This document shows positions 1-64,000 of a stretch of DNA of 64,000 nt, piece by piece. How positions within the stretch are numbered: the stretch's first letter is position 1; each line of letters starts with the position of its first letter. The notes under the pieces were generated by a model that saw nothing but the letters and a program-made list of their open reading frames with translations, was not told the DNA's origin and did not search any database. The position numbers were made by a program, and so were the translations under genes. Source of the DNA: Parvimonas micra (GTDB lineage Bacteria; Bacillota; Clostridia; Tissierellales; Peptoniphilaceae); NCBI RefSeq assembly GCF_021300775.1, contig NZ_JAJTJP010000003.1:310001-374000 (forward strand), in the 5' to 3' direction.

Positions 1-1440
1 AACTGAAATTATTGCTCCTTTATATGATTTTAATAATTTTCTTATTTCTATTGACGAAAAAGGAGATAAATTCCTTGTAGGCTCATCTAAAATTAAAACT
101 TCAGGATTTTCTAAAATCATTTTTAAAAAGTAAATTTTCGCCTTTTGTCCTCCGGAAAGTGATTTTAAATTATGAAACATCTCATTAGCAGTAAACTTCA
201 TTGAACCCAAAAACGTTCTAATCTTTGTAGTTTCTTCCTTTTCATAAGTCTTACTCAAATAATCTATAATACTCATATCAACATTCATCTTGTCATCATA
301 ATTTTGTGGCATATATGCAATCTTTACATTTTTCTTTATATTTTCCAAAATTTTCTTTAAAAGAGTTGTTTTTCCTATTCCATTTTCTCCGATTATACAG
401 ATTTTATCTGCACCAAATACCTTTAATTCTATATTTTCGCTTAAAACTTTAGAGCCAATAATTAGTTTTTCTAAATTCAAATCCAAAATTTCCTTTTTTG
501 AAGAATAAATAACAGCGTCATCAAATTTTACAAAAATGGATTCTTCATAATCAGGAAAATCAAGTAAATTCTCTTTTTCTTTTTCGATCCTTCTACCAAT
601 TGACTTTACAGAATGCATTTTATCTTTAAGGTTTTTTCCAGCGTGATCATCTTTTGTACTCCTTATCTCATGTTGCACTCTTTCATAAACTCTTTGATAT
701 TTTTTTACTTTCTTATCAAATTCTTCTTTTTGCTTTTTAGCGTTTTTTTCCTGTCTTTCAATAGCATTTCCCCTATTTTCAACATAATTTTCATAATCCA
801 ACTTTTCAACTGAAATCTTTGGCTTTTGTTTTCTCATAAGCTGTTCAATATGAATAATTACATTTGCACAATTTTCAATTAAATCCTCATCATGAGAAAT
901 GAAAATTACTGGAACATCAATACTATTTATAAAATTCTTAAGCCATTCGATAGAATTTATATCCAAATCATTACTAGGCTCGTCCAATAAAAGACAAGTA
1001 GGCTCTTTCATAAGTTCGCAAAGTAGAATAAATTTAATTCTTTCTCCACCTGATAATTCACTTATCCTTTGCTTTTCATTTATTAAATTTTCATCAAAAT
1101 TTAACTCTTTTAATAATTTATAAAATAAATTATAGTCAAAAAATTCCTCTTTAATTTTGTTTTCAAGATATTCCTTTGTTGAAAAATCTAAAATCTTTGA
1201 TTCTAATATCTGAGGTAAATATCCAATAACTTCATTTTTCTTATTTATCTCTCCACTTATTTCAGCATATTCTTTTAAACCCTCATCATCAACTATCGCC
1301 TTTAAAATGCTGGACTTTCCATTTCCCTCTTCTCCAATTATACAAACTTTCATTTCACTTTCTAAAGAAAAGCTGAAATTTTCAATTACAGTTCTTAAAT
1401 CATTCACTAAATATATTGATAATTTTTTTATACTAAGCAT
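1..1440 (-). CDS. ABC-F family ATPase, ribosome-protection type (3' end outside window)
   Basis: Two ABC domains lie on one chain with no membrane segment, as in ABC-F proteins that bind the ribosomal E site. Domain 1 has Walker A GEEGNGKSS, signature LSGGE and Walker B LLLDEPSNDLD. Domain 2 has GENGIGKTT, LSGGQ and LILDEPTRNLSP. The DEPTRN-SP form of the second Walker B is typical of the Lsa/Vga-like antibiotic-resistance branch (family knowledge). A charged, Lys/Glu-rich linker joins the domains. The start ATG at 1440 has the RBS AGGAGG seven bases upstream. 480 codons are visible; the stop lies beyond base 1. An attenuator-like leader precedes the gene, which fits drug-inducible expression. 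The antibiotic class cannot be told from sequence. Confidence 0.88.
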   Translation of the reverse strand, partial: MLSIKKLSIYLVNDLRTVIENFSFSLESEMKVCIIGEEGNGKSSILKAIVDDEGLKEYAEISGEINKKNEVIGYLPQILESKILDFSTKEYLENKIKEEFFDYNLFYKLLKELNFDENLINEKQRISELSGGERIKFILLCELMKEPTCLLLDEPSNDLDINSIEWLKNFINSIDVPVIFISHDEDLIENCANVIIHIEQLMRKQKPKISVEKLDYENYVENRGNAIERQEKNAKKQKEEFDKKVKKYQRVYERVQHEIRSTKDDHAGKNLKDKMHSVKSIGRRIEKEKENLLDFPDYEESIFVKFDDAVIYSSKKEILDLNLEKLIIGSKVLSENIELKVFGADKICIIGENGIGKTTLLKKILENIKKNVKIAYMPQNYDDKMNVDMSIIDYLSKTYEKEETTKIRTFLGSMKFTANEMFHNLKSLSGGQKAKIYFLKMILENPEVLILDEPTRNLSPFSSIEIRKLLKSYKGAIISV

Positions 1441-1462
1441 ATATCCTCCTATATTAAGCCAC

Positions 1463-1491
1463 AAAAAAATGGCAACCTACTTATTGCCATT
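1463..1491 (-). terminator. Leader terminator of the ABC-F gene
   Basis: On the minus strand an 8-bp stem AATGGCAA/TTGCCATT (1484-1491 with 1468-1475) with an 8-nt loop is followed by seven T residues. It ends about 15 nt before the ABC-F ribosome binding site, so in the default state transcription should stop before the gene. Confidence 0.8.
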
Positions 1492-1564
1492 TTAACATTC
1501 ACTTTGCAACTCAAAAAGGAGTCCTAAAAAGAACACAAAAAGGAATGCATAACTAAAATGGCAA
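1484..1564 (-). promoter_or_regulatory. Antiterminator of a transcription attenuator
   Basis: TTGCCATTTTA (minus strand, 1564-1554) is perfectly complementary over 11 bp to TAAAATGGCAA (1494-1484). The second arm is also the 5' arm of the terminator, so the two structures exclude each other. The upstream arm lies inside the last codons of the second leader ORF, which links translation of the leader to the choice of structure. Regulated ABC-F genes in other Firmicutes use this logic; its use here is inferred. Confidence 0.7.
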
Positions 1565-1606
1565 CAAAAAACTAAGCTCTAAAAAGCTATTAAATTTCTG
1601 TCTCAT
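1553..1606 (-). CDS. Leader ORF 2 (17 codons) of the ABC-F attenuator
   Basis: ATG at 1606 to TAG at 1553 encodes the 17-residue peptide MRQKFNSFLELSFLLPF. It starts five bases after the stop of leader ORF 1 and has no good RBS of its own, so it may rely on reinitiation. Its last codons form one arm of the antiterminator, so a ribosome here would mask that arm. It is too short for protein-level homology; the call rests on position and structure. Confidence 0.45.
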   Translation of the reverse strand: MRQKFNSFLELSFLLPF

Positions 1607-1611
1607 AATAG

Positions 1612-1626
1612 TTATCTTATTAACAT
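1612..1626 (-). CDS. Leader ORF 1, tetrapeptide MLIR
   Basis: ATG-TTA-ATA-AGA-TAA lies five bases after a very strong Shine-Dalgarno sequence (AGGAGG, 1637-1632). A near-consensus RBS serving only four codons is a mark of a regulatory leader peptide. It probably senses stalled or drug-bound ribosomes for the downstream ABC-F gene (inference). Confidence 0.55.
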   Translation of the reverse strand: MLIR

Positions 1627-1678
1627 TCCTTCCTCCTGAATTTTTAATTTAATTTTGATATATCCCTACATCACTTAA

Positions 1679-1707
1679 ATTTTAACACAAACAAATTAAA
1701 GTGTCAA
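1679..1707 (-). promoter_or_regulatory. Promoter of the ABC-F leader
   Basis: Minus strand: -35 TTGACA (1707-1702), 17-nt spacer, -10 TAAAAT (1684-1679). The predicted start is near 1672, giving a leader of about 230 nt. The -35 box sits just after the stop codon of the upstream gene. Confidence 0.75.
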
Positions 1708-1710
1708 ATT

Positions 1711-2340
1711 TTAATTAAAGTAAATAAGTATTCCTGCTATTATAATTACTAAAAGTATTCCCAAAAGAATATTTTTTCTTTTTATTCTTTTATCTTCATA
1801 TTCATCTGCAGATTTTTCAAAATCTTTAAGTATATCTTTAGGAATTGAAACCCTATTTACCTCTTTTTTTTCTCCGTCTTTATAAGTATAGTAAAGTTGT
1901 TCTCCATCAATCATTTTATAGGAATAGTTTCCAATACTATAACCACTTTCAAAATTAGATGAATTAGAATTTGATGTGGGAATAATACTTTTTTCTGTAA
2001 ACATCATCGGTTCTAAATTATCAACCATAGTTTTTGCCGTTTCTAAATCAAAATTATATTTATCTTTTACATATTTTACAGCTTCAATTTTTCTATTTTC
2101 TCTTATCAGTGCATATAAATCATTATCATATATCCTTGATATTATTGAATTTTTAAACATATAGGAAAAATCTTCTTTTGATAAACCACGGTTTTTTCCT
2201 TCAAAAAATTCCAATGTTTTTGTCATCTTATCAACTGTTTCTTTTGCGTCTTTAAAATCCATATCATATTTATTTTTAACATACTTTACAGTTTCTTCTT
2301 TTCTTTTCTGTTTTAATAAATCATATAATTCTTCGTCCAT
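1711..2340 (-). CDS. Tail-anchored protein with two L7/L12-like repeats (paralogue 2)
   Basis: 209 residues. Two copies of a roughly 35-residue motif (residues 1-40 and 72-108) read like [D]LYxLxxxxRKxEAVKYVKxKYxxDxxxAKxxVD, which resembles the helix-turn-helix part of the ribosomal protein L7/L12 C-terminal domain. A short polar region follows, then a single C-terminal membrane segment (about 188-207) ending IYFN, so the repeats should face the cytoplasm. The start ATG has GGAGTAA upstream. It is a close paralogue of the next upstream gene, with a 108-bp gap between them. Function unknown; the L7/L12 resemblance is a pattern match that could be checked with a profile search. Confidence 0.75.
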   Translation of the reverse strand: MDEELYDLLKQKRKEETVKYVKNKYDMDFKDAKETVDKMTKTLEFFEGKNRGLSKEDFSYMFKNSIISRIYDNDLYALIRENRKIEAVKYVKDKYNFDLETAKTMVDNLEPMMFTEKSIIPTSNSNSSNFESGYSIGNYSYKMIDGEQLYYTYKDGEKKEVNRVSIPKDILKDFEKSADEYEDKRIKRKNILLGILLVIIIAGILIYFN

Positions 2341-2448
2341 TGCTTACTCCAATATAATATGTAGATTTCAATTTTTCTAGTTCGTATGAATTATTTTAGT
2401 TTTAACTTATCCCAAGTCAAAAATCCGATTTCTTTAAAATGTCAAATT

Positions 2449-3087
2449 TTAATTAAAGTAAAAATATATTCCTACTATTAATGCTACTAATACAATTCCC
2501 CAAAAGAAATTTTTTGTTCTGGATTCTTTATCTTCATATTCATCCGAAGCTTTTTCTCCAGCTTTTTCAAAATATTTCAGTATTTCACTAGGAATTGCCG
2601 TTCTACTTACTTCTCTTTTTTCTCCGTCTTTATATGCATAGTAATGTTGTTTTCCATCAATCATTTCATAAGAATAACTTTCGGTACTATAGCCACTTCC
2701 ATATTTAGAAAAATTCGTTTTTGACGCAGAAATAATATTTTTTTCTGTAAACATCATTGGAGATTCAACATCTAGACTATCAACTATATTTTTTGATGTC
2801 TTTAAGTCAAAATTATATTTATCTCTAATGTACTTTACAGCTTCTATTTTTCTATTTTCTTTTATTAAAAGATATAAATCATCATCAGATATTTCTGATG
2901 TGCTAAAATCATTATTTATATTTGTATTGTTATTCATAAGTTCTCCTTCAAAGTAATCAAGCTTTTCAATCAGTCTATCTACTGTATCTTTTGAAGTTTT
3001 GTAATCCATTTCGTATTTGTTTCCAATATACTTTATAGCTTCTACTTTTCTTTTTTGTTTTAATAATTCATATAATTCCTCGTCCAT
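2449..3087 (-). CDS. Tail-anchored protein with two L7/L12-like repeats (paralogue 1)
   Basis: 212 residues with the same plan as its downstream neighbour: repeat 1 at residues 1-40, repeat 2 at about 70-105, the shared stretch MMFTEK, a polar region with YSYEMIDGKQ, and one C-terminal membrane helix. The pair clearly arose by tandem gene duplication, and each protein holds an internal duplication. The ATG overlaps the trmL stop by one base (TAATG), implying translational coupling. Function unknown. Confidence 0.75.
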   Translation of the reverse strand: MDEELYELLKQKRKVEAIKYIGNKYEMDYKTSKDTVDRLIEKLDYFEGELMNNNTNINNDFSTSEISDDDLYLLIKENRKIEAVKYIRDKYNFDLKTSKNIVDSLDVESPMMFTEKNIISASKTNFSKYGSGYSTESYSYEMIDGKQHYYAYKDGEKREVSRTAIPSEILKYFEKAGEKASDEYEDKESRTKNFFWGIVLVALIVGIYFYFN

Positions 3088-3584
3088 TATTCACTCCAAT
3101 GTAATCTATGTAATTCTCCAAACTTTTCAAGTTCTGAAAAATCTTGTTGTCTTAATGCTTCATATAATATTATTGAAGCTGAATTCGAAAGATTAAGTGA
3201 ACGAATTTCTCCCCACATAGGAATTCTTACACAATGTTCTTCGTTTTTAACTAAAATTTCTTCTGGAATTCCTTTACTCTCTTTTCCAAACATTATATAG
3301 TCATTTGGTGAATAATCTACCTCATCGTAAGTTTTTTTCGCCTTTGTGGTTGCAAAATAAATATTTGCATTCGGATTTTTTTCGTAGAAATCTTCAATAT
3401 TTTCATAGACAAAAAGTTTTAATTTATCCCAATAGTCAAGTCCTGATCTCTTTACCATTTTATCATCAAGTGAAAAACCTAATGGCTTAATTAAATGTAG
3501 TTTAGTGTCTGTTGCTACACAAGTTCTTCCAATAGCTCCAGTATTGAAAGGGATTTCTGGTTCTAATAAAACTATATTAAACAA
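3087..3584 (-). CDS. trmL: tRNA (cytidine/uridine-34-2'-O)-methyltransferase TrmL
   Basis: 165 residues, the usual size of this single-domain SPOUT enzyme, which methylates the ribose of the tRNA-Leu wobble base using SAM. Diagnostic motifs are the N-terminal LLEPEIPFNTGAIGRTC, the central FGKES-KGIP and the C-terminal RSLNLSNSASIILYEALRQ that forms the trefoil-knot SAM pocket. Its start lies inside the end of the upstream yoaK-like gene (8-bp overlap) and its stop overlaps the next start, so the genes form one operon. Confidence 0.93.
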   Translation of the reverse strand: MFNIVLLEPEIPFNTGAIGRTCVATDTKLHLIKPLGFSLDDKMVKRSGLDYWDKLKLFVYENIEDFYEKNPNANIYFATTKAKKTYDEVDYSPNDYIMFGKESKGIPEEILVKNEEHCVRIPMWGEIRSLNLSNSASIILYEALRQQDFSELEKFGELHRLHWSE

Positions 3585-4251
3585 AATATCTCTCCTTTTT
3601 TTCTCTATCTATAAACATAATAAATACACAAATAATAAGCAAAAAAGCACTTAACAAAATAGTTTTTAATCCTAAAATATTGCTAAATTTACTTCCTATA
3701 ATAGCCCCAATAATAAAACATAATATAATTCCAAAGTACATTAAACTATATTCTAAAAACTTTTTATTTTTTGTGTAAAAATACTCTGCCAAATTATGAG
3801 TTCCACCTCTTAAATTTCCGATACACATTGTTGTAGAAAAATCTATTCCACATACTTTTTTAAAACTTTGAACTTGTATTCCACAAGCGAAAGATGTCAT
3901 TGCATTTGCTGTTTCATTCATATTTTTAGGAATAAAAGCCACACAAATAAGTAAAAATATCTCAAAAATAACGGCATTTTGTCGCCAATGTAATTTAAAA
4001 TTATCTTTTTTTCTAAATAAATCCGATAAAAAAATTCCTAAAGCAAAAAAAGAAATCGGAAAAACATATTTCAAACACATTGCCCAATTTCCTTGAGAAG
4101 CGTGAACTCCAAGTAATAACATATTTCCAGTTTGAGCATTTGCAAAAACCTGCCCTCTTAAGAGATATGAATATGCATCCATAAGTCCACCACTTAATGC
4201 TAAAAATATTGCAAGTTCAATCGATTCGGACATTTGCATTGCCTTTTTCAT
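3577..4251 (-). CDS. YoaK family (DUF1275) membrane protein
   Basis: 224 residues and about six membrane helices. The N-terminal LSGGLMDAYSYLLRGQVFANAQTGN is the DUF1275 signature. The start chosen is ATG 4251, eight bases after AAGGAG; a TTG two codons upstream is less likely. The substrate of this family is not established. It is first in a transcript with trmL and the two L7/L12-like genes. Confidence 0.85.
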   Translation of the reverse strand: MKKAMQMSESIELAIFLALSGGLMDAYSYLLRGQVFANAQTGNMLLLGVHASQGNWAMCLKYVFPISFFALGIFLSDLFRKKDNFKLHWRQNAVIFEIFLLICVAFIPKNMNETANAMTSFACGIQVQSFKKVCGIDFSTTMCIGNLRGGTHNLAEYFYTKNKKFLEYSLMYFGIILCFIIGAIIGSKFSNILGLKTILLSAFLLIICVFIMFIDREKKERYFV

Positions 4252-4334
4252 ATACAAAACTCCTTATTAAATCTTCACAAGATAGTATAAACCAAAAATC
4301 TCCATTTTACAAGTTTTACAGTATAACATTTTTA

Positions 4335-4362
4335 CAAAAAAGATTAGACTTTCGTCTAATCT
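4335..4362 (-). terminator. Terminator after clcA
   Basis: Minus-strand stem AGATTAGAC/GTCTAATCT (4341-4349 with 4354-4362), 4-nt loop, then TTTTTT. The stem starts at the last base of the clcA stop codon. Confidence 0.85.
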
Positions 4363-5894
4363 CAATTATTTTGGCAAATCTTTTGTAATTCTGTAAATGT
4401 TTCAAACAATTTATTTTCATTTACAAGAATCTTTATTACATCACCATTTATTATTACAGTTTCACCATTTGGAATTATTTCTTCAACACCTCTGTCGATA
4501 TTTGTAATTAACATTCCATCTGGGAAATTCACTTCTTTAATTTTTTTATTTTCAATTTCACTTCCAAGCTCGACAACAATACTCATAGTCATTTTTTCTC
4601 TACATTTTGAAGTAGAAATATGTTCTTTTTCCATTAATCTCTCTAGTAAATATTCGTAAATAGGTAGAGATTTTAAATAATTTGGTATTGTATAAGTAAT
4701 TAGACAAACAATTGAAAGTGGCAATAGATATGAAAGATTTCCTGTCATTTCAAAAATTAGAATTATTGAAGTTATAGGCGCTCTAACAATAGCTGTTAAA
4801 TATCCTGCCATTCCAAGAATTATAAAGCTATTTATATAAATAGGATCTATAATTTTCCCAAAAATTGTTCCAATTGTTGCTCCTAAAACAAGTATTGGAA
4901 AGAAAATTCCACCAGGAACCCCTGAACTAAAACAAATTATTGAAAATAGTAATTTTACTATAAAAAATAAAATCAACATATAAATTGGAAAATCAACAGT
5001 TTGTAATTCTTTCATCAAGAAACCGCCACCACCTAATAAATTAGGCATAAAAGCTAATATAAATAAAGGTAGAACAAAATAAGGAATAAGTTTAAATTCT
5101 TGTTTTAATTTAATTCTATCTTGAACTTTCATAAAAAATTCCATTAAAAATATATAGAAAACTCCTAATATTGAAAGCACTATTGCAAATAAAATTATAG
5201 TCCAATAATTTACCAATGGTAATTTTTCAGCTAAACTAAAATTAAAAACAGTTTCCGTTCCATATAGTAATTTTGAAACTAAATCAGCAGTAATTGTAGA
5301 AGCCATACAAACTACTAAAAGTTTTTTACTAATATGTCTATGAATTTCTTCAACTGCAAATAAAATACCTGCAACAGGTGCATTAAATGCAGCAGCAAGT
5401 CCTGCACTCGCTCCACAAGTTATTAAAAACTTTTCAATTGTTTTGTTTTTCTTTAATTTTTTTGAAACTATTTTTCCACTCATTGCACCTATTTGAATTG
5501 AAGGACCTTCACGTCCAACTGAAAAACCAGATAGAGCAGTTAAGCCTCCTCCAACAATTTTTGCAAATAAAAGTTTTTCTGGATTAGGATTGATATAACC
5601 TTTTATTTCTGCCTCAACTTGAGGTATTCCAGATCCTCCACAAAACTTTGACATCTTCTTTAATTTTGAAACTAAAAAAGAAATAAAAATAAGCGCAACA
5701 AAAAGCAGTGGATAAATATATAAATGTTCTCTACTATAATTAATTATTACTCCTAAAACTCCTTCTATTCCGTGGATTATGTAACGATATAAACTTGAAA
5801 AACCTCCAGCTACTATCCCTACTAAAACACTATAAAAAAGTAGTTTTAAATCCTCATCTCTCTGATTATTAGTAATATTTTCTAAATTTTTCAT
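4362..5894 (-). CDS. clcA: ClC-family chloride/proton antiporter with C-terminal RCK domain
   Basis: 510 residues. The anion-pathway motifs are GSGIP (87-91), GREGP (127-131, with gating Glu129) and GGIFFP. FNAPVAGILFAVEE carries the acidic residue that serves as the proton glutamate in ClC antiporters, so this is likely an exchanger rather than a channel. About ten membrane segments end near residue 415; residues 430-505 resemble a TrkA-C/RCK-C ligand-binding domain. The start is preceded by GGAGTTTTT. The region from its start codon upstream is duplicated at 7873-8097. Confidence 0.92.
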   Translation of the reverse strand: MKNLENITNNQRDEDLKLLFYSVLVGIVAGGFSSLYRYIIHGIEGVLGVIINYSREHLYIYPLLFVALIFISFLVSKLKKMSKFCGGSGIPQVEAEIKGYINPNPEKLLFAKIVGGGLTALSGFSVGREGPSIQIGAMSGKIVSKKLKKNKTIEKFLITCGASAGLAAAFNAPVAGILFAVEEIHRHISKKLLVVCMASTITADLVSKLLYGTETVFNFSLAEKLPLVNYWTIILFAIVLSILGVFYIFLMEFFMKVQDRIKLKQEFKLIPYFVLPLFILAFMPNLLGGGGFLMKELQTVDFPIYMLILFFIVKLLFSIICFSSGVPGGIFFPILVLGATIGTIFGKIIDPIYINSFIILGMAGYLTAIVRAPITSIILIFEMTGNLSYLLPLSIVCLITYTIPNYLKSLPIYEYLLERLMEKEHISTSKCREKMTMSIVVELGSEIENKKIKEVNFPDGMLITNIDRGVEEIIPNGETVIINGDVIKILVNENKLFETFTELQKICQNN

Positions 5895-6114
5895 AAAAAC
5901 TCCTAAAATAAATATCTTATAATTATTTTATCACAAAAATTGTAATAAAAAAAGTTTTGATAATAATCAAAACTTTATTTAAAAATCTCTTCTAATTCAG
6001 TATTTGTAATTTCTCGATATTCTCCAAGTTCAAGTTTTTCATCCAAACTTAGATTTCCAATACTAACTCTTTTCAGCTCTATAACTTCATTTCCAACATA
6101 TTCTAACATTCTTT
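5889..6114 (+). repeat. Direct repeat A (226 bp): clcA start region plus rsuA 3' end
   Basis: Nearly identical to 7873-8097 (I count about five mismatches and one 1-base indel). It runs from the clcA start codon and RBS through the intergenic hairpin into the last 45 or so codons of rsuA. The two copies flank 1.76 kb of inserted DNA. Copy B continues into intact rsuA, so copy A is the truncated one. Confidence 0.9.
5952..5975 (-). terminator. Copied rsuA terminator hairpin (repeat A)
   Basis: Near-perfect palindrome AAGTTTTGAT/ATCAAAACTT followed on the minus strand by A/T-rich sequence with a T run. It is the repeat A version of the hairpin after intact rsuA, with one base breaking the perfect symmetry. 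Confidence 0.6.
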
Positions 6115-6217
6115 CTCTTTTAATTTTTCTGTTAAGTATATATAAGTTATAATTGTTTTTTTGAGCCATAGTCTTCTTGATATAATTTCTACTCTTATTG
6201 ATTTTTTCTGTAAGCAA
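5975..6217 (-). pseudogene. rsuA 3' fragment fused to unrelated sequence
   Basis: The last 45 codons (5975-6114) match the C-terminus of the rsuA product at 7958-8665 almost exactly. The upstream 34 codons (6115-6217) do not match rsuA and I do not recognise them. The open frame therefore joins a duplicated gene end to insert DNA. No catalytic motif remains, so it is unlikely to be a functional pseudouridine synthase. Confidence 0.8.
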
Positions 6218-6452
6218 ACTTTCGTGTGTATTTATAAAAATGTGAGTGTGTAAATGTATAGGTTTGATTTTGTAATTGTTTTGTAGTTTTATCTAATATT
6301 ACAGACACTTTTTTGTTTTCCAAAATAATCTATAAATGTTTCTGTAAATTTATATTTATTATTTTTTTGTTTTTCTATATACTTTTTATTTTTACTACTC
6401 TTTTGTAAATTAAGCAAAAACCGATTTTTTTGAGTTGAGATATTATTTTATT
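6218..6452. other. AT-rich stretch with no recognisable gene
   Basis: This lies inside the insert between the two direct repeats. Short minus-strand frames are broken by stops and none resembles a family I know. It may be decayed mobile-element sequence. Confidence 0.4.
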
Positions 6453-7109
6453 TTAATCTATATTAAATTGTTGATTTCCTATTTCTTCTAATTCTTTCAC
6501 ATTTGGTTCAACTTGAAAAACAGATGAAAGCATTAAGTCAAGTTGTTTTATATTTTGTATATCTTCCATTGAGAAAAAATAGTTTAAATCAAACGTTCTT
6601 TCTTCTTTAGGGTTCAAGTTGAAAAATTTTACAGGAAAATCATTAAAAATATTTTCTCCACTATTTATCAAACCTTTTATATTATTTTGTAAAATTATTG
6701 ATTTAAGTGGAACATTAACAATTTTATCAGACTTATTTTTTATTTTTATATTAATTGTTAAATTTCCAATAGGGTTATTTAATGTTGCTTTTGAAAGCTC
6801 CCTATCATTTTTACTTGATTTTTTAACTGTTTGTAAAAATGTATCATCTAAAAAAGTGAATTTATATTTTGATACAGTTGTAATAGTTATATCAACGTTT
6901 TTTAGTGAAATATTTTTATTCACGTTTGTTGTGTTTATTTTTTCCGTGTTAGTTTTTGTGCTTTCCTTTTTTTCTTCTTTCTTTGTTTGTTCTGTTTTTT
7001 CAACTTTTTCAGTTGATTTTGTTTGTTCTTTTTTTGTTTCCTCTTTTTTGTTGGCACAACCAACTAAAATCAAACCTGTTAGCATTAATGCTATGATTTT
7101 CTTTTTCAT
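6453..7109 (-). CDS. Putative lipoprotein with Lys/Glu-rich linker and DUF4352-like domain
   Basis: 218 residues. MKKKIIALMLTGLILVGC is a lipoprotein signal with lipobox LVGC (Cys18). Residues 20-65 are a low-complexity Lys/Glu/Thr linker that would span the wall. Residues 70-205 form a beta-rich domain with the pattern NLTINIKIKNKSDKIVNVP, as in DUF4352/DUF5067 immunoglobulin-like surface domains (weak match). RBS GGGAGG precedes the ATG. It is the only intact gene besides the XRE regulator in the repeat-flanked insert. Confidence 0.7.
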   Translation of the reverse strand: MKKKIIALMLTGLILVGCANKKEETKKEQTKSTEKVEKTEQTKKEEKKESTKTNTEKINTTNVNKNISLKNVDITITTVSKYKFTFLDDTFLQTVKKSSKNDRELSKATLNNPIGNLTINIKIKNKSDKIVNVPLKSIILQNNIKGLINSGENIFNDFPVKFFNLNPKEERTFDLNYFFSMEDIQNIKQLDLMLSSVFQVEPNVKELEEIGNQQFNID

Positions 7110-7206
7110 TTTTTACCTCCCAATTTTCTTTCTATAATTAATTTTAAATTGACACCTTATTTATTAATAATCAAAATTTGTTTTTATTCCTAATTTCTTT
7201 TGAAAT

Positions 7207-7515
7207 TTAAATATGATTTTTTTCATAAGAAATATCCTCAATAAATTCCATTCCTTTTAAATCACAATAAGAATATTGCAAAGTTAATTCAGCCATTTGT
7301 TTACTAACTTTAAATAAATTAGAAATACAATTTACATTTTTAGGTAAATATCTTGTTATTTGTGGTGGACATAAAATTAGTCTTGCAAACATATTAGCAT
7401 CTTGCTATACATATCTAAATTTTGATGACCTAATATGATATGACCTATTTCATGAGCTATAATAAGTCTTTGCTGACTTAATAACATATCTTTATTTAAA
7501 AATATAATGTATTTA
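7207..7515 (-). pseudogene. ImmA/IrrE-family metallopeptidase remnant
   Basis: Starting just after the XRE stop, the frame reads NNKYIIFLNKDM then RLIIAHEIGHIILGHQ, the HExxH zinc motif of ImmA-type peptidases that cleave XRE repressors. After YSKM near 7405 the frame shifts, and the rest (ANMFARLILCPP to YEKNHI) continues in another frame to 7207. The N-terminal third is absent. The gene is thus both truncated and frameshifted, leaving the neighbouring regulator without its usual partner. Confidence 0.8.
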
Positions 7516-7518
7516 TTG

Positions 7519-7878
7519 TTATTTTATATGGTTATCATCAGGCTCATCAATCATTACAGCTATCATTTTAATAATAGTATCTTTATCTTTTTCATTTAAC
7601 TTTTCAAAATTTCTAGCTAATATTTTAAATTGAGGAGTTTCAAAGTTTTCTTTATTATTGTCTATTTCTATATCAACATCATAACCTAATAGCCAAGCAG
7701 GATTGACTTGTAAGCATTTTGCAATTTTGTCTATTCTATCTCTGTCAGGTTCGTGTTTGCCTGTTATATAATTATTTATTGTAGCTCTATGGATATTCAA
7801 TTTTCTTGCTAATTCAGATTGAGTGATATGTCTTTCATTTAAAGCTATTTGTAATCTTTTCTTAAAATCTTCTTTCAT
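7519..7878 (-). CDS. XRE-family helix-turn-helix regulator
   Basis: 119 residues with a Cro/CI-type HTH at 8-60 (ITQSELARKLNIHRATINNYITGKHEPD) and the NPAWLLGYD motif of phage-type repressors. It pairs with the ImmA remnant just downstream, as in phage and ICE immunity modules. Its ATG and RBS (GGAGTTTTTATG) are part of direct repeat B and match those of clcA, so it has taken over a copy of the clcA 5' region. Confidence 0.88.
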   Translation of the reverse strand: MKEDFKKRLQIALNERHITQSELARKLNIHRATINNYITGKHEPDRDRIDKIAKCLQVNPAWLLGYDVDIEIDNNKENFETPQFKILARNFEKLNEKDKDTIIKMIAVMIDEPDDNHIK

Positions 7879-8097
7879 AAAAACTCCTAAAATAAATATC
7901 TATAATTATTTTATCACAAAAATTGTAATAAAAAAAGTTTTGATTATAATCAAAACTTTATTTAAAAATTTCTTCTAATTCAGTATTTGTAATTTCTCGA
8001 TATTCTCCAAGTTCAAGTTTTTCATCCAAACTTAGATTTCCAATACTAACTCTTTTTAGCTCTACAACTTCATTTCCAACATATTCTAACATTCTTT
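7873..8097 (+). repeat. Direct repeat B (225 bp)
   Basis: Partner of 5889-6114. Its left edge is the start codon of the XRE gene, where repeat A has the start codon of clcA. Its right edge runs smoothly into intact rsuA. This is the arrangement expected after integration by one crossover in the clcA-rsuA spacer, or after a local duplication. Confidence 0.9.
7931..7958 (-). terminator. rsuA terminator
   Basis: A perfect 24-bp palindrome (7935-7958) with half-site AAGTTTTGATTA lies directly after the rsuA stop codon and is followed on the minus strand by a T run. Confidence 0.75.
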
Positions 8098-8665
8098 TTA
8101 CTTGATGGAATTTTCCTTCAGAAATTGTAAGGTAAATTTCTCTTTTTGAAATTTCTTCAACCTTTGCATTTTCAGTTGTAAAATCTTCTTTTTCAAAATA
8201 TATTCCGTTTTCAAGACTTTCTATTTGATTTGATGAAATATCATCTCTTAAAGTAACTAAATATTTTTTATTTACTTTTTTCTTAGGATTTGTAACATTG
8301 TATGAAAATTTACCATCATTTGTTAAAATCAAAAATCCAGTTGTATCTATATCAAGTCTACCAACAGGAAATAATTCCATGTTAGAGTATGGAAATTCTA
8401 ATAATTCTAAAACTGTAGGAAGTTTTGGATCAAATGTTGCACTGATATAGTCCTTAGGTTTATTCAACATGAGATAAGTAAATTCCTTATAGATTACTAT
8501 TTCATCGTCAAATAAAATTTCGTCTTTATCAATATCAACCTGTGTATTTGGACTTTTTTCAAACTTTCCATTTAGCTTAACTCTACAAGTTTTTAAAAAC
8601 TTTTTTATTTCACTTCTCGAGCCAATTCCCATATGGCAAAGAAATCTGTCAATTCTAATTTTCAT
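7958..8665 (-). CDS. rsuA: 16S rRNA pseudouridine synthase, RsuA family
   Basis: 235 residues. The N-terminal S4 RNA-binding domain (1-60) begins IRIDRFLCHMGIGSRSEIK. The catalytic motif GRLDIDTTGFLILTNDG holds the nucleophilic Asp105, and KFHQVKRML is the conserved C-terminal motif. Enzymes of this group convert one uridine of 16S rRNA to pseudouridine. The next upstream gene ends one base before its start region, suggesting co-transcription. Confidence 0.92.
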   Translation of the reverse strand: MKIRIDRFLCHMGIGSRSEIKKFLKTCRVKLNGKFEKSPNTQVDIDKDEILFDDEIVIYKEFTYLMLNKPKDYISATFDPKLPTVLELLEFPYSNMELFPVGRLDIDTTGFLILTNDGKFSYNVTNPKKKVNKKYLVTLRDDISSNQIESLENGIYFEKEDFTTENAKVEEISKREIYLTISEGKFHQVKRMLEYVGNEVVELKRVSIGNLSLDEKLELGEYREITNTELEEIFK

Positions 8666-8666
8666 T

Positions 8667-9257
8667 TTATCTAGTGATTAACTTATTGCTATCTGAAATA
8701 TTCTTATATTTTAAAGAATATCTTTCAAATATACCATTAACAAATGCTTCTCTAATTTCATGATATAAAGAAACTTCTAAATTGAATTCATTGAAATATT
8801 GTTTGTGTATATCATTATAAAGAATAAATTCTAATTCATTTTCTTCTTCTCTAGAAACACTTATTGAAACATCGCATGGAAGTCCGTCAAGTAATATATC
8901 CATTAATAATTCATAAGCATCTTTTAAAGATGAAACTTCTTGTTCTGGGAAAGATTTTCCATATTCAAAAGCAACTTTTTTTATTTCTTCAAGTGAAATA
9001 CCTCTATCTAAAAGTGTTTTTACAATATATGCAAATCTTATTTCAACATTTGAAACAGCTGTATGTAACCAGCCATGAATATTACTTTGGTCTATTACTT
9101 CTTCTAAATCTTTAGAATATAAGCCTGGAAATAGACCTTCAACTTCTTCCCTTTCTTCTTTATTTAGAAACTTTTCTTCTAATTTAAAAGTTAATTCTTG
9201 TGCGATTAAAATTTTATCATACATCCAAAAATGTATTGGTGCTAAAAATGCGCTCAT
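8667..9257 (-). CDS. Conserved protein of unknown function
   Basis: 196 residues, soluble, acidic and mostly helical, with no signal or membrane segment. It begins SAFLAPIHFWMYDKI, and I have a vague memory of similar openings (FL-PIHYWLYNKI) in clostridial hypothetical proteins. Other features are NIHGWLHTAVSNVEIR and a terminal YHEIREAFVNGIFER. Its ATG overlaps the stop of the upstream transporter by one base (TAATG) and it runs into rsuA, so it is translationally coupled inside an operon. I cannot assign a function. Confidence 0.6.
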   Translation of the reverse strand: MSAFLAPIHFWMYDKILIAQELTFKLEEKFLNKEEREEVEGLFPGLYSKDLEEVIDQSNIHGWLHTAVSNVEIRFAYIVKTLLDRGISLEEIKKVAFEYGKSFPEQEVSSLKDAYELLMDILLDGLPCDVSISVSREEENELEFILYNDIHKQYFNEFNLEVSLYHEIREAFVNGIFERYSLKYKNISDSNKLITR

Positions 9258-10138
9258 TATTTTTTTCTCCTTCTACCATCACTATTTATTGACAATAATA
9301 ATACTGCCAATATTATTAAACCACAACCTATAACTTTAAAAATTGTCATAGATTCGTTAAGAAACATTATACCCAAAATTACACTTGTAATTGGCTCAAA
9401 TGTACATAATATTGAAGCCGTTGTTGCTCCACAGTATTTAACTCCAAGTTGTAAAAATGCATTACCAAAAATTGAAGTTAAAAATGATATTAAAATTGTA
9501 AGTATCCAAGCCATTGGTGTTAGTGCAAAAGTAAGTTGTCCCATTGCTTTTCCTAATGCATAAAGACCAACTATGTTGAATAAACTTATATAGAGAGTAC
9601 ATTTGAATGGATCCATATGTTTAAATCCACTTTTATCTAAATATACTAGGAATAAACTGTAAGTTACACCTGATAATGCTGCTAAAAATATACCTAAAGC
9701 ACTTCCTCCTGTAACTTCATCAACTAACATTACAATACCTATCATTGAAAAAACAAGAGCAGCCATTTTTTTTAAAGTAACTTTTTCTTTAAAAAATAAG
9801 ATACAAATAAAATAAACTACACAAGGATAGATAAAATGAATAGTAGTTGCCATTCCAACAGAAATATAATTATATGATGCATAAAGTGCTGTTGTTGTAA
9901 TTCCAATTCCTAAAAAGGAAAGTGCTATAAAATGAAGAAATTCCCTTTTTGTTATCTTCATAGGAGTTTGGTTTTTTCTCATTCCCGCATATAAAAATGG
10001 CAATCCCAATAAAGCCCTTAAAAAAGTTAAGGTAATAGCATTATTCCCTCCGTCATAAGTAAGCTTTGCAAGTATTGGCGTAAAACCGAAAACAAAAGCA
10101 GAAATAATTGTATAAATAATACCTTTTATAAAATTCAT
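9257..10138 (-). CDS. EamA/DMT-superfamily transporter
   Basis: 293 residues with ten predicted membrane helices in two EamA repeats (about 5-140 and 150-285). The first repeat has SAFVFGFTPILAKL and the second ends CTFEPITSVILGIMFLNE, both typical of drug/metabolite exporters. The substrate is unknown. RBS AGGAGG precedes the ATG. Confidence 0.88.
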   Translation of the reverse strand: MNFIKGIIYTIISAFVFGFTPILAKLTYDGGNNAITLTFLRALLGLPFLYAGMRKNQTPMKITKREFLHFIALSFLGIGITTTALYASYNYISVGMATTIHFIYPCVVYFICILFFKEKVTLKKMAALVFSMIGIVMLVDEVTGGSALGIFLAALSGVTYSLFLVYLDKSGFKHMDPFKCTLYISLFNIVGLYALGKAMGQLTFALTPMAWILTILISFLTSIFGNAFLQLGVKYCGATTASILCTFEPITSVILGIMFLNESMTIFKVIGCGLIILAVLLLSINSDGRRRKK

Positions 10139-10161
10139 AATTTCCTCCTATTTTTATTATT

Positions 10162-10626
10162 TTAAAAGAATTCTTCCAATTCTATTTCATCATTTTTATT
10201 CCATCTAATCATCAATTCACTATGCTCATCATTTAGATATAAATCAAGAATTTTATCTATGCTATAGCTCTTTCCATCAGCATTTTTAAACTCTTCAATT
10301 CCCATCCAAAAGAGTTTTCCCTCAACATTATCTTCTATTAAACTTCCTGAAAAATCTTCTGTATAATATAAAAAACCTAGTTCTCTTGTATCATTACTCT
10401 CAGCGACCCATGTAACAGTTCCCTTTAATTTTAAATTTTTAACTTTTAATCCAGTTTCTTCAAAAACTTCTCTAACACATGAATCATATAGAACTTCTCC
10501 ATCTTCAACATGTCCACCAACAAAAGTAAGTCCTTCCCAACCATGTTTTTTTACTTTATCTAAAACTAAAATTTTATCTTTTTCTCTATCGTAAATCATA
10601 CACATATTTACTAAAACTGTTTCCAT
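10162..10626 (-). CDS. Nudix hydrolase
   Basis: 154 residues. The complete Nudix box G-x5-E-x7-REVFEETGL spans residues 38-60 and binds the catalytic Mg2+. The N-terminal VLVNMCMIYDREKDKILVLDK resembles 8-oxo-dGTP diphosphatases (YtkD/MutT group), which remove oxidised nucleotides. Substrate assignment is tentative. It precedes the DMT transporter by 23 bp. Confidence 0.88.
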   Translation of the reverse strand: METVLVNMCMIYDREKDKILVLDKVKKHGWEGLTFVGGHVEDGEVLYDSCVREVFEETGLKVKNLKLKGTVTWVAESNDTRELGFLYYTEDFSGSLIEDNVEGKLFWMGIEEFKNADGKSYSIDKILDLYLNDEHSELMIRWNKNDEIELEEFF

Positions 10627-10817
10627 AAATCCTCCGAATTTTTTGGCAAATAATTTTCCTTATATTATTATACCATTTAAGCCATTGAATTTTCAATACA
10701 AAACTTTATCGAATTATCTAAATTCTAGTAAAATGAGAAGACAAAAATTATACTTTGTCTTTGCTCTGAATTTATCGTAGATACATTAGGTACCCGGGAA
10801 CCTTGTTGTTTCACAAT

Positions 10818-10845
10818 AAAAAAATCCGATAATTTATCGGATTTT
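10818..10845 (-). terminator. Terminator of the yybS-to-dacF gene run
   Basis: Stem AAAATCCGATAA/TTATCGGATTTT (10821-10832 with 10834-10845) flanked by A and T runs. It lies 17 bp after the dacF stop codon. Confidence 0.85.
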
Positions 10846-10861
10846 TAATACATTATTTAAA

Positions 10862-12037
10862 TTATGGTAAAACTGTTTCAACTACTTCAAAAATTGTTTT
10901 GATAAGTCTTACAGTTCTACTTAATAGTCCAGCTTTTGAATAGTCTTCTTTAGCTACTAAGTCAACTGTAGCTATTACTTCATTAGAGTTTTTAATTAGA
11001 ATTTCTCCAACTTTATCACCTTTTTTCAAAGGTAATTTCACTTCTCCAACATTTACTTCAGTTGTATAGTTAATACCCTTCATTGAAACTCTTTCAATAT
11101 CTTCTTTAGGTACTAATTCTACATAACCATTACTTGCAGATTTCACATCTACTTTTTTAGTAAATTTTTCTATATCTATAAGTTTTCTAGTTTCTATATT
11201 TTGTTTCGCATAGTTAAGCATATCTTTCATATATTGTGCTCTATCTGCTTTAGTTTTAGCTCCCATTAGAACAGAAATAATTCTAAATTCACTTTCACCT
11301 TTTTTGATTTTCATTGTAGAAACTAAGCAGTATCCTGCTTCGTCAGTATGTCCGGTTTTTAAACCGTCAACTCCTTCAACTTCTCCAACTAGAGGAATTG
11401 TACTCTCTTTTTTAAAATTTCTTGAAGGTTGTTCTAAAACAGTTGTTTTTGCATATTCTAAAACTTCTGGATATTTTTCTATAATAGTTTTTGAAAGTGT
11501 AAAAATATTTCTTGTTGACATTTTATTATCTTGGCCATTTTTTGTAAGTCCTGAAGCGTTTATAAATGTTGCATTTTTAAGTCCAAGTTCACTTGCTTTA
11601 TCATTCATCATTGTTACAAATTTACTTTCAGTTTCTCCAACTAATTCAGCAAGTGCAACCGCAGCATCATTACCTGAAACAATCATAAGGCCGTCAAGTA
11701 AATCTTTAACGCTAATTTCTTCTCCTGCTTTTAAATCCAAACTGGATCCTTCTTCTGAACTAGCAGTTACTGATACTTTAACTTTATCTTCTAATTTAAA
11801 TTTACCTTCAGCAATCTTTTCTTTTACTAATAAGAAAGTCATTAATTTTGAAATACTTGCTATTGGTAGCGCTTCATCTATATTTTCAGCAATAAATAAA
11901 GCTCCTGAATTTGCATCTCCAATTAAAGATGCTGTTGTTTTTTTTTCAATTCCGAAAATTGCATAGGACTTTGCCGTTCCCACAAAACAAATCGAAAATA
12001 TTAAAGCTAAGCTAAGTAGCGTTTTTCTTAAATTCAT
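10862..12037 (-). CDS. dacF: D-alanyl-D-alanine carboxypeptidase (penicillin-binding protein, DacF type)
   Basis: 391 residues from ATG 12037, which has AGGTGG upstream; a GTG three codons earlier is less likely. Signal peptide 1-26 ends KSYA. Class A low-molecular-weight PBP motifs are S61-ISK64 (nucleophile in SxxK), SGN and KTG in GLKTGHTDEAGYC. A beta-rich C-terminal domain (about 270-350) and a terminal amphipathic helix would anchor it to the outer membrane face. It trims the terminal D-Ala of peptidoglycan pentapeptides. It is last in a ten-gene run. Confidence 0.93.
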   Translation of the reverse strand: MNLRKTLLSLALIFSICFVGTAKSYAIFGIEKKTTASLIGDANSGALFIAENIDEALPIASISKLMTFLLVKEKIAEGKFKLEDKVKVSVTASSEEGSSLDLKAGEEISVKDLLDGLMIVSGNDAAVALAELVGETESKFVTMMNDKASELGLKNATFINASGLTKNGQDNKMSTRNIFTLSKTIIEKYPEVLEYAKTTVLEQPSRNFKKESTIPLVGEVEGVDGLKTGHTDEAGYCLVSTMKIKKGESEFRIISVLMGAKTKADRAQYMKDMLNYAKQNIETRKLIDIEKFTKKVDVKSASNGYVELVPKEDIERVSMKGINYTTEVNVGEVKLPLKKGDKVGEILIKNSNEVIATVDLVAKEDYSKAGLLSRTVRLIKTIFEVVETVLP

Positions 12038-12046
12038 AATATCCAC

Positions 12047-13312
12047 CTACTTTCTTATTTCATCTAATCCCATATATTTTCTTAAAACATGTGGAATTTC
12101 AATACTTCCGTCTTCTCTTTGATAATTTTCTAAAACAGCTGCAAAAGTTCTTCCAACTGCTAAGCCTGATCCATTCAATGTATGAACAAATTTAACTTTT
12201 CCATCTTCATCTCTAAATCTTATATTAGCACGTCTAGCTTGGAAGTCTTCAAAATTTGAACAAGAAGAAATTTCAACATATCTTCCATAACTTGGCATCC
12301 AAACTTCTATATCATAAGTCTTTGCACTTGAAAAACCAATGTCGCCAGTACATAAACAAACAACTCTATAAGGAATTTCTAAAAGTTTTAAAATTTCTTC
12401 AGCATCATTTGTAAGTTTTTCTAATTCATCATAACTATTTTCAGGATTTACAAATTTAACCATTTCAACCTTGTCAAATTGGTGATTTCGTATCAAACCT
12501 CTTGTATCTCTACCAGCTGATCCAGCTTCTTGTCTAAAACAATAAGTAAAAGCTGTATAATATGTTGGAACTTTTTCAAATTCTAAAATTTCATTTGATA
12601 AAAGATTTGTAACAGGTACTTCAGCTGTTGGAGCTAAAAACATATCCTTTGAAGGAACATAGAACATATCTTCTTCAAATTTTGGCAATTGTCCTGTTCC
12701 ATACATTGAATTTCTATTAATTAGAACCGGAACGGAAACCTCATCATAGCCTTGTTCACTATGTAAATCAAGCATGAAGTTTATTAATGCTCTTTCAAGT
12801 TTTGCTCCCTTGCCTTTAAAAACTGAAAATCTTGAACCAGAGATTTTTACTGCTCTTTCAAAATCTAATATATCTAAATCAACACCTAAATCCCAATGTG
12901 CTTTAACTTCAAAATCGAATTTTTTAGGTTCTAAAAATTTTCTGATTTCTACATTGTCTTCATCACTTTTTCCAATAGGAATTTCTTTGTTTGGTGTGTT
13001 TGGAATACTTAAAAGTTCTTTTCTAATTTCTTCATCTAAGTCTTTTACTTTTACATCAAGTTCTTTAATTTCATCAGAAAGTAATTTCATTTCTTTAAAT
13101 AGTTCGGAAACATCTACTCCTTCTTTTTTTAATTTTGGAACTTGTTTTGAAACCTCGTTTTGTCTAGCTTTTTTATTTTCAACTTCAAAGATTATTTCTC
13201 TTCTTTTTTCATCAAGTTCAATAACTTTATCAAGATTATAATTTCCAAATCTTGAATTTAAACTTTCAATAACTTCTTCTTTATTTGCTCTAATTCTCTT
13301 AATATCTAACAT
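12047..13312 (-). CDS. serS: Seryl-tRNA synthetase
   Basis: 421 residues, full length. The N-terminal coiled-coil arm that holds tRNA-Ser spans about 28-100. The class II core has motif 2 ([21 protein letters not shown]) and motif 3 ([17 protein letters not shown]). It charges tRNA-Ser, and also tRNA-Sec where that exists. No T-box precedes it: only two bases separate it from the upstream AI-2E family gene, so it is expressed from a distant promoter. Confidence 0.97.
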
Positions 13313-13314
13313 AA

Positions 13315-14499
13315 TTAAACCTCTTTCTCTTCAAACTCTACAGCTGGGTTTTGTGTGGAATATCCCTTTTTTTCAAGTCTATCTTCTATACTTTCCTTAA
13401 GTGTTGTGTAAATTACAACAAATACTGGAACGGAAAGCAAAAATCCAATAACGCCAAATAAACTACCACCAAGTACAAGTGCGAATATAACCCAAAACGA
13501 GCTTATTCCTAAACTTTTACCAGAAACCCTTGGAGATATTACATTTGCATCCAACATTGCAACTATTAATACTACAACTATAAACCATAAAACAGTATTA
13601 ATTGTTGAAGTGAAAAGTAATACTACAACTATTGGAATAGCCCCAAGATAGCATCCAAACCACGGTATAAGATTTGTAAAACCAAGTATGAATGCAAATA
13701 GAAGAGCATAATCAATCTTCATAAACATTAAAATTATATAGAACATAACTCCAACTATTATAGCTCCTATTCCTTTTGCTAATATATATGATCTTAATGT
13801 AGAGTCAAATCTTTTTACAATTTTAAAAGTAACTTTATTTGCTTTGTCCGGAAATACTGCTATCATAAACTTCTTAGAAATTCTTGAAAAGTTTTCTTTA
13901 TCATATAGTAAATATCCAGATATAATTATAGCTAAAATAATATTTAAAAACAATGACACTACTCTAGTTGCAAAAGTTGCAACCCAAGGAATCATTTGTG
14001 TTAAAATAGTTGTTGAATATGTTGCAAATTCAGTTAATTTACCACTTATAAAAGTTCTTATCTCTGAACTTAATTCAACATTTTGTAACATATACTTAGC
14101 ATTTTCTACTCCCAAATCAATAAAAGCAGGAGTTCTCTCTACAAACATTTGAATATTTGAGTAAAACTGTGGAATTATATATCTTAAAAGTAAAATTATA
14201 AAAGCAAAAAACATAAAATATGTAATTAACATAGAAAAAGTTCTTATAGTTTTGTTTTTCATTTTTTTGAAAAATTCAAATTTTAAAAAGCAATTTTCGA
14301 AAAACTTTACAAAAAAGTTTAGAATATATGCAATAGATCCCCCTAAAATAAATGGCATCAATACATATTTTATATTAGTAGTATATGAAATTATTGATTT
14401 CATATTTGAAAATATAAAATAACAAAGTATTGAAATTGTAAATATTAAAACACCAGTTATTACATTTACTGTATTTTTTTGTTCCCAATTAAATTTCAT
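13315..14499 (-). CDS. AI-2E family transporter (PerM/YdbI type)
   Basis: 394 residues with eight or so membrane helices. The C-terminal core has [26 protein letters not shown] and [16 protein letters not shown], the conserved PerM motifs. Family members include autoinducer-2 exporters and Na+/H+ antiporters, so the substrate stays open. It lies between dnaI and serS in the packed operon. Confidence 0.88.
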
Positions 14500-14508
14500 A
14501 ACTACCTC

Positions 14509-15489
14509 CTATAATTTAATATTTTTGCTAATTTTTTCTCTTAAATCAAAAGGTGGAAAAACAAAGAACTTGAAATTTCCCCTTATTCTACTTGCTACTC
14601 TAGAATCATAGTATTCAGCTAAGTCGTATTCTGAAAGATTTGAACTTATAACTGTATTTAATCCTTTTTCAATTCTATAATCCAAAAGTGAGCTTAAAAA
14701 ACTGTTATTGTTTTTATTCGATATTTCATTTCCAAGATCATCAAGCACTAGAAAATCAACATTTCTTACAAAATCAATTCTGTCTTGTAATTCTTTTTTA
14801 TCCCTATAAAAACTATAACTATAATTTGCCATAAGTTCAAAAAACTCAGTTGCGGTTATAAAACAAGCTCTTTTTCCCCTATCCAACATGTAATTTACCA
14901 TTGCTGAAGAAAAATATGTCTTTCCTGCACCACTTTTTCCAAAAAAGAATAGCCCATAGTCTTTATTTTTGAACTCATCACAATAATCTTTTGAAAAATT
15001 TATAAGTTTTTCAACATATTCTCTGGAATTTACCAGTCTATTAGCATGTTCAAAATTACCTTCAAAAAGTGAAAAATCAAAATTGTCAAAACTTTGCTCT
15101 CTTTTCTTATTTGAAAAACCACTTTCTAAAACTCTATCTTCAACTAAGTCATGCATTATACAACTGCAAACAGTCCCATTAAAATATCCTGTATCTTTAC
15201 ATTTTTCGCAAACAAAATAATTACTTAGATAATTTTTTGAAAAGCCATTTTTTAAAAGTAATTCATCAATACTATTTTGCAGTTTTTTAAATTCTTTTAA
15301 ATCATCTGAACAGTCAATATTCAATAACTTAGATCTCATAATTTTGGTTGCTAATTTATCTCTATTCAATATTAAATTTTCAATATTTTCAATCGAAGAA
15401 TAAACTTCTTCTCTTCTTCTTTCTTTTATTTTCTCTCTAATTAAAGGTCTTTTTCCAAGACTTTTTAAAACTAATTCATCTAAATTCAT
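14509..15489 (-). CDS. dnaI: Primosomal helicase loader DnaI
   Basis: 326 residues. The N-terminal zinc-binding region has the Cys cluster CEKCKDTGYFNGTVCSC (about 113-129). The AAA+ domain has Walker A GKSGAGKTY (about 189-197), Walker B FLVLDDLGNE and sensor region VISSNLSEYDLAEYYDSRVASRI with the arginine finger. It loads the DnaC helicase at origins. Gene order dnaC / dnaD-like / dnaI supports the call. Confidence 0.92.
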   Translation of the reverse strand: MNLDELVLKSLGKRPLIREKIKERRREEVYSSIENIENLILNRDKLATKIMRSKLLNIDCSDDLKEFKKLQNSIDELLLKNGFSKNYLSNYFVCEKCKDTGYFNGTVCSCIMHDLVEDRVLESGFSNKKREQSFDNFDFSLFEGNFEHANRLVNSREYVEKLINFSKDYCDEFKNKDYGLFFFGKSGAGKTYFSSAMVNYMLDRGKRACFITATEFFELMANYSYSFYRDKKELQDRIDFVRNVDFLVLDDLGNEISNKNNNSFLSSLLDYRIEKGLNTVISSNLSEYDLAEYYDSRVASRIRGNFKFFVFPPFDLREKISKNIKL

Positions 15490-15491
15490 AA

Positions 15492-16247
15492 TTAATACCT
15501 ATCAAGTAATTCTGATGTTGCCGAATTGTTATTTTTGAGTTTTTCTATTTTTTCATCATCTGTTAAGATATGTTCTTTTTCAATATATTTTTTTGTATTT
15601 TTGCTATATCTTTTTATTTTGTTCTTATCTTTGTTTTCAAAATAATTTTGTAAATCTTCAACCGTTGAAATATTATTATCTCTCTTCCAAGCTCTTAAAA
15701 TTCCTATAATATATTTTGCAGACATACTTTTACCAGTACTATTTGCATATTCATAGGCCTTATAAACTAAGTCCATACCATGGCCAGTTTCCTCTATATG
15801 TGCCATAATTTCTGATATTTCATGAGGCTTTAAAGTTAAACCTGTTATCTGTTCAATTTTATTATAATATTCCTTATTATCTATCAACGGCTTTTCTTTT
15901 TCTTTTTCTTCTACATTATTATCATAGATTCCACCTGCATAAAGAGCAAAATTATTAACAAATTCAATTCTTTCAACTTTTCCATTTCCATCTAAAGAAA
16001 AATCTAGAAGTTCATTGTTTTTCCAGTATTTAAGCGCATTCATAACTTGAACTTCGGAAAATCTAAGTTCCTTCGCTATACATTCCATTGTCAATTCACT
16101 CTTATATGAGCCAAAAAGTCTTTTATATAAAAATAAATAAACTTTTAGAGAAATCTCATCTACGATTGGCAAGTAGTTATCTAAAAACATATTCTCAATA
16201 GGAGTTACTCCAGGCTGAATTATTGACTTTTTAAAACTTATTTCCAC
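15492..16247 (-). CDS. DnaD/DnaB-type primosome protein
   Basis: 251 residues. The N-terminal winged helix (about 20-95) is followed by a DnaB_2/DnaD C-terminal domain (about 125-200) with YNKIEQITGLTLKPHEI and the signature SAKYIIGILRAWKRDNI. The tail is Lys-rich. Such proteins remodel origin DNA and recruit DnaI with the helicase. It is two bases from dnaI and overlaps the upstream GNAT gene by 17 bp. Confidence 0.85.
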   Translation of the reverse strand: MEISFKKSIIQPGVTPIENMFLDNYLPIVDEISLKVYLFLYKRLFGSYKSELTMECIAKELRFSEVQVMNALKYWKNNELLDFSLDGNGKVERIEFVNNFALYAGGIYDNNVEEKEKEKPLIDNKEYYNKIEQITGLTLKPHEISEIMAHIEETGHGMDLVYKAYEYANSTGKSMSAKYIIGILRAWKRDNNISTVEDLQNYFENKDKNKIKRYSKNTKKYIEKEHILTDDEKIEKLKNNNSATSELLDRY

Positions 16248-16842
16248 TCCTATCCCACCTTTCTAAAAATCTTAATCTATCTAATTTCATTGTGAAAATT
16301 TTGGAATAAATTATATTATTTTTTTCTTCAAAATATTCCTTAGTTTCTTCATATCTTTTTAATTTTTGCATTTTTTGAACTTCAAAATCTCCAAGAAACT
16401 CGCTTATTTTTTCAAATCCAATTTTTTCATATAATTTTATTGCTCTTTGATTAAAAGCATTTACATTTAGCCAAATAGAACATTTATCAAAATTTTCAAA
16501 ATAGTATTCTAAAAATAGTCTAAGTGATTTAAAACCATATCCTTTAGAACAGTATTTTTCATCTAAAGACAAAGACAATTCATAATTGCTATTTAAAAAA
16601 CTAATCCTACTAATTCCAATATATCCAATCATAATTTCATTTAAGAATATTACAAAATAATTATTCTTTTTTGACTTAATTTTCTTTTCCCATTTCTTTA
16701 TTTCAGACTCTTTCAAAAAACAAAGATTATAATCTGTGAGCAAAATATCATCATATGGAGAGAAATTCTTAAAGTTATTTAAATCATTTTTTTCAAATTT
16801 TTTAATTTTAATATCATCATCTTCAATTAAAAAATTATCCAT
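16231..16842 (-). CDS. GNAT-family N-acetyltransferase
   Basis: 203 residues. The GNAT fold is visible in LSLDEKYCSKGYGFKSLRLFLEYYFEN (acetyl-CoA loop) and NAFNQRAIKLYEKIGFEKISE. The last 30 residues extend past the fold. The substrate is unknown. It overlaps dnaC by 8 bp and the primosome gene by 17 bp, so it is embedded in the replication operon, an unusual place for it. Confidence 0.82.
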   Translation of the reverse strand: MDNFLIEDDDIKIKKFEKNDLNNFKNFSPYDDILLTDYNLCFLKESEIKKWEKKIKSKKNNYFVIFLNEIMIGYIGISRISFLNSNYELSLSLDEKYCSKGYGFKSLRLFLEYYFENFDKCSIWLNVNAFNQRAIKLYEKIGFEKISEFLGDFEVQKMQKLKRYEETKEYFEEKNNIIYSKIFTMKLDRLRFLERWDRSGNKF

Positions 16843-18157
16843 TGAAAAGCTCCTTATCTATATTAGTTTCAAGGTCGATAAATCTTGTACACTCTTTGAT
16901 AAAGTTTAGTTCAACGCTTCCTGTTTCACCATTTCTATGCTTTGCAATAATCAATTCAATTTGATTTTTCACTTCAGCTTCTTCATTTTGATAATCTTCT
17001 CTGAAAAGTAATATTACAACGTCAGCATCTTGTTCGATAGCTCCCGATTCTCTAAGGTCACTTAGTCTTGGCTTTCTGCCACTCTTTTCACTATCACGAG
17101 ATAACTGACTTAATGCTAAAATAGGAACATCCAACTCTTTTGCTAGAGCCTTTAAATTTCTTGAAATAGTTGAAATTTCTTGTTGTCTATTTTCATTTCT
17201 TCCTTCAGAAGTCATAAGTTGCAAGTAGTCTATCATTATAAAGTCAAGACCACCATCAGCTTTAAGTCTTCTACATTTACTTCTAAGCTCAGTTATAGAA
17301 ATCCCTGCTGTATCATCAATATAAATAGATTTTTCAGCTATAATAGAACTCGCTTGAAAAATATCTTCCCATTCATCTATATCTCCACTTATCAAATTTT
17401 TTAAATTTATAAGCGAAAGAGAACTCAACATTCTTTGTGCTAATTGAGCTTTACTCATTTCCAAAGAGAAAATAGCAACTCTATGATCGTTTCTTGCTGC
17501 ATTTAAGGCAATATTTACAGCTAAAGCAGTTTTCCCTACAGATGGTCTTGCAGCAAGTAAAATCAAATCTTTTCTTTGCATTCCGAGTAATATCCTATCT
17601 AAGTCTCTAAAACCTGTAGGAATACCTGTTAATGAACCTTTGTTTTTACTTCTTTCATCAAGTGTATTTATAAGTTCTTCAAGTGTATCTTTAACATGAG
17701 TCAGTCCAGATCTATTTTCATTTTGAGATAAATCAAAAATTTGTTCTTCAATAGATTTTAAAACATCTCCATAGTCCTCATTTTTATATGCTCTATTCTT
17801 AATATTATCAATTATAAAAAGTAAATTTCTAGTATCTGACTTATCCTTAACAATTTTACAATAGCTTTCAATATTTGATGAAAAAGCTACTGTATTAACA
17901 ATTTCAACAACTCCTCCAATACCATTATTTGATTCAGTATCAAAGCCCATTTGTTCCATTTTATTTACTACTGTTAAAGGATCTACACTATTATTCTCTC
18001 TTGATAATTCCAAGATTGCACTAAATATATCTTTATGCCAACCTAAATAGAAATCTTTTCTCTTTAATTTTTCAAAAACAAATTCTCTTTTAGTTTGATC
18101 TGTAATCATTATCGACAAGACGCATTTTTCAGCTTCTAAGTCGTAAATATCATGCAT
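16835..18157 (-). CDS. dnaC: Replicative DNA helicase (DnaB family)
   Basis: 440 residues. The N-terminal domain (1-100) begins with DLEAEKCVLSIMI. The RecA-like C-terminal domain has Walker A AARPSVGKTALAVN, FSLEMSK, FIMIDYLQLM (Walker B) and RESGAIEQDADVVILLFRE. No intein is present. It unwinds DNA at the replication fork as a hexamer. It lies three bases after rplI, as in other Firmicutes. Confidence 0.96.
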   Translation of the reverse strand: MHDIYDLEAEKCVLSIMITDQTKREFVFEKLKRKDFYLGWHKDIFSAILELSRENNSVDPLTVVNKMEQMGFDTESNNGIGGVVEIVNTVAFSSNIESYCKIVKDKSDTRNLLFIIDNIKNRAYKNEDYGDVLKSIEEQIFDLSQNENRSGLTHVKDTLEELINTLDERSKNKGSLTGIPTGFRDLDRILLGMQRKDLILLAARPSVGKTALAVNIALNAARNDHRVAIFSLEMSKAQLAQRMLSSLSLINLKNLISGDIDEWEDIFQASSIIAEKSIYIDDTAGISITELRSKCRRLKADGGLDFIMIDYLQLMTSEGRNENRQQEISTISRNLKALAKELDVPILALSQLSRDSEKSGRKPRLSDLRESGAIEQDADVVILLFREDYQNEEAEVKNQIELIIAKHRNGETGSVELNFIKECTRFIDLETNIDKELFNG

Positions 18158-18160
18158 AAA

Positions 18161-18607
18161 TTACTCCTTTTCAATAGAAACCTTAACAGATGCTAAAATT
18201 TCTGGATAAACTCTTACTGGCACTGTCAAAGTACAAAGTGATTTTATATTTTCCTTTAATTCTATTTTTCTTTTATCAATTTCAATTTTATGTTGTTTTT
18301 TCAAAGCATCACTAATGTCTTGAGAAGTTATTGAACCGAATAGTTTATCTCCATTTCCAGTTTTAGTTTTAATAACAACTTCTAAATTTTCTAAAACATC
18401 TTTTAATTCTTTTGCATTTTTTATATTTTCAGCTTCAATTCTCTTTAATTCAGCTTGTTCTTTTTCCCAAATTTCAAGATTTTCCTTAGTAGCTTCTTTT
18501 GCTAAACCATTTGGAATTAAGAAGTTTCTTGCATATCCTGTCTTAGCATTAACAAGTTCTCCCGCTTTTCCAAAGCTCTTTACATCTTTAATTAAAATTA
18601 CTTTCAT
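18161..18607 (-). CDS. rplI: 50S ribosomal protein L9
   Basis: 148 residues. The N-terminal [32 protein letters not shown] is diagnostic, followed by the long central helix (about 40-75) and the C-terminal RNA-binding domain. Its start overlaps the end of gdpP by 20 bp. Confidence 0.97.
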
Positions 18608-20585
18608 CTATATTTTCCTCCAATAAATAGTCATCAATTGCTTTTTTCAATTTTTCAATTGCTTCATCCATTGTGCAATCAAGTCTTGCACCAGCAGAAG
18701 TGTAATGTCCACCTCCACCAATTTTTTCTAATATTAATTGTACTGAGATTTTACCTAAACTTCTTCCACTAATATGGATTTGTCCTGAAACAATTGTTAA
18801 AACAAAACTACATTCTATATCTAAAACTCCAAGTAAATCATCTGCAGCTTGTGCAGCAATTAACATGGATTCATCAATTTCTTCTGGAAAAACTCCGATA
18901 CCTATATAATTTCTATATGAAATTGCATGAGATAAAACATTTGATTTTAACTTAATTGTATTGAAATTATCTTTGAAAAGATGTTTAATAGCAATACTAT
19001 CAGCTCCAAAACGTTTCAAGAATGAAGCCATTTCAAATGTTCTTACTCCTGTTTGATAGTAGAAATTCTTTGTATCAACTGTAATTCCTGCTATTAATGC
19101 CTCTGCTATCAATTTATCTAAATGAGCTTTTTCAAACATATAGTATATTATTTCTGTTACAAGCTCACAAGCAGATGATGCATATGGCTCAAGATAAGTA
19201 AGCATTGCATTTTCAACAAAATCTTTACCTATTCTATGATGATCTATTACTACAATTTTTGAAGTAACATCTAATAGATATGGCGCTTCTGTTGAAAGTT
19301 TTCTAGAATTATCAACTAGAATTACAACACTTGTATCTTTACAAATATCATAAGCTTTCTCAGGAGAAATCATCTTATTTATATATTCAGGTTCTCCAAC
19401 TCTTATCCTATCATATACATTTTTTATTGTAACTGGAACATCTTCTAAAACCATATAACAATCTTTTTTTAGCTCTTTACAGATTGCCATAACCCCAAGT
19501 CCTGCACCAAAACAGTCCATATCAGGATTTTTATGCCCCATTACAAAAACTTCTGAAGCTTCTCTAATTATAGTTTCAAGGGCTTGAGAAATAACTCTGG
19601 CTTTAACCTTATTTCTTTCAACACCTTTACTATTCTTTCCACCATAAAATTCTAAATCTTCTCCGTTTTTAAATACAATTTGTGCTCCGCCACGTCCTAA
19701 TGCCATATCAAGAGCAGTTTGAGCTTCTTTATATTTTTCAAAAGGATTAGTCCCACCAAGACCAACACCAACACTCAAAGTTGGCACTATATTTCCAGAT
19801 ATTTCTATTTTTTTCAATTTTTCAATAATTCTAAATTTATCAGCTTTAATCTTTTTTAAAATTGAATTTGACGTTATTACAATATACTTGCCAGTATCAT
19901 ATTTTCTAATAAGCGCACCATAGTTTACGAAATAACTTATAATAATTTTATCCATTTCAGCAAGTAGTATAGTTTTAAAATCATCATCTATACTACTACG
20001 AACATCTTCATAATTGTCTATATAAACCAACATAGTATTTAGAGTATCATCTTCATATTTTTCTTGAAGTTTTGAAAACTCTAAATTATCTATCAAATAG
20101 ATAACAGTGTTAACATCGCCATTATCTTTATCTTTTACAACATTATAATAAACTACAAAATTAAATTTATTAGTTACCCAATTAACTTTTCCAGAACCTG
20201 ATTTTAAGGCTTCTGAAATATCGAAATTTGAAATTTCTGAATTAATATCAATTCCAATAATATCATCTCCTGAAAAAAGTTCAGAAAATTCTGGACTATA
20301 CCATTTTACTCTGCCTTTATTATTAAGCACAGCAACAGGAAATGGCATTTTATACACCACTTCACTTGCAATATTATCAAGTGAATCTCTATACTTCTTT
20401 ACATCTTCTTCGTATTCTACATTTTTTGCCTTTACATAGTATAAAACTAAAATTAAGGTAATAAAAGTTAGTAAAAAAGATATTAAACCAAAAACAAATT
20501 GAAAATAAAGTACAAATGCCGAAATTAAAAACATAAACAAAAATACAATATAAAAATCTGAAAATTTAATTATTTTCTTTCCCAT
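18588..20585 (-). CDS. gdpP: Cyclic-di-AMP phosphodiesterase GdpP (YybT)
   Basis: 665 residues. Two N-terminal membrane helices (about 10-50), a PAS-like domain (75-170), a degenerate GGDEF domain (170-310) and a DHH/DHHA1 phosphodiesterase module (340-655). Catalytic metal motifs are [24 protein letters not shown] and the DHHA1 [10 protein letters not shown]. It hydrolyses c-di-AMP, which controls K+ uptake, osmotic balance and beta-lactam tolerance. The order yybS-gdpP-rplI-dnaC is conserved in Firmicutes. Confidence 0.95.
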
Positions 20586-21427
20586 TTCACACCTCTCCTA
20601 ATAGTACACACAATACCGTATATAAAATATAATAAATATAAGAAAGTAAAAAATATTGAAATAAAAGTAATTAGATTTGACAAAAAAGTACTATTTCTAG
20701 ACTTCAAAAATGTATTAAATTTTATAAAGCCTTGAATTACCATAATTTCAACAAACATCATCATTATATTATATATAGTCAAAAAAACTTGATATTTTCC
20801 TTCAAAATCAAAGATGCTTGCAATAAAAATCACTATTGAAATAATTGTAATAAATGTTAGATATTTAGAACTATATGCTACAACATAATCATCTGAATCT
20901 CTATTTAATTTGTAAATCTTTTTTGATAAAAATGAATACCCTAATGCACAAAAAACATATGACATTCCAAATGAAATTGCAGGGTAAATTTTCTTCATTG
21001 CTTCAACAAAAGATTCTACACTGCCTATATTTAAAACTTCTTTGTAGGATTTAAAATTTTCTAAAAATTCTCCCAAATATTTTACAAAAGTTTCGTATGA
21101 ATTAGCATTTAATTCTAAAAGTATAAAATCACTTACTAGAAGCATTGCCATAGCAACCGCACTTCCAAGCATAATTTTATATCCATCTACACCATTATCA
21201 AGTCCTTTAATCATAATAAAAGAAATAATTACGGGAATGAATGCGGTAAAACTTCCTAAAATCATTAAAGCAAAAATCGAATACATTCCAACTGATAGAA
21301 GGTATATTCTAAAATTTGATTTTTTATACAAAATTACCATTGGTACAAAACTTAATAAATTTATAATAGGAAATATTACCATTACCATACTTAAAAAATA
21401 ATATATTACAAATTTTCTATCTTCCAT
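20570..21427 (-). CDS. YybS-like (DUF2232) integral membrane protein
   Basis: 285 residues with seven to eight membrane helices. The call rests on topology, on the C-terminal arrangement and on its place just upstream of gdpP (16-bp overlap), where Firmicutes carry yybS. It is the first gene of the ten-gene run, so the operon promoter should lie in 21430-21560. Molecular function is not known. Confidence 0.75.
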   Translation of the reverse strand: MEDRKFVIYYFLSMVMVIFPIINLLSFVPMVILYKKSNFRIYLLSVGMYSIFALMILGSFTAFIPVIISFIMIKGLDNGVDGYKIMLGSAVAMAMLLVSDFILLELNANSYETFVKYLGEFLENFKSYKEVLNIGSVESFVEAMKKIYPAISFGMSYVFCALGYSFLSKKIYKLNRDSDDYVVAYSSKYLTFITIISIVIFIASIFDFEGKYQVFLTIYNIMMMFVEIMVIQGFIKFNTFLKSRNSTFLSNLITFISIFFTFLYLLYFIYGIVCTIRRGVKWERK

Positions 21428-21601
21428 ACTAAACCTCTATTTCTACTATATCTTTAAATGAATTTCTATTCATTAATTATCTTACAAATAATACTGTTTT
21501 TAATAAACAATATAACCTTTTTACAAATGCATAAAGTTACTAATATTATACCATATTTGAAGTTATAAATAAATGAGTTGTAAATTTAATTTTAATAAAG
21601 A

Positions 21602-21632
21602 AAAACAGCAAATCAATTTGAATTGCTGTTTT
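21602..21632 (-). terminator. Terminator after the nitrilase-family gene
   Basis: Stem AAAACAGCAA/TTGCTGTTTT with A and T runs on the two sides. It follows the stop codon at 21638 directly. Confidence 0.8.
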
Positions 21633-21637
21633 AACAT

Positions 21638-22354
21638 TTAAAAAATTTCAACAAATAAAATATCTTCTTTATTTAATTCTAAACTCTTTTCGATTTTTCC
21701 ATTTTTAAAATAATATGCCCCACCAACGCTTATCGGCTCGTCTTTTGTTACTGAATTTACTAAAAGTACATTTTCCGATGCTAATTTGGATTGATTAGCA
21801 TAATCATATTGTTCAGTATTTTCCCATTCATCCTTTGTAAAATTACAATAAACAGGCCAAAGTAAAATTCCATTTGTTTCAAACTTTTCAGGGCAAATCC
21901 ACATATCGCCACATAGTGCTATTTTAAATTCTCTGTTTTTGTAAATAAATGTATCTGAAATATCTCCTTCACAATAATGTTCATCTGTAATTGAATATTC
22001 TTTCCAATTTTTTGTAATTCTTCTATAATTATGAATTATTTTCCCTTTTTCAATCACTACAAAAGAAGAAAAAATCTTTTCTTTTTCTCTTTCAATATAA
22101 CCAATACCTAGATCAATTTTATGTTTTTCACTAAGATTTTTTAATTTTTCCATTACTACAGAATCCTGTGTAATTGCAATGTCCTTGTCTATTTCATAAT
22201 TCCAAGAAAGAGAGTCGAAGCCTTGTAAAAAAGTTTCTCCAAAACAAAGTAAATCTGCTTTTTCATTAGCAGAAATAATTGCATTTTCTATTTTTTCAAT
22301 ATTATATTCAATTTTTCCATTTTTAAATTCGTAAGAAACTAAACCTATTTTCAT
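21638..22354 (-). CDS. Carbon-nitrogen hydrolase (nitrilase superfamily)
   Basis: 238 residues, one domain. The catalytic triad is visible as Glu40 (LCFGETFLQGF), Lys115 (RRITKNWKEYS) and Cys148 (ALCGDMW). These enzymes hydrolyse amides or nitriles; the usual second half of the family fold is a little shortened, so the exact substrate is open. RBS GGAGATATT precedes the ATG. The GNAT gene ends ten bases upstream. Confidence 0.85.
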   Translation of the reverse strand: MKIGLVSYEFKNGKIEYNIEKIENAIISANEKADLLCFGETFLQGFDSLSWNYEIDKDIAITQDSVVMEKLKNLSEKHKIDLGIGYIEREKEKIFSSFVVIEKGKIIHNYRRITKNWKEYSITDEHYCEGDISDTFIYKNREFKIALCGDMWICPEKFETNGILLWPVYCNFTKDEWENTEQYDYANQSKLASENVLLVNSVTKDEPISVGGAYYFKNGKIEKSLELNKEDILFVEIF

Positions 22355-22364
22355 AATATCTCCA

Positions 22365-22850
22365 TTAAAATAATTTTGACATCATATATTCGTCAACATA
22401 TTTCCCATCTACATACATTGTTTTTTTCTTTGTTCCTTCAATAGAAAATCCACTTTTTTCATAAAGTCTTAGAGCGCTCTTATTTTCACATACTACTGTC
22501 AATTCTAATCTTACAATTTTATTTTGTAATGCCCAATCATCCAGCATTTGAAATAATTTCGTTCCTAGCTTTCTATTACAGTAATTTTTTTGGATTCCAA
22601 TTACTATATAAGCAGTATGTCTTATTCTTCTAAAAACTCCTCTTTGGGCAGTTAAAAATCCTACTATTTTTTCATCATCTATAACACCTAAAACTAGATT
22701 GTTTTCATCTTTTAAATTTTTTGATATCCTTTCCTCATTCCAAACTCTTTCGTCAGGTTCAAACATCATAAAATTAGTTTCGCTGTCAATAATTTTTAAA
22801 CAACCATAAAATTCTTTAGCATCTGTATATATTAATTTTCTAATTACCAT
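22365..22850 (-). CDS. GNAT-family N-acetyltransferase
   Basis: 161 residues from ATG 22850, chosen because GGAGG lies just upstream; a longer start four codons earlier would bury that RBS. The fold shows in YIVIGIQKNYCNRKLGTKLFQMLDDWA and NKSALRLYEKSGFSIEGTKK, typical of YjgM/SpeG-like acetyltransferases. A duplicate of its first 17 codons and 5' region lies at 23952-24128. Confidence 0.85.
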   Translation of the reverse strand: MVIRKLIYTDAKEFYGCLKIIDSETNFMMFEPDERVWNEERISKNLKDENNLVLGVIDDEKIVGFLTAQRGVFRRIRHTAYIVIGIQKNYCNRKLGTKLFQMLDDWALQNKIVRLELTVVCENKSALRLYEKSGFSIEGTKKKTMYVDGKYVDEYMMSKLF

Positions 22851-22974
22851 AAATTCCTCCATTTTTAAAATTTCATTTAATATAAATATTTTATCATAAA
22901 ATTAGAGTTTACCAAAATTTATTTTTTGTAATTTTTTGCTTTTGTAGTGTAATCAAATTGCAAAGATTATACAT
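22801..22974 (+). repeat. Duplicated GNAT 5' end and divergent promoter region, copy 1
   Basis: Closely matches 23952-24128 (same order, scattered substitutions). It holds the first 17 codons of the GNAT gene, its RBS and the upstream AT-rich region with TAATCAAATTGCAAAGATTA. Confidence 0.85.
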
Positions 22975-23186
22975 TTTTCGCATTTAAAACTCGCATCTGA
23001 CTGATAGGAATTAAACACATAGAAAGACTTAAAACAACTGCTGAAATTTTTTCTTCATATAATCCTCCAATATATTTTTTGATATATCAATTTTTAATAT
23101 CATTTAAAATGATATTATATACTATTATTTTTAGTCAAATATTTTAAAAGAAATTTTTGTTCATTTTACTTTCTATTGAATAATAA

Positions 23187-23232
23187 AAAGAGTGAGTTGA
23201 AAATCAACCCACTCAACATTTGTCAAAGAACC
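23187..23232. repeat. ISL3-family-like terminal sequence, copy 1
   Basis: A hairpin GAGTGAGTTG/CAACCCACTC is followed by CAACATTTGTCAAAGAACC. The same layout recurs in the same orientation at 23897-23946, and the related CAACCCACTACAGTTGATAAAGAG lies after the ISL3-like transposase remnant near 52445. The IS-end assignment is from memory of streptococcal ISL3 elements. Confidence 0.55.
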
Positions 23233-23258
23233 AACAATATAATGCTTGCAAATAGCAG

Positions 23259-23292
23259 AAAAAACCAGCATTTTTATGAAGTTGCTGGTTTT
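23259..23292 (-). terminator. Terminator after SemiSWEET gene
   Basis: Stem AAAACCAGCA/TGCTGGTTTT with a 12-nt loop, followed by TTTTT on the minus strand. It lies 14 bp after the stop codon. Confidence 0.75.
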
Positions 23293-23305
23293 GTCTATAT
23301 AATTT

Positions 23306-23569
23306 TTATAAAGAAGTAATAAAAGTTAAACCGCCTAATATCACTCCCGCTGCATTAGGAATTATGAGAATCCAGTCTTTTTTAGGTTCTTTTGTCCAAC
23401 CATAGGTTACCCAAATTAAACAAGAAACTGCTGCGAATAGTGGTTGAAATGGTTGAGCTTTTTCTCCTTGTAAGTTAGCGATAATTTGTGGAATATATGC
23501 AACAAAGACAAGGATTCCAATAAAAGCTCCAATAGATCCGACAAATTGATTAATTTTTTGTTTAGACAT
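23306..23569 (-). CDS. SemiSWEET-family sugar transporter
   Basis: 87 residues with three membrane helices, the half-transporter size. The PQ-loop proline motif AYIPQIIANL is in helix 1, and WVTYGW plus IIPNAAGVILGG in helices 2-3 line the sugar path. Such proteins dimerise to pass mono- or disaccharides. AGGAGGTG precedes the ATG. The sequence strongly recalls streptococcal SemiSWEETs, and IS remnants lie on either side, so transfer from a streptococcus is likely (inference). Confidence 0.88.
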   Translation of the reverse strand: MSKQKINQFVGSIGAFIGILVFVAYIPQIIANLQGEKAQPFQPLFAAVSCLIWVTYGWTKEPKKDWILIIPNAAGVILGGLTFITSL

Positions 23570-23635
23570 ATAACACCTCCTAATGCTTTATTATATCAAA
23601 AGGAAAAGATACTGTCAATAATTATGTGTAAACAC

Positions 23636-23862
23636 TCAAGTAGAGTTACGGAGTGTTGATCAAATAAGCTTTCAAGTGTGTCAGAACATTGGTCAAATCC
23701 TTTATGGATTCGTTGACTTTAATTGAAATTATAATCTTCAAACAAAGTAACTAAGTAATGTTCCAAAGCCTCCTCGTTAGGAAAAAGAACCTTCTTTTTC
23801 GTTTGACGTTTGATTTCTTTGTTAAGAGACACAATAAGATTTGTCGAATAAATGCTGTGCCA
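23636..23862 (-). pseudogene. IS256-family transposase C-terminal remnant
   Basis: Minus-strand translation gives YSTNLIVSLNKEIKRQ, TKKKVLFPNEEALEHYLVTL and FEDYNFN, then a TAA, then SQRIHKGFDQCSDTLESLFD in the same frame. This is the C-terminal end of a mutator-type (IS256) transposase with one internal stop. The catalytic core is missing, so it cannot move. Confidence 0.8.
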
Positions 23863-23896
23863 ATTATATTAGTAATATAAAACTATAAAAAATCAT

Positions 23897-23946
23897 AAAA
23901 AGAGTGGGTTGAAAATCAACTCACTCCAACATTTGGCAAAGAACCT
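23897..23946. repeat. ISL3-family-like terminal sequence, copy 2
   Basis: Hairpin GAGTGGGTTG/CAACTCACTC followed by CAACATTTGGCAAAGAACC. Same orientation as copy 1. It marks the right edge of the inserted island. Confidence 0.55.
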
Positions 23947-23951
23947 AATTA

Positions 23952-24128
23952 ACAATCATAAAATTCTTTAGCATCTTTATATATTAATTTTCTAATTTCC
24001 ATAAATTTCTCTATTTTTTAAGTTTCATTTAATATAAATATTATATCCTATAACTAGAGTTTACCAAAATTTATTTTTTGTAATTTTTTTGTTTTTGTAG
24101 TATAATCAAATTACAAAGATTATACATT
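23952..24128 (+). repeat. Duplicated GNAT 5' end and promoter region, copy 2
   Basis: Direct repeat of 22801-22974. The GNAT part is a dead fragment with a decayed RBS; the promoter part serves the S9 peptidase. The two copies enclose about 1 kb of foreign DNA. Confidence 0.85.
24078..24106 (+). promoter_or_regulatory. Promoter of the S9 peptidase gene
   Basis: -35 TTGTAA (24078-24083), 17-nt spacer, -10 TATAAT (24101-24106). An inverted repeat TAATC-N10-GATTA overlaps the -10 box and start site. In copy 1 of the duplicated region the matching -10 is TGTAAT with a 16-nt spacer, so that copy is weaker. Confidence 0.65.
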
Positions 24129-24179
24129 AGAATAATTTAATTAATATAAATCTTTGTGAATTTAGTTCAAGGAGGCAAT

Positions 24180-26159
24180 ATGAAAAGTATAAAAATTGAT
24201 GAATTTAAAAACTTTAAATTTTTAGGTAATTTACATTTAAGTAAAGATGAAAAAAATCTATTCTATACTGTTTCTAATATGAATTTAGAAAAGAATTCTT
24301 ATGAACACAGAATTTACAAAATGGATTTAGAGACTAAAAAATCATTTGTTTTTACTAATGGAGCAAAAGAAAGTTCTTTTACTGAACTTTTAGATGGTTC
24401 TATTCTTTTTGCAAGTGATAGAGAAGATTCAAAAGATGATTCAGAACAAACCAAATTTTATAGAATATGTCCTTGTGGTGGAGAAGCTACATTAGACTTT
24501 ACAATTCCAGCATTAGTAAATACTATTAAGCAAATTAATGAGGATGAATTCTTAGTTTTAGCTAATTTCAACAGAACTAAGGAATTAGAAAAAATAGAAA
24601 AAGAAGCTAAAAAAGATGAAAATAAAGAAAAATTATATGATGATTCTAAGGATTATCTAGTTGCTACTGAAATTCCTTTCTGGGGAAATAATGTAGGTTT
24701 TACTAACGAAAATAGAAGCAGACTTTATCTTTTCAATAAAAAAACTTCTGAATTTATTCCATTAACTGATGATATTACTGATAATTATTGTCTTCAATTA
24801 AATGAAGATAAGACAAAAGCAGTTTTTATCGCAAACTCTTATGTTGGAAAAATGCCACTTGTAACTGAAGTTAGAATTTTAGATATTAAAACTAAGGCTG
24901 TTGAAGTTTTAGCAAAAGACTATTCTTTTGAATATGTAAATTTCATTGATTCAAAAAATATTATAACTATAGCAACAGATATGAAAGAATATGGATTAAA
25001 TGAAAATTCAAATATCTATATTATAAATATCGAAAGTAAGTCCTTTGAAAAGATAGTAAATGATAATTTTGACATGTGTATGCATAATTCTGTTGGAACT
25101 GATATTAGATTAACTGGTGGAAAAAGTATTCTTGTTAAAAATGGTTTTATGTACTTTATAAATACAGAAGTAAATAGCGCATATCTTTATAAGATTGATA
25201 AAGAAGGAAATCTTGAAAGATTAAACGAAAAATCTGGATCTATTGACTGTTTTGACGTTTCAAAAGACGGAAAAATTTATGCAATAGCTTTAAAAGATTC
25301 TAATTTACAAGATATATATGAAATAACTACAGAATCAGAAAATAGAATTTCATTCCATAACGATACATCAGATTATACTCTTTCAGAAGTTGAAGAAATT
25401 AATTTTACTAATGATGGAATTGGTTTTATCGGATATGTTATGAAACCTACAGACTATGACCCAGATAAAAAATATCCAGGTGTTCTTCATGTGCACGGAG
25501 GTCCTAAAACTGTTTTTGGAAAAGTATTCCATCACGAAATGCAATTTCTAGCAAATAATGGCTATTTTGTATTTTTCACAAATCCTAGAGGCTCTGATGG
25601 TAGAGGAAAAGAATTTGCTGATATTCGTGGAAAATATGGAGAAATTGATTTTGACGACTTAATGAAATTTACAGATGCTGTTATTAAAAAATACCCTGCA
25701 CTTGACGAAGAAAGTCTTGCAATTATGGGTGGAAGTTACGGTGGTTTTATGACTAATTGGGCAATTGGACATACAAATAGATTTAAAGCTGCTTGTTCTC
25801 AACGTTCAATAGCGAATATGACTACAGAATTCCTACTTACAGATATCGGATATTATTTCATTGATGATCAAATATCTACAACTCCATGGAATAATTATGA
25901 TAAAATGTGGTATCATTCTCCATTAAAATATGCAAATAAAGCTAAAACACCAACGCTTTTCATACATTCTGATGAAGATTATAGATGTTGGGTTCCTGAA
26001 GGTATTCAAATGTTCTCTGCATTAAAATATCATGACGTACCAGCAAGACTTGTTATGTTCAAAGGTGAAAATCATGAATTATCTAGAAGTGGAAAGCCAA
26101 TGCATAGAATACGAAGATTAAAAGAAATATTTGATTGGTTTGAAAATTATTTAAAATAA
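24180..26159 (+). CDS. S9-family prolyl oligopeptidase / acylaminoacyl peptidase
   Basis: 659 residues from ATG 24180, which has AAGGAGG six bases upstream; a GTG eight codons earlier overlaps this RBS region and is rejected. Residues 1-400 form the beta-propeller. The C-terminal alpha/beta-hydrolase has HVHGGPKT (oxyanion region), nucleophile in GGSYGGF, Asp in HSDEDYR and His in GENHELSRSG. It cleaves short peptides in the cytoplasm. No signal peptide. It stands alone as a plus-strand unit. Confidence 0.93.
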   Translation: MKSIKIDEFKNFKFLGNLHLSKDEKNLFYTVSNMNLEKNSYEHRIYKMDLETKKSFVFTNGAKESSFTELLDGSILFASDREDSKDDSEQTKFYRICPCGGEATLDFTIPALVNTIKQINEDEFLVLANFNRTKELEKIEKEAKKDENKEKLYDDSKDYLVATEIPFWGNNVGFTNENRSRLYLFNKKTSEFIPLTDDITDNYCLQLNEDKTKAVFIANSYVGKMPLVTEVRILDIKTKAVEVLAKDYSFEYVNFIDSKNIITIATDMKEYGLNENSNIYIINIESKSFEKIVNDNFDMCMHNSVGTDIRLTGGKSILVKNGFMYFINTEVNSAYLYKIDKEGNLERLNEKSGSIDCFDVSKDGKIYAIALKDSNLQDIYEITTESENRISFHNDTSDYTLSEVEEINFTNDGIGFIGYVMKPTDYDPDKKYPGVLHVHGGPKTVFGKVFHHEMQFLANNGYFVFFTNPRGSDGRGKEFADIRGKYGEIDFDDLMKFTDAVIKKYPALDEESLAIMGGSYGGFMTNWAIGHTNRFKAACSQRSIANMTTEFLLTDIGYYFIDDQISTTPWNNYDKMWYHSPLKYANKAKTPTLFIHSDEDYRCWVPEGIQMFSALKYHDVPARLVMFKGENHELSRSGKPMHRIRRLKEIFDWFENYLK

Positions 26160-26169
26160 TTTATAAATT

Positions 26170-26206
26170 AAAAAGAGGAGATTCTATTTTAAATCTCCTC
26201 TTTTTT
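26170..26206. terminator. Bidirectional terminator between convergent genes
   Basis: Stem AAAAGAGGAGATT/AATCTCCTCTTTT (26171-26183 with 26192-26204) with A and T runs on both sides. It serves the S9 peptidase gene and the HAD gene. Confidence 0.88.
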
Positions 26207-26856
26207 TAAAGTCCAATTTTTTTCAAATTTTCAACAGAAATTGTATCCATTTTATAGTCAAATTCTGTAGTTGTATCAAAATATTCCCCATTTGTTAGAG
26301 GATCATAAACTAAAACCGTTTTAATTCCCCTTTTCTTTGCAGTATTTAAAGGAGCTTGTGTATCATCAAAGAAAATAATGTCTTCAACTTCTTCATTATG
26401 CTTTTTAATCGCCCAATCATAATATCTTACATCATCTTTTAAATATCCACAATCATCACAAGTTTGAATATAGTTAAAATACTTTATAAGTCCTGTTCTT
26501 TCAAGACAATTTCTACAAAGTCCAATATTTGTAGCAGTATTTAAAGAAATCTTATATCCCTTTTCTTTTAAATAATCTAATGCTTCAATTACATTTTCTT
26601 TTGGCTCATAAATATCATCATAACCTTCTTTTACATATTTTAAATTCTTTGCATAAATTTCATCTGCTGTTAAATCAAGATTGTAATATTCTTTTATAGC
26701 AATTCCTCTAGCATAAAGTTTTTTTCCTTTAAACATCTCTTTTAATTCTTCAGTTTCTTCTAAATTCATATCTTTAAGAAAATATGAACAGCTCCCAAAC
26801 CATCCTCCAATGGAGTCAATCAATGTGCCATCCATATCGAACATTATACACTTCAT
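26206..26856 (-). CDS. HAD-family hydrolase (phosphoglycolate phosphatase-like)
   Basis: 216 residues. Motif I is FDMDGTLID (nucleophile Asp7, acid/base Asp9), motif II LNTATN and motif IV IIFFDDTQ. An alpha-helical cap lies at about 15-85. Two Cys pairs (CRNC and CDDC) in the core are not typical of the family. It likely dephosphorylates a small phospho-metabolite; substrate unknown. Confidence 0.85.
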   Translation of the reverse strand: MKCIMFDMDGTLIDSIGGWFGSCSYFLKDMNLEETEELKEMFKGKKLYARGIAIKEYYNLDLTADEIYAKNLKYVKEGYDDIYEPKENVIEALDYLKEKGYKISLNTATNIGLCRNCLERTGLIKYFNYIQTCDDCGYLKDDVRYYDWAIKKHNEEVEDIIFFDDTQAPLNTAKKRGIKTVLVYDPLTNGEYFDTTTEFDYKMDTISVENLKKIGL

Positions 26857-27003
26857 TGTCTCTCTCCTTTAAAAAATTCTAAAAATTCTTATATTTATTT
26901 TAGCATAATTTTATTAACTTCTCAAATATTGGGTAATAAATTGACTAATAAATAACCATTTTTTAATCTTAAAAATTTTTTTAACAATTTTTTAAAAAAA
27001 GTG

Positions 27004-27032
27004 TTGACATTAAATTTTTGTTATGCTATAAT
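27004..27032 (+). promoter_or_regulatory. Promoter of the met riboswitch/metNIQ transcript
   Basis: Consensus elements: TTGACA (27004-27009), 17-nt spacer, TATAAT (27027-27032). The transcript would start about 15 bases before the riboswitch. Confidence 0.85.
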
Positions 27033-27054
27033 TTAGCAACAATATTAAATAACA

Positions 27055-27147
27055 CTTATCCAGAGAGGCGGAGGGACTGGCCCTGTGAAGCCCAGCAACC
27101 TGTTTTATAATAAGGTGCTAATTCCAGCGAATTATTCGGAAGATAAG
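27055..27147 (+). ncRNA. SAM-I (S-box) riboswitch aptamer
   Basis: Conserved features in order: P1 CTTATC (27055-27060), AGAGAGGCGGAGGGACTGGC, CCTGTGAAGCCCAGCAACC, AAGGTGCTAATTCCAGC and the closing P1 strand GATAAG (27142-27147). SAM binding stabilises P1, frees the terminator and turns the operon off. It controls metNIQ, which imports methionine, fitting the ligand. Confidence 0.97.
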
Positions 27148-27156
27148 AAATTTTCA

Positions 27157-27182
27157 GAATCTCTTATCAGAGATTTTTTTTT
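27157..27182 (+). terminator. SAM riboswitch expression-platform terminator
   Basis: Stem AATCTC/GAGATT with loop TTATCA, then TTTTTTT. The antiterminator forms when AGATAAGA (27141-27148) pairs with TCTTATC (27162-27168), which cannot coexist with P1 or the terminator. Confidence 0.88.
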
Positions 27183-27231
27183 ATATCTAAAAAAGTATTA
27201 GATTCCGAAAATATTGAAGAAGGAGGTTTGT

Positions 27232-28227
27232 ATGATAAAAATTGAAAATTTAGTCAAAGTTTATGACAATGGATTAAAAGCTGTTAATAATATTAGTTTA
27301 GAAGTCAAAAAAGGAGAAATTTTTGGTATTATCGGTATGAGTGGTGCTGGTAAATCATCTTTAATTAGATGTATTAACCGACTAGAATCTCCCACCGAAG
27401 GTAATATTTTTATAGACGGTAAAGATATTGTTACAATGAATAAAAAAGAGCTGAAAGAGGCAAGAAAAAACATGGCAATGATATTTCAATCTTTTAACCT
27501 TTTTTATCAAAAAAGTGTTTATGATAATATCGCTTATCCATTGAAAATAAACAAATGGAAGAAAAAAGATATCGATAAAAGAGTTAAAACTCTTTTAGAG
27601 TATGTTAACTTGAGCGATAAAATCCATGAATATCCTGCAAATCTTTCCGGAGGACAAAAACAAAGAGTAGCAATAGCTAGAGCTTTAGCGGTCCAACCAA
27701 AAATTTTACTTTGTGATGAAGCCACTTCGGCACTAGACCCTCAAAGTACAAAATCTATTTTGGAATTGCTTTTAAAAATCAGAGATGAATTTAATCTTAC
27801 AATTGTTTTAATAACTCACCAAATGGAAGTTGTTAAATCAGTTTGTGATAGAGCGGCAGTTATAGAAGACGGAAAAATAATTGAACAAAATACAGTTTTA
27901 GAACTTTTCACTTCACCAAAAACTGCGACAACAAAGAAATTTATTGAAACTTTACCACAATTTGAAGATTATGTAGATTACCCAGAACAAGATTATCCTG
28001 GTTCTATTCTAAGACTTGGTTTTACCAAAGACACTACAACAAGTCCCGTCATTTCCGAACTTATTAGACAAAAAAACATTGATATAAATATAATAAGTGG
28101 AAATATCGACAAGATAAAAGAAGGAAAAGTTGGTCATTTAATTGTAGAAGTTTTTGAAAAAGACAAAGTTGATGAAGTTAAAAGCTTCCTTGAAGAGAGA
28201 AAAATATTAGTTGAGGAGGTAAATTAA
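27232..28227 (+). CDS. metN: Methionine ABC transporter ATP-binding protein
   Basis: 331 residues from ATG 27232, with AGGAGG six bases upstream. ABC motifs are Walker A GMSGAGKSS, signature LSGGQ and Walker B LLCDEATSALDP. A C-terminal NIL/ACT-type domain (about 260-331) is the methionine-sensing domain that inhibits transport in MetN. First gene after the SAM-I riboswitch. Confidence 0.96.
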   Translation: MIKIENLVKVYDNGLKAVNNISLEVKKGEIFGIIGMSGAGKSSLIRCINRLESPTEGNIFIDGKDIVTMNKKELKEARKNMAMIFQSFNLFYQKSVYDNIAYPLKINKWKKKDIDKRVKTLLEYVNLSDKIHEYPANLSGGQKQRVAIARALAVQPKILLCDEATSALDPQSTKSILELLLKIRDEFNLTIVLITHQMEVVKSVCDRAAVIEDGKIIEQNTVLELFTSPKTATTKKFIETLPQFEDYVDYPEQDYPGSILRLGFTKDTTTSPVISELIRQKNIDINIISGNIDKIKEGKVGHLIVEVFEKDKVDEVKSFLEERKILVEEVN

Positions 28228-28228
28228 A

Positions 28229-28876
28229 ATGTCGAGTTCATTATTAAAAGCAACATTTCAAACAATTTACATGGTGTTCTTTTCATCACTATTTTCAACT
28301 ATTATTGGTGGCTTTTTAGGAATTGTATTGGTAGTTACAGATAAAAATGGAATAAAGAGAAATAAATTTGTTTATTCAGTTTTAAGCTTTTTTGTAAATC
28401 TTTTTAGATCAGTCCCATTTTTAATTTTAATAATTTATATTTTACCAATATCAAAAGCTTTAATAAATAAAATGACTGGTCCAACCGCTGCAATAATACC
28501 ATTAACAGTTTCAGCAATGCCATTTGTTGCAAGAATTTTTGAAAATGCTTTAAAAGAAGTTGATTACGGAACTTTAGAAGCAAGCATTTCAATCGGTTCA
28601 AGCGATAGAGAAATTATTAAAGTAATGCTTTCTGAAGCTTTACCAACTTTAGTAAATGGAATTACTTTAACAGTTATAAACTTAATTGGATATTCAGCTA
28701 TGGCAGGAACTGTAGGTGCTCAAGGTCTTGGAGACTTAGCTATCACTTACGGTTATCACAGATTTGATTATGTACAAATGACAGTCCCAGTTGTCATTAT
28801 AATATTATTAGTTCAAATTATTCAACTTTTAGGAAATTATATTTCCAAAAGAATTAACAAAAAAATAAGTATATAG
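28229..28876 (+). CDS. metI: Methionine ABC transporter permease
   Basis: 215 residues with five membrane helices. The EAA-type coupling loop reads EASISIGSSDREIIKVMLSEALPTL. It starts one base after metN ends, with GAGGAGG upstream. Confidence 0.95.
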   Translation: MSSSLLKATFQTIYMVFFSSLFSTIIGGFLGIVLVVTDKNGIKRNKFVYSVLSFFVNLFRSVPFLILIIYILPISKALINKMTGPTAAIIPLTVSAMPFVARIFENALKEVDYGTLEASISIGSSDREIIKVMLSEALPTLVNGITLTVINLIGYSAMAGTVGAQGLGDLAITYGYHRFDYVQMTVPVVIIILLVQIIQLLGNYISKRINKKISI

Positions 28877-28889
28877 GAGAGAGAAAAAT

Positions 28890-29717
28890 ATGAAAAAGAA
28901 ATTATTAGCATTAGCATTAGGCTTAGTTGTTGTTTTAACAACAGCATGTGGAGCAAAGAGCTCAGATAACAAATCTTCAGAAAAGAAAGAAGAAAAAAAA
29001 GTAGAAACTAAGGTTGTAAAAATTGGTGTATCACCAGAACCTCATCAAAAATTAGTTGAATTAGTTAAAGATGATTTAGAAAAAGAAGGAATTAAACTTG
29101 AAATTGTTACTTTCACTGATTATGTTCAACCTAACTTAGCATTAGATGGAAAAGAATTAGATATTAACTTCTTCCAACATAAACCATATTTAGACAAATT
29201 CAACCAAGAAAAAGGAACTAAAATTTCACCACTTGGAAATATTCACGTTGAACCAATGGGATTATACTTAAATGCACAATCTGAAATTAAAGATGGCGCT
29301 AAAATTGCAATTCCAAATGACCCATCAAACGGAGCAAGAGCATTGATCTTACTTGATAAAAACGGAATCATTAAATTAAAAGACAACACTAATATTTTAT
29401 CAAGTGTTAAAGATATAGCTGAAAATCCAAAGAACATTCAATTTACAGAAGTTGAAGCTGCTCAATTACCAAGAGTTATCAAAGATTTTGATGGTGCTGT
29501 AATTAACGGAAACTATGCAATTGAAGCTGGTCTTAACCCTACTAAAGATGCAAAATTAGTAGAAGGAAAAGATTCACCATACGCAAACTTCTTAGCAGTT
29601 AGAACTGGTGATGAAAACAACGAAACATACAAAAAAGTTTTAAAAGCATTACAAAGCGAAAAAGTTAAAGAATTTATAAACAAAACTTACAACGGAGCTG
29701 TTGTTCCTGCATTCTAA
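28890..29717 (+). CDS. metQ: Methionine-binding lipoprotein
   Basis: 275 residues. Signal with lipobox TTAC (Cys at about 20), a Ser/Lys-rich linker, then an NlpA/MetQ fold with KIGVSPEPHQKLVEL, NFFQHKPYLD, IPNDPSNGARAL and NGNYAIEAGL. It captures methionine outside the membrane and delivers it to MetI. AGGAGA precedes the ATG. Confidence 0.95.
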   Translation: MKKKLLALALGLVVVLTTACGAKSSDNKSSEKKEEKKVETKVVKIGVSPEPHQKLVELVKDDLEKEGIKLEIVTFTDYVQPNLALDGKELDINFFQHKPYLDKFNQEKGTKISPLGNIHVEPMGLYLNAQSEIKDGAKIAIPNDPSNGARALILLDKNGIIKLKDNTNILSSVKDIAENPKNIQFTEVEAAQLPRVIKDFDGAVINGNYAIEAGLNPTKDAKLVEGKDSPYANFLAVRTGDENNETYKKVLKALQSEKVKEFINKTYNGAVVPAF

Positions 29718-29744
29718 GACTTATAAGTCATAACAATTCAACTT

Positions 29745-29777
29745 AAAAAGTGTAGATAAAATCTACACTTTTTTTAT
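29745..29777 (+). terminator. Terminator of metNIQ
   Basis: Stem AAAAAGTGTAGAT/ATCTACACTTTTT with loop AAA (29745-29757 with 29761-29773), followed by T residues. It may also serve the convergent TetR remnant. Confidence 0.88.
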
Positions 29778-29785
29778 TTTAATAT

Positions 29786-30304
29786 TTAGCTTACTGGATC
29801 GATAACTCTAAAGAAATAATCTGAAATTTCTTCTGGACTCTCCTCCATTTTATTACCTATCCACCATTTTACTGTTTCTACAAAAGTAGAACAAATATGA
29901 TTTTTCAAGAATTTTTCGTATTTTTCATCTTTATTTTTTTCAATAAAAATATACTCATCAATAATCTTATAGATATACTTTTTAAAATATTCTAAAAAAA
30001 GCTCATTACTCTCACAACTTAAAACTTTTACTATCTTTTCCCTGTTTTCCTTTAAATGATAAAGTATATGTGTAATTAAAATTTTAGGATTTTTCTTTGA
30101 ATTTTCAAAAACTTTTGAACATTCTCTATTTAAGTCATTTGAAAATATATGATCAAACAATTCTCTACAAATCTCTTTTAACAAATCATCCTTTGTTTCA
30201 AAATGAGAGTAAAAAGTACTTCTACCTATATTAGCTCTATCAATAATTTCTTGAACTGTTATTTTATTATAATTTTTCTCTGATAATAACTCAGTAAACG
30301 CCAT
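29786..30304 (-). pseudogene. TetR-family regulator, N-terminally truncated
   Basis: 172 codons. The HTH KITVQEIIDRANIGRSTFYSHFETKDDLL is intact, but the open frame starts at AFTELLSEK; TetR proteins of this type normally have 10-15 more residues before this point. There is no RBS before ATG 30304. The missing part coincides with the junction to a P-type ATPase fragment, so the 5' end and promoter were probably lost in a deletion. It may still be translated weakly. Confidence 0.65.
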
Positions 30305-30605
30305 AAAAATTGCAGATGTTTCTGTAGCTATGGGAAAAACAGGTAGTGATATTTCAGTAGAAAGTGCAAATATTGTACTAATGGGAAATGAAGTTTCAAA
30401 AATAGTTTATCTAAAAAAACTTGCCAATGCCACTGTGAAAACTATAAAATTCAATATTATAATTTCACTTCTAATCAACTTAGTAGCTGTAATTTTATCA
30501 GTTCTTGGATTGTTAAATCCAGTTTTTGGTGCAATAGTGCACAATCTTGGCTCAATACTTGTAATTCTAAATGCGTCATTATTGTATGATAGAAAATTTA
30601 ATTAA
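30303..30605 (+). pseudogene. P-type heavy-metal ATPase, C-terminal fragment
   Basis: The frame reads KIADVSVAMGKTGSDISVESANIVLMGN and then two membrane helices ending LYDRKFN. This is the last 95 or so residues of a P1B (Cd/Zn/Pb-type) ATPase, beginning inside the hinge motif. The phosphorylation and ATP-binding domains are absent. Homology begins at the same base where the TetR fragment ends. Confidence 0.85.
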
Positions 30606-30625
30606 AAAGTATTTACATCACATAT

Positions 30626-30675
30626 GAATATTCCTATAGTCATTTATTTTTAAATAAAGACTTAGGAATATTTTT
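30626..30675 (+). terminator. Terminator after the P-type ATPase fragment
   Basis: Stem AATATTCCTATAGTC/GACTTAGGAATATT with one mismatch, followed by TTTTT. Confidence 0.75.
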
Positions 30676-30746
30676 TATTGCAAAACTTTTGAATATATGA
30701 TATTATTTTTAAATATGATGTTATTTTAAATATTTTGGAGGATATA

Positions 30747-32123
30747 ATGGTAAAAAACAATGAAGTTGATATGATAAATGGAAAAACCTTGAAAAAAATG
30801 GTATTATTTTCAATTCCTATAATTTTTACAAGTATTTTCCAATTACTTTTTAATACAATAGATGTTATAGTCGTAGGACGTTTTTCTGGAAGTTCTGCTC
30901 TTGCAGCAGTTGGAGCAACTTCTTCTTTAATTAACTTGCTTATAAGTTTGTTAATAGGAATTTCTATGGGAATAAGTGTTGTTATGGGAAAATATTGTGG
31001 TGCAAGAGATTATAAAAATGCTTCAGATACTGTTCATAACGCAATTGGTCTTGCTTTAATTTCAGGAACTATTATGCTTTTCGTAGGTGTTTTAGTTTCA
31101 AAACCATTGTTACATCTTATGGGAACTCCTGATGAAATCATTAACTTATCAGCACTTTATATGAGAATTATATTCTTAGGAAGTCCTGCTGGAGCCCTTT
31201 ACAATTTTGGAGCAGCTCTTTTACGTTCTATTGGAGATACAAAAAGACCTCTTTTCTTTTTGATTGTATCAGGAATTTTAAATGTAATATTAAATTTATT
31301 TTTTGTTACTGTTTTACATATGAGTGTTGCAGGTGTAGCTATAGCAACAATTATTTCTCAATATGTATCAGCGTTTATGCTAATTAATTTTTTAAAAAAC
31401 AGTGTAGGATATATGCATTTGGATTTTAAAAAAATTAAATTACAAAAAGATAAAGTTAAAAATATATTAAGAATTGGACTTCCTGCTGGACTTCAAGGTA
31501 TCGTATTTAGTATCTCAAATGTATTAATTCAATCTTCAATAAATACATTTGGAAGCCTTGTAATAGCAGGGAATACAGCTGCAATCAACATTGAGAGCTT
31601 TGTATATATGTCAATGAATGCAATTTATCAGTCAACACTTAGCTTTACAAGTCAAAATATGGGTGCAAAAAAATATCATAGAGTAGATAAAATACTACTG
31701 CAAGGTCTTGGAATTGTAACAGTAGTAGGATTTGTGCTTGGGGTTGGTGCATATGCTTTGGGAAATGTTCTACTTGGAATATTCACCGACAATCCAGAAG
31801 TTATTATGTATGGGCTTAATAGAATGAAAATTGTTTCAGCAACTTACCTACTATGTGGACTTATGGACGTAACAGTTGGATCTTTAAGAGGAATGGGGTA
31901 TTCTATTTTGCCAATGATTGTTTCATTGACAGGAGCATGCCTATTTAGAATTATTTGGATATTTTCAATTTTCCAAATATATAGAACTCAAGAATCACTT
32001 TATATTTCTTATCCGATTTCATGGGCATTGACAACCACAGCACATATCTGTTGCTATTTAATTATAAGAAAAAAATTATTAAAACAAAATGATGAAAACA
32101 TAAACGAAGCATACGCTCAATAA
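30747..32123 (+). CDS. MATE-family multidrug efflux transporter
   Basis: 458 residues from ATG 30747 (GGAGG six bases upstream); a TTG four codons earlier is the RBS itself. Twelve membrane helices in two halves. Motifs include FSIPIIFTSIFQLLFNTIDVIVVGRFSG and LRGMGYSILPM. It likely exports cationic compounds using an Na+ or H+ gradient. Confidence 0.93.
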   Translation: MVKNNEVDMINGKTLKKMVLFSIPIIFTSIFQLLFNTIDVIVVGRFSGSSALAAVGATSSLINLLISLLIGISMGISVVMGKYCGARDYKNASDTVHNAIGLALISGTIMLFVGVLVSKPLLHLMGTPDEIINLSALYMRIIFLGSPAGALYNFGAALLRSIGDTKRPLFFLIVSGILNVILNLFFVTVLHMSVAGVAIATIISQYVSAFMLINFLKNSVGYMHLDFKKIKLQKDKVKNILRIGLPAGLQGIVFSISNVLIQSSINTFGSLVIAGNTAAINIESFVYMSMNAIYQSTLSFTSQNMGAKKYHRVDKILLQGLGIVTVVGFVLGVGAYALGNVLLGIFTDNPEVIMYGLNRMKIVSATYLLCGLMDVTVGSLRGMGYSILPMIVSLTGACLFRIIWIFSIFQIYRTQESLYISYPISWALTTTAHICCYLIIRKKLLKQNDENINEAYAQ

Positions 32124-32152
32124 AAAAGCAGACTAAAATGTCTGCTTTTTTT
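32123..32152 (+). terminator. Terminator after MATE gene
   Basis: Stem AAAAAGCAGAC/GTCTGCTTTTT, loop TAAAAT, followed by more T residues. Confidence 0.88.
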
Positions 32153-32185
32153 GTGTAATTTTCACTTTATATTTTTAAGAAAAAT

Positions 32186-33517
32186 TTATTTATCCATATT
32201 GCCTGATAGCTCTATCAAAAATACAATTCCTATTTCACTTTTCTCTACTTTGTATTTTATTCCGTAGTTAAATAGAATATTTTTTACAATATACAAGCCT
32301 AAACCGTTGCTATTTTCTTTATTTAGACTGAAATTTATTTCAAATATTTTATTAATATCTAAGTCTTCGTTGTCCTTGTATGAATTTTCAATATAAAGCC
32401 AATCATCTTTAGTTCCAATGTTGATTACTCCGCCTTCGTCAGAGTATTTTACAGCATTGTTTATTAAGTTAGACAATACAATTTTTAGTGCAGTTATTCC
32501 TATATAGATTTTTTCTGTACTTAATTCATTTTTTATCTCTATATTCTTTTGATTTGCAAGTAATTTATACTGTTTAAGCACATCTTCTAATATATCATTT
32601 ACAACTATTATTTCTTCATCATTTTTCAAATGTTCAAAAGATGAAACAGATAACATCTGTGAAATACTTCTTGTAAGATTGTCAACAATATCAATACAAT
32701 TTCCTATATATAAGTCTCTGTCCTTGTATTTTCCAATATTGTATTTCATATTTTCTAATATTATTTTCAAACTTGCAAGCGGAGTTTTTAACTCATGTGA
32801 TGAACCTCTAAAAAAGTCGTATTTCAACTTTTCTAATTTAATTATCTCTTCATTTTTTATTTCTAAATCGTCAATTAATTCTAATAGAGTGCTATATAAA
32901 TTATTAATATGTTCCTTTAATTCTCCAACTTCATTTGTTGATTTAATCTTCAAATATGCATCTCTATCTAATTTCATCATTTTTTTAGTAACATTTTTTA
33001 TTTCTTTTATATTATTAGTTATCGCCTTTGCATAGATAAGCGAAACTATAATTGAAAATAGAAATGAAATAGATAATGAATATGGCAAGAATTTAAAACT
33101 CAATTCTTTTGCATCTTTATTCATATCAGCAGTAGAAATAAATTGAATTGAAATTTTTTCGCCATTTTTTAATTCGACTTCCCTTTCTTCAATTATTAAG
33201 GAATTATTTTCACTTTTTAAGTCAATATTGATGTCATCACCAATCTTAACTTCATTTTCTCTATTTTGTCCTTTTATAAAGACTTTTATATCACTGCTTT
33301 TTGAATAAAATTCTAAAGACTGTTCGACAAAATTCAAATCCTGTCCTTTAACATTCTTAGAAATTTCATCAGCTTTTGAATAAAGTTCTTGCTTTCTAGT
33401 CTCTAAATAAGTTCTTGGAAAAATAAAAAACACTAACAAATGTATTAAAATAATTACTGTTCCAAGAATCCCAAAAGTTTGTAAGAACATTTTTGGAAAT
33501 ATCTTTAAATTCTTCAT
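32186..33517 (-). CDS. Sensor histidine kinase, VncS-like
   Basis: 443 residues. Membrane helices at about 12-34 and 143-166 bracket an extracellular sensor. A HAMP-like region follows, then the phosphoacceptor His241 in SSHELKTPLAS and ATPase boxes NLINNAVKYSDEG (N box) and NGLGLYIVKNI (G box). The ATG overlaps the response-regulator stop by four bases. It should sense a signal handled by the adjacent ABC exporter, as VncS does beside vex genes in pneumococci (analogy). Confidence 0.9.
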   Translation of the reverse strand: MKNLKIFPKMFLQTFGILGTVIILIHLLVFFIFPRTYLETRKQELYSKADEISKNVKGQDLNFVEQSLEFYSKSSDIKVFIKGQNRENEVKIGDDINIDLKSENNSLIIEEREVELKNGEKISIQFISTADMNKDAKELSFKFLPYSLSISFLFSIIVSLIYAKAITNNIKEIKNVTKKMMKLDRDAYLKIKSTNEVGELKEHINNLYSTLLELIDDLEIKNEEIIKLEKLKYDFFRGSSHELKTPLASLKIILENMKYNIGKYKDRDLYIGNCIDIVDNLTRSISQMLSVSSFEHLKNDEEIIVVNDILEDVLKQYKLLANQKNIEIKNELSTEKIYIGITALKIVLSNLINNAVKYSDEGGVINIGTKDDWLYIENSYKDNEDLDINKIFEINFSLNKENSNGLGLYIVKNILFNYGIKYKVEKSEIGIVFLIELSGNMDK

Positions 33518-34170
33518 TTTCTCTCCAATTTATATCCAACATTTCTGATTGTTACTATACAATCTAAACCTAATTTCTTTCTTAACTCCTTTATATAGAC
33601 ATCAATTACTCTATCAAAAGGAATTTCATCAGTCTCTTTCCAAACATTATCTATTATCTGTGTTCTAGTAAGTGCCTGTCCTTCATTTTCTAATAAATAT
33701 TTTAAGATTTCAAGTTCTTTTGCATTAATATCAACATCTTCTCCATTTAATTTTGCTGAATAGCTTGTAAAATCCACTTCTGCATTATTATATTCAAATT
33801 TTTCATGATTTCCGAAATGTCTTTTAATTAAAGAATCTATTCTAACTTTTAAAACCGGTAATGAAAATGGCTTTTCCATATATCCATCAGCTAAACTTGA
33901 AAAAGCATTTATCTTGTATTCCTCATCATTAAAAGCTGTTAGCATTAGAACCGGAAGTTCGCTTTTTTTCCTAATTTCTTTTAAAACCTCTAATCCGTTT
34001 AATAACGGAATTTGAATATCTAATATTACTAGATTAATTTCATAACTCTCAAAGTTTTTTAAGGCTTCATGTCCATCTTTTGCTTGAACAATATCATAGC
34101 CGAATTCAGATAAGTATTCAGAAATTCCTTCTCTGATAATTTGATCATCTTCGACAACAAGTATTCTCAT
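33514..34170 (-). CDS. OmpR-family response regulator, VncR-like
   Basis: 218 residues. Receiver domain with acidic pair Asp8/Asp9, phosphorylation site Asp51 (VILDIQIP) and Lys in MEKPFS. The winged-helix DNA-binding domain spans about 125-218. The stretch LMLTAFNDEEYKINAFSSLA is close to what I remember of VncR. AGGAGG precedes the start. It is paired with the kinase downstream. Confidence 0.92.
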   Translation of the reverse strand: MRILVVEDDQIIREGISEYLSEFGYDIVQAKDGHEALKNFESYEINLVILDIQIPLLNGLEVLKEIRKKSELPVLMLTAFNDEEYKINAFSSLADGYMEKPFSLPVLKVRIDSLIKRHFGNHEKFEYNNAEVDFTSYSAKLNGEDVDINAKELEILKYLLENEGQALTRTQIIDNVWKETDEIPFDRVIDVYIKELRKKLGLDCIVTIRNVGYKLERK

Positions 34171-34220
34171 AGAGCCTCCTTTTTAAAATAAATAACTATA
34201 ATAAGTATACCATATAAAAT

Positions 34221-34252
34221 AAAAATTATCGATGAAAACATCGATAATTTTT
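34221..34252 (-). terminator. Terminator after the ABC permease gene
   Basis: A 14-bp perfect stem AAAAATTATCGATG/CATCGATAATTTTT with loop AAAA. It separates the three-gene ABC operon from the two-component genes. Confidence 0.85.
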
Positions 34253-34286
34253 ATGGTAAATAATATTATGAAATCGTCCAATTAAA

Positions 34287-35666
34287 CTATTTAGTGTCTA
34301 TCAATAGATCTTTTGGTTTCTTTCGTAATATATTTAATGAAGATATTGCTAACGCGATTACAAGTATTAATGACATGAATAATACTACATAAAGAAGGGA
34401 TTTCGGATTAATAGTAACATTCAAACTAGTAAGTGTCTTATTAAATCCATCAACTTCAGCCCCTCCTCCCAATTTAGTTGAAGTTGATTGTTTTGCAATT
34501 TGTTTCGCAATACTTCCTGTAACTCTTTTTAAAATACTATTTCCAAGGATTTTTCCTGTATATCCTGCCAAGAAATATGAGCCAATAAATGCTGGTATTG
34601 TAACTAAAATTAATTCAATAGCAAATTGTCCAAATATTTTAGTTTTAGACATACCTATTGATAATAGTACTGCAATTTCTTTCTTTCTGGCATTCATCCA
34701 CAAGAATAATAGTAAAGTAACTACTATACCTGCAAATATTAAGGATCCTGCAAATAGTTGATTTGCAATTGCATAAATACCTGATATTGATTTTTGCAAT
34801 GCAGGGAAGTTTGAAGAACTCTTAATTAAATTATATGCTCTCCAATTTATATCTAATTTCTTAAGGTCTTTTATAACATCATCTAAGTTTTTATTTCCTT
34901 TTACAAAGAAAGTAGCATCTTGGTATGTTGCTGTATCCTCTGTATTTCCATATACTTTTGCTGCAGTATGAATATCTGTAATTATTGTATTTTCATAAAG
35001 TTCTTGTGAGTAAGTTACTCCCCCTTTATTATGTCCATCAAAAAGTCCTTTAATTTCTACTTCTACAGTTTCATTTGCACCCTTTTCATTATCTGCATCA
35101 TAGATATTAGATTTTAATTTAATCTTATCCCCAATTTTTAAATTATTTTTTGCAGCTAAATCTTTATGCATTAGTATTTTATTTTTATCTTCGCTATTTA
35201 AATGTTCTCCTTCAACTAGTTTATATACACCTGAAACAAATTTTGTTTCTTTTGTTGAATTATTAACACCTGTTAGCATTACTGTTCTTTTAAAATTTTT
35301 CGCCCTTTCAGCAGATTGATTAGCTTCTGTTCCAGGCGCTTCTACGATACTTAAATTATCATCTAAATCAGCAACACTATTTATTCTTTTAACATAATTA
35401 TCAACATATCCAGAATCAACGATTTTCTTAATATCTTGACCTCTTACATTACCACCACCTCTTGGTGTACCTTGATTTACTCTTCTATTAATCTCCATTG
35501 TAAAACTATTTGTAATATTTCCAAAAGTTTCTTCTGAAGCCTTATTTGTAGCATCTTTTATTGACAAACTAATCAAGCTAAGAGTTGACATAGATAAAAT
35601 AACTAATAATATAATTAAAGATTTTAAACTCTTTCTAGTTACATATGCAAAAGCATTTTTTAACAT
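34287..35666 (-). CDS. ABC transporter permease (FtsX/MacB type), Vex3-like
   Basis: 459 residues. An N-terminal membrane helix, a large extracytoplasmic MacB-PCD-like domain (about 40-290) with a Gly-rich loop, then three C-terminal helices with RKKEIAVLLSIGMSKTKIFGQF. It is homologous to the first permease of the cluster. The two permeases and one ATPase likely form one heteromeric exporter or mechanotransducer for peptides. Confidence 0.88.
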   Translation of the reverse strand: MLKNAFAYVTRKSLKSLIILLVILSMSTLSLISLSIKDATNKASEETFGNITNSFTMEINRRVNQGTPRGGGNVRGQDIKKIVDSGYVDNYVKRINSVADLDDNLSIVEAPGTEANQSAERAKNFKRTVMLTGVNNSTKETKFVSGVYKLVEGEHLNSEDKNKILMHKDLAAKNNLKIGDKIKLKSNIYDADNEKGANETVEVEIKGLFDGHNKGGVTYSQELYENTIITDIHTAAKVYGNTEDTATYQDATFFVKGNKNLDDVIKDLKKLDINWRAYNLIKSSSNFPALQKSISGIYAIANQLFAGSLIFAGIVVTLLLFLWMNARKKEIAVLLSIGMSKTKIFGQFAIELILVTIPAFIGSYFLAGYTGKILGNSILKRVTGSIAKQIAKQSTSTKLGGGAEVDGFNKTLTSLNVTINPKSLLYVVLFMSLILVIALAISSLNILRKKPKDLLIDTK

Positions 35667-35676
35667 GGTTTACCTC

Positions 35677-36321
35677 CTAATTACTTTTCTTAACTTCTTT
35701 TAATTTTTTGTTACTAAGTTCTAGTATAATATCAGCTGCACTTGCAACTTCCTTACTATGAGTTACAACTATTACACATTTATTTCTTTCTTTAGCAAGT
35801 TTTTTCAAAACATCTATTATTTCTCCAGCTGTTGCTTCATCTAAATTTCCAGTTGGTTCATCAGCTAAAATAACTGGTGCTTCTGATACTAAAGCTCTTG
35901 CAATAGCAACTCTTTGTTGTTGACCACCAGAAAGTTTCATAACATTTCTTCTTGTTTGACTTCTATCAAGACCCAATTCAAGTAAAATATCTTCAGATGC
36001 CTTATTATTTACAAGTCTAATATTTTCTAAAGGTGATAAATAATCTATTAAGTTATAGTTTTGAAAAACAAGAGAAATATTGTTTTTTCTATGATTGCTA
36101 TAACCTGTTTTTTCTATATTTTCATTATTAAATAAAATTTCTCCACTATTTGGTTTATCAAGACCAGCCATTAATGAAAGCAATGTTGACTTTCCAGTTC
36201 CAGACTTTCCAATAATTGCATAGAATTTACCAAGCTCAAAGCTTTGATTTATTAAAGATAAAACTTTTTCTTTTGAATTCGCATAACTATATGTTACATT
36301 TTTTATTTCTAAAGTATTCAT
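35677..36321 (-). CDS. ABC transporter ATP-binding protein, Vex2-like
   Basis: 214 residues. Walker A GKSGTGKST, signature KLSGGQQQRVAIARAL, Walker B VILADEPTGNLDE and the switch His in VVTHS. The form is that of MacB/LolD-type ATPases working with FtsX-like permeases. It sits between two permease genes with 10-bp gaps on either side. Confidence 0.94.
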   Translation of the reverse strand: MNTLEIKNVTYSYANSKEKVLSLINQSFELGKFYAIIGKSGTGKSTLLSLMAGLDKPNSGEILFNNENIEKTGYSNHRKNNISLVFQNYNLIDYLSPLENIRLVNNKASEDILLELGLDRSQTRRNVMKLSGGQQQRVAIARALVSEAPVILADEPTGNLDEATAGEIIDVLKKLAKERNKCVIVVTHSKEVASAADIILELSNKKLKEVKKSN

Positions 36322-36330
36322 TACTTCCTC

Positions 36331-37611
36331 CTAGCTAATTTGTGATAATATTTCTTTTGGTTTTTTTATTAAAATTAAACCTGATGCAAAAATTACTGAT
36401 AAAACAATAATTAACAATAAAATTCCATAACTTTGAACAAAAGTTATGGAATTTTCAACACTAAATCCACTGCTTGCAAAACTTGAAGGAATTGATGCAG
36501 TATCCTCTGAACTAATCAACCCACCAATAATTTGATTTACAACTATATTTCCAGTTATTAAAGAAACTATAATTGTAGGAATAGAGATAAAAACTAATTC
36601 TAAAATAAATTGAGTAATTATTTTAAATTTATTTACTCCAATAGATAACAATATTCCAATTTCATATATTCTTTCTCTTAGCCATAAAATCAAAATCAGC
36701 GAAAGAACTACAGAGCCACCAATCATTATTGAATAAGTCATTATTTTAATAATATGCTTAACTCCGCTTAAAGATTCTAACACTTCTTTAAAAGCATTTG
36801 AGTCTTTATCAACAGTGTAATTACTCCAATTAACATTAAGTTCCTTAACCTTATTTATTGCATCATCCATTTTTTCAGGAGTATCTGTAAAAAATGTTAT
36901 CTTATTTACAAGTTCTTTTTCTTCATTATTCAAAGCCTTTTGTGCTGAATCATAATCAGTAAACATCATATTTTCACTCAAGTCAGAAGACAAACCAGTT
37001 TGTGTTTCCTGTTTCTTTCCAGTAAAAATACCCACTATTTCAAATTCAGTTTTTTTATTGCTTTTAGACATTTCATTAGTATTAACAAATTCTAAACTAA
37101 CCTTATCTCCAAGTTTTAAATTGTTATGTTCAGCAAATTCTTCATGAACTAAAATTTTAAACTTATCATTTTTTTCAAGATTTCTTCCCTCTTTAATAGA
37201 AAACACTCCACTACTAAACAAAACATCCCTTTTAACATTACTTGTAGATTGAATTGAAACAATATTTTTAAGTTCATTTGGAATATCATCTCTAGTAATT
37301 TGTTGACCACTTTCAACAACATTTGCATTATGTAATCTAGCCAATCCCTCATAATGATTAATAGTTTCTGCAATTTCTTTAATATCTTCTATTTTTTTAA
37401 ACTCATTCCTATCAAAATATCCATTGCCATCTTTTCTAGTTATAGATGAAGAGGAATTTGATGATTTGTATAAAGACTTCTCCATGCTAGTTCCAGATTT
37501 TAATATATTTAAACAAGCATATAAACAAGAAAGTACAACTGTTAAAATAATAAAAACAATTAATGTTCTATTCTTTTTTCTTAAAACATATGCCATCGCA
37601 TTTTTAACCAC
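36331..37611 (-). CDS. ABC transporter permease (FtsX/MacB type), Vex1-like
   Basis: 426 residues, same plan as the second permease: one N-terminal helix, an extracytoplasmic domain and three C-terminal helices with RERIYEIGILLSIGVNKFKIITQF. It is the first gene of the operon. The order permease-ATPase-permease-RR-HK matches vex1-vex2-vex3-vncR-vncS of Streptococcus pneumoniae, but no pep27-like ORF is present. Confidence 0.88.
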   Translation of the reverse strand: MVKNAMAYVLRKKNRTLIVFIILTVVLSCLYACLNILKSGTSMEKSLYKSSNSSSSITRKDGNGYFDRNEFKKIEDIKEIAETINHYEGLARLHNANVVESGQQITRDDIPNELKNIVSIQSTSNVKRDVLFSSGVFSIKEGRNLEKNDKFKILVHEEFAEHNNLKLGDKVSLEFVNTNEMSKSNKKTEFEIVGIFTGKKQETQTGLSSDLSENMMFTDYDSAQKALNNEEKELVNKITFFTDTPEKMDDAINKVKELNVNWSNYTVDKDSNAFKEVLESLSGVKHIIKIMTYSIMIGGSVVLSLILILWLRERIYEIGILLSIGVNKFKIITQFILELVFISIPTIIVSLITGNIVVNQIIGGLISSEDTASIPSSFASSGFSVENSITFVQSYGILLLIIVLSVIFASGLILIKKPKEILSQIS

Positions 37612-37736
37612 TATCTTATTTCGCTCCTCTCTTATTACAATGATTTTCTTCGCAAGAGATATTTTAAACTAGATTTATGAAATGTTTATGAAATGAAAAA
37701 TTTTTTTGATTTTTTAATAATTTTAATAGCGGGAGG

Positions 37737-37820
37737 CTTTAGGAGATCTCTCCATTTCGCGTTGCTCCAGTCGAGATGACGTGTTGAGGGATTTACTTTG
37801 CTTGTTGCTATGACGTGAAT
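37737..37820 (+). repeat. Dispersed intergenic repeat, copy R1
   Basis: Contains GGAGATCTCTCCATTTCGC, TCGAGATGACGTGTTGAGGG and GCTATGACGTGAA. The blocks GATGACGTGTT-G-GG-TTT and TATGACGTGAA recur at 41197-41340 and 58769-58847. It lies between the vex-like operon and the sirtuin gene. No coding potential. Confidence 0.75.
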
Positions 37821-37870
37821 TAATATATTTATATTCAGTTTATAAATAACTTTACTTCTTATTTACACAA

Positions 37871-37900
37871 AAAAAGAATACTCTTTTGAGTATTCTTTTT
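37871..37900 (-). terminator. Terminator after the sirtuin gene
   Basis: Stem AAAAAGAATACTC/GAGTATTCTTTTT, loop TTTT, overlapping the stop codon at 37899. Confidence 0.8.
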
Positions 37901-38885
37901 ATTTCATAATTTTCTTTAGTATTTCTCCAATATCTCCATTTATACAAATACTTCTATCTTTTATTTGAGTTGGACAGAATGCTTCATTATAGTTAATACA
38001 AGCATATACTGCATTTTTATTTTCAATTGCCATTTGCCAGAAAGGATATTTTATAATTACTGGTGTATTATTTCCAACTCCTAGCTCTAAAAAGAGTATA
38101 TGTTTATCTTTATATTTTTCAAGAAAATCAGAATATGCTTTAGACGCCCTTTGCCAACCTTCATCCTCTACAAAATAACTATCCACACGAAGATTCATAG
38201 TTACATCCGAATCATCGGGACATTTTGGAATTAACTCAGTCGGAATTTTCATTGATATTTCTTTATTATCAGGAACTTCAAAAATACCTTCTTCATTTTT
38301 CTTAAAACCTTGAGCTTCTATAGCTTTCAAAACCCACTCTTCGTTATCGTAAGTATTTTGATTTTGTGAATTCACGCTTTGAAATAATCCATAATCACCT
38401 TGAGTATAGAAAAGACGTTTTTTATCAAATCCCGCTCTTTGAAATTGATGATCTACATTTGTCGTTATAACAAAATATTCTTTATCCTTTATAATGGAAA
38501 ACAAATCTCCGTAAACCGGTTTCGGTGGTTCGATATATCTATTAAAATATATATGTCTTGCCCACCAAGCCCATGTTGTTTCTTTATCTGGAAATGGATA
38601 AAAGCCACCTGAATACATATCGCTTATTCCAAATTTTTTTGAAAAATCAAAAAAATATTTTTCAAATCTCTCTCCACTATAAGTAAAACCTGCAGAAGTT
38701 GAAAGTCCAGCTCCTGCACCTATTACAATTGCATCAGCATTTTTTATTTCATTTTTTAAATTTTCAATTTTTACTTCTTCTAACTCTTCTTGAGACGATA
38801 TATTTTTTCCAACAGACTTTAATCCCTTAAGTCCAATTTGAATACTTTCTCTATATCCGTCTGTTTTATTATAATTTTCTTTCAT
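37899..38885 (-). CDS. Class M sirtuin (SirTM), protein ADP-ribosyltransferase
   Basis: 328 residues from ATG 38885; a longer open frame upstream only reads through the macrodomain gene. NAD-binding GAGAGLSTSAGF (56-67), TTNVDHQFQRAGF (Asn143, Asp145) and TQGDYG, where Gln162 replaces the catalytic His of deacetylating sirtuins. This replacement marks SirTM, which ADP-ribosylates rather than deacetylates (known from Staphylococcus and Streptococcus homologues). It overlaps the macrodomain gene by 17 bp. The lipoylated target GcvH-L and ligase LplA2 usual for this operon are not beside it. Confidence 0.88.
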   Translation of the reverse strand: MKENYNKTDGYRESIQIGLKGLKSVGKNISSQEELEEVKIENLKNEIKNADAIVIGAGAGLSTSAGFTYSGERFEKYFFDFSKKFGISDMYSGGFYPFPDKETTWAWWARHIYFNRYIEPPKPVYGDLFSIIKDKEYFVITTNVDHQFQRAGFDKKRLFYTQGDYGLFQSVNSQNQNTYDNEEWVLKAIEAQGFKKNEEGIFEVPDNKEISMKIPTELIPKCPDDSDVTMNLRVDSYFVEDEGWQRASKAYSDFLEKYKDKHILFLELGVGNNTPVIIKYPFWQMAIENKNAVYACINYNEAFCPTQIKDRSICINGDIGEILKKIMK

Positions 38886-39666
38886 AATATTTCTTATCCT
38901 CATCTTTGAAAACATTAAAAATAATTCTATCCATTGCCATTGGATGCTCTTTAACCCATTTTTTTGTTGTATCAATTGCGATTTCTGCTGCTCTTTCTTT
39001 TGGAAATCTAAATTCACCTGTTGATATACAACAAAATGCTACACTTTTAAGTCCATTTTCCAAACACATATCCAAAGTTCTTCCATAACAGTCAGCTAAA
39101 TCTTTTTCCAAATCTTCTGTAAGCTCTCCATAAACGATAGGCCCAACAATATGAATTACTTTTTTTGAAGGTAGATTGTATGCATCAGTAAGCATTGGAA
39201 TAGCCGTTGGCTGTTTGTAATCCTCTCCATATTTTTTCTTAAGTTCCTTCATCTTTTCATTACATTCAGCTCTTAGTTGTATTCCTGAGAAAGTGTGTAT
39301 TTGATTATCAATACATAGATGCATTGGAGCCCAACACCCAAGCATTATTGAATTTGCGGCATTAACTATTGCATCAACCTTGAGTCTTGTAATATCTCCC
39401 TGCCATATAGAAAAAATATCTTTTATAATAGGAATATCTTTTAACTCTACAATTCCCTTTTCTTCTGCACAAAATTTTAAAAATTCATCTTGAACTTTTA
39501 AAACCTCATCATCCATTTTTCTTGGAATACGGATATTCATAAGAGAACGCAAAATAATTTTCTTTTGACTTTCGTCCTCAGGAATTGGTATATGTTTATA
39601 ATCGTCTGACTCAGCTATAAATGCTTTTACTAAATAATCCAACATTTGTTCTTTATTTTTATTCAT
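38869..39666 (-). CDS. Zinc-dependent macrodomain (ADP-ribosyl hydrolase)
   Basis: 265 residues. A helical N-terminal extension (1-75) precedes the macrodomain. DAIVNAANS gives the ADP-ribose-binding Asn residues (102, 105), and GCWAPMHLCID provides the Zn ligands Cys111, His116 and Cys118 of the Zn-Macro class. Zn-Macro enzymes remove the ADP-ribose that SirTM attaches. The two genes are translationally coupled, giving a matched writer/eraser pair. Confidence 0.92.
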   Translation of the reverse strand: MNKNKEQMLDYLVKAFIAESDDYKHIPIPEDESQKKIILRSLMNIRIPRKMDDEVLKVQDEFLKFCAEEKGIVELKDIPIIKDIFSIWQGDITRLKVDAIVNAANSIMLGCWAPMHLCIDNQIHTFSGIQLRAECNEKMKELKKKYGEDYKQPTAIPMLTDAYNLPSKKVIHIVGPIVYGELTEDLEKDLADCYGRTLDMCLENGLKSVAFCCISTGEFRFPKERAAEIAIDTTKKWVKEHPMAMDRIIFNVFKDEDKKYYERKL

Positions 39667-39722
39667 ATAATCACTCTCTTATTTTTAATTGTTAATACTA
39701 TTATACTACTTTTGAAAATAAA

Positions 39723-39746
39723 AAGAAGAACATAAATGTTCTTCTT
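39723..39746 (-). terminator. Terminator after ccdA
   Basis: Stem AAGAAGAACAT/ATGTTCTTCTT with loop AA just after the ccdA stop. A T run follows on the minus strand. Confidence 0.8.
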
Positions 39747-39756
39747 AAAATTTTTA

Positions 39757-40449
39757 TTAAAATCCTAGATATAGGAAATATAATCCGATTAGTAAAATAA
39801 TTATTCCAAAAACTATTTTTACAATATCTGAAATTTTCCCATAAGATTTATTTGACATCACTTTACCAACAAATCCTGTACTTGTTCCTGCAACAATAAC
39901 TAAAATACTATTTCCTATTGAATAAAGTAAGAATAATAACACTCCCCAAAGCAAACTTCCTTTTGAAGCAACAATTGCAAGTAAAGCAACTAAAATCGGT
40001 GTTGAACAAGGGCTAGAAAATAATCCCGCCATTATTCCAACAATCAAAGCTCCAACATAGCCTGTCTTTTTGCTTTTATTAGTCAAAATTTTACTTGGAA
40101 TTACATTTATTACTTCCCAAGTTTGTAATGCCATTAAAATCATTACAGTTCCTAGAAATAAATTCCAAAATTGTCCTGATTGATTGAAAATTTTACTTAA
40201 CAATGCCGCTAAAACTCCAAGTGTTGTATAAGTTATAGCCATACCGATTGCAAATACAACGGAAGTTTTAAAAGCTCTTTTTGTATCATCTTCTTTTGTG
40301 CCAGTCATATATCCAATAACTAATGGAATTGAAGCAAGTGAGCATGGTGAAATAGAAGTAAGTATCCCTCCAAGTAAAGCTAAAATTGGAGCAAAGATAC
40401 TAAATGATTTTAAACCATTACCTATTAAGCTCTCTAAATTATTTAGCAT
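39757..40449 (-). CDS. ccdA: CcdA-type thiol-disulfide membrane oxidoreductase
   Basis: 230 residues with six membrane helices. The two redox Cys are in ISPCSLASIPLVIGYM (helix 1) and FSSPCSTPILVALLA (helix 4), the CcdA/DsbD-beta arrangement. It carries electrons from cytoplasmic thioredoxin to an extracytoplasmic thioredoxin-like partner. That partner is very likely the product of the gene overlapping it by 11 bp. GAGGAG lies ten bases before the ATG. Confidence 0.92.
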   Translation of the reverse strand: MLNNLESLIGNGLKSFSIFAPILALLGGILTSISPCSLASIPLVIGYMTGTKEDDTKRAFKTSVVFAIGMAITYTTLGVLAALLSKIFNQSGQFWNLFLGTVMILMALQTWEVINVIPSKILTNKSKKTGYVGALIVGIMAGLFSSPCSTPILVALLAIVASKGSLLWGVLLFLLYSIGNSILVIVAGTSTGFVGKVMSNKSYGKISDIVKIVFGIIILLIGLYFLYLGF

Positions 40450-41041
40450 TTTTTAACATCTCCTCAATAACTGCCTTTAAATCTTCGTATTGAACAACTC
40501 CCTCTGAACCACCTAATTTTAATTCTCCAGATTTTCTATCTTCATAAGCAACATAGTTAATTCTTGATTCTAATTCTTCTGGGCTTTTAAATGGTGTTCC
40601 ATCTGCATTAAAGTAAAATAATGTAGGTGTTACTCTTATAGGGAATTGTGACGTAAAGTCCATTTCTTTTCTAATATTAATAGTTTGTATAATTACTCTA
40701 TCTTTATATTCTTCTCTTAGTTTTTCCAAAACCTTATGCTGTATAGTACAAGCATGTCAACCATCTTGGCTAAAATCTAAAATCATTACTTTCTTTTGAC
40801 TTTTTAAACTTTCCAAAGTAAGTTTTTCATTTGACTTAGACTCATTTTTTGTTTCTTCCTTTTTGCTAGAGTCATTATTTGTACTTGATTCTTTTTTAGA
40901 ATCTGTATTTTTATTTTGGTTTTCAGTAACTGTATTATTACTTGTGTTTTCATCTTTATTTTTTACAAAGAAATTTTTGAAAACAAAAAGACCTATAACT
41001 AATACAAGTACTGCACCAAGTGCAATAATTTTCTTTTTCAT
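40439..41041 (-). CDS. Membrane-anchored thioredoxin-like selenoprotein (in-frame TGA read as Sec)
   Basis: Read through TGA 40759-40757, the frame gives 200 residues: an N-terminal membrane anchor (about 5-22), a Lys/Asn/Ser-rich linker (28-72) and a thioredoxin fold (73-200). The line VMILDFSQDG-U-HAC places Sec95 and Cys98 in a UxxC redox motif exactly where thioredoxins have CxxC. The cis-proline (VTPT, Pro139) is present. A hairpin (ATGCT-T-GTA / TACAGCAT) starts directly after the TGA, a possible bacterial SECIS. Downstream codons stay in frame to the stop and the gene overlaps ccdA. Alternative: a Cys-to-stop nonsense mutation (TGT to TGA). Confidence 0.82.
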
Positions 41042-41196
41042 AGTTCTCTCTCCTATTCTATATTATTTTCAATATACCCTTTAATTAAAATAAATAATCA
41101 TAATCAAAAAGAAGAATGACAATTTAATTGCAAAATACTTTTAATTTAGTTCAATTGTCCCTGATAATCTTATTAGATTGTTTAATAATTATGGTG

Positions 41197-41340
41197 CTTA
41201 GGAGATTTCCAGAGTCGTTGTACTCAATGACTCCGTCAGACCTACTTTTGTTTTCAAGCAAACAAAGTTAGGACTAGATTCACTACGCTCAAGATGACGT
41301 GTTAGGGGCTTTTCTCTACATTGTGCTATGACGTGAAACT
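41197..41340 (+). repeat. Dispersed intergenic repeat, copy R2 (long form)
   Basis: Blocks in order: GGAGATTTCCAGAGTCG, GTCAGACCTACT, CAAGCAAACAAAGTTAGG, CTAGATTCACTACGCTCAAG, ATGACGTGTTAGGGG and GCTATGACGTGAA. The first four match the inverted copy R4 and the last two match R1 and R3. The surrounding gap 41042-41395 holds no gene. Confidence 0.8.
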
Positions 41341-41386
41341 TTTTATTCCCCTAACCTTTTCTATAATTTTTGGAGTTTTTGAAATA

Positions 41387-41410
41387 AAAAATAGGCTATA
41401 AGCCTATTTT
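41387..41410 (-). terminator. Terminator after pyridoxal kinase gene
   Basis: Stem AAAATAGGCT/AGCCTATTTT with loop ATA and an A/T run on each side. It overlaps the stop codon at 41396. Confidence 0.75.
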
Positions 41411-42181
41411 AAAATTTTCTAATTTAATTTCATTTAAACCTTCAAATTTTTCTTGATTTTTTATATTTTCATATAATAAATCTTGAATTTTATCAATTGA
41501 TTTTTCTAAATTTTCATTTTTTAATAACTCATTTGTTACTAGAGATGAGAAAGCATCTCCCGTTCCAGAAATCTTTACTTCAATCTTATCTTTTTCAAAC
41601 CATTTTGAAGTTTTTTCTGAAAGATAAAATGTGTTTAGCTTGTTATTTTCTTCAAAACTTTTAATTAAAACTTGTTTTGAACCCATTTTTTTTAATTTTT
41701 TCGCTATTTCTTCCACATCTTCTCTTTTGATTTCAGAAAAGTTTTTATCATAATCTGTAAGCAAAATTGCTTCTGTAAGGTTTGGAGTTACTACTTCCGT
41801 ATATTTTAAAAATTCTCTATAAAATTCAATTTGTTCAACTTTTGTACCTGAATATTTTGCTCCATTATCTCCAAGTATTGGATCTAAAATTACTTTTCCT
41901 TTAAAATTTTGCAAAATTTCTTTTATAAATTTAAAATATTTCTTATTATCGATAAATCCAATATAAATTGCGTCAACATCTTTAATTTCAAAAACTTTTT
42001 TTGTTACTTCTTCAAAATTTGGCAAATCAAAGCTAATGTAATCTTTATAGCTCATATTTGATGAAAATATTTTTGTTGGAACTCCAAATACTTCATGTCC
42101 ATTTTGTGTAAGAACTGAAATGTTAACTTTTAAAGCACAATTTCCAACACAACAATAGTCATTTAGAACTAAAATTTTCAT
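41396..42181 (-). CDS. Pyridoxal/pyridoxamine kinase
   Basis: 261 residues of the ribokinase-like PfkB/PdxK fold. VLNDYCCVGNCALKVNISVL forms the substrate side, LDPILGDNG the middle, VTPNLTEAILL the ATP side and ISGTGDAFSSLV carries the catalytic Asp. It phosphorylates vitamin B6 vitamers to make PLP. It starts one base from the ECF transporter gene and shares its promoter. Confidence 0.88.
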   Translation of the reverse strand: MKILVLNDYCCVGNCALKVNISVLTQNGHEVFGVPTKIFSSNMSYKDYISFDLPNFEEVTKKVFEIKDVDAIYIGFIDNKKYFKFIKEILQNFKGKVILDPILGDNGAKYSGTKVEQIEFYREFLKYTEVVTPNLTEAILLTDYDKNFSEIKREDVEEIAKKLKKMGSKQVLIKSFEENNKLNTFYLSEKTSKWFEKDKIEVKISGTGDAFSSLVTNELLKNENLEKSIDKIQDLLYENIKNQEKFEGLNEIKLENFKIGL

Positions 42182-42733
42182 CTATCTTAAAGCCTTTTTT
42201 AATATTGGTTGTAATGCTTGTACTAAAACTACTGCAATTATTACACCTGCGATAGCATTTGTTGTTGAAGCTCCTAGTCTTTGTAATCCTTTTGCAATTG
42301 CTCCTGCTTGTGGTAAGCCCTTAACATAAATATCAGTAATATAACTCTTTGAAAGATATAAAATTACATAAGTAACAGCTCCTACTATTGAGCCTATTAT
42401 ATTTTTATTTAAATTTTCAGCTTTTGCTCCATGTGAATAAGCAATTTTTCCACAGATGAAAGCCATTAAAAATTTGAATGCAAATGTAAATGGTGCAGAA
42501 GGTAAATAAACAGGATTAAAAAGGTCAAAAAGTGCAGAGCCAAAACCTGCTGCAAGTCCACCTGTTACTGGTCCTAATATTAAACCACATAATAAGCAAA
42601 ATCCATTTCCAATATGTATTCTAGTTTCACTTCCGCCAAGAGGTATACGAATTTGGATTTGTGATGCGACAAATACTAATGCTGCCATTACTCCTATTAA
42701 TGTTATTTTCTTTATGTTTAGTTTGTTTTCCAT
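42182..42733 (-). CDS. ECF transporter substrate-binding (S) component, probably for vitamin B6
   Basis: 183 residues from ATG 42733, with AAGGAG nine bases upstream. Six membrane helices; RIHIGNGFCLLCGLILGPVTGGLAAGFGSALFDLF is typical of S components. It needs the shared EcfA/EcfT module, which is not in this window. Pyridoxine specificity (PdxU-like) is inferred from the operon with pyridoxal kinase and the divergent PdxR-like gene. Confidence 0.82.
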   Translation of the reverse strand: MENKLNIKKITLIGVMAALVFVASQIQIRIPLGGSETRIHIGNGFCLLCGLILGPVTGGLAAGFGSALFDLFNPVYLPSAPFTFAFKFLMAFICGKIAYSHGAKAENLNKNIIGSIVGAVTYVILYLSKSYITDIYVKGLPQAGAIAKGLQRLGASTTNAIAGVIIAVVLVQALQPILKKALR

Positions 42734-42746
42734 ATAAAACACTCCT

Positions 42747-42775
42747 TTGATTATTTTGTTCAAATATAGTATAAT
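42747..42775 (+). promoter_or_regulatory. Promoter of the pdxR-like gene
   Basis: -35 TTGATT (42747-42752), 17-nt spacer, -10 TATAAT (42770-42775), start near 42782. It overlaps the -10 of the divergent kinase/transporter promoter (TATACT on the minus strand, 42773-42768). Confidence 0.6.
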
Positions 42776-42782
42776 ACATTTA

Positions 42783-42804
42783 TTGATACTATTTGTAGTA
42801 TCAA
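42783..42804. promoter_or_regulatory. Perfect inverted-repeat operator in the divergent pdx promoter region
   Basis: TTGATACTA-TTTG-TAGTATCAA, a 9-bp perfect inverted repeat. It begins at the predicted start of the regulator transcript and is centred about 32 bp upstream of the predicted start of the kinase/transporter transcript. It is the best candidate for the PdxR-type binding site. Confidence 0.65.
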
Positions 42805-42829
42805 AATAATCTTTTTTTATGGTGCCAGA

Positions 42830-44152
42830 ATGTTAATATTAAATAATGGAGTTCTCTATATTCAGATTTATGAATATTTTAAAAATGAGATAATAAACAG
42901 AACTTATAAAGCTCATACAAAGCTTCCTAGTAAGAGAAATTTAGCAAAGGAATATAAAATTTCACTAAATACTGTGGATAATGCCTATTCAAAACTAATA
43001 GAAGAAGGCTTTATTTACTCTAAAGAAAGACAGGGATTTTTTGTTTCTGATGTTGGAGAGCTTTATATTTTAGACAATAAACCAATTTATATAAAAACAG
43101 AAAATGAAAATATAGACTATGACTTTTCATATAGTGGTGTAAGCGAAGAATTTCCTTACAAGATATTTAAAAAAATCTCTTCAAATATTTTTGATAATAA
43201 AGACGTATTAGAAAAAGTTGAATATCAAGGATATCTTCCTCTTAGAATTCAAATAGCTGAATATCTAAACAAATCAAGAGGTTTTAGGACTGATGCTTCT
43301 CAAATAGTTATTTCAAGTGGTTCAGAATACCTTTTTCAAATTATTTTCGAATTAATTTCTGGAAAATTTGGAATTGAAGATCCAGGTTATAGTATGCTTT
43401 CAAATATAATGGATACAAATGATATTAAGTATAATCTTATTTCTGTTGATGAAAATGGAATGGATTTAAAAAAATTGAAAAAATCAGACTCGGATTTTTG
43501 TGTTCTAACACCTGCACATCAGTTTCCAACTGGAGTTATAATGAATATGCAAAGACGTGTTGAGCTTTTAAATATGAAAAAGATAAAATACATAATAGAA
43601 GATGATTATGATAGTGAGTTCAAATATTCAAAAAGACCAGTCCCTGCTTTAAAATCAATTGATATCAATGATAAAGTAATATATATTGGCTCTTTTTCAA
43701 AGTCAATTTCTCCTAGTTTTAGAGTAAGTTTTATGGTTTTACCTTTTGATTTAGTCGAAAAATATAATAGGATTTTTAAATATTTTATATGTCCTGTTTC
43801 AATTATGGTTCAAAAAATGCTAACAACTTTTATAGAGTCTGGAGAATTTGAAAAACATTTAAATAGAATGAGAAAAATTTATTCCAAAAAAAGACAATTA
43901 CTAATGGATATGCTAAGCGAAAGAAAAGATATTACAATAAGAGGTGCAGATGCTGGACTTCATTTAGTTTTAGAGTATCCAAAACATTATAATGAAGAAG
44001 ATATTGTGAAAAAAGCAAAAGAAAAAAAGATAAAAGTCTATGGACTTAGCTCATACGGAACAAAAAGAGAAATTCCTTCGATTTTATTAGGTTTTGCAAC
44101 ACTTAGTGACGAAAAACTAAGAGATGGAATTAAATTGCTTTTAGAAATTTAG
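42830..44152 (+). CDS. MocR/PdxR-family regulator (GntR HTH fused to aminotransferase fold)
   Basis: 440 residues. A GntR winged helix (about 8-75; KLPSKRNLAKEYKISLNTVDNAYSKLIEEGF) is followed by a class I aminotransferase-like domain with SGSEYLFQIIFEL, EDDYDSEFKY and the PLP-lysine motif GSFSKSISPSFR. Such regulators sense PLP and control vitamin B6 genes. Divergence from the B6 kinase and transporter supports this role. No clear RBS is visible before ATG 42830. Confidence 0.88.
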   Translation: MLILNNGVLYIQIYEYFKNEIINRTYKAHTKLPSKRNLAKEYKISLNTVDNAYSKLIEEGFIYSKERQGFFVSDVGELYILDNKPIYIKTENENIDYDFSYSGVSEEFPYKIFKKISSNIFDNKDVLEKVEYQGYLPLRIQIAEYLNKSRGFRTDASQIVISSGSEYLFQIIFELISGKFGIEDPGYSMLSNIMDTNDIKYNLISVDENGMDLKKLKKSDSDFCVLTPAHQFPTGVIMNMQRRVELLNMKKIKYIIEDDYDSEFKYSKRPVPALKSIDINDKVIYIGSFSKSISPSFRVSFMVLPFDLVEKYNRIFKYFICPVSIMVQKMLTTFIESGEFEKHLNRMRKIYSKKRQLLMDMLSERKDITIRGADAGLHLVLEYPKHYNEEDIVKKAKEKKIKVYGLSSYGTKREIPSILLGFATLSDEKLRDGIKLLLEI

Positions 44153-44160
44153 GAGGATTT

Positions 44161-44565
44161 ATGGAATTAAGAGAATTTGATTTTAATGAATATTTAGAAG
44201 ATATTAAGAGAATTTATAAATCAGCAAATTGGTTGGCATATCTAAAAGATGACGAAAAACTAAATAGAGCTTTTAAAAATTCAATTTATCTTTTAGGTGC
44301 TTTTGAACAGAATAAATTAATTGGCTTTATTCGCTGTTTAGGAGATGGTGAACATATAGTTATTGTTCAAGATTTGATTGTAGATTCCGACTATTACAGA
44401 CAGAGAATTGGAACAAATCTATTTAAGGCAGTTTCTGAAAAATATAAAGATGTCAGGTCTTTTTGTCTTTTTACGGATATTCATGATATTAGAGATAATG
44501 AATTTTATAAATCTCTTGGAATGGTAAAAATTGAAGAAAGAGAAATTGTTTCATATATTAGATAA
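44161..44565 (+). CDS. GNAT-family N-acetyltransferase
   Basis: 134 residues. VQDLIVDSDYYRQRIGTNLFKAVSEKY is the acetyl-CoA loop with RQRIGT, and FYKSLGMVKIEE ends the fold. Small single-domain GNATs of this type acetylate unknown small amines. It starts eight bases after the regulator, with AGGAGG in the gap, so the two are co-transcribed. Confidence 0.85.
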   Translation: MELREFDFNEYLEDIKRIYKSANWLAYLKDDEKLNRAFKNSIYLLGAFEQNKLIGFIRCLGDGEHIVIVQDLIVDSDYYRQRIGTNLFKAVSEKYKDVRSFCLFTDIHDIRDNEFYKSLGMVKIEEREIVSYIR

Positions 44566-44569
44566 AAAT

Positions 44570-44599
44570 AAAAGCTGTGAGTAATCACAGCTTTTTTTA
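44570..44599 (+). terminator. Terminator after the GNAT gene
   Basis: Stem AAAAGCTGTGA/TCACAGCTTTT with loop GTAA followed by more T residues. Confidence 0.88.
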
Positions 44600-44621
44600 A
44601 AATCATCAGTTATTTTTTAGT

Positions 44622-46049
44622 CTAATATTTTTCATTAACTTTGGCAGATTTGTAATTTAATTTGTCTAAGAAAACATCCAAAGTCTGATCTCCTGCCACT
44701 AATTTATATCTTTTATTTAGTCTAAAATCTTTTGTACTTAGTATAACACTTTTATATTCAGAAGTTGGCTTATATTCAATTAAGGTTCTTCCAAAGTCAT
44801 CTATTAATTTTAAATTTTCTTTGGTGCTTTCTGGAAAATACAGTAAAACACTTCCTTGAGTTGATAAATCTCCAAAAGATTTAATTTTTGAATCACCGCC
44901 AATTCCAACAAATGTTCCACCTGTTATTTTTGCATTACCCTCATATTTAATCGCTGAATTTTCATTATTTGAACTTTCAACAAAAGTTTCTCCACCTTCA
45001 ATAGAGATGTCTCCCTTTGAATTTAGTCCATTTTTTTCAGAAAAGACATTAACTTTTCCACCATTTATTCTTATATATAAAGTGTCTGTTTCGGTATCTT
45101 CTTTGCTACTAGCTAAAACTCCATCATCTTTCGAAACAACTCTTGTGTTTCCGCCTCTTATGTCTATGTTTTCACTTTCAATACCATTATCTTTACTTTT
45201 TATATTTATATTACCGTTATTTATAGTAATATTGGAATTTGAATTAATTCCATCTTTTCCGGCAAAAATATCAAAATCTCCATTTTGAATATACACTCTA
45301 CCTTTATTTTCTTCTCCGTCAACTTTTAAAGCAGTTCCATTATCTCCAGCTTTGATATAATATTTTCCATCAGCTATTGCAACGGAATTTTTAGAAGTTA
45401 CAGAATTACCTGAAGTTTCAAGTGCATATTTCCCATCTACAAAGACAACTTTATCTTGAGATACAATTCCTCTTCCATAAGATGAGAAAAGATTTAAAAT
45501 ACCTGTACCATTAAAACTTAAATCACTATTTGAAAAAATAACCGAATCCTTATTTTTATTTTTACCAAAATCACCCTTTAGTTCTAATTTATTATTAGTA
45601 TTTGATGCAAGAGTTATAATAGTTTTACTAGCATTTTTTACTAAAATGGGACTTCCCTTTGAAGAAGTTATAGAAACTTCTTTTAATACCAGTCTAACTT
45701 TATCTTCATCCTTTGCATTAACTATAATTTGTCCTTCTTCAAGCACTCCAGTTAGAATGTAAGTTCCTTCCGAAGAGATTGTAATTATATTTCCAGATAT
45801 ACTAACATTTTCTGCTTTTAAATTATAAATATCACTTAAATCTAAAATTGTACTATTTTTTTCATCAACAATCGCATTATAATCATCATCGGTAAAAATA
45901 TTTGACTTTGAATTTGACTTGGTTGTATTTATTTTCATATTTTGCATTGACTGTGGTTTTGAATTACTTGCATTTTTGCTACAAGCGACCAAAGAACCTG
46001 ACAGTATTGCTAAACTAAATAATTCAACTACCAATTTATTAGCCCTCAT
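44622..46049 (-). CDS. Cthe_2159-type beta-helix lipoprotein (carbohydrate-binding)
   Basis: 475 residues. Lipobox LVAC (Cys23), a short linker, then from about residue 75 to 425 a run of beta-helix turns rich in Asn, Gly and Asp (SGNSVTSKNS, DGINSNSNITINNGN, DNGIESENIDIRGGN). This matches the Cthe_2159 family, a right-handed beta-helix that binds polygalacturonate with Ca2+. A similar role on the cell surface is an inference. AGGAGG lies upstream of the ATG. Confidence 0.82.
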   Translation of the reverse strand: MRANKLVVELFSLAILSGSLVACSKNASNSKPQSMQNMKINTTKSNSKSNIFTDDDYNAIVDEKNSTILDLSDIYNLKAENVSISGNIITISSEGTYILTGVLEEGQIIVNAKDEDKVRLVLKEVSITSSKGSPILVKNASKTIITLASNTNNKLELKGDFGKNKNKDSVIFSNSDLSFNGTGILNLFSSYGRGIVSQDKVVFVDGKYALETSGNSVTSKNSVAIADGKYYIKAGDNGTALKVDGEENKGRVYIQNGDFDIFAGKDGINSNSNITINNGNINIKSKDNGIESENIDIRGGNTRVVSKDDGVLASSKEDTETDTLYIRINGGKVNVFSEKNGLNSKGDISIEGGETFVESSNNENSAIKYEGNAKITGGTFVGIGGDSKIKSFGDLSTQGSVLLYFPESTKENLKLIDDFGRTLIEYKPTSEYKSVILSTKDFRLNKRYKLVAGDQTLDVFLDKLNYKSAKVNEKY

Positions 46050-46297
46050 ATTTCCTCCTTATTTTTTATACAAAAAATAATTTTATTCTTTTGTGTAAAT
46101 ACATTTTACTTAAGCAACCTTTAATTAACCTTAAATATATTTTTACTTAAAAATATTTTGAATAAAATATGATGAATAAAGAAAACACCTTTGTTTAATC
46201 AAAAAAGGAAAAGTAATTATAAAAAACTTTTTTAAATATATAAAAAAAAGAGCTATTAATTTAATAATAACTCTAATACATTCTTAATTTTAAATTT

Positions 46298-47512
46298 TTA
46301 AAATTTAACTGAAAAAATAATCTTTTTCCCGTCAAAACTATCTGCTGAAATTCTTCCTCTATGCTTTAAAACTATTGATTGAGCAATTGATAGTCCAATT
46401 CCATAACCACCAGTTTTACTATTTCTAGAACTATCTGATCTGTAAAATCTTTCAAAAAGCACATTATAGTTTTTAATTTCTAAATTATCTGCTTCATTTT
46501 CAATTGTAAAGACAATTCTCCTGTTTTGTCTTGAAAGATTAACATTTATATCACTATTCTCTTTAGCATATTTAATAGAATTATCTAGTAGAATATATAT
46601 AACTTTTCTAATTAATTCTTCATTTCCCTTAAAAGAAATTCCTTTTTCAATATTTGCAACAATATTCTTATTCAAACTTAAAGCATAATCTTTAACATCA
46701 GTTACAGATTCACTTAATATATCAGAAAAAGAAAATTCAAATTTTTCTAATTCATCTGATTCATCAAGTTTAGTAAGTGAAATTAAATTACCAATAAGTT
46801 CATTTAATCTATTTACCTGTTTATGTATATTACCTGTCCATTTACATTCGCCATTTTCCATTTCAAGTACATCTGCACTCGTTTTTATTATTGCCAATGG
46901 AGTCTTTAGCTCATGACTTGCATCTGTAATAAAAGCATTTTGTTTTTTATACGCTTGAACCATTGGTCTAACAGCTTTTTTTGATAAAAGAAATGAAAAT
47001 AATGCAACAAGAAATAAAACAACAATACCAATAATTATACTATTTCCTAGGTTTGAATAAATAACACCATAATCTTTTACAACATCTACAAAGGCAATAA
47101 GTTTTCCCTTACCTGTATCTTCAATTAAATATTTGAACCCTTTATAGAAACCTTTACTTTGACCTTTTGATAGAACAGTTTTCGCATATTCAACCGCTTC
47201 TTGAGCACTTGTAAAAAATACATCATCAGTATTAACAGTTATAATATTTTTTTGAACATCTGTTCTAACTGTAAAAAATCTATTTGAAATATTTTTTAAA
47301 TATAATACTCTTTGATCATAATCGCTATTTTCAACCATTGCAATTTTTGGCATAACACCATTATTTTCAGCCAAAGTTTTTAATAATTCATCTGAATTTC
47401 TATTCAAATTATAAAAAATAGCAAAATTTACAAATCCAATAATTATTACAGTTACAATTGAAATAATACCAACTGAAAAATAGATAAACTTCTTCCTAAG
47501 TTTATTTTCCAT
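46298..47512 (-). CDS. Sensor histidine kinase
   Basis: 404 residues. Membrane helices at about 10-33 and 157-178, an extracellular loop of about 120 residues, phosphoacceptor His200 in DASHELKTPLAII, N box LLDNSIKYAKEN and G box GGYGIGLSIAQSI. It overlaps the response regulator gene by 11 bp. The downstream lipoprotein gene lies 250 bp away. Confidence 0.92.
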   Translation of the reverse strand: MENKLRKKFIYFSVGIISIVTVIIIGFVNFAIFYNLNRNSDELLKTLAENNGVMPKIAMVENSDYDQRVLYLKNISNRFFTVRTDVQKNIITVNTDDVFFTSAQEAVEYAKTVLSKGQSKGFYKGFKYLIEDTGKGKLIAFVDVVKDYGVIYSNLGNSIIIGIVVLFLVALFSFLLSKKAVRPMVQAYKKQNAFITDASHELKTPLAIIKTSADVLEMENGECKWTGNIHKQVNRLNELIGNLISLTKLDESDELEKFEFSFSDILSESVTDVKDYALSLNKNIVANIEKGISFKGNEELIRKVIYILLDNSIKYAKENSDINVNLSRQNRRIVFTIENEADNLEIKNYNVLFERFYRSDSSRNSKTGGYGIGLSIAQSIVLKHRGRISADSFDGKKIIFSVKF

Positions 47513-48182
47513 TTATCTCCTCCAAAGAATATCCAACATTTCTTGTTACTTTTATTTCTACATCAGCTTCCATTTTTGCAAGTTTTTTTCTAAGATATGA
47601 GATGTAAACCCAAACAACACTTATATCTGAATCTGTATCATATCCCCAAATTTTATCCATAAAAGTATCTGCTGGAATTATATTTGAAGGTGTTAACATT
47701 AGCATTTCTAACATTTGAAATTCCTTATTTGTAAGTTTAAAACTTTCTTTTTTAGAAGATAATTCAAAAGTTGTTCTATTCAAAGTAATATTTCCAAATG
47801 TTAAAACATTATCTGTAACATTGTCTTTTCTTCTTGTTATCGCTCTAAGTCTTGCAAGAAGTTCCTTAACTTCAAATGGCTTAGTAAGATAATCATCAGC
47901 TCCACTATCAAGTCCAATAATCTTATCATCAAGCTGTGATTTTGCTGTAAGCATAATTACTGGAATACTATTTCCATTTTCTCTAATTGTCTTTAAAACT
48001 GTTATTCCATCAACTTTTGGCATCATTATATCTAAAATAACGGCATCATAATTTTCAGCTTCTAAATAATTAAGTGCTTCTTCTCCGTCATAAACAACAT
48101 CAACAGAATATTTATTTCCTTTTAAAATAGTACTTAGACCATCTGCCAAATCTATTTCATCTTCACAAATTAAAATTCTCAT
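47502..48182 (-). CDS. OmpR-family response regulator
   Basis: 226 residues. Receiver domain with Asp51 (AVILDIMMPKVDG), Thr in MLTAKSQ and Lys in LTKPFEVKELLARL; winged helix at about 128-223 with LTNKEFQMLEMLM. The GGGGTGATTTT before the ATG is a plausible RBS. Co-transcribed with the kinase. Confidence 0.94.
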   Translation of the reverse strand: MRILICEDEIDLADGLSTILKGNKYSVDVVYDGEEALNYLEAENYDAVILDIMMPKVDGITVLKTIRENGNSIPVIMLTAKSQLDDKIIGLDSGADDYLTKPFEVKELLARLRAITRRKDNVTDNVLTFGNITLNRTTFELSSKKESFKLTNKEFQMLEMLMLTPSNIIPADTFMDKIWGYDTDSDISVVWVYISYLRKKLAKMEADVEIKVTRNVGYSLEEINGK

Positions 48183-48249
48183 AAAATCACCCCGTGTTTT
48201 TATCTATACTATAACAGTATAACCTTAAAATAAATTAAAATCAAGTAAA

Positions 48250-48276
48250 AAAATCACTCGATTGAGTGATTTTAAA
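48250..48276 (-). terminator. Terminator after pflA
   Basis: Stem AAAATCACTC/GAGTGATTTT with loop GATT and a T run on the minus strand. It lies four bases after the pflA stop codon. Confidence 0.85.
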
Positions 48277-48277
48277 A

Positions 48278-49006
48278 TTATATTAATTTTAATTTACTTC
48301 TTACATAACTTTCAAGCATAGCTGCTTTTTCTTTATTCATTGCAGGAACATCTTTAAGTTGATATTCTTTTCCGATTTCTTTGTATTTTTCAACACCCAT
48401 AACATGATATGGTAGTATTTCAACTCTTCCAATTTTATCCTTGTACGGTTCAATTATCTCAACAAGTTTATCCATAGATTCCTTATTATCCGTAAAACCT
48501 GGAACCATAACATGTCTAAACCAGATTTTACCATTAAAATACTTATCAATATATTCTAAGAATTTATAAAAACCATCAATTTTTTGTTTTACCATTTCTA
48601 TATAACCTTGATTAGAAAAACTTTTTACATCTAGTAAAATTGTATCTGTATTTTCTAAAATTTCCTTAAAATACTTTTCATTTCCATATCCACTAGTATC
48701 AATACAAGTATTAAATCCATTTTCTTTTAATAGTTTTAGACTTTCTGCAAGAAATTCTCCTTGTAAAAGAGGTTCTCCTCCTGAAAAAGTTACTCCTCCA
48801 TTACCTCTATAATATGTTTTGTATCTCATAGCTTTAGACAGCACAAAGTCAGGCGTTATCTCCGTACCGCCTTGCAATGCTTGAGTATCAGGGTTATGAC
48901 AGTAAAGACATCTTAAAGGACAACCTTGTAAAAAGAAAATTGTTCTTATGCCCGGTCCGTCAACAAGCCCCATTGTTTCAATTGAATGCAACCTGCCTAT
49001 TACCAT
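48278..49006 (-). CDS. pflA: Pyruvate formate-lyase activating enzyme
   Basis: 242 residues. The radical-SAM 4Fe-4S motif is Cys29-Cys33-Cys36 (GCPLRCLYCHNPD); GGVTFSGGEPLLQ and LLDVKSF follow. It installs the glycyl radical on PflB. It lies 80 bp after pflB, separated by a hairpin. Confidence 0.95.
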   Translation of the reverse strand: MVIGRLHSIETMGLVDGPGIRTIFFLQGCPLRCLYCHNPDTQALQGGTEITPDFVLSKAMRYKTYYRGNGGVTFSGGEPLLQGEFLAESLKLLKENGFNTCIDTSGYGNEKYFKEILENTDTILLDVKSFSNQGYIEMVKQKIDGFYKFLEYIDKYFNGKIWFRHVMVPGFTDNKESMDKLVEIIEPYKDKIGRVEILPYHVMGVEKYKEIGKEYQLKDVPAMNKEKAAMLESYVRSKLKLI

Positions 49007-49035
49007 AAAATCACCTTTTTAAAAATAATGTAGAA

Positions 49036-49066
49036 AAAACAAAGCAGGACATCCTGCTTTGTTTTA
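49036..49066 (-). terminator. Terminator or attenuator between pflB and pflA
   Basis: Perfect 14-bp stem AAAACAAAGCAGGA/TCCTGCTTTGTTTT with loop CA. It probably lowers pflA expression relative to pflB, since one activase serves many PflB molecules. Confidence 0.8.
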
Positions 49067-49086
49067 TTTATCTAATTAGCAACTTA

Positions 49087-51333
49087 TTAACAACCTTCAT
49101 GGAATGTTCTGTGAATTACTTCCATTTGTTGTTCTTTAGTTAATCTGTTAAATCTAACTGCATATCCAGAAACACGAATTGTTAAGTTTGGATATTTTTC
49201 TGGATGTTCATAAGCGTCCATTAATGTCGCTCTATCAAGTACGTTAACATTCAAATGGAATGCTAATTGTTCAAAATAACCGTCCATCAAGTTTGTTAAA
49301 TTAACTTTTCTTTCATCTTCACTCTTTCCTAATGCTGTTGGAACTATTGAGAATGTATTTGAAATACCGTCTTGACAACATCCTGCAAAAGGAATTTTTG
49401 CAACTGAGTTAAGTGATGCAATTGCACCTGTCTTATCTCTTCCATGCATTGGGTTAGCTCCTGGTGCGAATGGTTCGCCTTTCTTTCTTCCGTCAGGAGT
49501 TGTTCCAGTTTTCTTACCATAAACTACGTTTGAAGTTATAGTTAAGATTGAAAGTGTATGTTCAGAATTTCTGTAAGTAGGAGTTTTTCTAAGTTCATTC
49601 ATGAATCCTTCGATAACTTCTACTGCTAATGAGTCAACTCTGTCATCATCATTTCCATAAGTTGGGAAATCTCCTTCAATTTCAAAATCAATAGCTAATC
49701 CATTTTCATCTCTTATTGGTTTAACTTTTGCATATTTAATTGCACTTAATGAGTCAGCTACGATTGAAATACCAGCTACACCAAATGCCATATATCTATG
49801 AACAAATGTATCATGTAAAGCCATTTGTCCAGCTTCATAAGCATATTTATCATGCATGTAGTGAATTGTATTCATTGTATTTACATAAAGTTTTGCAACT
49901 TTTTCTAAAACTAGTTTGTAGTTAGCATAAACTTTGTCAAAATCTAAAACTTCATCTTTAATTGGTTCAATACCATCTAAAACTTTGATTAAAGAACCAT
50001 CTTTTGCTCTCTTCATTTCATCTACACCACCGTTAATAGCGTAAAGAAGTGATTTTGCAAGATTTGCTCTAGCTCCAAAGAATTGCATTTGTTTACCAAT
50101 TACCATTGAAGATACACAACAAGCTATTGCATAGTCATCTCCATGAACTGGTCTCATTGCATCATCATTTTCATATTGTAATGAACCTGTTTGAATACTC
50201 ATTTTTGAGCAATAATTTTTCCAGCCTTCTGGTAAATCTAAACTCCAAAGAACAGTCATATTTGGTTCTGGTGAAGAGTCTAAATTAGTTAAAGTGTGTA
50301 AAATTCTAAAAGCTGTCTTAGTAACTAATGTTCTACCATCAATTCCCATACCACCTAGAGATTCAGTAACCCAAGTAGGATCTCCAGCGAATAAATCATC
50401 ATATTCAGGAGTTCTTAAATGTCTCATCATTCTAAGTTTCATAACGAATTGATCGATTAATTCTTGAGCTTCACTTTCTGTTAAAGTTCCTTCATCAATA
50501 TCTCTCTTGATGTAGATATCTAAGAAACCACCATTTCTACCAAGGCTCATTGCAGCTCCATTATTTTCTTTAACAGCTGCTAAGTAAGCAAAGTATAACC
50601 ATTGAATAGCTTCTTTAGCATTTTTAGCTGGAACAGAAATATCATATCCATATTCCAAAGCCATTTTCTTCATTTCATCTAAAGCTCTGTATTGTTCAGA
50701 AAGTTCTTCTCTAAGTCTAATTATATCTTCTGAAGCTAATTCACTCTCTAATTTTTTGAATTCATTTAATTTATCTTCTCTTAATCTATCAATTCCATAA
50801 AGAGCAACTCTTCTGTAATCTCCTATAATTCTTCCACGTCCATAAGCATCTGGAAGACCTGTTAAAAGACCAACTGTTCTAGCTTTTCTCATTTGAGAAG
50901 TATAAGCGTCAAATACTCCTTGGTTATGAGTTTTTCTGAATTCATTGAAATATTTTTCAATTGTTGGATCCATCTTTAATCCATAAGCATCTAAAGAGTT
51001 AGTAACCATTCTGTATCCGCCGTAAGGATTTACGATTCTCTTCATTGGTTCGTTAGTTTGAAAACCTACGATTAATTCATTTTCTTTATCTAAATATCCA
51101 GCTGGAAAATTGTTAATTCCAGAAACTCTTGTAGTATCAACTTTAACAGTTTTTGTTCTAACTTCTTCTAAAATTAAGTCTTCAGCTTTTTTCCATAAGT
51201 TTTTAGTTCTTTCTGTTGGTTCAGCTAAGAAACTTTCATCTCCTTCATAAGGTGTATAATTTAGTTGAATGAAATCTCTAGTGTCGATATTTTCACTCCA
51301 GTTTCCTTTTTTAAAACCTCTCCATGCGTCCAT
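49087..51333 (-). CDS. pflB: Formate C-acetyltransferase (pyruvate formate-lyase)
   Basis: 748 residues. The active-site pair Cys405-Cys406 (IACCVSSM) and the radical Gly723 (RVSGYAVRF) are present, and the length is standard. It converts pyruvate and CoA to acetyl-CoA and formate without oxygen. A GAGATGATTTT stretch lies before the ATG. A Crp/Fnr-like site lies upstream. Confidence 0.97.
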
Positions 51334-51388
51334 AAAATCATCTCCTCTATTTTTTCATTATGTAAATATTTTTGGTTTCTATATAAAT

Positions 51389-51431
51389 AGTATATACCCA
51401 ACATAAGTTTCAGTCAGTGATTAAAATCACA
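51389..51431 (-). promoter_or_regulatory. pflB promoter with Crp/Fnr-type palindrome at -41.5
   Basis: The palindrome TGTGATTTTAATCACT (51431-51416) matches the Crp/Fnr half-site spacing TGTGA-N6-TCACx. A -10 box TATACT (51394-51389) puts the start near 51382, so the dyad centre falls at -41.5, the class II activator position. No good -35 is present, as expected for an activated promoter. Confidence 0.55.
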
Positions 51432-51684
51432 AAAACAAATATTTTTATGGTTTTTTCAAACATTTTCATATATTTTCTTTAATTTCAATAAAATTATATA
51501 AATATAGCTAAAAACCTAAAAAGTTTAGATTAAATAATTTTTGCATATCGTTTTCATAAAAAAGCAAAAATATATTGATGTTTTTAACAATTATGCTATA
51601 TCACAATATAGTAAACGGAATATATTTATTGCTAAAATGAAGATTTAATTGTAATATAAATTTTTGTACAGATAATTTATCATA
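51432..51684. other. AT-rich intergenic DNA upstream of the pflB promoter
   Basis: No gene, repeat or RNA structure that I recognise. It separates the pflB promoter from the IS30-family element. Confidence 0.4.
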
Positions 51685-51764
51685 TTAAGTGCAACAAAAA
51701 ACTCATAGAGAATCTATGTTAAAATATAGGTGATTAAACTAACAATTAACAGTAGGATTACTCT

Positions 51765-52145
51765 ATGGGTTACAAACATATTACCATATTTGAAAGAAGT
51801 TGTATATACCAATTTTTAAATTTAGGAATGAGTATAAGGTAAATAGCAAAAGCAATTAAGAGGTATCCTAGTACAATTTCAAGAGAAATTAATAGAAACA
51901 AAATTAAAACTAATAATAAAAATTCATCTTTTAAGAGGTATTTTCCAATAGTCGCTCAAAAGAAATATGAAAAAAGAAGAATAGAATATAAAAGAAATTC
52001 TAAATTTGATCACAATTCGATAAAATATATAGAAGCCAAAATATTATAACAATGGTCTCCAGAACAAATATATCAAGGGAGTAGTTTAGAAAATGTTAAA
52101 ACCACATCAACTTCCACTTTGAGCATGATTTTTCACATCTACAAA
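51765..52145 (+). pseudogene. IS30-family transposase, N-terminal part
   Basis: MGYKHITIFERSCIYQFLNL opens the frame, then SIR, TAA, then IAKAIKRYPSTISREINRNK (the HTH), then a second stop after EAKIL, then QWSPEQIYQGS and VKTTSTSTLSM. Two in-frame stops and a missing middle show decay. The HTH and the WSPEQI motif identify the family. Confidence 0.85.
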
Positions 52146-52413
52146 AGATTATGTCCTGGGACGAGTACTCCTTTACTAAGGGAAAGATGATCTTTATTGC
52201 TCAAGATTTTGAAAAGCTAAATATCATCACTGTTCTTGAGGGCAGAACACAAGCGTTATCCGAAATCACTTTATTAGATACGATAGAGCTATTCGCTGTC
52301 AGGTGAAAATTATTATTATGGATGGGTTTAGTCCTTGAAAATTTTAAAACTAGAATTCTCATTGCTTTGAATACCAAAAAGGAGAGAACCAATTTGGTCC
52401 TCTCCAGGTTGTA
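52146..52413 (+). pseudogene. ISL3-family transposase fragments
   Basis: SWDEYSFTKGKMIFIAQDFE then LNIITVLEGRTQA, a frameshift, IRNHFIRYDRAIRCQVKIII and MDGFSP, then after a deletion LENFKTRILIALNTKKERTN ending at a TAA. These are core and C-terminal pieces of an IS1167-like (ISL3) transposase as known from streptococci. An ISL3-like end (CAACCCACTACAGTTGATAAAGAG) follows at about 52424-52447. Confidence 0.75.
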
Positions 52414-52456
52414 ACTTTTTATCAACCCACTACAGTTGATAAAGAGTCTTTTTTTC

Positions 52457-52969
52457 TTATTTAATCTTGAAAAATTGAGCAATAGCCACAATACCTTGAT
52501 AAATAAAGACAAAGGCAATGTTGTAACTAATGAATATACTAGTCATCAATGGGTGTCCCATCATGATTAAACCTACTACGATTCCTAAAATCCCCATCCA
52601 AACTAGAGGATTACCTACCGATTTATCAATCTTACGAACCTTGAAACCAACGATAGTTTTTGTAATACCATTTGTTAAGGCCCAGATAGAAATGATATAT
52701 GGTACAAAAAATACCATTTCAATAAAGCTACCTGAGAACAAAGTAAGAGCGAGGATAAGGGTAACAATTCCCCCAAATAAATTCCAGCCATGCTTTTCTT
52801 CTGATTTGAAGTATTGTACAATCTCAGAAATCCCTTGAACTACAAATACAAGCGCAAACAAGAAAGTCATGGAAGCCAAGCTAACAGCAGGATATGCAAT
52901 CATATTAAAACCTGTCAAAACTGCAAAAATACCCGCGATTAATAACAACCATTTCCAATTTTTCGACAT
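52457..52969 (-). CDS. HdeD/DUF308-family membrane protein
   Basis: 170 residues with six membrane helices in three similar hairpins (WLLLIAGIFAVLTGFNMIAYP; LVWMGILGIVVGLIMMGHPL), the DUF308 pattern. The family includes the E. coli acid-resistance protein HdeD. Its ATG overlaps by one base the ancestral stop of the TetR gene upstream. G+C is higher than in the neighbours and the protein looks streptococcal, so it is probably acquired. Confidence 0.85.
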   Translation of the reverse strand: MSKNWKWLLLIAGIFAVLTGFNMIAYPAVSLASMTFLFALVFVVQGISEIVQYFKSEEKHGWNLFGGIVTLILALTLFSGSFIEMVFFVPYIISIWALTNGITKTIVGFKVRKIDKSVGNPLVWMGILGIVVGLIMMGHPLMTSIFISYNIAFVFIYQGIVAIAQFFKIK

Positions 52970-53595
52970 TATTTTTCTCCTTTCTTAGAGGACTCTTCCT
53001 CTAGTATTCCATAAATCATCATATCCAGTACTTGTGATAATTGACGTTCATATCCTGAAACCAAGTCAGGCAAACTGCTATCTTACGAAACAGTTAAATA
53101 ATAGGAGCGAAACATATCCTGAATCAATCGCAGATAGGCCATAGCTCGCTTCTCATCAATATGCTCTTTCAGTTTGGATTCTGATATAAGTTTTTGACAA
53201 ACTTGTTCATTCAAGTCCAAAAAGATAGCTTTCTGGGGTGCTATGTCTGCTTCCAATTCTTCTGGTGTCGCAATCATTGCCTCAAAGAAAATGTGGCTAT
53301 GTTCTGGGTATTGCTGATAAAATTGGTGACATCTTTCCATATAATCAGCTAAAGAGGGCACTTGACCATCCACCCCTAGAAACACTGCCAAAGCTTTCTC
53401 AAAACTCTCCTGAATACAAGTTAGATAGAGGTATGATTTCCCTGAAAAATTATGATACAAAACTCCTTTGGAAATACCATCCACTTTACAAAGTTCATTG
53501 ATTACAAAAACTTGATAGCCTTTTGTAGCAAATTCAAACAAAGCAGCTGTAATGATTTTCTCTCTTCGTAGTCTTGTTTTTTCTTCTTTTTTCAT
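52969..53595 (-). pseudogene. TetR-family regulator with premature stop
   Basis: The N-terminal HTH (about 10-55; IITAALFEFATKGYQVFVINELCKVDGISKGVLYHNF) and most of the ligand domain are intact. A TAA at 53085-53083 ends the frame after 170 codons. In the same frame the sequence continues for 37 more residues (DSSLPDLVSGYERQLSQVLD and MMIYGILEEESSK) to a TAA that overlaps the HdeD start. The truncated protein may still bind DNA. It presumably controls the HdeD-like gene. Confidence 0.75.
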
Positions 53596-53800
53596 GTGTT
53601 CACCTCCACAATTGTAAATTATATACCCTTTAGTCTAAAATATTAATCAACTTTCTCAAAAATTTATCAAAATGTAAGAAAACAACTTACGATGATAACG
53701 CTAGTGGTGGCTTTTCAATGGATAAACTTGTTGTTCTAGTGACACTGAAATAAACTTGAACTTCTTTTCCAAAAACGTTAAACTTCTGTTCTTCTATCTT
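53596..53800. other. TetR upstream region and right edge of the foreign segment
   Basis: The first 50 bp hold the TetR RBS (GGAGG) and a probable -10 TATAAT on the minus strand. The rest shows no gene. The transition back to IS30 sequence lies near 53800. Confidence 0.4.
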
Positions 53801-53807
53801 TAAAGAA

Positions 53808-54274
53808 TAGATTATGGGCATTGGGAAGGAGACACAGTAGAATCTGTAAGATTTGACCTCAAGAGAAAAAGTAAATATTGTTTTTTAACATTAGTAGAAA
53901 GAAAATCAAGATATTGTAAGGTCATTTTACTACCAGATAGAACAGAAAAGAATGTTACAAGAGCGGTTATAGATGCTTTAGGAGATTTACCAAAAGAAAT
54001 GGTAAAAACAATAACCTTTGATAGAGGAAAAGAATTTTCAGGATACTTGAAAATAGAAGAAAAATTAGAATGTAAAACATATTTTTGTGATCCATATTGT
54101 GCTTGGCAAAAAGGAACAAATGAAAATACAAATGGACTTCTAAGAGAATATTATCCAAAGGGGATGGATTTATCTCAAGTGAATGAAGAAGAATTAGAGT
54201 TAGTACAATCAAGGCTTAATAATAGACCTAGAAAATGTATAAATTTTAAAACACCTAACAAAGAATTGTTTTGA
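53808..54274 (+). pseudogene. IS30-family transposase, C-terminal catalytic part
   Basis: From RIDYGHWEGDTVES through ERKSRY, ITFDRGKEFSGY, YCAWQKGTNENTNGLLREYY to LNNRPRKCINFKTPNKELF. The DDE triad is visible (Asp in WEGDT, Asp in FDRGKE, Glu in TNENTNG). No start codon or N-terminal part remains with it. Confidence 0.88.
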
Positions 54275-54315
54275 AACTTATATTAAATGTTGCACTTGAC
54301 TTAACAATTTACCTA

Positions 54316-54345
54316 CAAAAAAAGAGGCTTATGCCTCTTTTTTAA
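54316..54345 (-). terminator. Terminator after the alcohol dehydrogenase gene
   Basis: Stem AAAAAGAGGC/GCCTCTTTTT with loop TTAT and flanking A and T runs. Confidence 0.85.
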
Positions 54346-54356
54346 TTCTTTATTTC

Positions 54357-55370
54357 TTACATTTTCATATCAATAACCATACGACCTGTAATTACTCCAT
54401 CTTCCATTTCTTTGAAAATTGCTGGAGCATCTTCTATTGGACGTTTTTTAACAACTGGAACAACTAAACCTTCAGCACCAAATTGGAAAGCTTCTTCTAA
54501 GTCTTTTCTTGTTCCTACAAGAGAACCAATAATTTCAATACCGTCAAGAACAGTTTTAACAATAGATACGTCCATAGTTTCTGAAGGTAATCCAACAGCT
54601 ACAACTATACCTGCTGCTCTAACAGAATCAATAGCTTGGTTGAAAGCTACTTTTGAAACTGCAGTAACAACTGCTGAATGACAACCACCTGTTTTTTCTT
54701 TAATTACTTCAACTGGATTTTCTTTAAGTCCATTAATAACAATATCAGCTCCACATTCTTTAGCAAGAGCAAGTTTATCGTCGTTAATATCTACAGCAAC
54801 AACATGAGCATTAAAAACTTTTTTAGCATATTGAACTGCTAGGTTTCCAAGACCACCTGCACCGTATATAACAATCCATTGACCTGGTTTTAGTTTAGCA
54901 GCTTTTATAGCTGCATAGCAAGTTACACCTGCACAAGTAATACTACTTGCTTGAGCTGGATCTAGTCCATCAGGAACTTTAACAGCATAATCAGCAGTTA
55001 CAATACATTGAGTTGCCATTGCACCGTCAACAGAATATCCTGCATTTTTAACAGTTCTACAAAGCGTTTCTTTTCCAGTATTACAGTATTCACAGTATCC
55101 ACAACCTTCAAAGAACCATGCAACACTTACTCTATCGCCAACTTTTAAGGATTTAACACCTTCGCCAAGTTCTTTTACAATACCAATTCCTTCATGTCCT
55201 AATACACGTCCTGGAACTTTCCCAAAATCACCTTTTGCAACATGTAAGTCAGTATGACAAACACCGCAGTATTCAATGTCAATTAATGCTTCTCCATAAC
55301 CTGGTTTTCTAATTTCTCTCTCAACTACTTCAACACCAGTACCTTCTTTGTTAACAACTACAGCCTTCAT
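54357..55370 (-). CDS. adhP: Zinc-dependent alcohol dehydrogenase (AdhP type)
   Basis: 337 residues of the medium-chain family. Catalytic zinc ligands are in [10 protein letters not shown] and GHEGIG; the structural zinc has the four Cys of [15 protein letters not shown]; the NAD-binding motif is [15 protein letters not shown]. It reduces acetaldehyde to ethanol or the reverse. AGGAGG precedes the ATG. It stands alone. Confidence 0.95.
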
Positions 55371-55570
55371 AAAAAACCTCCTTTAAGAATATTTAATAAC
55401 TCAAAAATAATTAATAATTACAGAGTAATTATAAGGTTTTTGAATTATATCCTTTTACAAGCTTATTATAACTCTACAAAGAAATCTTGTCAAGTTATTT
55501 TAACAAAATAATTTAAAGATTTTTTTGACTATCGTAATTCTATTCAATAATATATACCAAGAGATAAAAA

Positions 55571-55601
55571 AACACCTACTAGATTAATATCTGTAGGTGT
55601 A
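55571..55601 (-). terminator. Terminator after the M18 aminopeptidase gene
   Basis: Stem ACACCTAC/GTAGGTGT with a 13-nt loop, followed on the minus strand by TTTTTTT. Confidence 0.8.
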
Positions 55602-55606
55602 ATTTA

Positions 55607-56980
55607 TTATAACATAAATGCCTTATATGCTTTGTAACTCATATAAATATCTACTTTACTTGTAACTTCATATGGTGAGTGCATACTTAATGTAGCAGGA
55701 CCAGCATCTAAAACTTCTGCCCCATATTTTGCAAGAAGTAATGCGATTGTTCCGCCACCACCTTGGTCAACTTTACCAAGTTCTGCAGTTTGCCATACAA
55801 CATTATGTTCTTTAAATACATTTCTAACTTCTGCTAAAAATTCAGCATTAGCATCGCTTGAACCAAATTTTCCACCACTTCCAGTATATTTGCAAATTGA
55901 AATACCTGAGCCTATTACAGCTGCATTCATTGATTCACAAACTTCAGGGAAATCAGGATCTAATCCTGCTGCAACGTCAGCTGATAATACTTTTGAATTT
56001 TTTAATGAACGATTAACTTTAAGTTGGCAAAAATCTCCTTCTAAATTAACAAGTTCAGTCATTGTATTTTCCCAGAAATATGAAGCCATACCTGTATTAC
56101 CCATTGAACCAATTTCTTCTTTGTCCATGAATAATCCACAAGCTGTTCTCTTTGGATTTTCGATTTCAAAAATAGCACGCATTGTTGTGAAAGCACAAAC
56201 TCTATCATCTTGACCATATCCGATAACCATTGATCTATCAAGTCCTAAGTCTCTAGCTTCTCCAGCAGGTACGATTTCTAGTTCAGCAACTCTGAAATCT
56301 TCTTCTTCAAAATTATATTTTTCTTTTATTAATTTTAGAATGTTTTCTTTAACAGCATCTTTTTCAGTATCTTTTAAAGGAATATTTCCTATAAGGATAT
56401 TCATTTGTTCTCCAACAAGAGCTTCACGAGCTGTTTTTGCCATTTGATTTTTAGATAAGTGAATTAATAAGTCTGTTACACAAAATACTGGATCATCCTT
56501 ATCTTCACCAATGTGTACTTCTATTTTTTCTCCAGCTGAATTATAGATAACTCCATGAATTGCTAGAGGGATTGTAGCATATTGATATAATTTAACTCCA
56601 CCATAGTAGTGAGTTTTCATTTTTGTTAAATTATTTGCTTCATACAAAGGATTTTGTTTAACATCTAAACGTGGGCTATCAATATGTGCTCCAACAATAT
56701 TTAATCCATTTTCTAATGGTTCAGTTCCCATTACAAATAAAGCTACTGATTTATTTTTATGGTTTAAATAGAATTTATCTCCTGCTTTGAATTTTTCTCC
56801 AGACTTAAAAAGTTCTTCTAAATCTCTAAATCCATGTTCTTTAGCTTGACGGATAATTTCTGAACATGCAAGTCTTTCAGTTTTTGAAACTGATAAAAAC
56901 TTTTTGTAGTCTTCTGAAAAACTAAAAACTAAATCTTTTTCTGCATCTTCAATTTGTAACCATGCACTTTTATTTAACAT
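55607..56980 (-). CDS. M18-family aminopeptidase
   Basis: 457 residues, the normal length. Metal ligands are in GAHIDSPRLD, MDKEEIGS and the C-terminal ATLSMHSPYEV; GYGQDDRVCAF is also conserved. It removes N-terminal residues, preferring Asp/Glu in many homologues, in the cytoplasm as a large oligomer. AGGAGG precedes the ATG. Confidence 0.93.
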   Translation of the reverse strand: MLNKSAWLQIEDAEKDLVFSFSEDYKKFLSVSKTERLACSEIIRQAKEHGFRDLEELFKSGEKFKAGDKFYLNHKNKSVALFVMGTEPLENGLNIVGAHIDSPRLDVKQNPLYEANNLTKMKTHYYGGVKLYQYATIPLAIHGVIYNSAGEKIEVHIGEDKDDPVFCVTDLLIHLSKNQMAKTAREALVGEQMNILIGNIPLKDTEKDAVKENILKLIKEKYNFEEEDFRVAELEIVPAGEARDLGLDRSMVIGYGQDDRVCAFTTMRAIFEIENPKRTACGLFMDKEEIGSMGNTGMASYFWENTMTELVNLEGDFCQLKVNRSLKNSKVLSADVAAGLDPDFPEVCESMNAAVIGSGISICKYTGSGGKFGSSDANAEFLAEVRNVFKEHNVVWQTAELGKVDQGGGGTIALLLAKYGAEVLDAGPATLSMHSPYEVTSKVDIYMSYKAYKAFML

Positions 56981-57055
56981 AACCTTCCTCCTAATATAAA
57001 AATTTCAACAAGACAATTATAACATAAATATATTTTTAATTAAAGAACTAGCAAT

Positions 57056-58327
57056 CTATCTTATAGTAACTTTTCCCGCTTGACATTCAATCCTCATATT
57101 AACATCTGAATTTCTGTTTTTTCTTCCTTGTTTTCCAAATCCCATAAAAGATTCCCCAAAAATTCTAACACTTCCCATGCCAACATTATACTCGTATTCA
57201 ATCTCTCCATACATTTTTTCAACATCAAGTGTAGCATTCCCTGCATTTACATTAAGTTCAAACATATCTTCGTATTCAACTTCTCCTTTAACATTTCCTG
57301 CATTTACTTCAACACCGAAGTTTTTAACTTCAAGATTGTTTATATTTACATTTCCTGCATTTACTTGTAAATTGAAGTTTTCAAGTTCCAATCCGTTGAT
57401 TTTGAGATTTGTAGCATTTATTTCTCCTGAAATTGAAATATCCTCTGGAACATAAATAGTAAGATAAGAATCTTTAATAAAATCACTATCAACTATTATT
57501 CCATTATCATCAACATGACCAACTAAACCCCTATTATAAATTTTTAGTTTGTTTTTATTTTTCTCACAATATAATTTAGTTCTTTTTAATTTTTTTGATT
57601 TCACTCTTACCAATTCATCTTCACTTATTTCAAATTTCACACTTAAAGCATTTAAATCAATTTCTATATTATCAATACCCTCAAAAAAAGTATCCATATT
57701 TTCATTTGAATAGTCCATTTCGTCCTCCTCATAAATTTCATAATCTTCATCTTTACTAGATCGATAATTAACTCTAACATATTTTTTTGTATATTTATCT
57801 GGATTTTTAGAAATATCCTTAATCAACATTTTATATAGTCCTTTTATCAACCATACAAAAATATACAATAAAATAATAAATCCTATAATCTTCACGCCCC
57901 AAGCAAGAACTGACTCTAAACTAAAAATAATTGAAAACGGCAAAGTAATTAAAGAAATTATTAATCTCACAACCAAATATGCAATCCAAAACACCAAGAA
58001 AAGACTACAAATTACAAAAATTGGAACTAATAATGGTAATATTGGAAAAGATAAAATTCCAAGCCCAAAAAGAGAGAACTTTTTCCAAAAGCTTCCATTT
58101 TTCTTTCCATTTCTTTCATTTCTCTCTTCTTCTATTTCAATATCTTCTGCTAAAATTTCCATAGCAATTTTTCTTGGATTTCCAAAACTTTTAGGAACTT
58201 CATCATCAAGACCTATTCCTTGTTCATCAAACATTTCATTATAAAAATTCTCTACATTCTGTCTTTCTGTACTAGATATATTTTTTAGATAAGACATAAG
58301 TTTTCGCATAAAAGTTCTTCTATTCAT
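57056..58327 (-). CDS. DUF1700/HAAS-domain membrane protein with DUF4097 beta-domain
   Basis: 423 residues from the second of two adjacent ATGs (58327), which is best spaced from GGAGG. The N-terminal helical domain (1-75; FMRKLMSYLKNISSTERQN) is the HAAS/DUF1700 type, followed by three or four membrane helices (about 90-170) and a C-terminal DUF4097-like beta-roll with repeating INxLEVKNFGVEVNAGN. Such proteins are coupled to PadR regulators, as here (8-bp overlap). They are linked to envelope stress, but the role is not certain. Confidence 0.85.
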   Translation of the reverse strand: MNRRTFMRKLMSYLKNISSTERQNVENFYNEMFDEQGIGLDDEVPKSFGNPRKIAMEILAEDIEIEEERNERNGKKNGSFWKKFSLFGLGILSFPILPLLVPIFVICSLFLVFWIAYLVVRLIISLITLPFSIIFSLESVLAWGVKIIGFIILLYIFVWLIKGLYKMLIKDISKNPDKYTKKYVRVNYRSSKDEDYEIYEEDEMDYSNENMDTFFEGIDNIEIDLNALSVKFEISEDELVRVKSKKLKRTKLYCEKNKNKLKIYNRGLVGHVDDNGIIVDSDFIKDSYLTIYVPEDISISGEINATNLKINGLELENFNLQVNAGNVNINNLEVKNFGVEVNAGNVKGEVEYEDMFELNVNAGNATLDVEKMYGEIEYEYNVGMGSVRIFGESFMGFGKQGRKNRNSDVNMRIECQAGKVTIR

Positions 58328-58631
58328 CATTACCTCCAACAATTTGATTTACATGCTTAACATATATATTCCATTTTTCTTTATTAAAATTTAAAACATC
58401 TCGACCTGCCCCGGTTATACGATAATATCTTCTGTTCCTACCATCAAAAGCGACATCATAACTTTCCAAGAGACCGTTTTTTAAAAGCCTTCTCAAAACA
58501 GGATAGAGAGTTGACTCTGAAATTTCAATGGTAGCCATAAGTTTCTGAGTAATTTCATAACCATAGGTGTCACTTCTGTTAACTATTGCCAAAACACAAA
58601 AGTCTAGTATTTCTCCTTGAATCGAAAACAT
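58320..58631 (-). CDS. PadR-family transcriptional regulator
   Basis: 103 residues from ATG 58631, which has AAAGGAG upstream; 15 further codons are open before it but lack an RBS. The winged helix has DTYGYEITQKL, SESTLYPVLRRLLKNGLLE and GRNRRYYRITGAG, all typical of PadR. It probably represses its own operon with the DUF4097 gene. Confidence 0.92.
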   Translation of the reverse strand: MFSIQGEILDFCVLAIVNRSDTYGYEITQKLMATIEISESTLYPVLRRLLKNGLLESYDVAFDGRNRRYYRITGAGRDVLNFNKEKWNIYVKHVNQIVGGNDE

Positions 58632-58742
58632 AACTACTCCTTTCATAATTATTATTAAGTTACATATATTATACAACGTATAATATCATATGTCAACAAG
58701 ATATAGTAATTTTATATAATTTTTATATTTCTTTCAGAAATA

Positions 58743-58768
58743 TTATTGTTTGTAAACAAACAATAATT
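58743..58768. repeat. Perfect hairpin beside repeat R3
   Basis: ATTATTGTTTG-TAAA-CAAACAATAAT, an 11-bp perfect stem with no T run after it. It abuts the dispersed repeat R3 and is absent from R1 and R2. Confidence 0.6.
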
Positions 58769-58847
58769 GAGATCTTTCGACTCCGTTACACTGCGCTCAA
58801 GATGACGTGTTGGTGGCTTTTCTTTGCAAAGTAATATGACGTGAACT
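58769..58847 (+). repeat. Dispersed intergenic repeat, copy R3
   Basis: Contains TTCGACTCCGTTACACTGCG, CTCAAGATGACGTGTTGGTGG and ATATGACGTGAAC, matching R1 and the right half of R2. Confidence 0.8.
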
Positions 58848-58977
58848 ATTTTTTTATACAACATATTTATAATTACCTTTTATTAAATTGTTTTTTTTTT
58901 CTGATATTTATACTTTTAAGTATTTTTTGAAGTTTGTTTACTACTAACGTCTAGCACTTAAACTTTGATATTCTCCT

Positions 58978-59098
58978 ATACGTCATCTCGAGCGTAGTGA
59001 ATCTAGCCCTAACTTTGCTTGTTTACAAGCAATAGTAGGTCTGACGCAAAGATTGTTCAAATCTTTGATTTGAATACAATCGACTGTGGAAATCTCAC
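58978..59098 (-). repeat. Dispersed intergenic repeat, copy R4 (inverted)
   Basis: On the minus strand: GAGATTTCCACAGTCG, GCGTCAGACCTACTATTG, CAAGCAAAGTTAGGGCTAG, ATTCACTACGCTCGAGATG, ACGTATAGG, matching R2 closely. R3 and R4 face each other across 130 bp, so the gap 58677-59199 holds an inverted pair and no gene. Confidence 0.8.
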
Positions 59099-59152
59099 AC
59101 TTTTGTTTGCAACAAAAGTGAATGTATCGAAGATACATTAAAAATTCACATA

Positions 59153-59184
59153 AAAAAACAGCGAATTAAAAAATTCACTGTTTA
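59153..59184 (-). terminator. Terminator after the TtcA-like gene
   Basis: Imperfect stem AAACAG-GAATT/AATTC-CTGTTT with one mismatch, followed by a T run on the minus strand. Confidence 0.65.
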
Positions 59185-59199
59185 AATACTTTTATTTAA

Positions 59200-60117
59200 T
59201 TAATCATAAAATGGATTGTCGTTTTCGTATTTTTCGTTGAAATCGACTTTACGTCCATTAATTTCATATCCCAATAGTAAGTTGATATTTACATTTTCAG
59301 CTGCTCTAAAAATTGAACTATCTACATTTTTAAAGTCTTTTTTCAAATTTTCAATTAAGTCTTTTATCTGATATCTTTTATTTCCAATTTTTTTAGCCGC
59401 AACCATACAAGCACAGTTTAAAGGCATAAGTCCCGTTGACTTCATCCATCTTATTATATATTCTTCTTCTATAAGATATAATGGTCTTATTATTTCCATA
59501 TCTTCAAAGTTTTTCGCTTTTAGTTTAGGCGGCATTGTCTTAAAACTTCCTGCACATAATAAGTTTAGCATTGTAGTTTCAATAACATCATTAAAATGAT
59601 GACCTAATGCCAATTTATTACAACCAAGTTCTTTAGCTTTTGCATAGAGTGACCCTCTTCTCATTCTTGCACACATATAGCAGGGATAATCTCCTGCAAT
59701 TTTATCTGCAACTGCAAAAATATCTGCTGGATAGTATGTAAGAGGAATTTCAAGATATTTTGCATTTTCTAAAAGTAACTCTTTTATGGACGGATGATAA
59801 CCCGGATCCATTGCTATAAATTCAAGTTCAAAATTATCTTTTCCATTCTTTTTAAGCTCTTGAAAGAGTTTTGCCATTATCAAGCTATCTTTTCCCCCTG
59901 AAATCGCAACTGCAATCTTATCTCCATCTTCTATTAAATTATATTCTTTAATCGCCTTAACAAATTTTGACCATACATTTTTTCTATATCTCTTAATCAA
60001 CGACCTTTCAATATCTTTTAAATCAGCTCTTTCATTTTCAGGAAAAAGAACAGGACAAGTCGCCTGTAAATTATTCTCTCTATTTTCCATTATATCTTTT
60101 ATTTCCTTATTTTCCAT
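59200..60117 (-). CDS. TtcA-family tRNA thiolation enzyme
   Basis: 305 residues. The PP-loop ATP site is AISGGKDSL (71-79). Redox or cluster-binding Cys are in YPCYMCARMRRG and LNCACMVAAKK. This fits TtcA, which makes 2-thiocytidine 32 in tRNA, or a related Fe-S-dependent thiolase. It starts eight bases after rlmH ends. Confidence 0.85.
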   Translation of the reverse strand: MENKEIKDIMENRENNLQATCPVLFPENERADLKDIERSLIKRYRKNVWSKFVKAIKEYNLIEDGDKIAVAISGGKDSLIMAKLFQELKKNGKDNFELEFIAMDPGYHPSIKELLLENAKYLEIPLTYYPADIFAVADKIAGDYPCYMCARMRRGSLYAKAKELGCNKLALGHHFNDVIETTMLNLLCAGSFKTMPPKLKAKNFEDMEIIRPLYLIEEEYIIRWMKSTGLMPLNCACMVAAKKIGNKRYQIKDLIENLKKDFKNVDSSIFRAAENVNINLLLGYEINGRKVDFNEKYENDNPFYD

Positions 60118-60124
60118 ATTTCTC

Positions 60125-60607
60125 CTATTTATGATATATTTGATTATTCATAATTTTAAAAGCTCTGTAAATTTGTTCCAATAAAACGACTCTAAATAGT
60201 TGGTGTGGGAGTGTGAATTTTGAAAAAGAGAGTTTAAAATTACTTCTTTGTTTTATTTCATCTCCAAGTCCGAAACTTCCACCAATCACGAAAATAAATT
60301 TCGAATTTCCGTCATTCATTTTTTCCTCTAAAAATTTCGAAAAATCTTCACTATCTATTGATTTTCCTAGAATTTCAAGAGTTATTACAAAATCAGAATC
60401 AGAAATTTTTCCTAGAATTCTTCCCTCTTCTTTTTTTAATACATTTTCAATTTCCAATTTACTTGGTGTTTGTGTCATAATTTTTTCTTCAGGAATTTCT
60501 ATTATTTCTATTTTTGAAAAGGCAGAAATTCTTTTTTTATACTCTTCACAAGCATCTTTAAAAAACTTTTCAGAGAGCTTTCCAACACATAAAATTTTAA
60601 TATTCAT
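60125..60607 (-). CDS. rlmH: 23S rRNA (pseudouridine-1915-N3)-methyltransferase RlmH
   Basis: 160 residues, a single SPOUT domain. VIGGSFGLGDEIKQR and the C-terminal KFTLPHQLFRVVLLEQIYRAFKI...YHK are diagnostic. It methylates pseudouridine 1915 in helix 69 of the 70S ribosome. One base separates it from walJ. Confidence 0.96.
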   Translation of the reverse strand: MNIKILCVGKLSEKFFKDACEEYKKRISAFSKIEIIEIPEEKIMTQTPSKLEIENVLKKEEGRILGKISDSDFVITLEILGKSIDSEDFSKFLEEKMNDGNSKFIFVIGGSFGLGDEIKQRSNFKLSFSKFTLPHQLFRVVLLEQIYRAFKIMNNQIYHK

Positions 60608-60608
60608 A

Positions 60609-61397
60609 TTACACTTCCGTTATACTGCTATTGTCAAATCTCTTTGCAACTTCTAAATTTGTATATTGTATTAGATTTTCTTTATTTAGTATTCCAAAAA
60701 CTTCGTCATAAGCAAGTTTTTCTTCATTATTTGTTTCACTTAAATGACCAAGATATACTTTTTTACATTTATCAGTTACAACTTCTGATAATACATTTCC
60801 ACTTGTAACATTTGAAATATGTCCAAAATCTCCTAATATTCTCTGTTTTAAATTATAATCATAAGGACCATTCTTAAGCATATCTAAATCATGATTTGCT
60901 TCAAAATAAAAAATCTTTGAACCTTTAATTTTATCTTTCATATGATTTGTAATTATTCCTGTATCAGTCAAAAGACTAACTTTTCCATAGTCAGTATTAA
61001 ATACAAATCCCATTCCTCTAGCACAATCATGTGAAATTTCTAAGGTATATAAATCAAAAAGAGAAAATCTGTGCTTCTTTTCAGTGCCGATAACAACAAT
61101 ATTTTCATCTTTAATTTTACCTAATTTTGATGCTCCAGCTCTTAAAGTTTCAACATTACTACAAATCTTAATATCATAACGTCTAGAAAGAACTCCCGCT
61201 CCTCTAATATGGTCAATATGTTCATGAGTTAAAAATATTAAATCAATTGTACTTGGATCAATTCCTAAAATTTTAAGATTGCTTTCAATTTTCTTTCCAC
61301 TAAAACCCGCATCTATTAAATATCTTCTATTATCAACTTCTAAAAAGCAACAATTTCCATCACTTCCACTAAAAAGCGGACAAAATCTTAAGCCCAT
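60609..61397 (-). CDS. walJ: MBL-fold metallohydrolase, WalJ/YycJ type
   Basis: 262 residues from ATG 61397, which follows GGAGG; an ATG five codons earlier overlaps that RBS. The metal motif is LTHEHIDHIRG, with FSGSDGNCCFLE at the N-terminus and HDCARGMGF later. The family is related to RNase Z/beta-lactamase folds and in B. subtilis lies with walK and rlmH. A DNA-metabolism role has been suggested for YycJ. Confidence 0.9.
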   Translation of the reverse strand: MGLRFCPLFSGSDGNCCFLEVDNRRYLIDAGFSGKKIESNLKILGIDPSTIDLIFLTHEHIDHIRGAGVLSRRYDIKICSNVETLRAGASKLGKIKDENIVVIGTEKKHRFSLFDLYTLEISHDCARGMGFVFNTDYGKVSLLTDTGIITNHMKDKIKGSKIFYFEANHDLDMLKNGPYDYNLKQRILGDFGHISNVTSGNVLSEVVTDKCKKVYLGHLSETNNEEKLAYDEVFGILNKENLIQYTNLEVAKRFDNSSITEV

Positions 61398-61506
61398 ACT
61401 TCCTCCATTCATACAAGCTTTATTTTAACATATTTTTGACAAAAAATCCAAAATTTTACATAAAAAAACTCATAATTATTTCAGTAAATGATTTATTTTT
61501 TAATCA

Positions 61507-61538
61507 AAAAAGTCATCTTGAATTCCAAGATGACTTTT
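61507..61538 (-). terminator. Terminator after the selenium gene cluster
   Basis: Stem AAAAGTCATCTTG/CAAGATGACTTTT with loop AATTC, followed by a T run on the minus strand. Confidence 0.85.
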
Positions 61539-61579
61539 ATAAAGTTTTTAGATATTAAATTATAAAAAAATATTCATTT

Positions 61580-61804
61580 TTATAATTCCTTACATTCTTC
61601 CCATTCTATATCTTCTGTTTTTAAAAGTTCTAATATTTGATCTTTAAGCTCTGGACTACATTCCCATGCAATTCCACATCCTGCTGATAGAACTCTTGGA
61701 ACTGGTACAAGTTTTCCTTGAATATTATTTTCTTTACATGCACTTTCAGTTGCCATTGCCTCTGCAGAAGTATAAAATGTTATATACAGCTTAGTTTCTT
61801 TCAT
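61580..61804 (-). CDS. DUF3343 protein, putative selenium/sulfur carrier
   Basis: 74 residues. It has a ferredoxin-like alpha/beta pattern (YITFYTSAEAMATESACKEN) and conserved Cys in SAGCGIAWECSPE. DUF3343 genes sit next to yedF, yedE and cysteine desulfurase genes in selenium-using anaerobes. Its ATG overlaps the yedF-like stop by one base. A role as a Se or S shuttle is inferred from this linkage. Confidence 0.85.
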   Translation of the reverse strand: MKETKLYITFYTSAEAMATESACKENNIQGKLVPVPRVLSAGCGIAWECSPELKDQILELLKTEDIEWEECKEL

Positions 61805-62010
61805 TATTCAACCGTTATTTCATAGTCTAAGTCAACTTCTTTTACAGAAACTTTTTTACCTTGACTAGTTGCATAATGAGTAATATTTTTTACTACATGA
61901 GCTTCGCTAGCTAATACTTTGTATGTTTCTTCTTTATTTTCTTTAAGAGCATCTTGTAAAATTAAAACTGGTTCTGGACAAGATAATCCTCTAACGTCTA
62001 ATTCTTTCAT
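61804..62010 (-). CDS. TusA/YedF-like sulfur or selenium carrier
   Basis: 68 residues. The active-site motif is LDVRGLSCPEPVL with the reactive Cys in CPxP; HVVKNITHYATSQGKKV follows. The protein is the short TusA-like form without the DsrE-like C-terminal domain found in full YedF. It sits between yedE and the DUF3343 gene. Confidence 0.88.
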   Translation of the reverse strand: MKELDVRGLSCPEPVLILQDALKENKEETYKVLASEAHVVKNITHYATSQGKKVSVKEVDLDYEITVE

Positions 62011-62027
62011 ATCAATCTCCTTAAATC

Positions 62028-63131
62028 TTATCTAGTTTTTTCTTTCTTTAATCCTAAGAAAGCTATGATAAATAAAACAAATATTGAAGCAACAACAAAT
62101 ATTTGTCCATTTAATCCTGGACCACCTGCTGCAGCCTTAATTCCTTTTGCTGCATTTTCAACTGCTGCTGAACCACCAGCTAATTTAAAGTTATGAGCTA
62201 AAGCTGCTCCAACAAACATTCCTAGAACTGTGATAACTGAATCTGATGATCCTGTTCCAGCAAGAACTAATTGTCTTAAAGGACAACCACCAAGTAATAC
62301 AGCACAGAATCCTACTGCATACATTGATAAGATATTCCAAACTGTTTGAGCATGAGCTATCGGACCAAAAGGAACGAATTTAAAGTTGTTTGTTGCTAAA
62401 TTATAAACTAACATAACTATAAAAATACCACTAACTACTGAGAATAATCTAAAATCTTTTAGTAAGATAATATCTCTTATTGAACCAGCAAAACACATTC
62501 TACTTTTTTGAGCAATTACACCAAATAAAAGACCTACTCCAAGTGAAGCATACCAAATTGCATGAACACTTCCTGGACCTTTTTGGCTAAATGCATAAAG
62601 TGAAGGAACTGCTATAACTAAAGCAAATAGAACTGCTACAACTAATGGGAAAGCATACCCATTTTCTTTTTTGGTTGTATAAGCTCTTCCTAAACTGAAG
62701 CCTTTTCTTAAGAAATAAGCACCAGTAGCAATACCTGCAACAAATCCTACAAGTCCTACATATGCACTAATATCTCCTGCTGACATTCTTAAGATCATTC
62801 TTAAAGGACATCCTAAGAATACTAGAGCACATACCATCATTATTACACCTAAGAAAAATCTTATAACTGGTGAAGAACCAGCTGTTGATCTGTATTCTTT
62901 AGTGAATATTGAAATTAAAAATGAACCAATAATAATTCCTACAATTTCTGGTCTAAAATATTGAACCACTTCCGCATTGTGGAACTTCATAGCTCCTGCA
63001 GTATCTCTGATAAAACAAGCTATACAGAAAGCCATATTTTTTGGATTGCCTAAATATGCAAGTAATGCTGCTCCCAAACCTGCAATAATGCCTAATGTAA
63101 ACAATCCTTTTTTTGTGTTAAAAAAACGCAT
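62028..63131 (-). CDS. yedE: YedE/FdhT-type selenium metabolism membrane protein
   Basis: 367 residues from ATG 63131 (AGGAGG seven bases upstream); a start seven codons earlier lies before this RBS. About ten membrane helices. The paired motifs FLGCPLRMILRMSAGD and LLGGCPLRQLVLAGTG, plus KSRMCFAGSIRDI, are typical of YeeE/YedE transporters with conserved Cys. It probably imports a reduced selenium or sulfur species. It starts just after the cysteine desulfurase gene. Confidence 0.92.
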   Translation of the reverse strand: MRFFNTKKGLFTLGIIAGLGAALLAYLGNPKNMAFCIACFIRDTAGAMKFHNAEVVQYFRPEIVGIIIGSFLISIFTKEYRSTAGSSPVIRFFLGVIMMVCALVFLGCPLRMILRMSAGDISAYVGLVGFVAGIATGAYFLRKGFSLGRAYTTKKENGYAFPLVVAVLFALVIAVPSLYAFSQKGPGSVHAIWYASLGVGLLFGVIAQKSRMCFAGSIRDIILLKDFRLFSVVSGIFIVMLVYNLATNNFKFVPFGPIAHAQTVWNILSMYAVGFCAVLLGGCPLRQLVLAGTGSSDSVITVLGMFVGAALAHNFKLAGGSAAVENAAKGIKAAAGGPGLNGQIFVVASIFVLFIIAFLGLKKEKTR

Positions 63132-63135
63132 ATGA

Positions 63136-64000
63136 TTACCTCCTATCATCAATAATTTTTTTAATCGCGTTTATAGCAAGCTCAATCTCTTCATCAGAAT
63201 TTGAATGAGAAAAGCTAAATCTAACCATACCTTGTTTAACAGTCCCTAGCGCTTTATGTATAAGAGGTGCACAATGAGCTCCTGGTCTTGTTGAAATTTT
63301 AAACTCTTCATATAACATACTACTTACTTCTGAAGAATCCATATCTGAAATATTTAAAGAAACTATTGGCGCTCTATATTCTGTTTCAAAATCTCCATAA
63401 ATTTTTACTTCCGGTAATTTACTTACTCCATCATAAAATTTTCTTGAAAGCTCCAATGCTCTTTTCGTTAAATTTTCCATCTTATTTCTTAAAATATATT
63501 CAATAGATACATGTAATCCTGCAATTCCATGTGCATTTAGTGTTCCAGCTTCAAGTCTTGTAGGCATTTTATCAGGTTGAAACTCATCATAGCTATGAGT
63601 TCCGCTACCTCCAACAATTAGAGGTCTTATGTAAATTTCTTCTCTAACGCAAAGCACACCAACTCCCTGAGGTGCAAGCATAGATTTATGTCCTGTAAAG
63701 CAAAGTACATCAATATTCATTTCTTTCATATCAATATTGAAAGCTCCAGCAGTTTGTGATGCATCAACAACAAAAATAAGATTATTTTCTCTACAAAAAT
63801 CTCCAACTTTTCTTATATCAGTTATATTACCTGTAACATTTGATGCATGTGTTAAAACTATCCCCTTTGTATTTGCTTTTACTAATTTTGAAAGCTCATC
63901 TAAATTAAGAACTCCATTTTCAAATACATTTATATAACTTACTTCTGCTCCCTTTGCTCTTAAATAATTAATTGGTCTTAAAACTGAATTATGTTCGGCA
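63136..64000 (-). CDS. Cysteine desulfurase (5' end outside window)
   Basis: 288 codons are visible. PLP motifs are EHNSVLRP, THASNVTGNI, VVDASQTAGAF and the lysine in FTGHKSMLAPQG; AHCAPLIHK holds the catalytic Cys in the form seen in the selenium-linked CsdB/SufS-like group. It releases S from Cys or Se from Sec and loads carriers such as the YedF-like protein. The N-terminal 90 or so residues lie beyond base 64000. Confidence 0.92.
   Translation of the reverse strand, partial: AEHNSVLRPINYLRAKGAEVSYINVFENGVLNLDELSKLVKANTKGIVLTHASNVTGNITDIRKVGDFCRENNLIFVVDASQTAGAFNIDMKEMNIDVLCFTGHKSMLAPQGVGVLCVREEIYIRPLIVGGSGTHSYDEFQPDKMPTRLEAGTLNAHGIAGLHVSIEYILRNKMENLTKRALELSRKFYDGVSKLPEVKIYGDFETEYRAPIVSLNISDMDSSEVSSMLYEEFKISTRPGAHCAPLIHKALGTVKQGMVRFSFSHSNSDEEIELAINAIKKIIDDRR

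Follow-up and report, generated by a model that had tools for sequence, protein, structure and literature searches.

Does the TGA codon that divides a thioredoxin-like gene of Parvimonas micra mark a broken gene or the selenocysteine codon of a selenoprotein? We considered this question for the window, that is, the whole 64,000-nucleotide stretch of DNA analysed, for the genome from which it comes (1,476,176 bases in five contigs) and for related genomes. Parvimonas is an oral anaerobe that has also been linked to tumours. A sequence-only reading had proposed a selenoprotein at this locus, and the selenocysteine genes of the genome, the conservation of the TGA and the presence of Cys in homologues support that proposal. 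The gene very probably encodes a membrane-anchored thioredoxin with selenocysteine at residue 95 (Sec95), with Sec insertion itself deduced from comparison of sequences.

A reading frame divided by one TGA

The minus-strand frame 41041-40439 opens with ATG and runs for 94 codons to a TGA at 40759-40757 and then for 105 codons to a TAA, with no other stop. The sequence-only reading had placed the TGA at exactly these coordinates and described the frame as otherwise continuous, which it is. Its expectation that a gene finder would see broken frames also agreed with our plain ORF listing, which returned two fragments, one of 94 aa up to the TGA and one of 96 aa from an internal TTG. With the TGA read as Sec, the product is a protein of 200 residues with Sec95 in a UHAC motif, Cys98 and Pro139. 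The Pfam Thioredoxin domain is matched at residues 77-149 (E 1e-8), and PF13098 is matched as well, at 28.8 bits compared with a cut-off of 27. The main features of the gene are as follows.

40439..41041, minus strand: predicted selenothioredoxin gene, 200 aa, Sec95 at the TGA, TAA end
40757..40759, minus strand: in-frame TGA, putative Sec95, first position of UxxC; site common to six of six genus genomes, Cys outside the genus
40748..40750, minus strand: TGT, predicted resolving Cys98 of UHAC; alignment column invariant
40625..40627, minus strand: CCT, Pro139 at the cis-Pro position; alignment column invariant
40967..41017, minus strand: hydrophobic helix at the N-terminus (residues 9-25) and likely membrane anchor, ahead of a polar linker (from sequence and a low-confidence model helix)
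41048..41054, minus strand: AGGAGAG, likely ribosome-binding site before the ATG (from sequence)

As had been claimed, the TGA occupies the first position of a CxxC motif and the cis-proline is kept; both Cys98 and Pro139 lie in invariant alignment columns. The role of the cis-Pro is established for the thioredoxin fold. The AGGAGAG motif also precedes the start codon in the other five Parvimonas species. The N-terminal helix is likely to serve as a membrane anchor, a role that we assign, together with the topology that it implies, from its sequence.

An AlphaFold2 model, built from a 15-row alignment with Cys in place of Sec, contained a helix at residues 9-25 at low confidence (blocks 49-59), a disordered linker at 27-70 (pLDDT under 50) and a confident thioredoxin-like domain from residue 81 (blocks 91-98). 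Between strands 140-144 and 174-180 the model has a short helix and strand (155-167) that the ordinary thioredoxin fold is not known to have. Foldseek returned 371 PDB matches at E 0.001, for example 2ynx_A with a TM score of 0.81 by target length; the best 50 were thioredoxins or fusions (some of these entries we take to be thioredoxin fusions), with nothing more specific among them. The Pfam match, the predicted fold and the invariant Pro at the cis-Pro position together identify a predicted thioredoxin fold.

The simplest objection is that the TGA is a nonsense mutation or a sequencing error, leaving a dead gene or two short proteins, as the plain ORF listing, which breaks the frame in two, would have it. 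Each of the six Parvimonas genomes, including the five whose homologues share 41-72% identity with the window protein, contained one homologue with exactly one in-frame TGA, in the same column, and no other stop, so the split frame is not a matter of chance. Selection after the TGA is purifying. Nei-Gojobori dN/dS values, which cover 8 of the 15 gene pairs, were 0.20-0.29 in this region for the window gene compared with the five others, 0.08 for L018-L019, 0.12 for L019-L020 and 0.10 for L020-L021. In the 22 codons 5′ of the TGA they ranged from 0.03 to 0.70, with two pairs saturated and little constraint in the L017-L022 pair (0.70), and in the anchor and linker from 0.20 to 0.65. The 11-base overlap with the adjoining ccdA gene is also conserved, and if translation stopped at the TGA the product would lack the resolving Cys and the greater part of the fold. 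We therefore regard a pseudogene or sequencing error as extremely improbable.

These results also settle two points of the sequence-only reading, namely that the frame is open and conserved on either side of the TGA and that close relatives would share the TGA without a second break. A third, whether homologues carry TGA or a Cys codon at this place, was answered by the alignment, in which all nine rows from outside the genus have Cys in the TGA column. In every Parvimonas genome a plain gene finder would presumably report a broken gene here, even though the gene is conserved and under selection.

Probable selenocysteine decoding and the candidate SECIS element

The genome contains the full set of selA, selB, selC and selD that the sequence-only reading had proposed to look for. 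Its tRNA-Sec scored 71.9 bits compared with an Rfam gathering score of 47 and was called tRNA-SeC by ARAGORN; a lax search for this tRNA gave a match in all 14 control genomes, over the cut-off in only 5. SelA (605 bits), SelB (360) and SelD (382.8) all exceeded their cut-offs, which SelB and SelD each did in 2 of 14 control genomes, and selD, selA and selB adjoin on contig C1 at about 435205-439530. At the family level, SelB was over its cut-off in 48 of 130 genomes, all six Parvimonas among them. Other genes of the genome also have a TGA in frame: in SelD it follows TSG, in GrdB (PF07355) it follows LTST and precedes GTCTRC, and in the frame just before grdB, which we take to be GrdA, it follows ECFV.

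The window itself carries genes that appear to be related to selenium supply.

61580..63999, minus strand: selenium/sulfur supply cluster with a PF11823 Se/S carrier-like protein, a TusA-like protein, YedE and a cysteine desulfurase family frame (from profile scores)

YedE, a putative selenium transporter, scored 470 bits (cut-off 200) and the PF11823 protein 81 bits. The TusA-like protein (PF01206, 56 bits) is short, corresponding to the first part of YedF, and reached only 39 of the 110 bits required for YedF; the cysteine desulfurase family frame is cut by the window end and reached 332 of 377 required bits. Taking DUF3343 to be the old name of PF11823, all four genes named in the sequence-only reading (yedE, a YedF-like gene, DUF3343 and a cysteine desulfurase) are accounted for in this cluster. 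It lies about 21 kb from the selenothioredoxin gene and so does not belong to its operon.

The UGA could instead be read through as Cys, Trp or another amino acid without selenium, and the modest SECIS evidence described below would be compatible with this. We consider it very unlikely, since tRNA-Sec, selA, selB and selD are all present, and since SelD, GrdB and the GrdA-like frame of the same genome use TGA at the Sec site. The TGA also falls exactly at the catalytic Cys column. Nor does TGA serve as a sense codon in general here, since it terminates long ORFs elsewhere in the window (for example 4362-5894 and 33514-34170). Under selenocysteine insertion, the reading that we prefer, the UGA would be decoded by SelB and tRNA-Sec, aided by an mRNA hairpin just downstream.

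To describe candidate hairpins we used a bacterial SECIS model after PMC13188914, which combines shape, energy (threshold -7.5) and a loop 16-37 nt from the UGA. Two hairpins need to be told apart.

40719..40733, minus strand: candidate SECIS hairpin with a 6-bp stem and the apical loop GGA at 40727-40725, 29 nt downstream of the TGA (from folding and alignment)
40736..40755, minus strand: hairpin named by the sequence-only reading; forms in this sequence, without conservation in the five other species

In the window gene, hairpin 40733-40719 has the required shape, with pair probabilities of 0.32-0.50, and the folded stretch misses the energy threshold at -6.5. Five of the six Parvimonas genes have the shape and four (L018-L021) the energy too. 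In L022 the minimum-energy fold fails on shape, and the hairpin can form with a pair probability of about 0.1. Across the six pairs, 36 of 36 alignment cells can pair, and L022 shows one double change (U-A to C-G). This covariation is suggestive only, as it was equalled in 91 of 500 shuffles.

The simple model is a weak test, and chance passes are frequent in the window: among 2394 TGAs on both strands, 347 pass on shape and 56 on energy as well. Of the comparison stretches, the genome's grdB passes on both, the L055 grdB on shape only, and selD (L049) fails, whereas the GrdA-like stretch (L051 around 1110) hardly folds (-1.5); the failure of the SelD and GrdA-like folds is a further reason to call the model weak here. 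A GGA or GGU loop also follows the TGA of grdB. Stronger evidence than either the covariation or the model match came from synonymous recoding (500 recodings per gene, with codon usage taken from 12 ORFs of the window). The proportion of recodings whose fold was at least as good as that of the native 48 nt following the TGA was 0.012, 0.030, 0.020, 0.002, 0.016 and 0.000 in the six genes, which are related and so not independent.

The 5+3-bp hairpin that the sequence-only reading had described straight after the TGA does exist in this sequence. It is not the conserved one, which is 40733-40719; its pairs form in 75.0% of cells compared with a shuffled mean of 73.9%, and we rejected it as the SECIS element. 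A hairpin at alignment columns 11-24 (40749-40736) was also set aside, since the model calls for a loop 16-37 nt from the UGA and this one starts at 12 nt. Pairing is possible in 86.7% of cells, and 26 of 500 shuffles equal its covariation score; it may contribute to Sec decoding.

Linkage to ccdA and a likely electron route

The gene directly downstream encodes a likely redox partner.

39757..40449, minus strand: ccdA, DsbD transmembrane-domain protein, 230 aa (Pfam DsbD_TM, 1.1e-25)

In six of six Parvimonas loci, the first 11 bases of ccdA are shared with the 3′ end of the selenothioredoxin gene. Among the 11 same-family Cys homologues (L025-L035), ccdA is directly downstream in nine; of the other two, L026 has no CcdA-like frame in the following stretch listed and L031 ends with its contig. 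Of the 21 class-level loci (L061-L081), 15 have a ccdA motif on the downstream side by a test that undercounts, having missed L060, whose ccdA is visible as L033.

This gene order makes it likely, in keeping with the sequence-only reading, that the protein works outside the cytoplasm and is supplied by CcdA, with electron flow and topology both predicted. That CcdA would re-reduce an anchored selenothioredoxin is suggested by analogy with the pneumococcal CcdA-Etrx-MsrAB2 system (PMC3914529). In such a scheme, Sec95 of UHAC would be the attacking residue and Cys98 would resolve, and CcdA would most likely take electrons from a donor in the cytoplasm, carry them through the membrane and re-reduce the selenenylsulfide. 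The selenothioredoxin could then reduce oxidised proteins outside the membrane, of which a membrane-anchored MsrAB is one candidate.

A cytoplasmic donor for CcdA, such as a canonical TrxA, was not found with the Thioredoxin Pfam model in the six Parvimonas genomes. The selenothioredoxin was the only match to this model in five of them, and G003 adds one short CxxC protein. This absence is notable because the model has a match in 13 of 14 control genomes, although a divergent thioredoxin or a glutaredoxin would be missed. A TrxB-like reductase occurs in all six genomes; its score exceeds the cut-off in one and falls short by 1 to 15 bits in the other five. In the window genome its gene directly precedes a grdE-like gene, with no trxA between; we take this neighbour to be grdE, of the glycine reductase genes. 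These observations hint that Parvimonas runs without an ordinary thioredoxin.

The same absence is what would favour a selenoprotein with a partner other than CcdA, which might be reduced in another way or act as an oxidase or isomerase. We judge this unlikely given that ccdA overlaps the gene at every genus locus and directly follows most of the same-family Cys homologues. With CcdA as the preferred partner, the downstream target is less certain. An MsrA-MsrB fusion whose N-terminus carries a hydrophobic stretch is encoded in the window genome (L097 832-1899, contig C1), and a membrane-anchored MsrAB is present in five of six Parvimonas genomes (the window genome and four others). MsrB was not found in G005, a genome with the selenothioredoxin, so MsrAB cannot be its sole target. 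We tentatively put forward MsrAB as a target. More speculative is a genus-wide picture, in which a Cys-to-Sec switch gave Parvimonas a CcdA-fed surface selenothioredoxin that keeps MsrAB and other surface proteins reduced, with no other recognisable thioredoxin.

The window genome also has a second MsrAB-like frame (L102 1216-2649 and L101, G000:C3 190214-190554), with a lipoprotein-like N-terminus and an MsrB match split over two frames; part of it looks rhodanese-like by eye.

Origin of the probable selenocysteine form and known relatives

Homologues with the Sec form were seen only in Parvimonas in the genomes searched here. The family-level search (E 0.001) gave a match in 53 of 130 genomes, of which 47 belong to other genera, and no row from outside the genus had a lone TGA. 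We read 15 of the family loci (L025-L037, L043 and L046, leaving out L038-L042, L044, L045, L047 and L048). All 11 with the same architecture (L025-L035) have Cys in a CxxC motif, and L036, L037, L043 and L046 are ordinary CxxC thioredoxin-like proteins. At the class level, Cys is at the TGA site in 21 of 21 loci (L061-L081; 20 distinct proteins, L073 and L074 being identical), with L082-L088 outside the set read. Six class-level frames show a TGA upstream of the likely start codon and thus outside the proteins. Of the 398 genomes sampled across the phylum, 26 matched at 1e-20, with a TGA only in G000.

No Sec form outside the genus was found in the other 124 family genomes, among the matches listed for the other 390 of 391 sampled class genomes, or in the other 397 of 398 sampled phylum genomes, three sets that overlap. 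Three candidates were rejected: G284, G060 and G073 all have CxxC; in G284 the TGA is the ordinary stop codon, and in G060 and G073 it precedes the domain. The G059 row of the family search resembles G060, and in G407, G159 and G248 of the class search the TGA is accompanied by other stops. A search of a contig collection gave two loci, the G004 contig and a remote Cys thioredoxin.

The six Sec proteins formed one branch of a 34-row tree, with support of 99/97 and in 100% of 200 bootstrap trees. The tree leaves out L033/L060 (one gene, near L034), L074, L079, L081 and generic thioredoxin-like hits. The simplest account is that Cys changed to Sec once, in the ancestor of Parvimonas, as far as an unrooted tree can suggest. 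SelB was over its cut-off in 9 of the 11 Cys-form family genomes (all except G064 and G069), so this protein does not demand Sec, and Cys has been kept where Sec could be made. The locus thus offers a clean Cys-to-Sec switch, on one branch surrounded by Cys relatives and with a likely partner encoded next door, and the effect of selenium on extracytoplasmic reduction is directly testable in this gene pair.

Selenocysteine thioredoxins and thiol:disulfide interchange selenoproteins have long been known (PMC1794560, PMC13188914). Thioredoxin selenoproteins (Trx, PF00085, UxxC) are described from Treponema denticola, Geobacter and others (PMC1794560) and are tabled in PMC13188914. They share the thioredoxin fold and Sec at the first motif position with the Parvimonas protein, which is set apart by its likely N-terminal anchor, polar linker and overlapping ccdA. 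The thiol:disulfide interchange selenoprotein in the same table resembles it in UxxC and in PF13098, whose cut-off the Parvimonas protein just passes. Streptococcus pneumoniae has surface thioredoxins, Etrx1 and Etrx2, with CcdA and MsrAB2 (PMC3914529). Parvimonas resembles this system in its predicted surface thioredoxin, its likely CcdA partner and a membrane-anchored MsrAB in the genome. In contrast, the Etrx proteins are Cys lipoproteins, whereas the Parvimonas protein has a putative Sec and a hydrophobic anchor, and its MsrAB is on another contig (C1). The Cys-form thioredoxin-CcdA pairs of the family and class have the same architecture, often with ccdA adjoining, and carry Cys rather than Sec in all those read.

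For the selenothioredoxin, none of the NCBIfam models scored above its cut-off, and no selenoprotein model gave a match. The thioredoxin equivalog TIGR01068 scored 38.7 bits compared with a cut-off of 96.8, and the selenoprotein models SaoT (NF040730) and HUIPC type (NF047660), named in PMC13188914, were not among the 20 NCBIfam families at E 0.01. A paper on this protein was not found in the mostly non-subscription literature on Parvimonas selenoproteins or selenocysteine, or on selenoproteins and CcdA. What appears new here is a selenothioredoxin in Parvimonas that is predicted to be CcdA-coupled and membrane-anchored.

Two other parts of the window are also of note. Downstream of ccdA, a macro-domain protein (38869-39666, PF01661) overlaps the frame 37899-39017, which looks SIR2-like by eye, so that 37899-39666 is possibly a macrodomain/sirtuin pair. 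A SAM riboswitch at 27053-27149 (86.7 bits) precedes the ORFs at 27214-29717, which by eye look like a methionine ABC transporter.
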